Assembly (NCBI GenBank): GCA_023511565.1
Contig: JAIMBE010000005.1
Span: forward strand, 1-40,927
Reading direction: 5' to 3'
Length of the DNA stretch: 40,927 bases
Source of the DNA: Bacillota bacterium
Lineage (GTDB): Bacteria; Acidobacteriota; Terriglobia; Acidiferrales; UBA7541
Shown: piece after piece, positions 1-40,927 of the stretch
Position numbering within the stretch: position 1 is the first letter of the stretch
Layout of the letters: each line of letters opens with the position of its first letter
Notes under the pieces: model-generated
What the model saw: only the letters and a program-made list of their open reading frames with translations
The model's database searches: none
Told to the model about the DNA's origin: nothing
Program-made: the position numbers and the translations under genes

Positions 1-485
1 AGATCGAGCAGGCTGCGGCCACTGGCCGGCTCCACTTCGGTCCGGATCATACCGCGCTGGTGCAGGAGTACATCCCGCCCCGGGACGGCTGCATCGTGCG
101 GGTGGAAGTACTGGGCGGGAAGTTTCTTTATGCGATCCGCATCCATCTCTCCGGAGGGGGCTACAACCTCTGTCCCGCCGATATCTGCCAGACCGCCGAC
201 GGCCGCCCACTCGAACGCATCGCCTGTCCGGCCGAGGCTCCGCGCACGGGCCTGCGCGTGGAAGCCTGCACACCACCGCCGGATGTGATCGCCGCGGTCG
301 AGCGCATCGCGCAAGCCGCGGGGATCGAAGTAGGCGGCGTGGAATTTCTGGAGGACGCCCGCGATGGCCGCCGGCTGTTCTACGACATCAACGCGCTGTC
401 GAATTTTGTCGCCGATGCGGTCCGGGTGGTCGGCTTCGACCCGCACGCACGACTGGTGGATTACCTCGAACAGGAGGCACGCTGA
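1..485 (+). CDS. ATP-grasp domain protein, C-terminal part (5' truncated)
   Basis: The reading frame is open from base 3 and ends in TGA at 483-485, so only about 160 C-terminal residues are present. The fragment looks like the end of an ATP-grasp ligase (RimK-like fold): a LVQEYI segment, a following strand with basic residues (IVRVEVLGG), and near the end GVEFLED followed by YDINALSNF. The acidic residue and D-x-N pair there are the usual Mg-ATP ligands of this fold. ATP-grasp enzymes join a carboxylate to an amine or thiol through an acyl phosphate; the substrate cannot be told from this part. The stop codon overlaps the ATG of the next gene (TGATG), so the two are probably translationally coupled and may act in one pathway. 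Confidence 0.65.
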   Translation, partial: IEQAAATGRLHFGPDHTALVQEYIPPRDGCIVRVEVLGGKFLYAIRIHLSGGGYNLCPADICQTADGRPLERIACPAEAPRTGLRVEACTPPPDVIAAVERIAQAAGIEVGGVEFLEDARDGRRLFYDINALSNFVADAVRVVGFDPHARLVDYLEQEAR

Positions 486-1582
486 TGCGATACGGTTACT
501 GGCTGCCGGTGTTTGGTGGTTGGCTGCGCAACGTCGAAGACGAAGCGATGGAAGCCAGTTGGGCTTACGTCCGCCGGTTGGCCCAGCGCAGCGAAGAGCT
601 GGGCTTTGATCTCACCCTGATTGCCGAACTGAACCTGAACGACATCAAAGGCATCCATGCGCCTTCGCTGGAGGCTTGGACGACGGCGGCGGCGCTCGCC
701 GCCGTCACCACGCGCCTGGAGCTCATGGTTGCCGTGCGGCCCACGTTTCATCTGCCAGCGCTGCTGGCCAAGCAGGCCGCCAATCTGGACCACATCAGCG
801 GTGGACGGCTGTCGTTGAACGTGGTCTCTGCCTGGTGGGCCGAAGAAGCCCGGCAGTACGGAGCGCCCTTCGACCAGCACGACGATCGCTATGCCCGCAC
901 CTCGGAATGGCTCGACGTCGTCACCGGAGTGTGGTCCCAGCCTGTGTTCCGCTATTCTGGCCGCTACTACACCGTGCAGAACACGGTGCTGGAACCGAAG
1001 CCGGTGGCTCGGCCCGGTCGGCCCCGCCCGGTGCTCTACGCCGGGGGAGAGTCCGAAGCGGCCAAACAGTTGATTGCGCAGAAATGTGACGCCTACCTGA
1101 TGCACGGCGATCCCCCCGAGCGGCTCCGCGTGAAAATTGACGATATGCGCCGCCGACGCGAACGCTGGGGACTCGCGCCACTGCAGTTCGGCGTTGCGGG
1201 CTTTGTTATTTTGCGTCCCACCGAAGCAGAAGCCCGCCAGGAGTTGCGCCGCATCACGGACGTGCGCCAGCCCGCCGCCGGCTATGCGAATTACCAGGAC
1301 TGGCTGACGAATACGAAACTCGAGCAGCGCGTCTCACTGGAAGATTACTCGGTCTCCAATCGGGGTCTGCGCACCGGGCTGGTGGGCACTGCCGAGCAGG
1401 TGGCCGCGCGCATCGCCGAGCTGGAAGCGGCCGGCGTGGATCTGCTCCTACTGCAGTTCAGCCCGCAAAGCGAGGAAATGGAACGCTTCGCCGAACAGAT
1501 CCTGCGGCCCGCGCGCCGGGCCCCGCCGCTGCGACCGGCGGAACACGGGCTAGGCAAACGGCTGCGTTTTAGCTATAATTAA
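485..1582 (+). CDS. LLM-class (luciferase-like) flavin-dependent monooxygenase
   Basis: This 365-residue protein has the length and layout of bacterial luciferase-like monooxygenases of the SsuD/SfnG/RutA branch. These TIM-barrel enzymes use FMNH2 from a separate reductase and O2 to attack a small substrate, often a C-S or C-N bond. Visible family signatures are the N-terminal YGYWLPVFGGW strand, HPA-like LPALLAKQAANLDHISGGR, the NVVSAWW segment, the VLEPKPV stretch before a RPRPVLYAGGES phosphate-binding loop, and a C-terminal GTAEQVAARIAEL block with LLLQFSP. The ATG overlaps the stop of the ATP-grasp gene. Substrate unknown; alkanesulfonate or dimethylsulfone monooxygenase are the nearest named relatives by motif, but no specific gene name is justified. 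No flavin reductase is seen next to it. Confidence 0.85.
   Translation: MRYGYWLPVFGGWLRNVEDEAMEASWAYVRRLAQRSEELGFDLTLIAELNLNDIKGIHAPSLEAWTTAAALAAVTTRLELMVAVRPTFHLPALLAKQAANLDHISGGRLSLNVVSAWWAEEARQYGAPFDQHDDRYARTSEWLDVVTGVWSQPVFRYSGRYYTVQNTVLEPKPVARPGRPRPVLYAGGESEAAKQLIAQKCDAYLMHGDPPERLRVKIDDMRRRRERWGLAPLQFGVAGFVILRPTEAEARQELRRITDVRQPAAGYANYQDWLTNTKLEQRVSLEDYSVSNRGLRTGLVGTAEQVAARIAELEAAGVDLLLLQFSPQSEEMERFAEQILRPARRAPPLRPAEHGLGKRLRFSYN
1551..1579 (+). promoter_or_regulatory. Sigma70-type promoter of rplS
   Basis: A perfect -10 TATAAT at 1574-1579 lies 17 bp after TAGGCA (1551-1556, 4 of 6 matches to TTGACA), inside the end of the monooxygenase gene. It would start a transcript near 1586 with a leader of about 100 nt before rplS. 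The leader holds GC-rich self-complementary runs (around 1602-1625) that could form an autoregulatory structure; this is inference. Confidence 0.65.
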
Positions 1583-1687
1583 GGTTTGTTTTGGTCGCGC
1601 GGGCCTGCCCAGAGGCCCCGCCATTGCGGCTGGGGAGTGCCGCGGGTGGAAGCCGCCTGAACACTCAAAAGCGAAGGATTTCGAGCC

Positions 1688-2113
1688 ATGAACCGCCTAG
1701 TCGAAAAGGTGCAGCAGGAGCAGTTGCGCAAAGACCTGCAGGAGATTCGCCCCGGCGACACCGTCCGAGTACACGTGCGTTTGAAGGAAGGCGAAGGCGA
1801 AAAGGAACGCATCCAGCCGTTTGAGGGCGTGGTGATTCGCCGCAGCGGACGCTTGGCTTCGGAAACCTTCACCGTGCGGCGCGTCAGCTTTGGCGTCGGC
1901 ATCGAACGCATTTTTCCGCTGCACTCGCCGGTGATTGCCGACATTGAAATCCTCCAGCGCGGTCGCGTGCGCCGGGCCAAGCTACACTATCTGCGCCAGC
2001 GCACGGGTAAGGCGGCGCGGCTGAAGCGCGCCGGACACCTCGAAACCCCGGCTACACCGCCCGAAGCAGAAGCACTCGCCTCATCTGCGCCGGCCGGCGA
2101 AGCCAAGCCGTAG
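1688..2113 (+). CDS. rplS: 50S ribosomal protein L19
   Basis: L19 sits at the 30S-50S interface of the ribosome. The protein matches L19 along its first ~115 residues: an N-terminal helix ([13 protein letters not shown]), [15 protein letters not shown], the [10 protein letters not shown] block, [22 protein letters not shown], and [14 protein letters not shown]-like basic end. At 141 residues it is longer than the usual 115-125; the extra tail is rich in Ala, Pro and Glu. An AAGGA ribosome site stands about 10 nt before the ATG. It has its own promoter and is followed by a strong hairpin terminator. It is not linked to rpsP-rimM-trmD here; rnhB follows, a common pairing. Confidence 0.97.
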
Positions 2114-2135
2114 TCGTTCCCACGTGGTTGGTGTC

Positions 2136-2166
2136 CGCCAGGCAGAACGCCTGGCGTTTTCTTTTT
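2136..2166 (+). terminator. Rho-independent terminator after rplS
   Basis: A perfect 8-bp stem CGCCAGGC / GCCTGGCG (2136-2143 and 2149-2156) with a 5-nt loop is followed by TTTTCTTTTT. It ends the rplS transcript 23 bp past the stop. Because it lies inside the longest open frame of rnhB, it also shows that rnhB must start further downstream. Confidence 0.92.
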
Positions 2167-2221
2167 CTGGGTTTCGTTTCCGTAGGGCTCCAGACCCACC
2201 TCTGCTGCCCGGTGCTTGTGC

Positions 2222-2227
2222 TAGAAT
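2222..2227 (+). promoter_or_regulatory. -10 element upstream of rnhB
   Basis: TAGAAT in the context GTGCTAGAATCC stands between the rplS terminator and rnhB. No good -35 is visible. Its end is 8 nt before the GTG at 2236, which would make the rnhB message leaderless or nearly so. Similar TAGAAT boxes precede glmM (25473) and a related box precedes the DinB gene. Confidence 0.5.
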
Positions 2228-2235
2228 CCGCGGCC

Positions 2236-2940
2236 GTGGTTCCCAGTTCTTCTCCGCAGGGGGAGCGCACCGGGCGGCGCCGGTTGTGCAGTTCGCGCTA
2301 TGAACGCGAAGCGCACCAGCAGGGCTGGCTGCGCATTGCCGGCGTCGACGAAGCGGGCCGCGGTGCGCTGTTCGGTCCCGTGGTGGCTGCGGCGGTCATC
2401 CTCGATCCGCGCCGCCGCATCGTTGGTCTGGACGATTCCAAACGCCTGCCCGCCGCCCGCCGGGAGGTGCTTGCTGAGCGCATCAAGCAACGCGCACGGG
2501 CGTGGGCAGTTGCGGTGGTCGAGGCCGACCACATTGACGCCTGGAACATCTACCAGGCCAGCCGCCAGGCCATGGCCGAAGCCGTCCGCCGCCTGGCCAT
2601 ACCGCCGGATTATCTGCTGGTGGATGCGATGACGCTCGATCTGCCCATCGAACAGCGTGCACTGGTTCGCGGCGATGCGCGGTCGGTGTCTATCGCTGCG
2701 GCCTCGATTCTGGCTAAGGTTACCCGTGACGCACTGATGTTCGAATGGGATGCACGCTACCCGCAGTATGGCTTGGCACGCAATAAAGGGTACTCCACCC
2801 CCGATCACCTGGCAGCCCTGCAACGCTACGGACCCACGCCCCTGCATCGCTTTTCGTTTGCGCCGGTGCGCCTGGCGCAGTCCTGGTCGGTGGCTGCCTG
2901 TCAGCAGCCGCTCCCGCTCTTCACCCAGGACGACAAGTAG
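2236..2940 (+). CDS. rnhB: Ribonuclease HII
   Basis: RNase HII cuts the RNA strand of RNA-DNA hybrids and single ribonucleotides misinserted in DNA. The catalytic carboxylates are visible: D and E in GVDEAGRGALFGP, D in LDDSKRLP, and D in LLVDAMTLDLP; the family block AAASILAKVTRDALM and the YGLARNKGYSTPDH segment follow. The open frame reaches back to 2128, but that part crosses the rplS terminator, so I take GTG 2236 (234 residues), just after a TAGAAT box; TTG 2284 is the next alternative. Typical family length is 190-260. Downstream of rplS, as in many bacteria, but with its own transcription signal. Confidence 0.93.
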   Translation: MVPSSSPQGERTGRRRLCSSRYEREAHQQGWLRIAGVDEAGRGALFGPVVAAAVILDPRRRIVGLDDSKRLPAARREVLAERIKQRARAWAVAVVEADHIDAWNIYQASRQAMAEAVRRLAIPPDYLLVDAMTLDLPIEQRALVRGDARSVSIAAASILAKVTRDALMFEWDARYPQYGLARNKGYSTPDHLAALQRYGPTPLHRFSFAPVRLAQSWSVAACQQPLPLFTQDDK

Positions 2941-3059
2941 GGCTGAGGCAGAGTCGGGCCGGCGCTGGCGGGTTCAATGGAAACCGGTGCAGGCTTCCGC
3001 CTGTGCCGCGACGTCTATGCCGTTGAGTTCCCTTCACGCAACTGTGCCACGTCGGTTCG

Positions 3060-3089
3060 TTGACCCTGTTTTCCGCCATGTGCTAGCGT
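3060..3089 (+). promoter_or_regulatory. Possible promoter of the TPR gene
   Basis: TTGACC (3060-3065) and TAGCGT (3084-3089) are 18 bp apart in the 266-bp gap after rnhB. The -35 is good and the -10 weak. The same gap contains an imperfect copy (GCAGGCTTCCGCCTGTGC, near 2989) of the palindrome found at 6681 and 22916. Confidence 0.35.
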
Positions 3090-3206
3090 GGGCATGATTC
3101 CGTTTGTGCCGCGCAGACCACTTCGCGTGGGCAGGCGCGTGCCCGCCGTCCGCAGACGGTGTTGCACTCGTCAAGCGAACGCAGTGGGCTGAGGGAACAG
3201 CGCACC

Positions 3207-5720
3207 ATGCCGTTCAATAAAGCCAAGCTGCTCGATGCCGCGCAGAAGTTCCTGAATCAAGGCAAGGTCGCCCAGGCGATTGGCCAGTATCAGGAAATCC
3301 TGCGCTATGAACCGCATGATCAGGTCACTCTGATGACCCTGGGTGACCTCTATGTGCGCATCGGCGATACGGCCCATGCTGTAGAGGTCTTTCAGCAACT
3401 CGGCGCCCTGTTTCACAGGGAAGGCTTCACCAGCAAAGCCATCGCCATCTACAAAAAAATCGCCAAACTCACTCCGAACGATCCCAGGCCGCTCGAGCGG
3501 TTGGCAGAACTTTACATCCTGCAGGGTGTGCTGAGCGAAGCGCGGCCGCTGTTTCTGCAACTGGCCGAAATGCATATCCGCTCCGGGCACCAGGATGCGG
3601 CCGCGGCCGTGTTGCGCCGGCTGGCGGAGCTGGAGCCGGAAAACGTCCGCGTGCAGATGCGTCTGGTCTCCCTTTACCACAGTCTCGGGCAGAAGTCGGA
3701 AGCGGTGGCCACCTGCCTGCGCGCCGCAGAGCGTCTGCTGCAGCAGCATGAGTACGACGAAGCGGAAAGCTTGGTGCAGCGCGCGCTGGAGCTGGAGCCG
3801 AGCCACCGCCCCGCACTCGTGCTTCGCGCCCGAATTGCCGCTGCTGATGGCCGCGTGGAACAGGCTGTGCGTCTGCTGGAAACGCTGCCGGAACCCGGGC
3901 CCGAGCTGTTGGGGCAGCTGGTCGCCCTGCATCTGAAGCTGGGTAACACGGCCCGCGCAGCCGAATGTGCCCGCCGCGCATTTGCCGAACAGCGCGAGCA
4001 GTACCCGCTGGTCTTTGAAGTGGCGGAGGCGCTGCTGGAGGGTGGCGCCGCCGAAGCGGCCTGGGAGCTGCTGGAGGAAATTGGCGACGCGATGGGTGTG
4101 GCCGGCGAATATGAGAAGCTGGCGCGTGCGCTCCATACGGTCGCTGAGCGACTCCCGGGACGGGTCGAACCGCTCGACCGACTGGTGGAAATCTATCGGC
4201 GCACCGGCGATACGTTTCGCCTGCCCGACGCTCTGATTCGGCTCGGGGAAGCCCTGGCCGCTGGAGGCGAGCTCGAGCGCGCGCAGTTGGTCTTCCAGGA
4301 ACTGCTGGAGCGCACCGGCGGCGATGAGCGGGTTCGGCAGCTGCTGAATCAGATCCGCAAGCAGCTCGGGCAAGCTCCGGTGGAGGAAGCGGCGCCGGAA
4401 GAGCCGCCCGCGCCTGAAGAGCCGGCTCCCGCGCCGAGCCCCGTGCGCGAAGAATGGATGGATGCTGACACGCAGCGCTTCGTCAACCAGGCACTGGTGG
4501 AAGCCGATCTTTTCGCCAGCTACGGGCAGGTGTCCAAGGCCAAGGAATTGCTCGAGGCCGTGTTGCAGCGCGTGCCGCGGCATGCCGGGGCGCTGGAAAA
4601 GTTGCTGGATCTTTCCCTCGGTGCCGGCGATGACCGTCGCATTGCCGAGCTGGCGCACCAGTTGGAGCACCTCTATCGGGAACGCGCCGATCCGGCCCGC
4701 GCCGAGCGCTTCGCCGACCTCCGCCGTCGCTTCCAGCGCGCCGCCGGCATCACCGCCGAAGAGTTGCCCGTGATCGATGAACCCGTGGCCATTCCTCCGC
4801 CGGCTCCGGAGCCACCGCCCGCGGCTGCGGTCGAAGCGGCCGTGTACGAGTTGGACCTCTCGGAGGAGTGGTCGACGCTGACCGAGGCGACTGCTGAGTC
4901 CGCGCCCGTTGCGGCGAATGAAGCTGTCGCGGCGGCACCCGGCGAAACCGTTGAACTGCCCGCCGCCGAGCCATTTCCGCTGCAGCCGGCCGCCGAGGCA
5001 ACCCCTGTCGAACCCATCGCACCGCCTGCGGGGGAAGCGTTAGTCGTCGGGGCGCCGCCGGAGCCGGCCGAAGAGGCCGTGGTGGAGTACACGCTGGAAC
5101 CCGCTGCACTCCCGCCGCCCATGACCCCCGGAGCGTTTCTGGCGGAGCTTGCCGCCGAGCTGGGTGAACTGGGGCCAGAAGCAACATCAGCCGTTGAGGC
5201 CCACGCGCAAGCTACTTTCCCCGCACCCGAGCCGGTCGCCATCCCGGCGGCGGCTCCCCCCGACCCGGACCGGCAGCTGGCGGAAGTGTTTGAAGAATTC
5301 CGCGCCGAACTCGGGGGGCTGGGAGAAGAAGAGGAAGACCTCGAAACCCACTATAACCTGGGCATCGCCTACCGCGAGATGGGTCTGCTCGAAGAGGCTA
5401 TTGGCGAATTCCAGCGTGTGGCCAAGGCCGTGCAGGCGGGCCGGCCGTTCCGGTACGCCATGCAGTGCTGTACTCTGCTCGCGCTCTGCTTCATGGAGAA
5501 AAATCAACCCAAAGCGGCCGCCCTGTGGTATGAACGAGCGCTGCGCACCGCGGGGCTCGACCAGGAAACGGAAATGGCCCTGCGCTACGACCTGGGCGTG
5601 GCGCTCGAGCAGGCGGGCGATGCCCGTGGGGCGCTGGACTGCTTTCTGCAAGTCTACGCGATGAACATTGACTACCGCGACGTTGCCGAACGCATCGCCG
5701 CGCTCGAGAAGCGGCGCTGA
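3207..5720 (+). CDS. Large tetratricopeptide-repeat protein with Pro/Ala-rich linker
   Basis: The protein has 837 residues from the ATG at 3207, which follows a GAGGGA ribosome site; the longer frame from 3159 has no such site. Residues 1-390 are tandem TPR helices, beginning AAQKFLNQGKVAQAIGQYQ and repeating with EAVEVFQQLG- and ERLAELYILQG-like units. After an acidic Pro/Ala-rich stretch (about 395-415) a further TPR pair follows (SYGQVSKAKELLEAVL), then a long low-complexity Ala/Pro/Glu linker (about 510-690), and a C-terminal TPR block starting THYNLGIAYREMGL. There is no signal peptide or membrane segment, so it is likely a cytoplasmic scaffold. Domain order resembles TPR proteins found near gliding and pilus systems in Acidobacteriota and Myxococcota, but no partner gene is in the window. 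Function unknown. Confidence 0.85.
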   Translation: MPFNKAKLLDAAQKFLNQGKVAQAIGQYQEILRYEPHDQVTLMTLGDLYVRIGDTAHAVEVFQQLGALFHREGFTSKAIAIYKKIAKLTPNDPRPLERLAELYILQGVLSEARPLFLQLAEMHIRSGHQDAAAAVLRRLAELEPENVRVQMRLVSLYHSLGQKSEAVATCLRAAERLLQQHEYDEAESLVQRALELEPSHRPALVLRARIAAADGRVEQAVRLLETLPEPGPELLGQLVALHLKLGNTARAAECARRAFAEQREQYPLVFEVAEALLEGGAAEAAWELLEEIGDAMGVAGEYEKLARALHTVAERLPGRVEPLDRLVEIYRRTGDTFRLPDALIRLGEALAAGGELERAQLVFQELLERTGGDERVRQLLNQIRKQLGQAPVEEAAPEEPPAPEEPAPAPSPVREEWMDADTQRFVNQALVEADLFASYGQVSKAKELLEAVLQRVPRHAGALEKLLDLSLGAGDDRRIAELAHQLEHLYRERADPARAERFADLRRRFQRAAGITAEELPVIDEPVAIPPPAPEPPPAAAVEAAVYELDLSEEWSTLTEATAESAPVAANEAVAAAPGETVELPAAEPFPLQPAAEATPVEPIAPPAGEALVVGAPPEPAEEAVVEYTLEPAALPPPMTPGAFLAELAAELGELGPEATSAVEAHAQATFPAPEPVAIPAAAPPDPDRQLAEVFEEFRAELGGLGEEEEDLETHYNLGIAYREMGLLEEAIGEFQRVAKAVQAGRPFRYAMQCCTLLALCFMEKNQPKAAALWYERALRTAGLDQETEMALRYDLGVALEQAGDARGALDCFLQVYAMNIDYRDVAERIAALEKRR

Positions 5721-5727
5721 AGCGTCC

Positions 5728-5991
5728 ATGGGTCGCCTGTTTCGCATTCTGCTGATCCTGCTCTGTTATGTGCTGGGGGTCGTGTTGGTCTTTGTGCCCT
5801 GGTCGGGCCGGTTCTGGGAACGCAACCCCCTGCTCGAACGCTACCCTGCACTGCGACCCTATGTGTTGAATCCCTATCTCCGCGGCGCGGTCAGCGGACT
5901 CGGCGTGCTGGACGTGCTGATCGCAGTCTCGGCCCTGCGCCGCCGCATGGACGCGTCTCCCGGAGAAAACTCTGCGCCGGCAGCGAACTGA
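5728..5991 (+). CDS. Small membrane protein, unknown function
   Basis: The 87-residue product begins MGRLFRILLILLCYVLGVV, one strong transmembrane helix, then WSGRFWERNPLL and a second weakly hydrophobic segment (about residues 50-68) before a charged tail. The ATG is 7 bp after the TPR stop, so the two are co-transcribed and perhaps coupled; no clear ribosome site is needed. The longer frame starting at 5668 would run inside the TPR gene. I do not recognise the family. Confidence 0.6.
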   Translation: MGRLFRILLILLCYVLGVVLVFVPWSGRFWERNPLLERYPALRPYVLNPYLRGAVSGLGVLDVLIAVSALRRRMDASPGENSAPAAN

Positions 5992-6017
5992 GCAGCCCGG
6001 CGTGCACAGACGTCTCT

Positions 6018-6689
6018 GTGGGAAGGCGAGGGTTGGGTGTGCCGATTCTCTGCTATGTGACCGACCGGCGCGCGCTGGCGCCAAAGCAAACCACTGAGGT
6101 GCAAATCGCTGCGCTCGTCGAGCGCGTGCGCCACGCCATCGCCGCAGGCGTGAACTGGATTCAACTGCGCGAGAAAGACCTGACGGCACGACTGCTCGTG
6201 CGGCTTGCGGCCGAGGCCGTGCGGGCGGCGCAGAACACGTCCACGAGAATCTTGGTCAATGACCGGCTGGACGTAGCGCTCGCTGCTGGGGCTGCTGGTG
6301 TGCACCTTGGAGAGGAGTCCCTTCCTGTCGCGGCGGTCGCCGGCCAGCGTCGGCACCTGCCCGAAGGGTTTCTGGTGGGCGCGTCGTGCCATGCGCTCGC
6401 CGAAGTCGAAGCGGCGGCCCGCGATGGCGCCGACTACGTTGTTTTCGGGCCGGTCTTCGCCACACCGTCCAAGGCCGCCTTCGGCCCACCGCAGGGTGTC
6501 GAGAAGCTCGCGGAAGTCTGCGCGCGCGTGCGGGTGCCGGTCCTCGCCATCGGCGGGATTACGGCAGAAAATGCAGTCGAGTGTCTGCGTGCCGGCGCGG
6601 CCGGTATCGCCGCGATTCGCCTGTTTCAGGAAACTGAAAATCTAGCCGAACTCCTCCGCCGTCTGCGTGGCGCTCCGCGTGCAGGCTGA
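6018..6689 (+). CDS. thiE: Thiamine-phosphate synthase
   Basis: ThiE joins the pyrimidine (HMP-PP) and thiazole phosphate to give thiamine phosphate. The TIM-barrel signatures are all present: CYVTDRRAL, NWIQLREKDLTARLL, RILVNDRLDVALAAGAAGVHLGEES, GASCHALAEVEAA, DYVVFGPVFATPSK and VLAIGGITAENA. Length 223 from GTG 6018; GTG 6039 is a possible later start, since neither has a strong ribosome site. It follows the small membrane gene by 26 bp. Its stop codon lies inside a palindrome (6681-6696) that probably serves as transcription end. No other thi gene is in the window. Confidence 0.92.
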   Translation: MGRRGLGVPILCYVTDRRALAPKQTTEVQIAALVERVRHAIAAGVNWIQLREKDLTARLLVRLAAEAVRAAQNTSTRILVNDRLDVALAAGAAGVHLGEESLPVAAVAGQRRHLPEGFLVGASCHALAEVEAAARDGADYVVFGPVFATPSKAAFGPPQGVEKLAEVCARVRVPVLAIGGITAENAVECLRAGAAGIAAIRLFQETENLAELLRRLRGAPRAG

Positions 6690-6696
6690 AGCCTGC
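6681..6696. repeat. REP-like palindrome at the thiE stop
   Basis: GCAGGCT-GA-AGCCTGC is a perfect 7-bp inverted repeat that includes the thiE TGA and is followed by CGCGAAAAAG. A longer copy with the same core lies at 22916-22935 and a diverged one near 2989. All three sit at or just after gene ends. Confidence 0.6.
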
Positions 6697-6738
6697 GCGA
6701 AAAAGCCCGCAGACCCGAGCCGTTCCTGTCACGGAACC

Positions 6739-6975
6739 TTACAGCCCGAGCAAGGCTTTCAGCCGCGGCGGGTCGAAGCCGATCACAGGGGTACCGTCAA
6801 TCACTGTGACCGGTGTGGTGGCGTAACCGAGTTTTTCAAGCTCGTCGAGCGCCGCGGGATCCATCGCCACATTGCGCTCGTCGAAGGCAATCTTGTGCTG
6901 GGAAAGAAACTCTTTCACCCGATTGCAGAAGATTCAGCCGGGCTGGCTGTAAACGACCACTGGTTTCGCCGGCAT
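6739..6975 (-). CDS. Glutaredoxin/NrdH-like protein with UGA at the active site (candidate selenoprotein)
   Basis: Reading from ATG 6975 (GGAGGGGAA ribosome site) gives VVVYSQPG, then UGA at 6936-6934 (codon 14), then IFCNRVKEFL and a full glutaredoxin-like fold of 78 residues. The end carries the family cis-proline (YATTPVTVIDG) and the IGFDPPRLKALL helix. Relatives have C-x-x-C; here it is UGA-I-F-C, so the UGA replaces the nucleophilic cysteine (seen). The frame is otherwise uninterrupted and starts 10 bp after the DsrE-like gene. A hairpin suited to a bacterial SECIS follows the UGA. I infer selenocysteine; Sec glutaredoxins are known in bacteria. Alternatives are a nonsense mutation or base error, not negligible because two genes of the same operon carry frameshifts. 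Likely role: thiol reduction or metal-thiol exchange in this operon. Confidence 0.68.
6890..6933 (-). promoter_or_regulatory. Candidate bacterial SECIS hairpin of the glutaredoxin gene
   Basis: Immediately 3' of the UGA the mRNA can fold as GAAAG (6916-6912) with CUUUC (6906-6902) around the 5-nt loop AGUUU, extended by GG/CC with U6917 bulged out. An outer helix pairs AUCUU (6933-6929) with AAGAU (6894-6890). There are 22 nt between UGA and loop, and G is the second loop base. These match the published geometry of SelB-binding elements (loop 16-37 nt from UGA, G among the first two loop bases). Confidence 0.55.
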
Positions 6976-6985
6976 TTCCCCTCCA

Positions 6986-7525
6986 CTAGTACACCAGGTA
7001 GAGATCAGCGCGCTGACGGTGGTGCAGCAGTTCCACCAGCGCGAGCGGCTTGGCGATGGGTTCGAGTTGGCCGACGTCGTGCACATCGTCCGACAAGCTG
7101 GTCAGTTGGGCCAGCGAGCCGTTGAAGGTCACCTCCACGCCCTTGCCGTGCAGCCAGTGGAGCAGCTCCTGGTAGTTGCGCGGAAAATTTTCTTTCCTGG
7201 GCTCAGGGAACTGCGCCTGCAGGATGGTCTTCAGCTTCTCAGGCAACTCATAGGCTAGGCTGGTGGGCTTGCCTTGCCAGATTTTCAAGTCCACGACGGC
7301 GCCGGCGTCGAACAGCATCTCGACCCGGGCGCCCTGCATCAGCGCGGCATGGGCCACGTTGAAAGCCACACAGGGCTGGTTGTCGTCCTGCGCAAAGCCC
7401 GTCTTTAGATGCACGAGCACGCGCTTGCCGACGAGTGGTCCCTCGGAAGCGGGCAGATTTTTTGCGGTCGTACAGGCGGCCATCGCCACGGCGAGTGCTG
7501 CTGCCACCAGCCATCCTTTTTTCAT
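6986..7525 (-). CDS. DsrE-like lipoprotein
   Basis: The 179-residue product has a lipoprotein signal (MKKGWLVAAALAVAMAAC, lipid-anchored Cys18), so it sits at the membrane outside the cytoplasm. The rest resembles the DsrE/DsrF/TusD fold: KRVLVHLKTGF, AFNVAHAALMQGARVEMLFDAGAV and HGKGVEVTFNGSLAQL. In DsrE proteins a sulfur-carrying Cys often stands in the last segment; here Asn and Ser occupy it, and the only mature cysteine after the anchor is in QPCVAF. Its ATG overlaps the TGA of the CopZ-like gene (ATGA), and the glutaredoxin follows at 10 bp. The setting suggests thiol or metal handling at the cell surface. Family assignment is by pattern, moderately sure. Confidence 0.7.
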   Translation of the reverse strand: MKKGWLVAAALAVAMAACTTAKNLPASEGPLVGKRVLVHLKTGFAQDDNQPCVAFNVAHAALMQGARVEMLFDAGAVVDLKIWQGKPTSLAYELPEKLKTILQAQFPEPRKENFPRNYQELLHWLHGKGVEVTFNGSLAQLTSLSDDVHDVGQLEPIAKPLALVELLHHRQRADLYLVY

Positions 7526-8002
7526 GGTGTACCTCGCTGGGTCAGGGCTTTCCGTTCTGCCTGGGTGATCTCACCCAGGCAGCAGCGCCCCGAAGGATTT
7601 TTGAGCTCACAAGCGCAGTTCCCGCTTTCACTTCGGCCGCGATGTTCCGCGCAGCCGTGGACACTCTCGACCGTGCGACTTTCTCCAAGATGGACTCCTC
7701 GGTGATGCCAAGCAGTAGCAGAGGTATCGGGGGCCTGTGGCCTGCTTGGCGCCACAGCCACCAGAAGGTCACCGCGACGGAAGACCGGTGCAGCCGGGTC
7801 AGAGGCAAAGTAGACCACGTCGCAGTCCGGAGCGGTGCAGAAATAGTACTGCGCTGGCGGCATTCGGAACGGCAGTTGTCGCACCAGCGCCTTCACAGTC
7901 CGGATGCCCCTTTTTTGCCCGGGCCCCGTTTTCAGGACAGGGCATGATGCCGGGTGCAGTGGTGCCAGCTCCCCCGGCGGTTCCGCAGCAAGTTGCAGAC
8001 AT
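7522..8002 (-). pseudogene. CopZ-like [2Fe-2S]/metal chaperone gene with multiple frameshifts
   Basis: No single frame covers the gene, but joined pieces spell a putative iron-sulfur metallochaperone of the CopZ N-terminal type. The pieces are MSATCCGTAGGAG; CPVLKTGPGQK..VKALVRQL; YYFCTAPDCDVVYF; RYLCYC; LGITEESILEKVARSR; and NCACELKNPSGRCCLGEI. They carry the family's C-P-x-x, C-x4-C, C-Y-C and C-A-C / C-C cysteines. Frame changes occur near 7940 (+1 or -2), near 7751 (one base short), near 7710 (one short) and near 7622 (one short). The start has GGAAAGGAGAG before ATG 8002 and the stop overlaps the next ATG, so the operon layout is intact. Either a decaying gene or a locally error-rich assembly; homopolymer-adjacent single losses fit both. 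Confidence 0.72.
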
Positions 8003-8064
8003 CGGCTCTCTCCTTTCCGTTGCTCGAACGAGGGGAGCGGGACGCGCGGAAGCAGGTCAGCAGT

Positions 8065-8406
8065 TCAATCCCGCTTCGTTTTCGGCTTGACCCACTCGGC
8101 CTTGAAGCCGCTGTTGCCCTCGTTGAATGCGGAAACAATCTTCTCGGGCGAGGTTTTCTTTGGGTCATATTCTACCTGCACCTCGCCCGTTTTGTGGTTC
8201 GCGGTGGCGGCTTTGACGCCGTCCAGTTTCAGCAGGCGCTGCTGGACTGCCTCGGCACAACCGCCGCAGCTCATCCCGCTCACCTTCAGTGCGCACTGGG
8301 TGATCTGGAGCTTCGTGGAAGCCGGCTCGGCCTGGTGCTGCACTGCCCAGCTAAGCGAGGCAGCCAGCGCAACGGCCGTTGCGAAGAAAAACAGTTTCTT
8401 CCTCAT
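8065..8406 (-). CDS. Secreted heavy-metal-associated (HMA, MerP-like) protein
   Basis: From ATG 8406, after a perfect AGGAGGAGAG ribosome site, the 113-residue product has a signal peptide (MRKKLFFFATAVALAASLSWA) and one HMA ferredoxin-like domain. The metal motif is GMSCGGC, followed by AVQQRLLKLDGVKAA and the strand VQVEYDPKKTSPEKI. Such proteins bind Hg(II), Cu(I) or similar soft metals through the two cysteines in the periplasm and pass them to a membrane transporter, as MerP does to MerT. An extra Cys (ITQCAL) lies just before the domain. Frame and composition are normal. It lies between the AhpD-like and CopZ-like genes of the same operon. Confidence 0.88.
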   Translation of the reverse strand: MRKKLFFFATAVALAASLSWAVQHQAEPASTKLQITQCALKVSGMSCGGCAEAVQQRLLKLDGVKAATANHKTGEVQVEYDPKKTSPEKIVSAFNEGNSGFKAEWVKPKTKRD

Positions 8407-8515
8407 GCTCTCTCCTCCTACTAAGGTTCGTACCGTGATGGCTGCTCTGGCCTGTCCCGCAGGCACCGCCCGCATGGCTGGTGTGCCGCGAGTGGAGGGG
8501 GCGGGTTCATGCGGT

Positions 8516-8872
8516 TCAGGCTGAGCAGCAGCCATGGTCGTCTGCACCGGCACGCACGGGCTGCTTGCGTGCGAAATTTTCAAAAGCGACCAGCGCCTTC
8601 TGCGCCCAGGCCTCGCCGACACAGCCGCCCATGGCCATGACCACATTCAGTATTTCGACAGCTTCAGCACGCGTAGCGCCGGCGTGCACGGCTTTTTCGG
8701 CGTACATGCGGATGCACGGCTCGCATTTCACCGCTGCAGCAATAGCCAGGGCAACCAGCAGCTTGTGTCGGCCCGGGAAGACCTGGTCCGCATAGGCCAC
8801 GGTGCGGACCTGCTCCAGCGCGTTATGAATCTCTGGACTTACATCTTTCAGGTGGACGGTTACGATTTCCAT
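8516..8872 (-). CDS. Carboxymuconolactone decarboxylase / AhpD-like protein
   Basis: The 118-residue protein has the small all-helical CMD fold with an AhpD-type redox motif, VKCEPCIRMYAEKAVHAG, followed by ATRAEAVEILNVVMAMGG. AhpD-like proteins use C-x-x-C plus a nearby His in disulfide exchange or peroxide reduction. The C-terminus adds DDHGCCSA, a Cys pair that could bind metal or act as a redox relay; this tail is unusual for the family. A clear AAGGAG ribosome site precedes ATG 8872, 15 bp after the merT-like gene. Its presence in a metal operon suggests protection or reduction of protein-metal-thiol adducts (inference). Confidence 0.82.
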   Translation of the reverse strand: MEIVTVHLKDVSPEIHNALEQVRTVAYADQVFPGRHKLLVALAIAAAVKCEPCIRMYAEKAVHAGATRAEAVEILNVVMAMGGCVGEAWAQKALVAFENFARKQPVRAGADDHGCCSA

Positions 8873-8887
8873 CGTAGGTCGGACTCC

Positions 8888-9496
8888 TTAGTCCTTGGCC
8901 ACCGGCACCGCTCGATAGCCGGCATTTTCGATTTTCGCAAGCAGTCCCGCAAGATCGGCTCTGGCCGGGTCGTAGGTCACCCGCGCGGTTCCCGCCGGGT
9001 AGTGCACTTCGGCCTGAACGACGCCGGGTGTCTCCAGCAACTTCGAACGAATCAGACTCGCGCAGCCTTCGCAGGTCATCCCGCCGATTTCCAATTGGGC
9101 CGTGACGAAGTTCGCTGTTTGTGCCGGGGTACGGTCAGCGGCCGGGTGCTTGTCCAGCCTCGCTTGCAGCGAGGCGTAGTAATACGGAAAGGCGACCAGC
9201 GCAATCACCAGCATCGTCGCCAGCCACAGCAGCGGCCGGCCCCAGCGGGCCGCACGCGGCGCCTCACACACCGCGCCCTCACAGGTGGCCTGTTTTGGTT
9301 TTCGGTAGGCGAAGTAGAAGCCCGCACCCAGAAACAGGGCAGTCAGCGCCAGGAACAACGGCCGATAGGGAGCGAAGCTCTGCGCCACCGCCACAGCGCC
9401 AAGGCCCAACCCGGCCAGCACCACCGGCCCCAGGCAACAGACCGAGGCCAGCAGCGCTGCACCAATCGCCCCAACAATGCCTACTTTTTCGTTCAT
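8888..9496 (-). CDS. MerT-like metal transporter fused to an HMA domain (MerTP)
   Basis: The 202-residue protein begins with the MerT membrane domain: helix 1 carries the vicinal pair LASVCCLGPVVL, helix 2 is FLALTALFLGAGFYFAY, then a loop with C-x4-C (ATCEGAVCEA) and a third helix around residues 85-107. Residues from about 130 form an HMA domain with GGMTCEGC and YDPARADLAGLLAKI. MerT takes Hg(II) from MerP and moves it inward through its cysteine pairs; the fusion puts donor and transporter in one chain. A GGAGAAAG ribosome site precedes the ATG. No merA reductase lies in the window, so the metal may be something other than mercury, or reduction is encoded elsewhere. Confidence 0.88.
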   Translation of the reverse strand: MNEKVGIVGAIGAALLASVCCLGPVVLAGLGLGAVAVAQSFAPYRPLFLALTALFLGAGFYFAYRKPKQATCEGAVCEAPRAARWGRPLLWLATMLVIALVAFPYYYASLQARLDKHPAADRTPAQTANFVTAQLEIGGMTCEGCASLIRSKLLETPGVVQAEVHYPAGTARVTYDPARADLAGLLAKIENAGYRAVPVAKD

Positions 9497-9521
9497 GGGC
9501 TTTCTCCAGTTCAGGAAATCT

Positions 9522-9828
9522 TCATGACATCTTCATCACCTGCGTGAGCGCACCTTTCAGGTGGTCGAGCGCCTTGCGGCCGCGGCGCACGGCATCGGCC
9601 ACGCAGGTCTCGATGTGGTTTTCGAGCAGTCGGGCCTGCACCTGCGTGAGTACCGAACGAATCGCGGCGAGCTGCAGCAGGTCTTCGCAGGTGACCCGTT
9701 CGGCGAGCATGCGCCGCATACCGCGCACGTGTCCTTCAATCAATGCGGCTCAGCCGGTCCTGCAGTTCTTTTTCGACCTCTGGATCGAGATAGACCTGCG
9801 GCAGACAGATCATTGCGGGCCTGGCCAT
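9522..9828 (-). pseudogene. CsoR-family metal-sensing repressor, frameshifted by an ATTG duplication
   Basis: From ATG 9828 (CTGGAGGGG ribosome site) the frame reads MICLPQVYLDPEVEKEL..RLSRID and stops. One frame over it continues as IEGHVRGMRRMLAERVTCEDLLQ..NHIETCV to the stop at 9522. The join is CGC-ATTG-ATTG-AAGG near 9737-9744: one ATTG too many, and removing a copy restores the CsoR/RcnR consensus RLSRIEGHVRG. The sensor residues are present: Cys in VTCED and H-x3-C in NHIETC, the C-H-C set of Cu(I)-sensing CsoR. CsoR tetramers leave their operator when metal binds. A fitting operator overlaps the start codon. As written the repressor is lost unless the TTG at 9743, overlapping the early stop, restarts translation without the N-terminus. 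Confidence 0.78.
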
Positions 9829-9846
9829 ATCCCCTCCAGGGGGATA
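9828..9846. promoter_or_regulatory. Likely CsoR operator
   Basis: TATCCCC (9828-9834) and GGGGATA (9840-9846) form a perfect 7-bp inverted repeat with a 5-bp spacer. A G/C tract flanked by A/T ends is the shape of CsoR/RcnR operators. It covers the end of the -10 box and the csoR ribosome site and start, so it would block its own operon. Confidence 0.7.
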
Positions 9847-9874
9847 GCATATAGCCTCGCTTCGTAGTTGTCAA
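9846..9874 (-). promoter_or_regulatory. Sigma70 promoter of the metal operon
   Basis: On the minus strand a perfect TTGACA (9874-9869) is 17 bp from TATGCT (9851-9846), inside an AT-richer patch. The -35 overlaps the stop codon of the DedA gene, and the -10 directly abuts the CsoR operator. This is the best promoter of the 6.7-10 kb block. Confidence 0.8.
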
Positions 9875-10554
9875 CCCTGGCTGCGGTGGGATGCGCTCTC
9901 TGGCCAGGGAATCGAACCACACTCGTTTTCAGGGACTGGGGCGGCCGGCCGCGACAGCGGGGTACCGTACTTCCACCGCCCCCAGATGCGCACCGCAAGC
10001 ACTCCCAGGACCAGCGCGGCCAAGAGAATCCAGACCAGGCGGCTGCCTGCAGAGAACTGTGAAGGCCCCATTTCCCGGTGCGGACCTGTCCAGAAGCCGG
10101 CCAAGGTAACGACGGTGATCCACAGCACACTTCCCAGCAGATCGAAAAGCAGAAATGTTCTGTAGCCGAGATGCGTCATTCCTGCCAGGGGTGCGGCAAA
10201 GGTGCGGAAACCGGGAATGAATTTCGCCAAGAGCAGGGAGACCGGGCCAAAACGCTGGAAGAAACCTTCCGTCCGCCCCACGCACTGCTGGGAGCCGAGC
10301 GTCAGCCGGCAGAATAGATGCAACCATCGCTGCCCACCGCGGCGACCGGCGAGGTACCAGACGTGGTCGCCCAGCATCACGGCCAGTGTGGCCAGCCCCA
10401 GGACGACCCAGAGATTCAGGTGTCCCATAGACGCCAGTGCTCCGGCCAGTAACAGGATCAGCTCCCCAGGGATCGGCAGGCCGAGGTATTCGAGCCACAA
10501 GCCACCGAATAAGACGAAGTAGGCGTGGCGGACAGTCAGGAGTATGGGATCCAT
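9871..10554 (-). CDS. DedA-family (VTT domain) membrane protein
   Basis: The 227-residue protein has the DedA pattern: an N-terminal re-entrant segment with LEYLGLPIPGELILLLAGAL, then LGDHVWYLAGRRGG, the conserved FFQRFGPVSLLLAKFIPGFRTFAAPLAGM block and two later helices. DedA proteins are undecaprenyl-phosphate or phospholipid carriers important for envelope integrity and proton-motive force. The two family acid/arginine positions, E in PIPGE and R in PGFRT, are present. The C-terminal tail (about residues 195-227) is hydrophilic and variable. It is transcribed in the same direction as the metal operon, whose promoter overlaps its end, but membership is not shown. Confidence 0.9.
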   Translation of the reverse strand: MDPILLTVRHAYFVLFGGLWLEYLGLPIPGELILLLAGALASMGHLNLWVVLGLATLAVMLGDHVWYLAGRRGGQRWLHLFCRLTLGSQQCVGRTEGFFQRFGPVSLLLAKFIPGFRTFAAPLAGMTHLGYRTFLLFDLLGSVLWITVVTLAGFWTGPHREMGPSQFSAGSRLVWILLAALVLGVLAVRIWGRWKYGTPLSRPAAPVPENECGSIPWPESASHRSQG

Positions 10555-10659
10555 CTTTCTTTCACTTCTGGCCCGTGGGCGTGCGCTTCGTCGCGACGAA
10601 CACGGACTCGACGGCTTGTGACCTGCCGGCCAGCAAGCGGCTGGCTGAGTCCTTGCGGG

Positions 10660-10767
10660 TCAGGGCCGAGGTGATTTTTGCGAATCGCTGCTGTGGTGCA
10701 CACGCCTCAGCGCGAAAAACACCAGCCCGGCAAGCAGCCAAGCCCCCAAAATCTCCGCCGCGAACAT
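10660..10767 (-). CDS. Small single-helix membrane peptide (35 aa)
   Basis: An ATG at 10767 follows an excellent ribosome site (AAGGAGGAATCACCC) and opens a 35-residue frame. Residues MFAAEILGAWLLAGLVFFAL form one membrane helix, followed by a short basic, polar tail (RRVHHSSDSQKSPRP). The strong translation signal and the helix-plus-basic-tail pattern are typical of real small membrane proteins that accompany larger complexes. It reads toward DedA, 105 bp away. No family recognised. Confidence 0.55.
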   Translation of the reverse strand: MFAAEILGAWLLAGLVFFALRRVHHSSDSQKSPRP

Positions 10768-11085
10768 GGGTGATTCCTCCTTCCTCGTTGCCTCCACTTC
10801 ATGAGACGCTTCCGGCACGCTGAAGATTCACGCCCGATCCAACTAATTTTTTTGCATCCTTGGTCTGCGTGCCGGAATCCGATGTAGGCAGTCGGAATTC
10901 ACTCCGGCGGGAGGCGGAGTTCGACACGTGGCGGCTGGTGGCGTGCAGCCCACTCCGCGCCCCCACGACGCCGGAGTGGCCGAAACACATCCCCGCTGGG
11001 GTTGAGCTCTGCGGTGCGCTCAGGCTGAAACACGTTCCGGGAAGCTGCCCGATGACCGGGCATTGGACAGGAGTTTGGGCAACGG
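10768..11085. other. Divergent intergenic region (318 bp)
   Basis: This lies between the 35-residue peptide (leftward) and the cytochrome operon (rightward). It holds an A-run (ATTTTTTT on +, 10843-10852) and presumably both promoters, but I see no convincing -35/-10 pair. A CAGGAG about 12 nt before ATG 11086 is the likely ribosome site of the cytochrome. Frames crossing it have no recognisable protein. Confidence 0.5.
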
Positions 11086-11700
11086 ATGCGCTGGCGACGG
11101 CTGGTCCTGAGATTGTTTCTGGCAGTCGCGACGGCACTGCTGACGCTCGGCCTGTTGCTGGGCTGGTGGGATTCGGCGGCGATGGACACGGACGGCACAC
11201 GACAGGCTTCGCCGGTGTTCACGCCGGAGCGGCCGTCGCTGGGGGCGGCGGTGCGCGATTTTTTCGGCATCCAGCCCGAGCCGGAGCGACAGCCAATCGC
11301 GTTCACACACAAGGTACATGCCGAAAACCGCATAGATTGCACCTCATACTGTCACACGGGTGCGGCCGTGGGCCCGGTGGCGGGCATTCCCGGCGTCAAA
11401 CAATGTTTGATTTGCCACCGCACGATCGCCACGGACCACCCTGACGTGGAGAAGATCGCTACCTACGAAGAGCGAGACGAGGACATTCCCTGGCAGCGCG
11501 TCTACGGCTACCCGGCGCCGGCCCACGTGAAGTTCCAACACGCCCCGCACATCCGAGCCGGCGTGAACTGTTCCACTTGCCACGGTGAGGTGGAGCAGAT
11601 GACCGTGGCCGTGCGCGCTGTGGAATTGAACATGGGTTTCTGCGTGGACTGCCACCGCCAGCACAAGGCTTCCGTCGAATGCATCGCCTGTCATTACTGA
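11086..11700 (+). CDS. Membrane-anchored pentaheme c-type cytochrome
   Basis: The 204-residue protein has an N-terminal anchor helix (RLVLRLFLAVATALLTLGLLLGWW) and five heme c sites in its exported part. They are CTSYCH (residues 85-90, an unusual C-x3-C-H), CLICH (107), CSTCH (162), CVDCH (186) and CIACH (199). Extra histidines in FTHKVH, KFQHAPH and HRQH can serve as distal ligands. Cytochromes of this kind (ActA-like or NrfB/c3-like) carry electrons between a quinol-linked membrane module and periplasmic partners. It is the first gene of a five-gene run, 12 bp before the MopB gene. Confidence 0.9.
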   Translation: MRWRRLVLRLFLAVATALLTLGLLLGWWDSAAMDTDGTRQASPVFTPERPSLGAAVRDFFGIQPEPERQPIAFTHKVHAENRIDCTSYCHTGAAVGPVAGIPGVKQCLICHRTIATDHPDVEKIATYEERDEDIPWQRVYGYPAPAHVKFQHAPHIRAGVNCSTCHGEVEQMTVAVRAVELNMGFCVDCHRQHKASVECIACHY

Positions 11701-11712
11701 GCGGGTGAGAAC

Positions 11713-13962
11713 ATGGACCGGCGTGACTTCATCAAGCTTTCGGCACTGACGGCGGGCGCAGCCGGGTTGGCCGGCTGTGGTCATCCCGACCACCAACTGA
11801 TTCGCTTCCTACCTGAGGAGAGCTGGATTCCCGGTGTCGCAACCTGGCGGCCGAGCCTCTGCCCGTTGTGTGCGGCGGGCTGCGGCGTGATGGCGCGGGT
11901 CATGGAAGGCGACGCGGAAGTCGTGCGCAATGGTCGCACGGGACTGCTGAGAATGGGCCTGGTGAAAAAACTGGAAGGCAATCCGGCCCATCCGGTCAAC
12001 CGCGGCAAGCTGTGCGCACGCGGACAGGCCGCCGTGCAAATTGTGTATCACCCCGACCGCATCCGGCAGCCACTGAAGCGTCGCGGAGAGCGCGGCACGG
12101 GTGAATTCGAACCAGTGGATTGGGACGAGGCCCTCAGCACGCTGGCGGCACGGCTGAAACAGGTTCTGGACGACGACCCGGCGGGGCTGGCGTGGCTTTC
12201 ACGGCCACTGCGGGGCGGGAAGCGCGTGCTGGTCGAGCGGTTTCTGGCAACACTCGCGGCGCCGGCGCCGGTCTATTTCGAACTGTTTGATGAATCCGTG
12301 TTGCGCTGGGCGAATCGGCTCAGCTTCGGGCGCGAGCAGATGCCCACTTATACGCTGTCCGTAGCGAACTACGTGCTCGGTCTGAGCGCCGATTTCCTGG
12401 GCACGTGGAATTCTCCGGTCGCACAGGCCATCGGCTACGGCGAATTCCGCCAGGGGCGCCCAGGCCGTCGCGGGAAATTCGTTCAGGTGGAGCCGCGCGT
12501 ATCACAAACCGGCGCCAATGCCGACGAATGGATTCCCATCCGGCCGGGTACGGAAGGCGCGCTGGCGCTGGGGCTGGCGCATGTGTTGCTGAACGAGGCG
12601 CGCCGTCCGACAACTGCTGCCGGCACAGCCGGTGAACGCATCGAGGGCTGGCTGCAGGGCCTGCCGGAATGGACGCCCGAGGCCGTCGCGGAGCAGACCG
12701 GCATTGAAGCCGAACGCATCCGGCGCTTAGCGCGGGAACTGATCGCGCACGAGCCCGCGGTGGTGATTGCGGGTGGGGCGGCGCTGGCGCAGACGAATGG
12801 CTTGGCCACGGCGCTTGCCGTGAATGCGCTGAACGCGCTGCTCGGCTGTGTGGGTGCGCTGGGCCCGGTTCGATTCACACCGCAACCGGAATCCACCGGT
12901 CTTGCGCCGCCGCATCGCACGCTGCGCGCGCTGGTGCAGAAGATTCTTTCGCGGCCAGAGTCGCCGGTAAAGCTGCTGTTGCTGTACGAGGCAAATCCGG
13001 TGTTTGCCACGCCGCCAGCCTGGCAGGTGGCCGCAGCACTCGACCGCGTGCCCTTCGTTGTGAGTTTCGGGAGCTTTCTGGACGATACAAGCATCCTGGC
13101 CGATCTGGTGCTGCCGGACCACGTCTTCCTGGAATCCTGGATGGACGATGTGCCGGAATCCGGCACCGAGCCAGCGGTCGTCAGCCTGGCTGCGCCTGCC
13201 ATGCGGCCGCTGCACAACACGCGCGCCATGCCTGACGTGCTGTTAGACCTCAGCCGGAGGGTCGGCGGCAGGCTGAACGAGGCGCTGCCGTGGAAGAGCT
13301 ACGAAGAGTTGTTGCGGGCACGCTTTGACGCACTGGCACGGCGGGCCGGCGCCGATGCCGACGCGTTCTGGAAGCAGGCGCTCGAGCGGGGTGGCTGGTG
13401 GAGTGACAACGGAGGGACACGCGCGGCCGCGCCCCGGCATGCCGCGGCCACCACCCGCCAGATTCGTTATCAGCCAGCCGAGATGGATGGATCGGTCGAA
13501 GAGTTCCCGTTCCATTTTCTGCCGTACGCGTCGCAAGCGTTCTATGACGGTACGACGGCACACCTGCCGTGGTTGCAGGAGCTGCCCGACGTGCTGACCA
13601 CAGCGATGTGGGGCAGTTGGGTGGAGCTGAACCCGCAGACCGCTGAGCGGCTCGGTATCCGACAGGGCGACCTGGTTGACGTGACGTCGCGGCACGGCAC
13701 GTTACAGGCTCCGGTCATCCTTTCCACCGGGATTGCGCCCGATGTGGTGGCCATGCCGGTGGGCCAGGGGCATCGCGCGTTTACGCGGTATGCCAGCCGG
13801 CGTGGCGCGAATCCTATTTCTGTGCTCGCGCCGCTCGAAGAGCCGGAAACAGGTGCGCTGGCCTGGGCAGCAACGCGGGTGCAGATCAGGCGCGCCGGTG
13901 TGGGTCGGCTGGTGTTGTTCAGTGGGGGCCTGAGCCGGTTCCCGCATCCTGAGGAACGCTGA
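11713..13962 (+). CDS. Molybdopterin-oxidoreductase-family (MopB) subunit, ActB1-like, Tat-exported
   Basis: The 749-residue protein starts MDRRDFIKLSALTAG, a Tat-type signal, with a lipobox-like LAGC at Cys22. An FS0-type cluster site is visible: C50-x2-C53-x3-C57 and C101 in KLCARGQ. The MopB body follows, with FVQVEPRVSQTGANADEWIPI, IRPGTEGALALGLAHVLL, LLLYEANPVFATPP and LVLPDHVFLESWMDD, and a C-terminal dinucleotide-binding domain (LGIRQGDLVDVTSRHG). Between C101 and LLGCVG (about residue 379) there is no Cys, so a cysteine or selenocysteine metal ligand is not seen. That favours the non-catalytic ActB1/putative-hydrogenase-like branch, although ActB1 in characterised alternative complex III has no FS0 cluster. 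Role: a structural or electron-transfer subunit on the outer face of the membrane. Confidence 0.85.
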   Translation: MDRRDFIKLSALTAGAAGLAGCGHPDHQLIRFLPEESWIPGVATWRPSLCPLCAAGCGVMARVMEGDAEVVRNGRTGLLRMGLVKKLEGNPAHPVNRGKLCARGQAAVQIVYHPDRIRQPLKRRGERGTGEFEPVDWDEALSTLAARLKQVLDDDPAGLAWLSRPLRGGKRVLVERFLATLAAPAPVYFELFDESVLRWANRLSFGREQMPTYTLSVANYVLGLSADFLGTWNSPVAQAIGYGEFRQGRPGRRGKFVQVEPRVSQTGANADEWIPIRPGTEGALALGLAHVLLNEARRPTTAAGTAGERIEGWLQGLPEWTPEAVAEQTGIEAERIRRLARELIAHEPAVVIAGGAALAQTNGLATALAVNALNALLGCVGALGPVRFTPQPESTGLAPPHRTLRALVQKILSRPESPVKLLLLYEANPVFATPPAWQVAAALDRVPFVVSFGSFLDDTSILADLVLPDHVFLESWMDDVPESGTEPAVVSLAAPAMRPLHNTRAMPDVLLDLSRRVGGRLNEALPWKSYEELLRARFDALARRAGADADAFWKQALERGGWWSDNGGTRAAAPRHAAATTRQIRYQPAEMDGSVEEFPFHFLPYASQAFYDGTTAHLPWLQELPDVLTTAMWGSWVELNPQTAERLGIRQGDLVDVTSRHGTLQAPVILSTGIAPDVVAMPVGQGHRAFTRYASRRGANPISVLAPLEEPETGALAWAATRVQIRRAGVGRLVLFSGGLSRFPHPEER

Positions 13963-13976
13963 GGAGGAGTGCAACG

Positions 13977-14687
13977 ATGAGCCGTCGCTGGGGCATGGTC
14001 GTCGATCTGGACCGTTGCACCGGCTGTGAGGCCTGCGTGGTGGCCTGCCGTGCGGAAAATAACGTGCCCACCGTGGGCGAAACCGAAGCCGCGCGCGGCC
14101 GGGCCATACACTGGATTCGAATCGAACGCTACTGGGAAGGCGAATTTCCCAACGCGCGAATCCGTTTTGTGCCCGTGCTGTGCCAGCATTGCGAAGCCGC
14201 TCCGTGCGAGCCGGTTTGCCCGACCTACGCCAGTTATCACACCGCCGACGGGCTGAACGCGCAGGTCTACAACCGTTGTATCGGCACGCGCTACTGCGCC
14301 AACGCCTGCCCCTACACGGTGCGCTTTTTCAACTTTTTCCATCCGGTCTGGGAGAAGCCGCTCCACCTGCAACTGAACCCGGAGGTCTCGGTGCGGGAAG
14401 TGGGGGTGATGGAGAAATGCACCTTCTGCGTGCAGCGCATCAAAGCCGCCGAACTTCAGGCCAAGGCGGAAGCGCGCGAGCTGCGCGATGGCGATGTGCA
14501 GCCCGCCTGCGCACAGGCCTGCCCGGCCGATGCACTTCTCTTCGGCGACTTGAATGACCCGGACAGCCGCGTCGCGCAGCTGGCGCGCTCGCCGCGCGGC
14601 TCGAAGCTGCTCGAAGAAGTGGGCACGCAGCCCAAGATCACCTATCTGGCCCGGCTGTCGTGGAGTGGTGATGGAGAAGACCGCTAG
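13977..14687 (+). CDS. Four-cluster ferredoxin subunit (ActB2/PsrB-like)
   Basis: The 236-residue protein carries the cysteine sets of NrfC/PsrB/ActB2 electron-transfer subunits: C14-C17-C20-C24, C69-C72-C77-C81, C101/C107/C111 and C148-C151-C178-C182. In CIGTRYCANACPY a Thr replaces the usual second Cys, so one cluster should be [3Fe-4S]. The total of fifteen cysteines fits three [4Fe-4S] plus one [3Fe-4S], as in alternative complex III. It passes electrons between NrfD and the MopB/cytochrome subunits. A GAGGAG site precedes ATG 13977, and its end overlaps the NrfD gene by 17 bp. Confidence 0.92.
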   Translation: MSRRWGMVVDLDRCTGCEACVVACRAENNVPTVGETEAARGRAIHWIRIERYWEGEFPNARIRFVPVLCQHCEAAPCEPVCPTYASYHTADGLNAQVYNRCIGTRYCANACPYTVRFFNFFHPVWEKPLHLQLNPEVSVREVGVMEKCTFCVQRIKAAELQAKAEARELRDGDVQPACAQACPADALLFGDLNDPDSRVAQLARSPRGSKLLEEVGTQPKITYLARLSWSGDGEDR

Positions 14688-16032
14688 CCGCATCAACGAC
14701 GACCTGCTGCGACCGGTGCTGGAAACCTCGCCGCGGTTCTATCTGGCTGTGGTGCTGGTCGGCCTGGTGGCGGCGCTGGGGTTTGTGGCCTGGGGGTATC
14801 AGATCTGGAATGGGATCGGCGTGGCGGGCATCAGCCGACCGGTGTTTTGGGGCTTCTACATCACCAACTTCGTCTTCTGGATCGGGATCAGTCATGCCGG
14901 CACGCTGATCTCCGCGATTCTGCGGCTGGCCAACGCCGGCTGGCGCCGTCCGGTGACGCGTTGCGCGGAGGCCATCACCGTGTTCGCCCTGATGATCGGC
15001 GCGATGTTTCCGCTGATCCACTTGGGACGGCCGTGGCTGGCGTTCTGGCTGTTCCCGTATCCGAACGAGCGCGGGTTGTGGCCGAACTTCCGGTCGCCGC
15101 TGCTGTGGGATTTCTTTGCCATCAACACCTATCTGCTGGGCAGCTTCCTGTTTCTTCTGCTGCCGATGCTGCCCGACTTTGCTCTGGTGCGCGACCGCGC
15201 ACGCGGTTGGCGCCAGCGCGTCTATGGCTGGCTGGCACTGGGCTGGGAAGGTACGCCGCGGCAGTGGCACCGGCTGGAGACGGCCATGCACATCATGGCG
15301 GTGCTCATCATTCCGGTGGCTGTTTCGGTGCATTCGATCGTGTCCTTCGACTTTGCGATGTCGCCGGTACCGATGTGGCATTCCACGATCTTCGCCCCGT
15401 ACTTCGTTGCCGGGGCGATTTTCAGCGGCCTTGCTGCGTTGATTCTGGCGATGGCCCTGCTGCGCAAACTCTTACACCTGGAGGAGTATCTGCGAACGGA
15501 ACACTTCAGCAATCTGGGCAAGTTGCTGCTCGTGATGAGTCTACTGTGGTTCTACTTTATCTTCGCCGAGCGGCTGACCGTGTGGTACGGCAACGACCCG
15601 GCGGAGATGGCGGTGTTTCGTGCGACGCAGTCCGGGCCCTACGCGCCACTGTTCTGGGTCATGGTGTTCTGCAACTTTTTGTTGCCGGTGCCGCTGCTGA
15701 CCATCCCGCGGCTGCGCACGATTGCCAGCACGGTGGTCGCTGCGCTCGGCGTGGTGGTCGGCATGTGGCTGGAACGGTTCCTGATCATCGTGCCCGCGCT
15801 AGCGCACAAGTTCCTGCCGTACAGTTGGGGCACGTACGCGCCGACCTGGGTGGAAATCACCATCACCGTGGCAACGTTCGCGGGCATGGTGCTGCTCTAC
15901 ATGCTGTTCGCGAAACTGGTGCCGGTCATTTCGGTATGGGAGTGGAAAGTGGGCCGCCACCCGCTTGCGGAGCAACGGGCAGAGATTTCTCCAGCAGTGG
16001 CGAAAACGGTTGCGCCGGAGGGGTCCGCGTGA
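14671..16032 (+). CDS. NrfD/PsrC-like integral membrane quinol subunit (ActC-like)
   Basis: The 453-residue protein has about ten transmembrane helices and the NrfD signatures FWGFYITNFVFWIGISHAG, MFPLIHLGRPW, WDFFAINTYLLGSFLF, IIPVAVSVHSIVSFDFA and LWFYFIFAERLTVWYGN. In ACIII, ActC binds menaquinol at the periplasmic side, and conserved His/Asp/Arg residues in these helices are proposed for quinol binding and proton movement. I chose ATG 14671 rather than the longer open frame from 14554, which runs inside the ferredoxin gene out of frame. The stop overlaps the next start (GTGA). Confidence 0.92.
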   Translation: MEKTASRINDDLLRPVLETSPRFYLAVVLVGLVAALGFVAWGYQIWNGIGVAGISRPVFWGFYITNFVFWIGISHAGTLISAILRLANAGWRRPVTRCAEAITVFALMIGAMFPLIHLGRPWLAFWLFPYPNERGLWPNFRSPLLWDFFAINTYLLGSFLFLLLPMLPDFALVRDRARGWRQRVYGWLALGWEGTPRQWHRLETAMHIMAVLIIPVAVSVHSIVSFDFAMSPVPMWHSTIFAPYFVAGAIFSGLAALILAMALLRKLLHLEEYLRTEHFSNLGKLLLVMSLLWFYFIFAERLTVWYGNDPAEMAVFRATQSGPYAPLFWVMVFCNFLLPVPLLTIPRLRTIASTVVAALGVVVGMWLERFLIIVPALAHKFLPYSWGTYAPTWVEITITVATFAGMVLLYMLFAKLVPVISVWEWKVGRHPLAEQRAEISPAVAKTVAPEGSA

Positions 16033-16550
16033 ACGCCATCTATGGAGTGTACGCCGAGCCTGCCTCCGCTCAGCGCGCTGTGGAAGGGTTGCGCGCGGCG
16101 GGACTGCCCGAAACCTCCCTGCTGGTGCTTTCCGCTGAGCCTTGGGGAGAATACGAGTTTGGTGCGTATCGCCGACACAGTCGGATGCCGTGGCTAGCCG
16201 CCTGCGGCGGTTTCCTGGGCGGAGTGGTGGGATTTGCTCTGGTCGCCGGGACGCAGCAGTCTTGGCCGCTCCGCACCGGCGGCATGCCCATTGTGACGTT
16301 GTGGTCGGCGGGCATCATCACCTACGAAATGACGATGCTCGGAGCCATTCTCGCCACCGTCCTCACGTTGTTCGTCTCGTCGCGGCTGTGGCCAGCTCGC
16401 CAGCCGAGGCTCACGGATCCGGCACTGGCGGATGGGTTCATCGTGGTCGGCGCCAGTGAGCCGCCCGACCACCTCCGGGCGGAGATCGAGCGGCGACTGC
16501 GGGAAGCCGGCAGCGAAGGGATCAAAACAGTCCCCGGATCGGCATGCTAG
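16029..16550 (+). CDS. DUF3341 protein, ActD-like subunit
   Basis: The GTG at 16029 overlaps the NrfD stop and opens 173 residues. The N-terminus is an ActD-type ferredoxin-like domain (AIYGVYAEPASAQRAVEGLRAAG), then YRRHSRMPWLAACGGFLGGVVGFAL and MTMLGAILATVLTLFVSS form two membrane helices around a loop with the conserved PIVTLWS. A soluble C-terminal part (ADGFIVVGASEPPDHLRAEIERRLREAGSE, split here as DGFIVVG and the following helix) ends the protein. DUF3341 is the ActD subunit of alternative complex III and relatives. No ActE or ActF gene and no oxidase gene follows; the operon ends here. Confidence 0.85.
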   Translation: MNAIYGVYAEPASAQRAVEGLRAAGLPETSLLVLSAEPWGEYEFGAYRRHSRMPWLAACGGFLGGVVGFALVAGTQQSWPLRTGGMPIVTLWSAGIITYEMTMLGAILATVLTLFVSSRLWPARQPRLTDPALADGFIVVGASEPPDHLRAEIERRLREAGSEGIKTVPGSAC

Positions 16551-16693
16551 GCTGCCCCGGGCAGTTCTGGGCGAAGCCGTATGGGTCCGGGCTAGAGGAA
16601 ATCTGAATCCTTTTGCTGCGGCCCAGTATCGTATCTTTGCAGGGCCAGAGTCGTTTCCAGGGTCATGTTCCACCGTGCTTGGAGGGCAAGCAA

Positions 16694-17392
16694 TTGCCAA
16701 ATCGGAAGTACAGTTTTTCACCGGCGCAGGATGAAGATGGTCCGCTGGTCGAACGCACACTGGAAGGGGACCGGCAGGCCTATGAGCAGCTCGTGCGGAA
16801 ACACGAAAAGCGCGTGTTCCGCACCACGATTGCGATTCTGGGTGAGCTGGCCGATGCCGAAGAAGCCATGCAGGAAACGTTTCTGAAAGCGTACCAGAAC
16901 CTGCATACCTTCCGGCGGGATGCGCGTTTTACCACGTGGCTGACGCGCATTGCGGTGAACGAATCGCTGCAGATTCTCCGCCGCCGGCGTGATACGGCTG
17001 CGCTGGATGACCCGGAAACCGCACCGCAAAACCTCCGGCCCCACCGCGTCGAGGAGTGGTACGCCAATCCTGAGCGGCACTATGCGGCGGCGGAGCTGAA
17101 GCGCATTGTCGAAGAAGCCATCCGTGCGCTGCCGCCGACCTATCGTGTGGTCCTTCTGTTGCGAGATGTCGAAGAGCTGAGCACGGAAGAAACCGCTGCG
17201 GCCCTGGGACTTTCGATTCCAGCGACGAAGTCGCGCGTGTTGCGCGCCCGGCTGATGGTGCGCGAAGCGCTGGCCGCGTATTTCGAAAAACCGCCAACGC
17301 TGCGTTCGCGCCTGCGTCGCGCCACCAGCATGGTACGCAACATGATGGCCATGGCTTTGGAGCGGCCCGGCGGTTGGTTTGGTGGGAGGTAG
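16694..17392 (+). CDS. ECF-type sigma factor
   Basis: TTG 16694 has GGAGGG (16681-16686) at ideal distance and gives 232 residues. Region 2 is clear (YEQLVRKHEKRVFRTTIAIL, DAEEAMQETFLKAYQNL and TWLTRIAVNESLQILRRRR). Region 4 follows (AIRALPPTYRVVLLLRDVEELSTEE, AALGLSIPATKSRVLRAR). There is no region 1 or 3, as expected of extracytoplasmic-function sigma factors. The tail after region 4 (about 40 residues, RSRLRRATSMVRNMMAMALE) is longer than usual. The anti-sigma follows within 3 bp. ECF factors often control their own operon and a nearby envelope gene, here perhaps the secreted protein and DUF3179 genes. Confidence 0.93.
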   Translation: MPNRKYSFSPAQDEDGPLVERTLEGDRQAYEQLVRKHEKRVFRTTIAILGELADAEEAMQETFLKAYQNLHTFRRDARFTTWLTRIAVNESLQILRRRRDTAALDDPETAPQNLRPHRVEEWYANPERHYAAAELKRIVEEAIRALPPTYRVVLLLRDVEELSTEETAAALGLSIPATKSRVLRARLMVREALAAYFEKPPTLRSRLRRATSMVRNMMAMALERPGGWFGGR

Positions 17393-17394
17393 CC

Positions 17395-17634
17395 GTGCTG
17401 ACCTGTCAGGAAGTGTTGGACAACTTGTCGTGTTACCTGGATGGCGAAGGCTCCGAAGAACTGCGGCGTGAGCTGGAACGTCACATCGCGCGCTGTGCGC
17501 AGTGCTTCGTGATTGTGGACACCACGAAGCAATCGCTGCGCATTATCGCGGATTGCGAGCCGTTTGAAGTGCCGCTGGCGACCAGCGCGCGACTCTACGA
17601 GCGGCTGGCCCATTTTTTTGCGGGTCTGTTGTGA
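17395..17634 (+). CDS. Zinc-finger anti-sigma factor (ZAS/zf-HC2), short
   Basis: GTG 17395 follows GGGAGGT and opens 79 residues. The ZAS motif is ERHIARCAQC (H-x3-C-x2-C) with an upstream Cys in LTCQEV and NLSCYLDGE before the finger. It lacks a transmembrane helix, so it is probably a soluble, zinc- or redox-switched anti-sigma like RsrA: cysteine oxidation would expel zinc and free the sigma factor. The start is in the sigma gene's shadow, 3 bp past its stop, so dosage is coupled. Confidence 0.85.
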   Translation: MLTCQEVLDNLSCYLDGEGSEELRRELERHIARCAQCFVIVDTTKQSLRIIADCEPFEVPLATSARLYERLAHFFAGLL

Positions 17635-17722
17635 GAGCGGCGCAGCACGTTCGCTTCGCTCACAGCGGCCCGGGGATCCCCGTGATGCAGTACCCAGATA
17701 TGGAGTTAAGGAGGCTCGAACC

Positions 17723-18103
17723 ATGAAACTGCTACGACAACTCCCGATTCTCGTTCTGGCTATGGCCATCGGCGCCGGCATCAGCGTGGCGCAGAAAGAG
17801 GTCACGCTGGAAGGCACGCTGGTGGACAGTAAGTGCTACCTGGCCATGAACGAGGCCGGCAACGACCACGGTGCGATGAAAGGTTGTGGAACCATGTGTC
17901 TGAAAGGTGGCACCCCCGGCGGGCTGCTGACCAAAGACAAGCAGTTCCACGCCATCCTCGCACCGTCCACTGCCCTGGCCGATTACGTCGGACAGGCAAT
18001 TCGTGTGCAAGGCTCGATCCACAACGGTTCTATCATGGCCAAGAAGGTGGAAGTCCGGAAAAACGGTCGGTGGGAAGAGATCAAGCTCGGCGCTATGATG
18101 TAG
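17723..18103 (+). CDS. Secreted protein with conserved cysteines, unknown function
   Basis: ATG 17723 has a strong TAAGGAGG site. The 126-residue product has a signal peptide ending near SVAQ (residue 23), then VTLEGTLVDSKCYLAMN, a His/Gly loop (NDHGAMKGCGTMCLKGG), GGLLTKDKQFHAILAPS and a beta-rich end (IRVQGSIHNGSIMAKKVEV). The strands and length suggest an OB-like barrel; the three Cys (K-C-Y, G-C-G, M-C-L) and His could bind metal or a heme-like ligand. I do not recognise a named family. It follows the anti-sigma gene by 88 bp and may be in the sigma regulon. Confidence 0.8.
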   Translation: MKLLRQLPILVLAMAIGAGISVAQKEVTLEGTLVDSKCYLAMNEAGNDHGAMKGCGTMCLKGGTPGGLLTKDKQFHAILAPSTALADYVGQAIRVQGSIHNGSIMAKKVEVRKNGRWEEIKLGAMM

Positions 18104-18262
18104 CGCCGCCGGAATTCCAGAATGTTGCAACGGTGTGGGGCCCGCGGAGAATGGCTCGGGAAGGGGTGGTGCGGGGGCTATCCTGACCCGGGTGGTCTTT
18201 GGCGGGCCCCGCAACTGCGGGACCCGGTTTCCGCAATGCGATCCAAAAGGCAGGATGCAGCC

Positions 18263-19321
18263 ATGCGGGTGAAGTTCGATGCGGCGGTTCGTGCCTTGCT
18301 GCTGGCCGCGGCCGTGACGGCGAGCGTTGTAGCCGTCAACGCGCAGCAGCCCTCGAGGACCGAGGAGCGGATCGGCGATGGCATCATGGTCACTGTGCTC
18401 CCTAAAGATGCCATCCCGGCGATCTGTAATCCCGAGTTCATTTCGCGAGAACAAGCCGAGCCGCTGATGGACGACGACGAGCCCGTGCTGGGTCTGGTGG
18501 ATCCGCAGACAGGTCAGGCCAGGGCGTATTCGCTGTGGCATCTGGACCGGCACGAAATCGTCAATGACCGGCTCGGGGGCAAGCCCATCGCGGTCACCTG
18601 GTGACCCCTGGCACACACGGGTGTCGTGTACACCCGCAACGTGGCGGGCCGGGAAATTGAGTTGGCCGTCAGCGGCAAGCTCTACAAAGACGCGCTGGTG
18701 ATGTACGATCGGGAGACAGGCACACTGTGGGCGCAGGTAGATGGTTCCGCGCTCCGCGGGCCACTCCAAGGACACCGCCTCGAAGAAATCCCTGCCGTGC
18801 AGGCTCCGTGGAGGCTCTGGAAGCAGCTTCATCCTGATACACTCGTGCTGCGCAAACCGGCGGGTGTGCGCGGCTCGCCCTATGCCGATTACTTCCGTGA
18901 CCCGAACCGTCAAGGGCTGTCTGGCACGCGGGGGGACAGCCGGCTGGGCGGCAAAGAGATGGTGATCGGGCTGCACGAAGCGGGTGACGCCGTGGCCATC
19001 GCTGTGGCCCGGTTAAAAACCGAGCCATTGGTGAACACCAAACTGAACCGCAAGCCGGTCATTGTGTTCTATGCGATCGGTGCGCAGACGGCAGCGGTGT
19101 TCCGTCCTTTCGCCGGAGGGCGCTGGCTGAATTTTCGGCTGGTGCGGCGCAAGGGGAGCGTGCATCTGGAAGACGCGGAGACAGGATCGCAGTGGTCCCC
19201 GCTCGAAGGGCGCGCGATCAGCGGTCCGCTTGCGGGGACGCAGCTCGAGCGCGTGCCCTACCTGCACAGTTTCTGGTATGCCTGGTCGGCCTACCGCCCG
19301 CAGACGCGCCTGCTCCGCTGA
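18263..19321 (+). CDS. DUF3179 protein with UGA at the conserved cysteine (candidate selenoprotein)
   Basis: ATG 18263 starts a signal peptide (RALLLAAAVTASVVAVNAQQ). The frame then reads as a textbook DUF3179 protein, including HEIVNDRLGGKPIAVTW, to a TGA at 18602-18604 (codon 114). It continues in the same frame PLAHTGVVYTRN, VSGKLYKDALVMYDRETGTL and HPDTLVL to the stop at 19321, 352 residues in all. Family members have W/Y-C-P-L-C here, so the UGA stands exactly on the first Cys, while the second Cys is Ala. A perfect 7-bp hairpin follows. There is no shift and no other lesion, and both halves keep family conservation, which argues for selenocysteine rather than a pseudogene. The function of DUF3179 is not established; an exported, UGA-bearing redox or metal site is inferred. 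It closes the sigma/anti-sigma cluster. Confidence 0.72.
18618..18636 (+). promoter_or_regulatory. Candidate bacterial SECIS hairpin of the DUF3179 gene
   Basis: CGGGUGU (18618-18624) and ACACCCG (18630-18636) pair perfectly around the 5-nt loop CGUGU, whose second base is G. The loop begins 21 nt after the UGA (20 nt between). Stem length, loop size, distance and loop G all fall within the described bacterial SECIS range and mirror the glutaredoxin hairpin. Confidence 0.62.
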
Positions 19322-19349
19322 GGTTGCCAACGTGGAATGGCTGTCTGGT

Positions 19350-19394
19350 CCGGCTCCACCAAGCCGGCGCGGCGCGTTGTGCGTTCTTGCACAA
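19350..19394. repeat. Two small inverted repeats after the DUF3179 gene
   Basis: CCGGCT-N6-AGCCGG (19350-19367) and TTGTGC-N6-GCACAA (19377-19382 with 19389-19394) stand in the 252-bp gap before the glucoamylase gene. The first may end transcription, though it has no T-run; the second looks like a regulator half-site pair. The rest of the gap holds nothing I can identify. Confidence 0.4.
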
Positions 19395-19573
19395 TTTGTG
19401 TTGAATCTTTCCGGGCTGCCCATCATCTGGAAGGATGATTAGCCACGCAGGTGCATCGGGGAGAGCTGCGCAGACCGTCCTCGCGGAAGCAGGCCGGTTG
19501 ACGGGGTTGAATCCCTGTCCCGCCGGGCAAATCCAATTCCTGAACGGGCGGGTGCAATCAGCAGGAGAGTAGC

Positions 19574-21958
19574 TTGCGAGAAATTGCATTCGGCGCTCCA
19601 GGTATTGAGCCGCGGTGGACATCCAGCTCCAAAGAGGGTGTGGGCACGGCGTATTCGACGGCAAGCCGCGTCTGGTTCACGCTTTCCCACGGCATTCTGA
19701 ACGAGATCTATTACCCCACCATTGACCGACCACAAACGCGCTACATGCAGCTTCTGATTACCGACGGAGCTACGTTCTTCCATGAAGAACGGCGGCATCT
19801 GCGCAGCACGGTCGAATATCTGCAGCGCGACACCCTTGGCTACCGCATTTGCAGCGAAGACCCCGAAGGGCGCTACCGCCTGCAGAAAGAAATCCTCTGT
19901 GACCCGCACCAGCCTTGCGTGCTGCTCCGCGCCCGACTCCAACCGGCGCCTGAATGGAAGGACAAGCTGCGCGTCTACGTTCTGCTGGCACCTCACCTCG
20001 AGGTGGGCGGATGGGGCAATTCGGCCTGCGTCGCTTCTGCCGCAGGCCAGCGAATCCTGCTCGCCTGGAAAAAACAGACCTGGCTGGCGCTGGGCGTCGA
20101 AGGCAGCTTTGCACGCGCTTCGTGTGGCTACGTAGGGGTCAGCGACGGCTGGCAGGACCTCCACGACAACCTGCAGATGGACTGGGAATTCGCGGCGGCG
20201 CTCGAGGGCAACATCGCTGTGCTGGGGCAGGTGGACCCTGCGGCGCTGCCGGAGTTCACTGTGGCCCTAGCCTTCGGCCCCAGCCGGCACGCCGCCATCA
20301 CCACGCTGATGCAATCGCTGGCGATTCCTTTTGCGCAGCATCGCGAAAAGTACATCGAGCAGTGGAACCGCGTTTGCTGCGATGTGGTGCCCCTTGACGA
20401 ACACGCCGGCGATGGCGGCCGCCTGTTCCGCATCAGCCACAGCCTGTTGCTGGCCCATGAGGACAAGACCTACGCGGGCGCCCTGATTGCTTCGGCCAGC
20501 ATTCCCTGGGGCGAAGCCAAAGGAGATGAAGACATCGGTGGCTATCACCTGGTTTGGACGCGCGACCTGGTCAACAGCGCAACCGGCCTGCTGGCCTGCG
20601 GCGATCAGATCACTCCGCAGCGCGCCCTTGTCTATTTGGCCTGCTCGCAGCGCGCTGACGGCGGGTTCCCGCAGAATTTCTGGCTTGACGGCACACCCTA
20701 CTGGAGCGCAATTCAACTGGACGAAGTGGCCTTTCCAGTGATGCTGGCCTGGCGACTGTGGAAGGCCGACGCGCTCGGCGCAATTGACCCCTACCCGATG
20801 GTTGTCTCGGCCGCTCGGTTTTTGATTCTCAACGGCCCGGCGACGGAGCAGGAACGCTGGGAAGAAAACGCCGGCTACTCACCCTCCACACTGGCCGCGA
20901 ACATTGCCGCGCTGGTCTGTGCGGCAGACTTCGCCCGCGCACGAAGCGATGAGGTTCTCGCCCGGTTTCTTGAGGATTACGCCGATTTTCTCGAGTCCCA
21001 TCTTGAACGCTGGACGGTCACGACCGACGGAACCCTGGTCGCCGGCATTCCCCGGCACTACATCCGCATCCATCCCGTCAATCCCGGAGACCCGTATGCT
21101 GAAGAAGACCCGAATCGGGGTTGGATCCAGATTCGAAATCGTCCGCCGGCCGAGCCGGCCTGGTTCCCGGCCAAAGACATCGTGGACGCGGGCTTTCTTG
21201 AACTGGTGCGCTACGGCATCCGCCGGCCCGGCGACCCGTTGATCGAGGATTCCCTCCGGGTCGTGGATGCGGTCTTAAAGGTCGACACGCCGGCTGGGCC
21301 ATGCTGGCATCGCTACAACCACGATGGGTATGGTTCCACCGCGGACGGCGGCCCTTTCCTCGGCTGGGGCGTCGGACGCGCCTGGCCGCTGCTGACCGGC
21401 GAACGCGGCCACTATGAACTGGCAGCAGGCCGCGACGCCCGCCTGTACTTGAACGCTCTGGAGCAGCTTGCCTCAAGTGGTGGCCTGTTGCCCGAGCAAG
21501 TCTGGGACGAGCCGGGTCACCCGCGACTGGGCCGCCCGGCCGGCAGCGCCATGCCCTTGATGTGGGCCCACGCTGAGTACATCAAACTGTTGCGCTCCAT
21601 TACCGATGGCCAGGTGTTTGATTGCATCCCGGTGGTGGCCGAACGCTACCTGAAGCGCCGCGGTCGCAAAGACCTCGAGGTGTGGAAGCCGAACCGCCGG
21701 CCGCGCCGCGTCGCGGCCGGACAAACCCTGCGCGTGCAGGCGCCGAAAGCATTCCGCCTCCACTGGACCCTGAACGGATGGAGCACGATCCACGATACGA
21801 TGGCTGCGGATACCGCACTGGGAATTTACTTCGTGGATGTGCCTGTGCCTCGCTCGCAAACCGCTCCGGTACAGTTTACGCTTTTCTGGACCGACGAAGA
21901 TCGCTGGCACGGAGAAGATTTCACGGTCGCTGTAGAAGCTGCAGAAAAGGGTGCATAG
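19574..21958 (+). CDS. GH15 glucoamylase / glucodextranase-like enzyme
   Basis: The 794-residue protein starts at TTG 19574 with AGGAGAG in front. An N-terminal beta-sandwich (residues 1-270; SRVWFTLSHGILNEIYYPTID, LLITDGATFF) is joined to a six-helix (alpha/alpha) barrel: YHLVWTRDLVNSATGLLACG, DGGFPQNFWLDGTPYW, the acid Glu in ERWEENAGYSPSTLAA (near 430), and the base Glu in LLPEQVWDEPG (near 641). A small C-terminal domain (after 700) has a beta fold. GH15 enzymes release glucose from the non-reducing ends of alpha-glucans. No signal peptide is seen, so it probably acts inside the cell on glycogen, maltodextrin or trehalose-like stores. The glycosyltransferase gene overlaps its end. Confidence 0.93.
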   Translation: MREIAFGAPGIEPRWTSSSKEGVGTAYSTASRVWFTLSHGILNEIYYPTIDRPQTRYMQLLITDGATFFHEERRHLRSTVEYLQRDTLGYRICSEDPEGRYRLQKEILCDPHQPCVLLRARLQPAPEWKDKLRVYVLLAPHLEVGGWGNSACVASAAGQRILLAWKKQTWLALGVEGSFARASCGYVGVSDGWQDLHDNLQMDWEFAAALEGNIAVLGQVDPAALPEFTVALAFGPSRHAAITTLMQSLAIPFAQHREKYIEQWNRVCCDVVPLDEHAGDGGRLFRISHSLLLAHEDKTYAGALIASASIPWGEAKGDEDIGGYHLVWTRDLVNSATGLLACGDQITPQRALVYLACSQRADGGFPQNFWLDGTPYWSAIQLDEVAFPVMLAWRLWKADALGAIDPYPMVVSAARFLILNGPATEQERWEENAGYSPSTLAANIAALVCAADFARARSDEVLARFLEDYADFLESHLERWTVTTDGTLVAGIPRHYIRIHPVNPGDPYAEEDPNRGWIQIRNRPPAEPAWFPAKDIVDAGFLELVRYGIRRPGDPLIEDSLRVVDAVLKVDTPAGPCWHRYNHDGYGSTADGGPFLGWGVGRAWPLLTGERGHYELAAGRDARLYLNALEQLASSGGLLPEQVWDEPGHPRLGRPAGSAMPLMWAHAEYIKLLRSITDGQVFDCIPVVAERYLKRRGRKDLEVWKPNRRPRRVAAGQTLRVQAPKAFRLHWTLNGWSTIHDTMAADTALGIYFVDVPVPRSQTAPVQFTLFWTDEDRWHGEDFTVAVEAAEKGA

Positions 21959-22769
21959 GGACAAACTCCATTCCGCATTTTTCCAGGAAGGGACGGCGAC
22001 GGTCCGCCAGAGAGGTGCAACACTTCCGTCTGTGACCCCGCCGCCGGCTGTCGAGCTCCGCACTCGCGCGGCTCCTGACCTGCACGCCGAAGCGCCGCGC
22101 ATCGGCATCGTCGTGCCGGTGCTGAACGAAGCGGCGATCCTTCCCACTACGCTTACGAAATTGCGCGAGCTGGCGTGGGACTGCCCGGTCGTCGTGGCCG
22201 ACGGCGGCTCGTCCGACGGCTCGGTCGAAATCGCACGGCAGTTTTTCCACGTCGAGCGCTGCCCGGTGGCCGGCCGCGGTCCGCAGATGAACCGCGGCGC
22301 GCGTTGCCACGACGCCGACGTGCTCCTGTTCCTCCACGCCGACAGCGAATTGCCCACCGGCTGGCAGGCGCACATCCGCCACGCGTTGGCTGACCCGCGC
22401 GTCGCCGGCGGCTGCTTCCGCCTGGAATTCGACGTGCCCCGGCCGATGCTCCGCTTCTATTCCTGGTTCACGCGGTTCCCCGGCAGGTTTTTCCATTTCG
22501 GCGACCAGGGATTCTTCGTGCGCCGGGAAATTTTCTGGCGCCTGGGTGGCTTCCGCGAAGTACCGTTCCTCGAAGACGTGGACTTTCTGCGGCGGCTGCG
22601 GCGGTACGGAGAATTCGCCGTGCTGCCGGCGGCGGTGCGGACTTCAGCACGGCGGTTTCTCCGCCACGGCACCGTCCGACAGCAGCTCCGCAACATTGCG
22701 CTGGTTGTGCTGTTTGAACTCGGCGCCTCACCCGCGCAACTCGCGCGGCTTTACCCCCACAGCCGCTGA
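21951..22769 (+). CDS. Family 2 glycosyltransferase (TIGR04283-like)
   Basis: The GT-A fold is clear: IGIVVPVLNEAAILPTTLTKL, VVVADGGSSDGSVEIA, GPQMNRGARCHDADVLLFLHADSELP (with the metal-binding H-A-D), RVAGGCFRLEFD, and GDQGFFVRREIFWRLGGF with the catalytic acidic EDVDFLRRL. This layout (272 residues or fewer, no membrane helix) is that of TIGR04283 glycosyltransferases, a group named from arsenosugar gene clusters; the acceptor is unknown here. The open frame starts with GTG 21951, overlapping the previous gene by 8 bp; GTG 22032 is an alternative. Neither has a good ribosome site, so coupling to the upstream gene is likely. Confidence 0.87.
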   Translation: MHRDKLHSAFFQEGTATVRQRGATLPSVTPPPAVELRTRAAPDLHAEAPRIGIVVPVLNEAAILPTTLTKLRELAWDCPVVVADGGSSDGSVEIARQFFHVERCPVAGRGPQMNRGARCHDADVLLFLHADSELPTGWQAHIRHALADPRVAGGCFRLEFDVPRPMLRFYSWFTRFPGRFFHFGDQGFFVRREIFWRLGGFREVPFLEDVDFLRRLRRYGEFAVLPAAVRTSARRFLRHGTVRQQLRNIALVVLFELGASPAQLARLYPHSR

Positions 22770-22915
22770 CCTCCGCCGGGCGCAGCCAGGCCGCAGGAAT
22801 CACGGGGCAGGAAGAGTCGAAGCTGTGGCGACAACACCTGGGCGCCGGCTGCGCGGCAGCTTATTGATCCTGTTGCCGGCCGCTGCCTCAGCGGGAGAGT
22901 TTTGATCATCCGGGT

Positions 22916-22935
22916 GCGCAGGCTGAAGCCTGCGC
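22916..22935. repeat. REP-like palindrome
   Basis: GCGCAGGCT-GA-AGCCTGCGC is a perfect 9-bp inverted repeat with the same core as the copy at thiE (6681-6696). It lies in the 250-bp gap between the convergent glycosyltransferase and AI-2E genes. Nothing else is recognised in that gap. Confidence 0.65.
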
Positions 22936-23019
22936 CACTGAAGAAAGGCCGCGAAGTCGCGGGCGGCACCCGCTGTCCCAGGGAGCCCCCGGTGCTGCCA
23001 GCGCCTGCCGTGCCTGCTT

Positions 23020-24072
23020 TCAGGCGCCGAGCCAGCGGCCGATGGGCCGCCAGGGTTCCACGTGGTCGCAGATGACCTTCACCGTAGCCGTGATCGGAAT
23101 GGCCAGAATCAGCCCCAAGCCGCCCCACAGCCAGCCCCAGAACAGCAGTGCCACGGTGGCCGCCAGAGCGTTCAGGTGGACTTTGTGTCCCACCAGCGCC
23201 GGCACCAGCACATTGATGGCAATCAGGTGGAAGAAGCCGAGCACGCCGATCACGGTGAAAAAAATCCACCAACTCTTCAATTGCGCCAGCCCGATGATCA
23301 GCGGCGGGATCCACGCCAGCACCACACCCAGATACGGCACCAGGTTCAGGAATCCGGAGGCGATTCCGGTCAGCAACGGATAGTCCAGCCCCAACAGCCA
23401 GAAGAACAGCGAGGTCACCAGGCCCAGAATCACCGCCACCAGGACGTTGCCGACTACAAAGCTGCGCAGCATCGCATTGATATCGTCCAATGCGTGCTTG
23501 ACCCGCGTTCGCTCGCTTGCGGGGAACAGCTGTAGAGTGGCGTGCCAGAGTCGGTGTTTGTAGACCAGCATGAAGAACACCAGGAACGGCAGGAAACTCA
23601 CCGCCAGCAAGAACACGTAGAGCGAGCCGAGCCCGCGGAGCAGCAGGGAACTCGGCCGATCTTCGAGCTGCACAATCGGACGCCCGCTCGGGCGCTCCGG
23701 GGTCAACTCGGAGACACGCCGCTCGAAGGCTTCGACCCGTTCGCGCACGCCTGCGATGGCCTCGCGCAGCACACCCTCATACTTCGGCCAGTCTTCGGCA
23801 AAGTGCGTCAGCCGGTCCCAGAAGACCCAGCCCAGTCCTCCCAGCAGCGCCAGCATGATCAGCACCGCTAGCAACGAGCCCAAAATCCGGTGCACGCGCA
23901 GCCGCTCCAGTCCCTCCACCAGCGGATCCAGAAAGTAGGCCAGCAGCACCGAAAGGAGCAGCGTGATGACCACGCTGGAGGCCCAGTAGCAGAAGCCGAC
24001 CACAATGCCGGCGGCAATGATGCGCACGCTGGCGCGTCCGGCCGGGTGGGTGGTCAATGGCGTACGGTTCAT
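23020..24072 (-). CDS. AI-2E family transporter / PerM-like permease
   Basis: From ATG 24072 the 350-residue protein has the AI-2E family layout: two N-terminal helices (IIAAGIVVGFCYWASSVVI), a helix pair with LLAYFLDPLVEGLER, a soluble coiled segment (residues 85-150), then FLPFLVFFMLVYKH, SFVVGNVLVAVILGLVTS, GIASGFLNLVPYLGVVLAWIPP and a last helix block with NVLVPALVGHKVHLNALA. The family exports signalling molecules or ions (for example TqsA for AI-2, others for Na+/H+); the substrate here is unknown. The far longer open frame upstream is on the antisense of cdaA and ignored. It is divergent from cdaA with 117 bp between them. Confidence 0.9.
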   Translation of the reverse strand: MNRTPLTTHPAGRASVRIIAAGIVVGFCYWASSVVITLLLSVLLAYFLDPLVEGLERLRVHRILGSLLAVLIMLALLGGLGWVFWDRLTHFAEDWPKYEGVLREAIAGVRERVEAFERRVSELTPERPSGRPIVQLEDRPSSLLLRGLGSLYVFLLAVSFLPFLVFFMLVYKHRLWHATLQLFPASERTRVKHALDDINAMLRSFVVGNVLVAVILGLVTSLFFWLLGLDYPLLTGIASGFLNLVPYLGVVLAWIPPLIIGLAQLKSWWIFFTVIGVLGFFHLIAINVLVPALVGHKVHLNALAATVALLFWGWLWGGLGLILAIPITATVKVICDHVEPWRPIGRWLGA

Positions 24073-24189
24073 CGCGGGGAATGGGTGTTTCTCTGCTACC
24101 TTACCACAGCCGTGGCGCGGGGCAGTAGCCACGGTGCCGTTTGCAGCAGCTTGCTCTGGCGCGCGCCCCTGCGTTACTGTAGCCGCACC

Positions 24190-25041
24190 ATGCTGCTGGC
24201 GGCATTCCCATGGGACGCCTTGGCCCGGCTGGACCTGCGCGCGGCACTCGACATTCTGATCATTGCCAGCCTGCTCTACTACATCCTGAATCTGCTGGGT
24301 AGCACCCGTGCGCTGCAGACCGCGATCGCCCTGGTCCTGCTGGCGCTGATTTTCTACGGTGCGCGCTGGGCGCGATTGGAGATGCTGGAATGGCTGCTGG
24401 CGAACTTGATGCCCTACGTCGTCATTGCGCTGATCGTGCTGTTCCAGCCGGAGATTCGGCGCGCCCTGGCGCATCTGGGTCGCGCGGCCCCCTGGCGGCG
24501 GTTTTCCTCCCGGCAGACCGCGGAAGCGCACGACGATGTGATCATGGCGGTCAGCTACTTTTCCCAGCAGCGCATCGGTGCCCTGATTGTGCTCGAACGA
24601 GACGTCAGCCTGAAAACCTACATTGAAAGTGGCGTCCCGCTGGACGCCGTGGTCAGCTACGATCTGCTCGTCACCCTCTTCCGCCCGGAGTCGCCGCTGC
24701 ATGACGGCGCCGCCATTCTCCGGAGCAACCGGATTGCGGCCGCGGCATGTTTTCTCCCGCTTTCGCTCAATCCGATGATTTCCAATCAGCTCGGCACGCG
24801 GCATCGTGCGGCGATCGGGGTCACCGAAGAATCCGATGCAGTGGCCGTGGTGGTTTCTGAGCAGAGCGGGGCGATCGGGCTTGCGTTTGGCGGTGCGATC
24901 GAGCTGAACCTCGCGCCCGAACAGTTGCGCCAGCGGCTGGCCGATTTCTTGGTCCGCTTCCGTTCCCAGTCCCCGCTGCCCGCAGCGCCGCTGCGCACGG
25001 AAGCGGCCGGCTGGTTTCATTCCCGCGAGCGGAAGGAATGA
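24190..25041 (+). CDS. cdaA: Diadenylate cyclase CdaA
   Basis: CdaA makes cyclic di-AMP from two ATP, a signal for turgor, potassium and cell-wall balance. The 283-residue protein has three N-terminal membrane helices (about residues 15-85) and the DisA_N catalytic domain with DDVIMAVSYFSQQRIGALIVLE, the DGA motif in SPLHDGAAIL (near 172) and the nucleotide motif GTRHRAAIGVTEESDAV (near 203). It is the first gene of a cdaA-cdaR-glmM run like that of Firmicutes, where CdaR and GlmM control the cyclase. A possible promoter (TTGCTC-18-TACTGT) lies just upstream, with little room for a ribosome site. Confidence 0.95.
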   Translation: MLLAAFPWDALARLDLRAALDILIIASLLYYILNLLGSTRALQTAIALVLLALIFYGARWARLEMLEWLLANLMPYVVIALIVLFQPEIRRALAHLGRAAPWRRFSSRQTAEAHDDVIMAVSYFSQQRIGALIVLERDVSLKTYIESGVPLDAVVSYDLLVTLFRPESPLHDGAAILRSNRIAAAACFLPLSLNPMISNQLGTRHRAAIGVTEESDAVAVVVSEQSGAIGLAFGGAIELNLAPEQLRQRLADFLVRFRSQSPLPAAPLRTEAAGWFHSRERKE

Positions 25042-25044
25042 GCG

Positions 25045-25446
25045 ATGCGCTGGCTCAGGCGTGTCCTGCTCTACAACTGGCATCTGAAACTGCTCTCGTT
25101 GCTGATTGCGTTTCTGCTCTGGGCCGTCTACACCGCGGAGCCGATCGCCGAAGTCGGCTATCTGGTGCCGCTGGAATTCCACAACCTGCCCGCTCGACTC
25201 GAGCTGGCCGAAGACGTGCCCACTCAGATCCACGTGCGGCTCCGCGGACGACCGGCGATTCTTCATCGGGTCACTCCGGCGGAATTGTCCATCGCCATTG
25301 ACTTGAGCGGTGCGGCGCCGGGCGAACTGCTCGTGCGCCTGGCGGCGGATCACCTCGATCTCCCGCCCGGAGTGGAACTGATCCGCATCACGCCAGCCGA
25401 GGTTCGGATCCGGATCGTCCCTCGTGCGGGTCCGGGTGCGCGCTGA
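25045..25446 (+). CDS. cdaR: YbbR-domain protein, CdaR-like
   Basis: The 133-residue protein has an N-terminal membrane helix (WHLKLLSLLIAFLLWAVYT) and one YbbR-type beta domain outside the membrane (VPLEFHNLPARLELAEDVPTQIHVRLRG is the typical opening: LEFHNLP and VRLRG). CdaR proteins of Firmicutes have three to four YbbR repeats and modulate CdaA; this one has a single repeat. It starts 3 bp after the cdaA stop. The gene order makes a role in c-di-AMP control the best guess. Confidence 0.8.
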   Translation: MRWLRRVLLYNWHLKLLSLLIAFLLWAVYTAEPIAEVGYLVPLEFHNLPARLELAEDVPTQIHVRLRGRPAILHRVTPAELSIAIDLSGAAPGELLVRLAADHLDLPPGVELIRITPAEVRIRIVPRAGPGAR

Positions 25447-25472
25447 GTCCCGGTGGCCGAGCGGCCGTGTGA

Positions 25473-25478
25473 TAGAAT
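25473..25478 (+). promoter_or_regulatory. -10 element before glmM
   Basis: TAGAAT in GTGATAGAATCGG stands 25 bp before the glmM ATG, in a short gap after the YbbR gene. The -35 region (GGCCGA-like) is poor. It may give glmM its own transcript in addition to cdaA read-through. Confidence 0.45.
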
Positions 25479-25503
25479 CGGCGTGTAATTCCTCCGCACC
25501 ACG

Positions 25504-26850
25504 ATGCCCAAACAGCTCTTCGGTACCGATGGCATCCGGGGAACGCCGGGCCACTATCCCTTCGACGACGCCACGCTCTACTGGATTGGCCGCGCGGTGG
25601 GCGAGTATTTGCGCGCCGCCGAGCCGGCGCCCACGGTGCTGCTGGGAGTGGATACGCGCGAATCCGGCCCGTACCTGGCCCGGCGCATCGCTGCCGGTCT
25701 GGCGGCCGCGCAGGTGGCGATCGTCTATGTGGGCGTGGTCACCACGCCCGGCGTGGCCTACCTGGTGCGCGCGCAAGGGTTTTCGGCCGGCATGGTCATC
25801 TCAGCCTCTCACAATCCCTACACCGACAACGGCATCAAGCTGATTGCGCGCACGGGAATGAAATTCCCCGACGCGGTCGAAGAAGCCCTCGAACAGTACA
25901 TCCTGGCGCGACAGGCACAGCCGCCCCCGCCGACGGCCGAAGCGAATCTGGATGCGCAGCCCGTGCTGCTCCGTTCCTATCTGGAGTTTCTGGCCCACCG
26001 GCTGCCCGCCGGCGCGAACCTGGCGGGGATGAAGCTGGTGCTCGACTGCGCTCACGGCGCGGCGAGCGCGTTGGGTCCGGAGCTGTTCCGCATGCTGGGC
26101 GCCGAAGTCGTGGCCATCCACAATGCTCCCGATGGACGCAATATCAATGACGGCTGCGGCTCGCTGCACCCGGAAACGCTGCGCGAAGCTGTGCGGGCCA
26201 CGCGGGCTGCGTTGGGTGCGGCGTTCGATGGCGATGCCGACCGCGCTGTTTTCGTCAGCGCTAGCGGGCAGGTGGTCAATGGCGATGGCACGCTGCTGGC
26301 GCTCGCGCGCGCGATGAAGGCGGCCGGGACGTTGCGCAGCGGCGTCGTGGTCGGCACCACGATGGCGAACCTGGGCCTGGAGCTGGCCCTGGCCGCGGAA
26401 GGCCTCCGGCTGGAACGCGTGCCCGTCGGCGACCGCTACGTGCTCGAGGGCATGCAGCGGCTTGGAGCCAATCTGGGCGGCGAGCAGTCCGGCCACATTA
26501 TTTTTCTCGACGACCACACAACCGGCGATGGCCTGCTCACGGCGTTGAAGATGGCCGCACTGGTTGTCTGCCGCGGTTCGCTCGACCAGCTCATCGCGGG
26601 GCTGACCATTTTCCCGCAGACGATTCTGAACGTTCCTGTCCGCGCCAAGCCCCCGCTGGACTCGCTGCCGACGGTCGCGCGCGCGCTCGCGGAAGCCGAA
26701 CGCGCACTGGGCCGTCGTGGCCGGGTGGTGTTGCGTTACTCGGGCACCGAGCCGCTGGCACGCGTCATGGTGGAAGCCGAACGCGAGGCGGACGTCGAGC
26801 GCTTCTCTCACGCGATCGCTGAAGCCATTCGCGACGCCATCGGTGCCTGA
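25504..26850 (+). CDS. glmM: Phosphoglucosamine mutase
   Basis: GlmM interconverts glucosamine-6- and glucosamine-1-phosphate on the path to UDP-GlcNAc, peptidoglycan and lipid A. The 448-residue protein shows the family features in order: LFGTDGIRGTPG, the phosphoserine loop VISASHNPYTDNG (Ser102), the metal loop FDGDADRAVFV (near 240), GGEQSGHIIF and the phosphate-binding RYSGTEPLARVMVE near the end. In Firmicutes GlmM binds CdaA and restrains it. No ribosome site is obvious before ATG 25504. Confidence 0.97.
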   Translation: MPKQLFGTDGIRGTPGHYPFDDATLYWIGRAVGEYLRAAEPAPTVLLGVDTRESGPYLARRIAAGLAAAQVAIVYVGVVTTPGVAYLVRAQGFSAGMVISASHNPYTDNGIKLIARTGMKFPDAVEEALEQYILARQAQPPPPTAEANLDAQPVLLRSYLEFLAHRLPAGANLAGMKLVLDCAHGAASALGPELFRMLGAEVVAIHNAPDGRNINDGCGSLHPETLREAVRATRAALGAAFDGDADRAVFVSASGQVVNGDGTLLALARAMKAAGTLRSGVVVGTTMANLGLELALAAEGLRLERVPVGDRYVLEGMQRLGANLGGEQSGHIIFLDDHTTGDGLLTALKMAALVVCRGSLDQLIAGLTIFPQTILNVPVRAKPPLDSLPTVARALAEAERALGRRGRVVLRYSGTEPLARVMVEAEREADVERFSHAIAEAIRDAIGA

Positions 26851-26872
26851 GCTGCCCGCCGGCAAATTGGAC

Positions 26873-26901
26873 TTGTCATTTCGCTCACAAATCCGTACTT
26901 T
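26873..26901 (+). promoter_or_regulatory. Promoter of the TonB-C gene
   Basis: TTGTCA (26873-26878) and TACTTT (26896-26901) are 17 bp apart in an AT-richer patch. The next 26 bp end in a perfect AGGAGG (26915-26920) before ATG 26928. Confidence 0.65.
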
Positions 26902-26927
26902 GGGCCATCACCTCAGGAGGTGGCGGA

Positions 26928-27836
26928 ATGCGTAGCGTTTCTCTGGCCCTGGGCCTATTCCTGCTGGCGGGTGCGAGCTTGGCGCAGGGGCCGCCGGCAC
27001 AGCCGTTGTCTGCGGTGCCTCGCTACGAAGATTCGACCAAGGGATTGGAAAACTTCATGCGCACGGTGCTCGCGGCGGCACGAAACGGTGACGAGCAGCT
27101 GGTCTATGCCCACACCCGCTCGCTGCTCCTGCCGAGTCCGCGGGAAACCTTGGCCGAGCTGTTCGGGGACGCGTTGCAGGAGGGCGTCGCAGATCGCTAC
27201 CTGGAACGCCGGGCAGCGCTCTATCTGGTGCTCGCCCGCGACCTGACCGGCATTGCCAAGGCCGGTTTTGAGCAGATCCACGTGCTTCGCTACGAAAGCG
27301 GCTGCAGCCCAGACGCCAACGAAGACCAGGTACCCGTGCTGCTTGCGCGGCGGCGGCCTGTGGAGCTCTACGAAGTGCGCATCCTCCGAAAAAAGGGCGA
27401 CAATTCCGCCAACAGTCTGCGTTACTTCCTTTATCAGCAGGGGGGCTTCCGCTACTTGGGCAATATCGCGCTGGCACAGGGCGTACCCCTGTTTGGTTCC
27501 TTCGAGGAGAACGAAACGGCCTCCGGCCACACTCCGCTGCCAAAGCGCCTCCACCTCGAACCCGGTCACGTGATGAAGTTCCGCAGCAGTCTGGAGCCGA
27601 AGTATCCACAGCAGGCCCGGGACGCACGCGTGGAGGGCCGCGTCCTCCTGCGTACGCTGTTTGACACCGAAGGCGCAGTCAAGGCGGTGCGCTTGCTGAG
27701 CGGTCACTGCTGGCTGTTTCCTGCTGCACTGGAAGCGGTTCGGCAGTGGCGCATCGAACCCGTTCAGGTCAACGGCGAATCCGTCGAATTGGAAACCGTG
27801 ATCGAGCTTGACTTTAGGTTGACGAAAGAATCCTGA
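26928..27836 (+). CDS. Secreted protein with C-terminal TonB domain
   Basis: The 302-residue product has a signal peptide (SLALGLFLLAGASLAQG), a helical, unrecognised middle domain (residues 30-195) and a C-terminal TonB fold (about 215-300). The last shows YPQQARDARVEGRVLLRTLFDTEGAVKAV in pieces such as KYPQQARDARVEGRV and AALEAVRQWRIEPVQVNG. True TonB has an N-terminal membrane helix bound to ExbB/ExbD and a proline-rich span; this protein has neither, so it is more likely a periplasmic or outer-membrane-associated TonB-C protein of the type abundant in Acidobacteriota. Partner unknown. Confidence 0.85.
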   Translation: MRSVSLALGLFLLAGASLAQGPPAQPLSAVPRYEDSTKGLENFMRTVLAAARNGDEQLVYAHTRSLLLPSPRETLAELFGDALQEGVADRYLERRAALYLVLARDLTGIAKAGFEQIHVLRYESGCSPDANEDQVPVLLARRRPVELYEVRILRKKGDNSANSLRYFLYQQGGFRYLGNIALAQGVPLFGSFEENETASGHTPLPKRLHLEPGHVMKFRSSLEPKYPQQARDARVEGRVLLRTLFDTEGAVKAVRLLSGHCWLFPAALEAVRQWRIEPVQVNGESVELETVIELDFRLTKES

Positions 27837-28186
27837 GTGTTCGCTTTGTGCCCGCGGCTCGTCGCAAGGGCTGTGGTGTTCCGCCACATCGGCTCCTGGC
27901 CCCGGGGACTTCTCCCAAACTTCATAGCCCTGCCGTTTGTACTTATGAAAATAAGTAGAAATAAACAGGATCGCCGCCATGAAAAATTTCCAGCTCCGTG
28001 TAACTAGCTGTAGCCGAGCAGGATGGCTCGAAGGGTCTGAACCGGGAATAATGGAACGTCGTTTGCAGCCTCTTCGGGTGCCGTCTCCGATTCCCGGGGT
28101 GACCCTCTCGAAGAGGGAGTGGGGTTGGAGCGAAGGAGGGGCTCCATCTGGAGCCTCTTCTTTTTTGCAGCTTGCGGTGACGCCGC
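27837..28186 (+). other. Gap with AT-rich promoter-like start and a terminator; possible small RNA
   Basis: TACTTA-N6-TAAGTA (27940-27957) is an AT-rich inverted repeat unlike the GC-rich surroundings. After it come about 180 nt with several self-complementary runs, including CCCTCT-CGA-AGAGGG (28103-28117), and then a terminator at 28140-28166. This arrangement would suit a small RNA of about 200 nt. A short open frame from 27979 has no recognisable protein. I match no known RNA family. Confidence 0.35.
28140..28166 (+). terminator. Rho-independent terminator
   Basis: GGCTCC (28140-28145), loop ATCT, GGAGCC (28150-28155), then TCTTCTTTTTT. The T-run is on the plus strand, so it ends rightward transcripts, either the TonB-C message with a 300-nt tail or the putative small RNA, before the convergent redoxin-like gene. 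Confidence 0.85.
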
Positions 28187-28711
28187 CTACTCGGCGGGCC
28201 AGTGCGGCGCACCGCACTCCTCGCAGGCAAGTTGCACCTGGCTGAGCCACTCGAGGATCACTTCGGCACCCGGTAGCGCGCTGGCCTCGCGGGCGATCCA
28301 CTGTGCAGCCAGTTCTCCATAGCGATCCGCCACAAACGCTCCCACACGCGCAAGGCCCGCAGTCCCGAATGCGTCTTCGCCCAGGAACGCGCGTTGCGAC
28401 CGGCCGGAGACATCCGCGGCCACCACGACCTCCTCTGCTGACCCGAGAGCCAGCGATGCGGGCACCGGCGCGGGCAGGATCACCAGCGCGACGGCTTCCA
28501 GGCGGCGCAGTTCATCGGTGCGCGCAGCCAACTCGGCGGACAGAGGGTTCGGCGCGGCGGCCGTGCCGCGCGGTGCGACGTCTTCTAGACGCAGGAAGAC
28601 GATGGCCAGGCTCTTCTTTTGTTTGAAGTCCCAAGCGCGCACCCATCGACCGTCGGCCGTGCGTGCTGTGAGCGGCGGGATCAGTTGCCGGAGTTGCAGC
28701 GGGGTGTCCAT
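28187..28711 (-). CDS. Redoxin-like (thioredoxin-fold) protein without the usual active-site cysteines
   Basis: From ATG 28711 the 174-residue protein reads as an AhpC/TSA-like fold: LIPPLTARTADGRWVRAWDF, a strand SLAIVFLRLED, then LAARTDELRRLEAVALVIL and a later FGTAGLARVGAFVADRYGEL segment. The first turn, where peroxiredoxins have T-x-x-C, has RLEDV and no Cys, so catalysis of that kind is unlikely. The only cysteines are in the tail, LACEECGAPHWPAE, a metal- or redox-competent C-x-x-C. It follows nrdJ in the same direction after 110 bp, and the open frame before 28711 overlaps nrdJ. The role is unknown, perhaps linked to the reductase that resets NrdJ. Confidence 0.7.
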   Translation of the reverse strand: MDTPLQLRQLIPPLTARTADGRWVRAWDFKQKKSLAIVFLRLEDVAPRGTAAAPNPLSAELAARTDELRRLEAVALVILPAPVPASLALGSAEEVVVAADVSGRSQRAFLGEDAFGTAGLARVGAFVADRYGELAAQWIAREASALPGAEVILEWLSQVQLACEECGAPHWPAE

Positions 28712-28821
28712 GGGTTCCTTCGATGCCGACCCCGGGTGCGGCGGTCGTGCCGACAAGGCGACGAGAATCGTGGACGCTGGCCCGGCCCCAGCCGGAAGAT
28801 TCCGTGCCGAGCCGTGCGGCG

Positions 28822-31584
28822 CTAGCTGCAGCCCGAGGTCGAGCCGCAGTTCTCGCATTTGTAGCAGGAACCGTTTCGCGTCATCAGCATCCCGCACTCC
28901 GAGCAGGACGGCGCATCGTCAATCGCTGCCATCGGACGCGACGGGACCGGAGCCCGCTCGGCCGTGGCCGGCGCGGCCTCGGTCGGCGGCAGGGATTCCC
29001 CGTTGGCGGCACTGCTCAGCACCAGGTAGTCCGGGGAGATGAATTTGCCTCCCAGCCAGCGCGCGATGTAGTCGAGGATGGACTTCGCGTAGGGGATCTC
29101 CGGATTGCCAGTGAACCCGGAAGGCTCGAAGCGCGTGTGGATGAACTTGTCCACCAGCGCTTTCAGCGGCACCCCGTACTGCAGGGCAATCGAAACCGAG
29201 AGGGCAAAGCCATCCATGATGCCCGACAGCGTTGATCCTTCCTTGGCCATCTTGATGAAGATCTCGCCGGGCGAGCCATCTTCGTACATGCCCACCGTCA
29301 GGTAGCCTTCGTGCCCGCCGATCGAAAATTTGTGCGTGATCGAGCGCCGCTCGTTGGGCAGCTTGCGCCGCGTCGCACCGGCGAACAGTTCCTGCTGCAT
29401 CTGAGCGGGCTTCGGTTCTTTCTTCTTTTCCGTATCGGCGGCCGACAGGGGCTGGGCTTTTTTCGAGCCGTCGCGGTAGATGGCCACAGCCTTCAGCCCG
29501 AGCTTCCAGGAAGTGAGGTAGGCATTCATGATGTCTTCGATCGTGGAATGTTCGGGCATGTTGATCGTCTTGCTGATGGCGCCGGAAAGGAACGGCTGCG
29601 CCGCGGCCATCATCTTCAAATGGCCCGACCAGGAAATCGAACGCGTTCCCTTCGCCGGTCGGAACGAACAGTCGAACACCGGCAGATGTTCTTCCTTCAG
29701 CCCGGGTGCGCCCTCGATGGTGCCGTTCTGATCGATGTAGTCCACGATGGCCGAGACCTGTTCCGGCGAGTAGCCCAGTCGCATCAGCGCTCGCGGCACC
29801 GTGTTGTTGACAATTTTGATCACCCCACCGCCGACCAGTTTCTTGTACTTCACCAGCGCCAGATCCGGTTCGATACCGGTCGTATCGCAGTCCATCATGA
29901 ATCCGATCGTGCCGGTGGGCGCGAGCACAGTGACCTGAGCGTTCCGGTAGCCGTAGCGTTCGCCCAGTTCCAGGGCGGTGTTCCAGGCCTCCCGCGCGGC
30001 CGCGAGCAGCGGCGTGGGAACGTATTCGGCGCGGAGCGGGCGCAGCGCGTCGCGGTGCATGCGGATCACGTCCAGCATCGGCTCGCGGTTGGCGGCAAAG
30101 CCGGGGAATGCTCCCAGGCGCTCGGCCATGCGCGCCGACTGCGCGTAGGCCTCACCGGTCATCAGTGCGGTGATGGCACCGCACACGTCCCGTCCCGCAT
30201 CGGAATCGTACGGCAGCGCCATGGACATCAGCAGCGCGCCCAGGTTGGCGTAGCCCAGTCCCAGGGGACGGAAATTGTGCGAGTTCTCGGCGATCTTCGG
30301 CGTGGGGTAGCTGGCGTTGTCCACCAGAATTTCCTGCGCGGTGATCGTCACGGCGACCGCGTGCCGGAAGCCCTCGACGTCGAACTGCCCGTTCGGTCCC
30401 AGGAATTTCAGCAGGTTCAGCGAGGCGAGATTGCAGGCGGTGTCATCCAGGAACATGTATTCCGAACACGGATTGGAGGCATAGATGCGGTCGGTGTTCT
30501 TGCAGGTGTGCCAGCGGTTGATGGTGGTGTCGAACTGCATGCCCGGGTCGCCGCAGTGCCAGGTGGACTCTGCGATTTTCCAGAGCAGGTCACGCGCGCG
30601 GTACTTTTTGGCCGGCTGTCCGTCGGTGACGTTGCGCGTCCACCAGTCGCGGTCTTCTTCGACGGCCTGCATGAACTCGTCGGGGACGCGCACCGAGTGG
30701 TTCGCATTCTGGTAGAAGATCGAGCTGTAGGCCTCGCCGTCCAGCGAGGGGTCATAACCAGCCTCGATCAGGGTGTGCGCCTTGCGCTCCTCCTTCCTCT
30801 TGCATTCGATGAACTCCACGATGTCCGGATGGTCCACGTTCAGGATGACCATCTTGGCGGCGCGTCGTGTTTTCCCGCCGGACTTGATGACGCCGGCGAA
30901 CGCATCGAACCCCTTCATGAAGCTCAGCGGCCCGGAAGCGATGCCGCCGCCGGAAAGGGGCTCGTGGCTGGCGCGGAGCCGTGAAAAGTTCGTGCCGGTT
31001 CCCGACCCCCACTTGAACAGCAGGGCTTCGGTCTTGGCCAGCTCCATGATGCTGGCCATGTCGTCCTGGACAGATTGAATGAAACAGGCCGAGCACTGTG
31101 GCTTCGGCTGCACGCCGACGTTGAACCACACCGGACTGTTGAAGGCCATCTTCTGTTCCACGAGCAGGTGGGTCAGTTCATCGCGGAAGACTTCGCGGTC
31201 GGCCACCGTGGCGAAGTAGCCGCCGCGCTCGCCCCATTCGACGATGGTGTTCACCACGCGACGGATCAACTGGCGCACCGAGGACTCCCGCTCCGGCGTG
31301 CCCAGTCGGCCGTGGAAGTATTTCGACGCCACAATGTTCGTGGCGGTCATCGACCACGACTTCGGCACCTCCACATTTTCTTGGCGGAAGATCACCTGGC
31401 CCTTCTCGTTGGTGATCTGGGCGGTGCGCAGTTCCCATTCGACGCGGTCGAACGGATGCGTTTTCCCGTCGGTGAATCGCCGCTGGAATTCCAGGCCGGT
31501 TTTGGTGCGCTGTTGCGCCATGTGCACTGCCGTGCCTGCTGTGGACTCGTTCGTTGCGCTCAGGGCCGCTTTCGGCTCCGCCAT
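28822..31584 (-). CDS. nrdJ: Adenosylcobalamin-dependent (class II) ribonucleotide reductase
   Basis: NrdJ makes deoxyribonucleotides using a thiyl radical generated from B12. The 920-residue protein has the class II features: FNVGVQPKPQCSACFIQSV (Cys near 163), WGSGTGTNFSRLR, the radical-site NPCSEYMFLDDTACNLASLN (N-x-C-x-E near 371, second Cys 11 residues on), and VLAPTGTIGFMMDCDTTG. A TSCPD-type domain follows (GSPGEIFIKMAKEGSTL, near 760-840), and the end is zinc-ribbon-like (CSECGMLM, CYKCENCGSTSGCS), whose cysteines re-reduce the active site. No class I or III enzyme is present in the window. The start (ATG 31584) lacks a strong ribosome site. A long structured leader and a strong promoter lie upstream. 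Confidence 0.97.
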   Translation of the reverse strand: MAEPKAALSATNESTAGTAVHMAQQRTKTGLEFQRRFTDGKTHPFDRVEWELRTAQITNEKGQVIFRQENVEVPKSWSMTATNIVASKYFHGRLGTPERESSVRQLIRRVVNTIVEWGERGGYFATVADREVFRDELTHLLVEQKMAFNSPVWFNVGVQPKPQCSACFIQSVQDDMASIMELAKTEALLFKWGSGTGTNFSRLRASHEPLSGGGIASGPLSFMKGFDAFAGVIKSGGKTRRAAKMVILNVDHPDIVEFIECKRKEERKAHTLIEAGYDPSLDGEAYSSIFYQNANHSVRVPDEFMQAVEEDRDWWTRNVTDGQPAKKYRARDLLWKIAESTWHCGDPGMQFDTTINRWHTCKNTDRIYASNPCSEYMFLDDTACNLASLNLLKFLGPNGQFDVEGFRHAVAVTITAQEILVDNASYPTPKIAENSHNFRPLGLGYANLGALLMSMALPYDSDAGRDVCGAITALMTGEAYAQSARMAERLGAFPGFAANREPMLDVIRMHRDALRPLRAEYVPTPLLAAAREAWNTALELGERYGYRNAQVTVLAPTGTIGFMMDCDTTGIEPDLALVKYKKLVGGGVIKIVNNTVPRALMRLGYSPEQVSAIVDYIDQNGTIEGAPGLKEEHLPVFDCSFRPAKGTRSISWSGHLKMMAAAQPFLSGAISKTINMPEHSTIEDIMNAYLTSWKLGLKAVAIYRDGSKKAQPLSAADTEKKKEPKPAQMQQELFAGATRRKLPNERRSITHKFSIGGHEGYLTVGMYEDGSPGEIFIKMAKEGSTLSGIMDGFALSVSIALQYGVPLKALVDKFIHTRFEPSGFTGNPEIPYAKSILDYIARWLGGKFISPDYLVLSSAANGESLPPTEAAPATAERAPVPSRPMAAIDDAPSCSECGMLMTRNGSCYKCENCGSTSGCS

Positions 31585-31805
31585 GTTCGCCTCCGCGCCG
31601 GCGCGGCGCCCGCTGATCCTCGGGACGCTGGCCGCAAAGTTCCTTGCCCGGGGTGGCCGGGTGGTTGGGCAGAGGCGGTCACTTCATTGTACCGCCGCTG
31701 CGCCATCAGGCTCCATCCGGGGTGCAATTTGTTGTGCCGGTCAGAGCCGCGCCCGACTTCCCGCCCGGTGTGCGGCCCGGGGGTCCCTCAGGGCTTCCCG
31801 GAAGC

Positions 31806-31956
31806 CAAAAAGAGAAACTTCGCCTGCCGCTCCTACCACGAACCCGCTTCGGGCCGAGCAGAGGCAGAAGGCCTGTTCTCTTGATTTGGAGGTTGCCGGG
31901 AATCTGTCGCAGGGCCCGAAATCGAACTGACCGGCGGCTGCGAATCCCCCGAACCT
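31806..31956 (-). ncRNA. Structured leader or small RNA upstream of nrdJ
   Basis: Read leftward from the promoter at 31990, the first ~70 nt can form a long hairpin: AGGUU (31956-31952) with AACCU (31894-31890), CGGG (31951-31948) with CCCG (31900-31897), and CGCAG (31942-31938) with CUGCG (31912-31908), with symmetric internal loops. About 80 nt later a second hairpin region ends in UUUCUCUUUUU (near 31816-31806), a terminator-like T-run. This fits a separate small RNA or an attenuator of nrdJ. I do not see the conserved cobalamin-riboswitch segments. The family is unknown. Confidence 0.4.
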
Positions 31957-31962
31957 GGGCGC

Positions 31963-31990
31963 AGTATACGGCTGGGGGTGAACTTGTCAA
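31963..31990 (-). promoter_or_regulatory. Sigma70 promoter upstream of nrdJ
   Basis: On the minus strand TTGACA (31990-31985) and TATACT (31968-31963) are 16 bp apart, one of the best promoters in the window. It is about 370 nt from the nrdJ start, leaving an unusually long leader. Confidence 0.8.
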
Positions 31991-32105
31991 GGGCAAAGCG
32001 CAAAATTTTGTGTTCAGTTTGTCCAATACATCTATTCCTAGTGTCCCTCTTGCCATGAGCTGCGCGGGCCCATGGAACTGGAAATGCGTTGCGTGCCGCC
32101 GGACG

Positions 32106-32135
32106 TTGACGCGTGCTGCGCCGGCCCGCTATGCT
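32106..32135 (+). promoter_or_regulatory. Promoter giving a leaderless phosphatase mRNA
   Basis: TTGACG (32106-32111), 18 bp, TATGCT (32130-32135). The ATG at 32143 is 8 bp after the -10, where transcription should begin, and no ribosome site fits in between. Confidence 0.65.
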
Positions 32136-32142
32136 GCTCGCT

Positions 32143-32805
32143 ATGCAGAAACCGCAGCGCGCAACCCTTCTGTGCGTCGCACTGTGCTGGCCCTGCGGCT
32201 GGACTCTTAGCGACAGCGCAGTTTCCCTCGTGCAGCAGGTGGCTCCGGCCCCCGCAGTGGCCGCACGATTTGCGCCTGCGGAAAAGCTTCACCTCTCGGG
32301 CCTGCCGAATCTGGGCAAGGTGCATGAAAATCTCTACCGCGGCGGACAGCCGGATGCGGCGGCGGGCGGCTACCGCAGCTTGCAGGAACTGGGCATCGAG
32401 ATCGTGGTGAACTTCCGCAACGATGCCGACGACGTTGAACCCGAGCGCGCTCGACTCGAAGCGCTCGGCATCCGCTTTGTCCACATTCCATGGAGCAGCT
32501 TCCGAAGACCGGACAACCGCCAGGTGGCTCAGTTCCTGCAACTGTTGCAGCAGCATCGCAATCAGAAGATCTTTGTGCACTGCCAGCGTGGTGCTGAACG
32601 CACCGGCGTGATGCTGGCTGCGTATCGCATCGCTGTGCAGGGGTGGACCGCTGAGCAGGCCCTGGCAGAGATGGAAGCGTTCAAATTTCGAGGTTTCTGG
32701 TTTCGCCACCTGAAGCACTACATCAGGAACTTCGCGCAGCACTGGGCCAGCGATCCGGCCTTCCACGCGCTGCAGACCGCCGCAGCGGCCAGCTCGCACC
32801 CATAA
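32143..32805 (+). CDS. Secreted dual-specificity / tyrosine phosphatase-like protein
   Basis: The 220-residue protein begins with a hydrophobic, signal-like segment (QRATLLCVALCWPCGWTL). A cysteine-phosphatase domain follows: NLGKVHENLYRGGQP (the typical DSP opening), LGIEIVVNFRND, FVHIPWSSF, and the P-loop VHCQRGAERTGVM (C-x5-R), followed by AAYRIAVQGW and the EMEAFKFRGFW end. The expected general acid is not obvious: HIPWSSFRRPDN offers D. The protein may dephosphorylate phosphotyrosine, phosphoinositide or another small ester outside the cytoplasm. I chose ATG 32143 over 32113 because the promoter runs up to it. Confidence 0.85.
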   Translation: MQKPQRATLLCVALCWPCGWTLSDSAVSLVQQVAPAPAVAARFAPAEKLHLSGLPNLGKVHENLYRGGQPDAAAGGYRSLQELGIEIVVNFRNDADDVEPERARLEALGIRFVHIPWSSFRRPDNRQVAQFLQLLQQHRNQKIFVHCQRGAERTGVMLAAYRIAVQGWTAEQALAEMEAFKFRGFWFRHLKHYIRNFAQHWASDPAFHALQTAAAASSHP

Positions 32806-32888
32806 GCGGGGCAGGCAGAGATCGGGCTCCACGGCGGCCATACCATTCAGCCAGCGCAGAGCCTTATTGTCACCGGGGGCCCCGGCGG

Positions 32889-34130
32889 TTACTCGTAGCG
32901 GAGGGCTTCGACCGGGTCGAGCCGGGCCGCTTTCACCGCCGGCCAGACGCCGAAGATCAGTCCCACGCTAGCGGAAACGCCCAGGCCGACGAGCACCGCC
33001 CAGAGCGGGACGGTGACAGCCAGTGTTGTGGCCGCGCGAACGGTGCCGATCACGGCTGCGGCCAGGATGATGCCGACGGCGCCTCCCAGGCTGGTCAGTG
33101 TCATCGCTTCGAGGAGGAACTGCCAGACGATGTCGCGCCGGCGCGCGCCGATGGCCTTGCGGACGCCGATCTCGCGGGTGCGTTCGGTCACCGAGACGAG
33201 CATAATGTTCATCACGCCCACGCCGCCCACCAGCAGTCCAACCGTGCTCAACACCACCACCGTGATGGCGATGCCGCCCACGATGTTGCGGAACTGCTCA
33301 ATGGCCTGTGCCGCGGTCGTGATGGCGAAGTTGTCCGGGTCGTTGTAGCCCACGTTTCGGCGGCGCCGCAGCACTTCGCGGACCTGATCCACGGCTGGTT
33401 CGAGCTGGCCCGGATAGGCCAGAATGCGGAAACCGACTTCCTCGGCGGCCGGATAGAGTTTTTTCAGCGTTTCGAAGGGGATCACCACGCGCCGGTCTTC
33501 GTCACTTTCGCCGAAGCCGCCTTTCGGTTTCTGGAAGACTCCAATGACCAGAAATCCGAAGCCGTTGACCAGCACCTCGCGTCCCAGCGCGTCGCCGGCT
33601 GGGAACAGCGCCTGGGCCACGTTTTCGCCGAGCACCACCACGTTGCGCCGATGAAGATTCTCCGAGGCGGTGAAGAAGCGCCCTTCTTTCATCGTCGCGT
33701 TGCCGTAGACTTCGACGAACTCCGGGGTGGTGCCGCGGAATTCCACCGGCTGCACAGTCTGGTCGCGGTAGCGCACCTGGTGCAGGCCGAAGACGAAAAG
33801 GTTCGTGGCCACAGTTTTCACCGCCGGGCAGGCGGAGCGGATGAACTCTGCGTCTTCCGGAGCGAGCGGTTTGCGCATGCGTTCTTCGCGGGTCAGCCGT
33901 CCCACCCGCGGTCCCTGGGCGAAGCGGCTGATGTAGGCTGTGTCGGTGCCGAAGCCGGTCATCTCTTCCACCACGGCTTGGTCAATGCCCGCCACCAGCC
34001 CCACCACAAGAATCAGCACGGCGACCCCCATGACCACGCCGAGCACGGTCAGGAAGCTGCGCAGCTTGTGGCTGCGGATCGTGTCCAAAGCCAGGGCCAG
34101 GTTCTCGCGGATGTCTTGTCGCAGTTGCAT
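32889..34130 (-). CDS. MacB-like ABC transporter permease (FtsX family), second of pair
   Basis: The 413-residue protein has the MacB/LolC layout: an N-terminal helix (LRSFLTVLGVVMGVAVLILVVG), a large periplasmic domain (residues 45-270) and three C-terminal helices around VMNIMLVSVTERTREIGVRKAIGARR and DPVEALRYE. It pairs with the gene 6 bp upstream. Neither carries an ATPase domain and none is next to them, so the ATPase and membrane-fusion partner must lie elsewhere or beyond this cluster. Such permeases drive export of lipoproteins, peptides or antibiotics by a mechanical stroke. Confidence 0.9.
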   Translation of the reverse strand: MQLRQDIRENLALALDTIRSHKLRSFLTVLGVVMGVAVLILVVGLVAGIDQAVVEEMTGFGTDTAYISRFAQGPRVGRLTREERMRKPLAPEDAEFIRSACPAVKTVATNLFVFGLHQVRYRDQTVQPVEFRGTTPEFVEVYGNATMKEGRFFTASENLHRRNVVVLGENVAQALFPAGDALGREVLVNGFGFLVIGVFQKPKGGFGESDEDRRVVIPFETLKKLYPAAEEVGFRILAYPGQLEPAVDQVREVLRRRRNVGYNDPDNFAITTAAQAIEQFRNIVGGIAITVVVLSTVGLLVGGVGVMNIMLVSVTERTREIGVRKAIGARRRDIVWQFLLEAMTLTSLGGAVGIILAAAVIGTVRAATTLAVTVPLWAVLVGLGVSASVGLIFGVWPAVKAARLDPVEALRYE

Positions 34131-34136
34131 CGGGCC

Positions 34137-35387
34137 TCAGGTTTCCGCGCGCATAGCCTCTACCGGCTCCAGGCGCGCTGCGCGCAGGGCCGGGTAGATG
34201 CCGAAAAACAATCCCACCGAGGTGGACAGCAACAGCGCAATCGCCACTGCACCGGGCGGCGTGTACATCGGAAAGCCGACGGCCATCTGCACCAGCGCGC
34301 CGAATCCGGCGGCGAGGGCCAGTCCGATCCCACCGCCGGTGGCCGCCAGCACGGCCGACTCGACCAGGAACTGCATCACGATGTGCCGCCGGCGTGCCCC
34401 GAGCGCCTTGCGGATGCCGATTTCGCGGGTGCGTTCGGTTACGCTGGCCAGCATGATGTTCATGATCACGATCCCGCCCACGACCATGAACACCGAGGTG
34501 AGTCCCAGCGCGGTGGCGAAGATGGTACCGGTCAGTCGCTCCCACAGGCTGGTGATCGAGTTCGGCGCGATGATGCCGAAATTGTCCGGCTCGTGGTAGG
34601 GCACGTGGCGCCGCGCCCGCAGCAGCAACCGCGCTTCGTCTTCGGCGGCCGGCATCAGTTCCGGCGAGGGGGCCTGCACGAGCAGAAACAGCGAAGCGCC
34701 GGGCCGCGACCAGCCCTTGCGGAACGTTCCCAGCGGAATCAGAACCAAGTTGTCGGCGGACTGGCCCAGCAGCGTGCCCATCCGCTTCAGCGTGCCTACG
34801 ATTTCGCAGGACAAACCACCGAGCCGGACGGTCTTGCCGATGGCATCCAGCCGGGGGAAAAAACGGTCGGTGATGTCGGCACCAACCACGCAAACCGGTA
34901 CCCGTCGCTGTTCATCCAGTTCGGTGAAGAAGCGGCCGTGGGCCAACGCCCAGCCCCGCACATCGAGAAAGTTTGGAGTCACACCGACCAGCGCGACCTC
35001 TTCCAGCACTTCGTTGCCGTAGCGCACCTCGATTTGGGTATCGTCGCCGGCCGCTATACTTTCGGCCAGCTCCATGTTCTCGCGCAGCCAGTGGAAATCT
35101 TCCAGGGTGATGGGCGGCCGGCGCTGCGCCTTCAGAAACTCTTCCAGGCTGGTGATGATGCCCATCTGGTTCACGACGAACACGTTGGCGCCGAAATTCG
35201 CAATTTGTTCGCCCACGTAGCGGTTCAGGCCCTCGACCGCGCTCATCACCACCACCAGCGCCGCGACCGCCAGAATCACTCCGAGCAGCGTCAAAAAACT
35301 GCGCAGCTTGTGGCTGCGTAGCGTCTCCAGGGCGAGCCGCAAGGTCTCACGAAGCGTCACCGTTTTGGCCAGCAGGTCTGCTCGCAT
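34137..35387 (-). CDS. MacB-like ABC transporter permease (FtsX family), first of pair
   Basis: ATG 35387 gives 416 residues; the longer open frame to 35660 enters the divergent DinB promoter region and is rejected. The layout matches its neighbour: LRSFLTLLGVILAVAALVVVM, a periplasmic domain with AEDEARLLLRARRHVPYHEPDN, and GIVIMNIMLASVTERTREIGIRKALGARRR near the end. The two proteins are similar over their whole length, so they probably arose by duplication and form a heterodimer. Confidence 0.9.
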   Translation of the reverse strand: MRADLLAKTVTLRETLRLALETLRSHKLRSFLTLLGVILAVAALVVVMSAVEGLNRYVGEQIANFGANVFVVNQMGIITSLEEFLKAQRRPPITLEDFHWLRENMELAESIAAGDDTQIEVRYGNEVLEEVALVGVTPNFLDVRGWALAHGRFFTELDEQRRVPVCVVGADITDRFFPRLDAIGKTVRLGGLSCEIVGTLKRMGTLLGQSADNLVLIPLGTFRKGWSRPGASLFLLVQAPSPELMPAAEDEARLLLRARRHVPYHEPDNFGIIAPNSITSLWERLTGTIFATALGLTSVFMVVGGIVIMNIMLASVTERTREIGIRKALGARRRHIVMQFLVESAVLAATGGGIGLALAAGFGALVQMAVGFPMYTPPGAVAIALLLSTSVGLFFGIYPALRAARLEPVEAMRAET

Positions 35388-35574
35388 GGCTCTGTGCCTA
35401 GCCTTCCTTCTCTCTAATACGTTTGGCGCCGCCGCAAAGTTTACCGTCGGCCCCACGCTCGACACCGGCCCCGGATTGTGATAGAACAGCTTCGACCCTG
35501 CGGAATCCCCGTCGGAGCAAATCACGCTGAGCCGGCTGCGGGCCGGGCCCGTGCCGGCAGGAAAAGGGAGACAG

Positions 35575-36150
35575 ATGAAGCGATTGCTCAGCCGATCCTG
35601 TTTGGCCGTGTTGTGGCTCGGGCTGCTCGGTGCGCCAGCGCGCGCGCAGGGCGCAGCCAACCTCGCCGGAGTCCGCGGCGAAATCCTCTACTGGATTCAA
35701 GATGCGGAAACCAAGCTGGTCCAGCTTGCCGAAGCCATTCCCGCTGAAACGTACACCTGGCGGCCCGGTGCGGGTGTCCGCTCGGTCAGCGAGGTCTTCC
35801 TACACGTCGCCGGAGGCAACTACTCCATCCCGCGGGCCGTCGGCGTCCAGCCGCCCGAGGGCTTTGCACCCCAAGGGTTCGAACGGTCCACGACCGACAA
35901 AGCGAAAATTGTCGAGCACCTCAAGAACAGCTTCGCGCACGTGAAGTGGGCCATCGAACGGGTATCCGACGCCGATCTCGACAAGACTGTGCGCTTGTTC
36001 GGGCGCGATTCCACCTACCGCAACGTGTTGCTGCTGCTGGCCACGCACGCCCACGAACATCTGGGGCAGATGATTGCCTACGCGCGGAGCAACGGCGTGG
36101 TGCCGCCGTGGACGGCGGCGCGCCAGGCACAGTCCTCTCCGCAGCCGTAG
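35575..36150 (+). CDS. Secreted DinB-family protein
   Basis: ATG 35575 has GGGAG in front. The 191-residue product has a signal peptide (LSRSCLAVLWLGLLGAPARAQG) and a four-helix DinB fold. Metal histidines are visible in SVSEVFLHVAGGNYSIP and ATHAHEHLGQMIAYARSNG. DinB/YfiT proteins are metal-dependent transferases or hydrolases, several of them bacillithiol- or mycothiol-linked; exported versions are common in Acidobacteriota and uncharacterised. A TAGAAC box near 35480 may be its -10. It converges with the yceI-like gene, 15 bp apart. Confidence 0.85.
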   Translation: MKRLLSRSCLAVLWLGLLGAPARAQGAANLAGVRGEILYWIQDAETKLVQLAEAIPAETYTWRPGAGVRSVSEVFLHVAGGNYSIPRAVGVQPPEGFAPQGFERSTTDKAKIVEHLKNSFAHVKWAIERVSDADLDKTVRLFGRDSTYRNVLLLLATHAHEHLGQMIAYARSNGVVPPWTAARQAQSSPQP

Positions 36151-36165
36151 CGCCGGCGGAGCCGT

Positions 36166-36816
36166 TTACCGGCCCGGGTTGCCCGGCTGCTGCTGTTGCG
36201 GCTGCTGCTGTTGCCGCTGCTGCCGGCGCTGCTCCATAGCCTGCTGGTCCACCAGGTGGAAGTCGAACTGCACCGTGACCACATCGTCGATCGGGTTCAT
36301 CGCGGAATTGTAATTGATCCCGAACTCTTTGCGGTTGATCTGGAACTGCCCGCGAAAACGCCCGCCGGTGTCGCGCAGGAACACGATCTGCGTGGGCACC
36401 TCGATTGTGCGCGTGTTGCCGCGGATGGTCAGCTCACCGGTGATGATCGCATTTTTCTCGTCCACGCGGCGGATGGCAGTGCTGGTGAAAGTGATCTGCG
36501 GGTGATTTGCCGCGTCGAAGAAGTCAGCGCTGCGCAGGTGATTGTCCCGCCGTTCGTTGCGCGTGTTGATGCTGGCCGCTTCAACCACCAAGCGGATCGA
36601 AGAGTTTTCCAGGTTCTGCCGGTCAACCAGAATTTCCCCGTCGAACCGTTCGAAGTAGCCGTGGGCGCTGATCAGCAGCGCGTCGGCGACAAAATTGATC
36701 TGGCTGTGCGCCCGGTCGAACACAAAGGGCTGCCGTTCGGCCTGTGCAGTCGCGGCCAAAGCCGCCAGCAACCCCGCCAGAAACAACATGCGAACCCCCA
36801 ACCGCCAATGCATCAT
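36166..36816 (-). CDS. YceI-family secreted lipid-binding-like protein with Gln-rich tail
   Basis: ATG 36816 has AGGAGGAG close before it; a second ATG follows at once. The 216-residue product has a signal peptide (FLAGLLAALAATAQA) and the YceI lipocalin-like barrel: FDRAHSQINFVADALLISAHGYFERFDG in pieces (RAHSQINFVA, GYFERFDGEI), VEAASINTRNERRDNHLRSADFF, and RIEV-like end FGINYNSAMNPIDDVV. YceI proteins bind polyisoprenoids or amphiphiles in the periplasm. The C-terminus has a Gln/Pro-rich tail of about 20 residues (from 36166 to about 36230), not usual in the family. Confidence 0.92.
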   Translation of the reverse strand: MMHWRLGVRMLFLAGLLAALAATAQAERQPFVFDRAHSQINFVADALLISAHGYFERFDGEILVDRQNLENSSIRLVVEAASINTRNERRDNHLRSADFFDAANHPQITFTSTAIRRVDEKNAIITGELTIRGNTRTIEVPTQIVFLRDTGGRFRGQFQINRKEFGINYNSAMNPIDDVVTVQFDFHLVDQQAMEQRRQQRQQQQPQQQQPGNPGR

Positions 36817-36899
36817 CGGCTCCTCCTGGTATGGTGATGGAAATTGCATAAGCTTAGATGGTGCAATCGCCACAAAGGACGCAGCCGCACGGTGGAGGG

Positions 36900-37400
36900 T
36901 TACACCCCCTGGTGCGGCGGTCGCGCCCCTTCATGTTCGAGCAGGCGCTGCTTGCGCCAGAGCCCGCCACCGAAGCCATGCAGCGAACCATCGGCCGCCA
37001 CCACCCGGTGGCAGGGTACAATCACCGGCAGGGGATTCTTCGCGCAGGCTCGGCCCACGGCGCGCGCGGCGCGTGGTACGCCCAGCCGTCGCGCCAGCGC
37101 TCCGTAGCTGATGGTGCCGCCGAAAGGAATCTCGCGCAGCGCCTGCCAGATGCGCCGCTCGAGCGGTGTGCCCACCAGCTCCACGCGCAGACGAAACTGT
37201 CGGCGCCGCCCCGCAAAGTACTCGCGCAACTGCGCCACGGCGGCTGCCAGATGTCGCCGCGCCGCCGGCGTACCGTTGGTGCCTGACTGGTGGCGCGCAC
37301 CGAAGGCAACGCGGCAGATGCCGCGAGGCGAAGCCACCACCCGCAGCCTGCCCACTGGTGTTTCGAGCACAGCGCTGGCACAACAGTCTTCCCTGTGCAT
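36900..37400 (-). CDS. ogt: Methylated-DNA--protein-cysteine methyltransferase (Ogt/AGT)
   Basis: The enzyme removes the methyl of O6-methylguanine to its own cysteine in a suicide reaction. The active site IVPCHRVVAADGSLHGFGGGLWRK is intact (PCHRV near residue 128), after GTISYGALARRLGVPRAARAVGRACAKNP, which holds the DNA-binding helix and Arg finger. I place the start at ATG 37400 (MHREDCCAS, 166 residues), since the open frame beyond it is low-complexity Gly/Ala and lacks a ribosome site. The N-terminal domain is short. No neighbouring alkylation-repair gene is seen. Confidence 0.92.
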   Translation of the reverse strand: MHREDCCASAVLETPVGRLRVVASPRGICRVAFGARHQSGTNGTPAARRHLAAAVAQLREYFAGRRRQFRLRVELVGTPLERRIWQALREIPFGGTISYGALARRLGVPRAARAVGRACAKNPLPVIVPCHRVVAADGSLHGFGGGLWRKQRLLEHEGARPPHQGV

Positions 37401-37820
37401 TTTCACTGCTGCCCTCCCGAATGCTTTGCCGCGGCGTGCTGCCGGTCCGCCGGGGCCTCCAGCTCCCTGCGGAACGAAAGGCATTGCGCCTCAGTTGCTG
37501 TTCTATTGGCGATTTGGAAAAAGACGGCCGAACCCTGCCCCCCTCGACGTGAGCTTGCACTTCCGCATCTTTGAGCAACGCAACACGGGGGTGATCGTGA
37601 GCGTCAATTATCGTCTCAAAAAGGAAATCGAGCAAATCTGGTCCGACTCGCACTGCCGTGGCCGGGCAGCAAAGGCTATACCGGCGGCGAATTCCGCGCC
37701 TCGCAGGCGCCGAGCCCGCGTGCCTTTCTTGAGCGTGTTTGGGAGGCCGAAGTGCGGGTACAATGGTCGTGCAACCGTTCCCGCCTTGCGATTCATCCCA
37801 CCGGGAGCGGTCGCGCCAGG
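37401..37820. other. Gene-free stretch before the 37.8 kb gene
   Basis: No recognisable protein is encoded in this 420 bp. It contains a hairpin GCGCCT-CGC-AGGCGC (37696-37710) and a -10-like TACAAT (37759-37764) with no matching -35, probably control of the gene at 37821. A 37485-37620 part is less GC-rich, without a clear feature. Confidence 0.45.
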
Positions 37821-38729
37821 ATGCGCGTAGCCAGGGCGATGGTTGCTTCGTTTGCTGCCACGGCGCTGCTTGCCGCGCCGAGCGTGCAGGTGCGCTCGGG
37901 CGCCGAACGCTCTCCCTCCCGCGAGGAGCTGCGGGCCCTGCTTTTTCAGGTGGTTGCCAATCAGCATCGCAACGACGAGGCCTTGCTCGAATACGAACGC
38001 ATCGAGCGCCATCGTTCCTTCCGGGGCAGCTCCGAAGAATCCGCGGTGAAGGAAGACAAAACCTATCGCGTGTTCCCCACCGGCACGGGCACGATCCGGG
38101 TCTTGCTTCGGGATGGGGATCGTTTGGTTCCCCCCGCGCAGATTCAGCAGCACCTGGAGGGCGTTGTCCGCGAACTCGAGCGCGCCCAGAACCCGAGCAG
38201 CGACGTGCAGCGGCCCAAGGTGGAGCGGTTTGAGAAGCGGCGACGCGAGCGCCACCAGACGGTCGACGCTGCCCGGGAAGCGTTCCTGGCGCGCTGGCTG
38301 GGACGCGAACAGCGCAATGGCCGAACGCTTGCCAGTATCCTGCTGGAGCCGAATCCGGACTTTCGTCCCCCCAACCGGATCGCCGCGGCGTTTCAGAGCG
38401 TCCGCGCCGTGGTTTGGATTGACGAGCCGACCGCGCAGCTGGTGCGTGCCGAGGCGGAAATCTTCAAGGACATCAGCTTCGGCGGCGGCATTCTCGGCAA
38501 GCTGTATCGCGGGGGCACCTTTGTGATCGAGCAGACCGAAGTGGCGCCGGGCATCTGGTTGCCCGCCCGGTACGAATTCGACTATCGCGGACGCCGGTTT
38601 CTGTTCGGTTTCTCTGTGCACGAGCAGATCGACATCAGCGATTATCGTCGTCTGGGGCCGCCGGCCGAAGCCTTGGTCACGCTGCGGCGCGAGTTGGCTG
38701 CGCAACGGCCGGCCGGCGTGGCCCAGTAG
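37821..38729 (+). CDS. Secreted protein of unknown function (outer-membrane lipoprotein-sorting-like)
   Basis: The 302-residue product from ATG 37821 has a signal peptide (ARAMVASFAATALLAAPSV). After a charged helix (SREELRALLFQVVANQ) it has a beta-rich region with YEYERIERHR-like strands, a basic helical middle (residues 125-165, RPKVERFEKRRRERHQ) and a beta-rich end (FQSVRAVVWIDEPTAQLVRAEAEI split here as VVWIDEPT and VRAEAEI; ARYEFDYRGRRFLFGFSVHEQ). The end resembles the LolA-like barrel found in many Acidobacteriota proteins of unknown use. I cannot name a family with confidence. Confidence 0.75.
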   Translation: MRVARAMVASFAATALLAAPSVQVRSGAERSPSREELRALLFQVVANQHRNDEALLEYERIERHRSFRGSSEESAVKEDKTYRVFPTGTGTIRVLLRDGDRLVPPAQIQQHLEGVVRELERAQNPSSDVQRPKVERFEKRRRERHQTVDAAREAFLARWLGREQRNGRTLASILLEPNPDFRPPNRIAAAFQSVRAVVWIDEPTAQLVRAEAEIFKDISFGGGILGKLYRGGTFVIEQTEVAPGIWLPARYEFDYRGRRFLFGFSVHEQIDISDYRRLGPPAEALVTLRRELAAQRPAGVAQ

Positions 38730-38753
38730 CACCGCAGCCCGTTCTGCTGGAGT

Positions 38754-38759
38754 TATAAT
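38754..38759 (+). promoter_or_regulatory. -10 element before the 38.8 kb gene
   Basis: A perfect TATAAT in GGAGTTATAATCG stands 24 bp before ATG 38784, with GGGGAGG (38771-38777) as ribosome site between. The -35 position has no good match. Confidence 0.6.
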
Positions 38760-38783
38760 CGTGTTGTCCCCGGGGAGGCTGCC

Positions 38784-39263
38784 ATGGTGCACGGTACGGT
38801 CTGCGTCGCGGTGGGACTTATGCTGGCGATGACGATGACCCCCGCCGTTGCTGCGCCGGCTCCCCCGCAGCGCACGGTGTGGACCAACGAAGCGCTCGAA
38901 GATGCTGCGCAGCCGTCTGCGGCGGTATCCCAGATCGGCGACCCGACTGCGTTCGTTTCCACGCCTGCGATTCCCGGCGGCTATCGGAAGGAATTCGATC
39001 CGGCATGGTACCGAGAGCAGCTGGCCCCGCTCGAAGCCGAAAGCGAAGCCGTTGCGGAGCGCATCGCTCTTATTCGCGCCGCACTGGCCAATCCGATGGT
39101 TTGGCACGAGCCGGGCCTGCGACTCGACCGCGAGTCCATGCGCCTTTCCCCGCAGAACGAGCTGGCCCTGCTGGAAGCTCGCCAGGCCGAGCTGAAGACG
39201 AAGATCGACGCCATCTACGACGAGGCGCGGCGCCACTGGATTCCACCCGGATCGCTGCGCTGA
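38784..39263 (+). CDS. Small secreted coiled-coil protein, unknown function
   Basis: The 159-residue product has a signal peptide (VAVGLMLAMTMTPAVAAPA), an Ala/Pro-rich spacer with RTVWTNEALEDAA, then two helices suited to a coiled coil (YREQLAPLEAESEAVAERIALI, split: YREQLAPLEAE and AVAERIALIRAAL; LALLEARQAELKTKIDAIYDEARR). The end is IPPGSLR. Such proteins with TVWTNE-like openings recur in Acidobacteriota, but I know no function. It has its own -10 and strong ribosome site. Confidence 0.7.
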   Translation: MVHGTVCVAVGLMLAMTMTPAVAAPAPPQRTVWTNEALEDAAQPSAAVSQIGDPTAFVSTPAIPGGYRKEFDPAWYREQLAPLEAESEAVAERIALIRAALANPMVWHEPGLRLDRESMRLSPQNELALLEARQAELKTKIDAIYDEARRHWIPPGSLR

Positions 39264-39387
39264 CGCGGGCTACCGGCTCCGTAGTGCGGGTGTCGTGCAC
39301 CGGTGTGAAACGCAGCCGTAGCCCAGAACAGCCTGCGCAGCGAGGTGGACAACCCCTTAGGCGGAAGACCTAGCTCACCTCAGCCGG

Positions 39388-40722
39388 TCACTTCTTGAAC
39401 AGTTCGAGTGCTGCGGTGGTCAGTGCCTTCACACCCGTCTGGATGACCGGTTCCACCAAGGGGGCGAACTCAGCCGAGTGCAGCCCGGGCAGTGTGGTGC
39501 CCGCTGCCCGTGCGGCTTCGAGACGTTGGGGATCGGCCGCGCCGAGCCACAGCATGCAGATGGGCACAGGTGGTTGTTCGAGTCCGTAGCGGCTGAAATC
39601 CTCGGCACCCATGACCGGCTCGGTCCGCACCACGTTGGTTTCACCGAGGGCAAGTTTCAGCGCACCGGCCAGGCGTTCGGTGAGTGCCGGATCGTTGTGG
39701 GTGGCAGGTGTGGACTCTTCTTCGGAGTGGACAACGCGTGGCAGGCGGTCTTCTGGGATACCGGCGGCCAGGGCTACGCCGCGCGCGAGTCGGCGGATCG
39801 CAGTCAGGATCTGCTCGCGGACTTCGGGCTTGTAGGCACGCACGGTTAGTTGCAGGTGGGCTTGATCGGGGATGATGTTGTGCTTGGTGCCGGCGTGGAA
39901 AGAGCCCACGGTAACCACGGCCGGTTCCAGCGGAGCAATTTCCCGGCTGACGATCGTCTGCAGCGCGAGCACCAGTTGAGCGGCAATCACGATCGGGTCT
40001 TTCGTGCGATGCGGGTAGGCACCGTGGCCGCCCGAGCCGAACACGGTGATATCCACCGAATCGGCGCTGGCCAGCGCGTAGCCTTCCCGGTAGCCGATTT
40101 TGCCTGCAGGCAGGTCGGCCGAGACGTGCAGCGCCACCACGGCATCGGGGCGGGGAAAGCGCGTGTAGAGCCCGTCGCGGAGCAGGGCCCGTGCCCCGGC
40201 GCCGCGCTCTTCGGCCGGCTGGCCGATCATCACCAGCGTTCCCTGCCACCGGTCGCGCAGCCGAACCAGCATCCGCGCTGCGCCGAGCCAGGCGGTCATG
40301 TGCATGTCGTGGCCGCAGGCGTGCATGACGGGGACCTCGCTGCCGTCCAACAGCGCGCGGACGCGGCTGGCGTACGGCAGGCCGGTCTTTTCTTCCACAG
40401 GCAGTGCGTCCAGGTCGGTGCGGAGCAGGACGGTCGGCCCCGCGCCGTTGCGCAGCACGCCCACCACGCCGTACGCGTTGCGCCCGGGCACACCATAGTT
40501 GCCCACGTTTTCGCTCACCGCGAAGCCCAGCCGACGCAGCTCGCCGGCCAGATATGCGGCGGTCTGATTTTCCTGATAGGAAAGTTCTGGATGGCGATGC
40601 AGATGCTCGTAGCTGGCGCGCAGCGCGGCCAGTTCCGCAGCGATCTGCGCATCCAAGGCATCCTGAGCCGCAGCGGGCGAGAGCAGCAGCGCCAGGCCGG
40701 TGGCCAGTGTCAACAGACGCAC
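39388..40722 (-). CDS. Secreted M20-family amidohydrolase (HipO/IAA-amino-acid hydrolase-like)
   Basis: GTG 40722 stands behind AAGGAGGG and opens a 444-residue protein with a signal peptide (LLTLATGLALLLSPAAAQ). The M20D features are clear: HRHPELSYQE near the start, MHACGHDMH (metal site, near 132), the catalytic/metal pair in GQPAEERGAGA, the dimerisation lid from ITVFGSGGHGAYPH, and the last ligand in EPVMGAEDFSRYG. The family cleaves N-acyl amino acids and related amides; the substrate is not known. It lies 55 bp after the rhodanese-like gene in the same direction. Confidence 0.92.
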   Translation of the reverse strand: MRLLTLATGLALLLSPAAAQDALDAQIAAELAALRASYEHLHRHPELSYQENQTAAYLAGELRRLGFAVSENVGNYGVPGRNAYGVVGVLRNGAGPTVLLRTDLDALPVEEKTGLPYASRVRALLDGSEVPVMHACGHDMHMTAWLGAARMLVRLRDRWQGTLVMIGQPAEERGAGARALLRDGLYTRFPRPDAVVALHVSADLPAGKIGYREGYALASADSVDITVFGSGGHGAYPHRTKDPIVIAAQLVLALQTIVSREIAPLEPAVVTVGSFHAGTKHNIIPDQAHLQLTVRAYKPEVREQILTAIRRLARGVALAAGIPEDRLPRVVHSEEESTPATHNDPALTERLAGALKLALGETNVVRTEPVMGAEDFSRYGLEQPPVPICMLWLGAADPQRLEAARAAGTTLPGLHSAEFAPLVEPVIQTGVKALTTAALELFKK

Positions 40723-40777
40723 CACAAACCCTCCTTCGCAGTCCGGTCTCCGCGGTTCGGTTTTGGGCCGCGCCGGT

Positions 40778-40927
40778 TCAGTGGGCGGCGCGTGCGGCTT
40801 CGCCGCGTTCGATGGGCGCGCCAACCAGGTTGCCCCACTCCGTCCACGAACCGTCGTAGTTGCGCACGTCGGCGAATCCGAGCAGGTATTTCAGCACGAA
40901 CCAGGTGTGCGAGCTGCGTTCGCCGAT
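40778..40927 (-). CDS. Rhodanese / thiosulfate sulfurtransferase, C-terminal end (truncated)
   Basis: Fifty codons are present, open at the window edge. [17 protein letters not shown] and [16 protein letters not shown] are the end of the active C-terminal domain of SseA-type two-domain sulfurtransferases; the active Cys lies just beyond the edge (family has C-R-x-G-E-R-S-S-H). These enzymes move a sulfane sulfur from thiosulfate or mercaptopyruvate to cyanide or a thiol. Confidence 0.9.

Follow-up and report, generated by a model that had tools for sequence, protein, structure and literature searches.

A predicted DUF3179 selenoprotein of the Acidobacteriota with alanine in place of the partner cysteine: a UxxA variant within a known selenoprotein family

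The window, by which we mean the whole stretch of 40,927 nucleotides analysed here (contig JAIMBE010000005.1), carries on its forward strand a DUF3179 gene whose frame contains a single internal TGA, at codon 114, and is itself terminated by TGA (Table 1). The gene lies downstream of genes for an ECF-type sigma factor and a protein without family assignment, and a GH15 glucodextranase-like gene separates it from the gene for a TIGR04283-family glycosyltransferase; in the nearest relative, L013, the glycosyltransferase gene stands directly 3' of the DUF3179 gene, and next in that locus come DUF547, VTT and MerA-like flavoenzyme genes. The order of sigma factor, unassigned ORF, DUF3179 and glycosyltransferase was common only to the window and L013, being absent from the more distant loci checked, so among these loci the context says little about the general function of the family. 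In the literature consulted, no paper linking TIGR04283 to arsenosugars was found. Further upstream, at 11713-16032, are genes for molybdopterin, iron-sulphur and NrfD subunits, the first two of which resemble subunits of Qrc-type menaquinone reductase with scores below the NCBIfam cut-offs.

Table 1. Features of the DUF3179 locus, in window coordinates
Feature	Position	Strand	Remarks
ECF-type sigma factor gene	16613..17392	+	Upstream neighbour; kept in the nearest relative, L013
Gene for a protein without family assignment	17513..18103	+	Between the sigma factor and DUF3179 genes; kept in L013 (55% identity)
DUF3179 (PF11376) gene, predicted selenoprotein	18263..19321	+	352 residues with predicted Sec114; under purifying selection before as well as after the UGA
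N-terminal signal peptide (MRVKFDAAVRALLLAAAVTASVVAVNA-QQ)	18263..18346	+	Predicted by eye from the sequence; AlphaFold2 helix 7-23, residues 1-29 of low confidence
Internal repeat 1	18467..18850	+	About residues 69-196; bears the Sec site; half-versus-half profile-profile match
In-frame UGA, predicted Sec114	18602..18604	+	Position one of the family C-x-x-C site, here U-P-L-A
bSECIS-like hairpin	18618..18636	+	Stem 7 bp, CGGGUGU/ACACCCG (18618-18624 pairing with 18630-18636); loop 5 nt, CGUGU (CGTGT, 18625-18629); start 13 nt and loop 20 nt past the UGA; -9.8 kcal/mol
Internal repeat 2	18944..19318	+	Residues ~228-352; active site no longer retained; the model shows a beta fold of two repeats
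TIGR04283-family ('arsenosugar biosynthesis') glycosyltransferase gene	21951..22769	+	222 bits, cut-off 182

The Pfam profile PF11376 matches residues 48-348 over its entire length (1-292 of 292, E=5.6e-81), spanning the TGA, and the score of 272.6 bits against a gathering cut-off of 27 places the protein within the family. Since the profile is matched full length through the TGA, the gene contains no indel or frameshift, and both the lone TGA in an otherwise intact frame and the change of the partner Cys to Ala, as first proposed for this gene, are borne out: the UGA is aligned to the conserved Cys, and the residue at Sec+3, which is Cys or Thr in UxxC/T members, is Ala (UPLA). The protein has a single other Cys, Cys55, which is unconserved among relatives. 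The NCBIfam scan gave no model matching the protein. From the predicted signal peptide, we infer that the product is exported.

In the AlphaFold2 model, built from 13 sequences (pLDDT 87.9, pTM 0.86), residue 114 is the last of strand 107-114, which belongs to a beta-hairpin within the first beta repeat. Conserved positions further along the protein include W183, W186, H190, P191 and T193. The two halves of the protein are homologous (profile-profile probability 99.9%, E=1e-31), with FYAIGAQTAAV of the second repeat aligned to TWUPLAHTGVV of the first, and it can be inferred that the protein consists of two tandem repeats, with the active site kept only in the first. A search of solved structures by sequence returned zero matches up to E=1. 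When BFVD was searched with the model, it matched a giant-virus protein, Indivirus ILV1 A0A1V0SD44, in the DUF3179 fold, with an E-value of 8e-9 and a TM-score on the target of 0.57.

DUF3179 was found in 58 of 201 genomes (the window's own and 200 relatives), with dozens of the genes having exactly one in-frame TGA. When 93 frames were aligned, the TGA fell at the window's exact codon in 55, none of which had a second TGA within the domain, while nearly all of the remaining frames had Cys (TGC/TGT) or Ser at that codon and not one of the 93 had TAA or TAG. At the protein level, a search through 396 genomes of the phylum yielded another 17 TGA members, spread over many families. Two loci, L016 and L021, from bacteria HR08 and HR10, hold pairs of DUF3179 genes ~2 kb apart, each gene with one in-frame TGA. 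Comparing the window gene to three relatives, dN was ~0.3-0.5 and dS above 1.3 both before and after the UGA; both flanks are under purifying selection. The TGA could be supposed to reflect gene decay through a nonsense mutation, or an assembly or sequencing error, given that the assembly is a draft of 235 contigs and that decayed genes often show single in-frame stops. However, the same codon is TGA in the 55 aligned homologs, from many genera, and in the 17 from the phylum search, dN lies well below dS past the UGA and other lesions are absent. We therefore consider decay or error vanishingly improbable and, judging by the TGA conserved in independent genomes, already refuted. The original prediction had likewise held that the gene is unlike a decayed one, and had named as evidence against Sec TAA or TAG at the site in close relatives, reads with TGC or TGT in place of the TGA, or a complete genome without sel genes; the alignment contains no such stops, a relative at 63% identity has the identical TGA and UPLA motif, and the sel genes are present.

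The window's own genome, a draft of 2.6 Mb in 235 contigs and 90.8% complete, was searched for the Sec genes as had been proposed, and all four were found: selA (565 bits), selB (379 bits, cut-off 242), selD (366 bits) and selC, a tRNA-Sec with anticodon UCA (72.6 bits, with which ARAGORN concurs). The selD frame (L055, G000:C211:10287-11222) itself contains an in-frame UGA in the context AAGUAAK, which we take to be the usual Sec/Cys site of SelD. SelD of this genome is thus probably a selenoprotein in its own right, and DUF3179 does not appear to be the only gene of this genome to use Sec. Among genomes at least 90% complete, selB was present in 27/27 of those with TGA-containing DUF3179 and in 11/16 of those with only non-TGA forms (p=0.005, shared ancestry ignored). 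Three TGA-bearing genomes had no detected selB, and all are less than 90% complete; in genomes such as G146, G174 and G177, where selB was likewise undetected, DUF3179 is the Cys form and the hairpin is absent or weak.

The original prediction of a 7-bp hairpin shortly past the UGA was confirmed in position, stem and loop. By folding energy alone this hairpin is unexceptional (z=-0.53 for the 60-nt region), and for that reason comparative tests on the homologs were used; a synonymous-shuffle control on the window's own hairpin was also weak (p=0.10), so that it is a convincing SECIS candidate only through comparison with homologs. The published bSECIS rules call for a loop of 3-9 nt, a stem of 4-16 bp, a G among the first two loop nucleotides, a spacing of 16-37 nt and an MFE of -7.5 kcal/mol or below (PMC13188914), and the window's hairpin lies within all of these limits (loop 5, stem 7, spacing 20, -9.8 kcal/mol). 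The strict rule, coded such that bulged stems were disallowed, was passed by 44/53 TGA homologs, compared to 10.8 expected from synonymous codon shuffles, and by 1/33 homologs without TGA, compared to 2.2 expected, though shared ancestry inflates such pass counts. Those TGA homologs that failed mostly had a one-base bulge within an otherwise similar stem; the UxxA member L159 also fails. Not only the pass counts but also the z-scores from synonymous shuffling separated the two groups (mean -1.13 with TGA versus -0.03 without, p=4e-6). In 23 same-register sequences, 99.4% of the stem cells were paired and 3/7 pairs had changed on both sides, counts that shared ancestry again inflates; the covariation score was reached by 0/500 shuffles, and none of the slid controls had comparable values. 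Within the UxxA clade alone, a U-A/C-G exchange is seen at one stem pair.

If the UGA were a true stop, the standard bacterial code would end the frame at 18604 and the functional product would be a truncated protein of 113 residues. We judge this very improbable: a further 238 codons are conserved with low dN/dS, the downstream codons complete the first fold repeat and supply the entire second, and the hairpin has been kept, with compensatory changes in its stem. Nor is it appealing to suppose that, through a code change or suppression, Trp or some other standard amino acid is inserted at the UGA. Any read-through would yield the same open frame, but the gene's own terminator is TGA, the homologs offer Cys and sometimes Ser at the site, not Trp, and the full Sec machinery is present together with the SECIS-like hairpin, all of which makes standard read-through extremely improbable. 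On the comparative evidence, we regard Sec insertion at the UGA as close to certain, and Sec insertion and DUF3179 membership taken jointly as highly probable. The placing of Sec at residue 114, as originally predicted, agrees with the sel genes, the 55 TGA homologs and the hairpin comparison alike.

It can thus be proposed that SelA and SelD would produce Sec-tRNA(UCA), that SelB would recognise the hairpin at 18618-18636 and bring Sec to the UGA at 18602-18604, and that the product would be an exported protein of 352 residues with Sec114 in the first of its two tandem beta repeats. Most relatives have a UxxC or CxxC pair at the same site, from which an internal selenenylsulfide or disulfide could form. 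With Ala as the partner and a domain essentially devoid of other Cys, Sec114 would act as a lone selenol. This selenol may be oxidised by a substrate, whether an oxidant, a disulfide or a metalloid or soft-metal compound, and the oxidised Sec114 may then be reset by an external thiol. To a redox role in which an external thiol resolves Sec114 we would give about an even chance. In two Gemmatimonadota homologs, L018 and L019, the active site reads SxxT, with both redox residues absent; a redox residue would then be dispensable in some members of the family, which tells against a redox role. Alternatively, the inserted Sec may bind a soft metal or a metalloid, such as mercury or arsenic, instead of acting as a redox catalyst. 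The UxxA clade does lack a resolving Cys, and the TIGR04283 'arsenosugar biosynthesis' glycosyltransferase lies nearby, joined in L013 by the DUF547, VTT and MerA-like flavoenzyme genes; however, of the genomes checked, only the window's own and that of its nearest relative have this neighbourhood, and the UxxC/CxxC pair kept in most family members is typical of redox sites. We find the ligand role rather unlikely.

The proposal that this gene represents a new selenoprotein family does not hold. DUF3179 (pfam11376) is already tabulated as a selenoprotein family, with the motif UxxC/T and without an assigned function, in the reviews PMC9312934 (2022) and PMC13188914 (2026), the former crediting the first report to Zhang & Gladyshev 2007 (PMC1976440), on the Olavius algarvensis symbiont. 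The UxxA form is missing from the DUF3179 entries in the tables of both papers, and what is new, to judge by the literature consulted, is a UxxA subfamily in which the partner Cys has been lost, not the family. Of the 55 TGA frames, 46 have Cys at Sec+3, 6 have Ala (from 5 distinct genomes) and 3 have Thr. In the tree, the UxxA sequences make up one clade of 13 sequences across the Acidobacteriota, with one nested Cys form, while the larger UxxC-containing group that encloses this clade has only modest support (0.67). Leaving aside the window's protein, Cys is absent from the domain of L013, of L027 and of the UxxA sequences that the phylum search found. PMC13188914 tells subfamilies apart by where Sec lies or by the motif that contains it, and by this criterion the UxxA clade would be a separate subfamily, a variant within a known family. 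That it is distinct in a chemical sense as well, with one selenol, no Cys and a chemistry unlike that of the UxxC members (a mono-selenol peroxidase or reductase, or soft-metal or metalloid binding), is a tentative proposal to which we give slightly less than an even chance.

Forms in which Cys occupies the Sec site were observed at several loci. The nested Cys form of the UxxA clade is L160 (G381:C141), a CxxA protein with Cys at the Sec site and the partner Cys still absent. Five others, L042, L043, L045, L050 and L089, are Cys-form DUF3179 proteins of class relatives without detected selB; they are nested in a UxxC clade, mostly lack the hairpin and likely represent Sec-to-Cys conversion. 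L040 (G131:C24) is a CxxC homolog (TGC) with a near-identical SECIS-like hairpin, in a genome that also has UGA copies and selB, which suggests a recent Sec-to-Cys change.

These findings bear on gene models, since dozens of Acidobacteriota DUF3179 genes would be split or called pseudogenes wherever annotation takes UGA for nothing but a stop. They also place within one family a natural series of UxxC, UxxT, UxxA, CxxC, CxxA and SxxT forms, in which Sec was retained after loss of the partner Cys and Cys forms occur in lineages without selB, and which makes the retention of a lone selenol, as well as the role of DUF3179, directly testable questions.

Comparing the window's protein to known systems, Foldseek aligned ~95 residues of the model with several Rieske ferredoxins (probability 0.98-1.00, E-values 0.04-0.08). 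Homology to Rieske proteins (PF00355) was rejected, as hhalign gave a probability of 0.9-2.0% and the Pfam scan contained no Rieske match at E<=10, so the likeness to Rieske iron-sulphur proteins is structural only and membership is not backed by sequence profiles. The hairpin resembles the bSECIS consensus (PMC13188914, Fig. 2) in its 7-bp stem, its 5-nt loop with G at position 2 followed by U, its 20-nt spacing and its energy of -9.8 kcal/mol, and differs from it in nothing essential, although in a subset of the gene's relatives the stem is bulged or the loop is shifted. With the known DUF3179 selenoproteins (UxxC/T), the protein shares the same Pfam family over its full length and a predicted Sec as the first residue of the xxC site, but it differs from them in that the partner is Ala (UxxA), in a clade that extends across the Acidobacteriota and whose domain is largely free of Cys.
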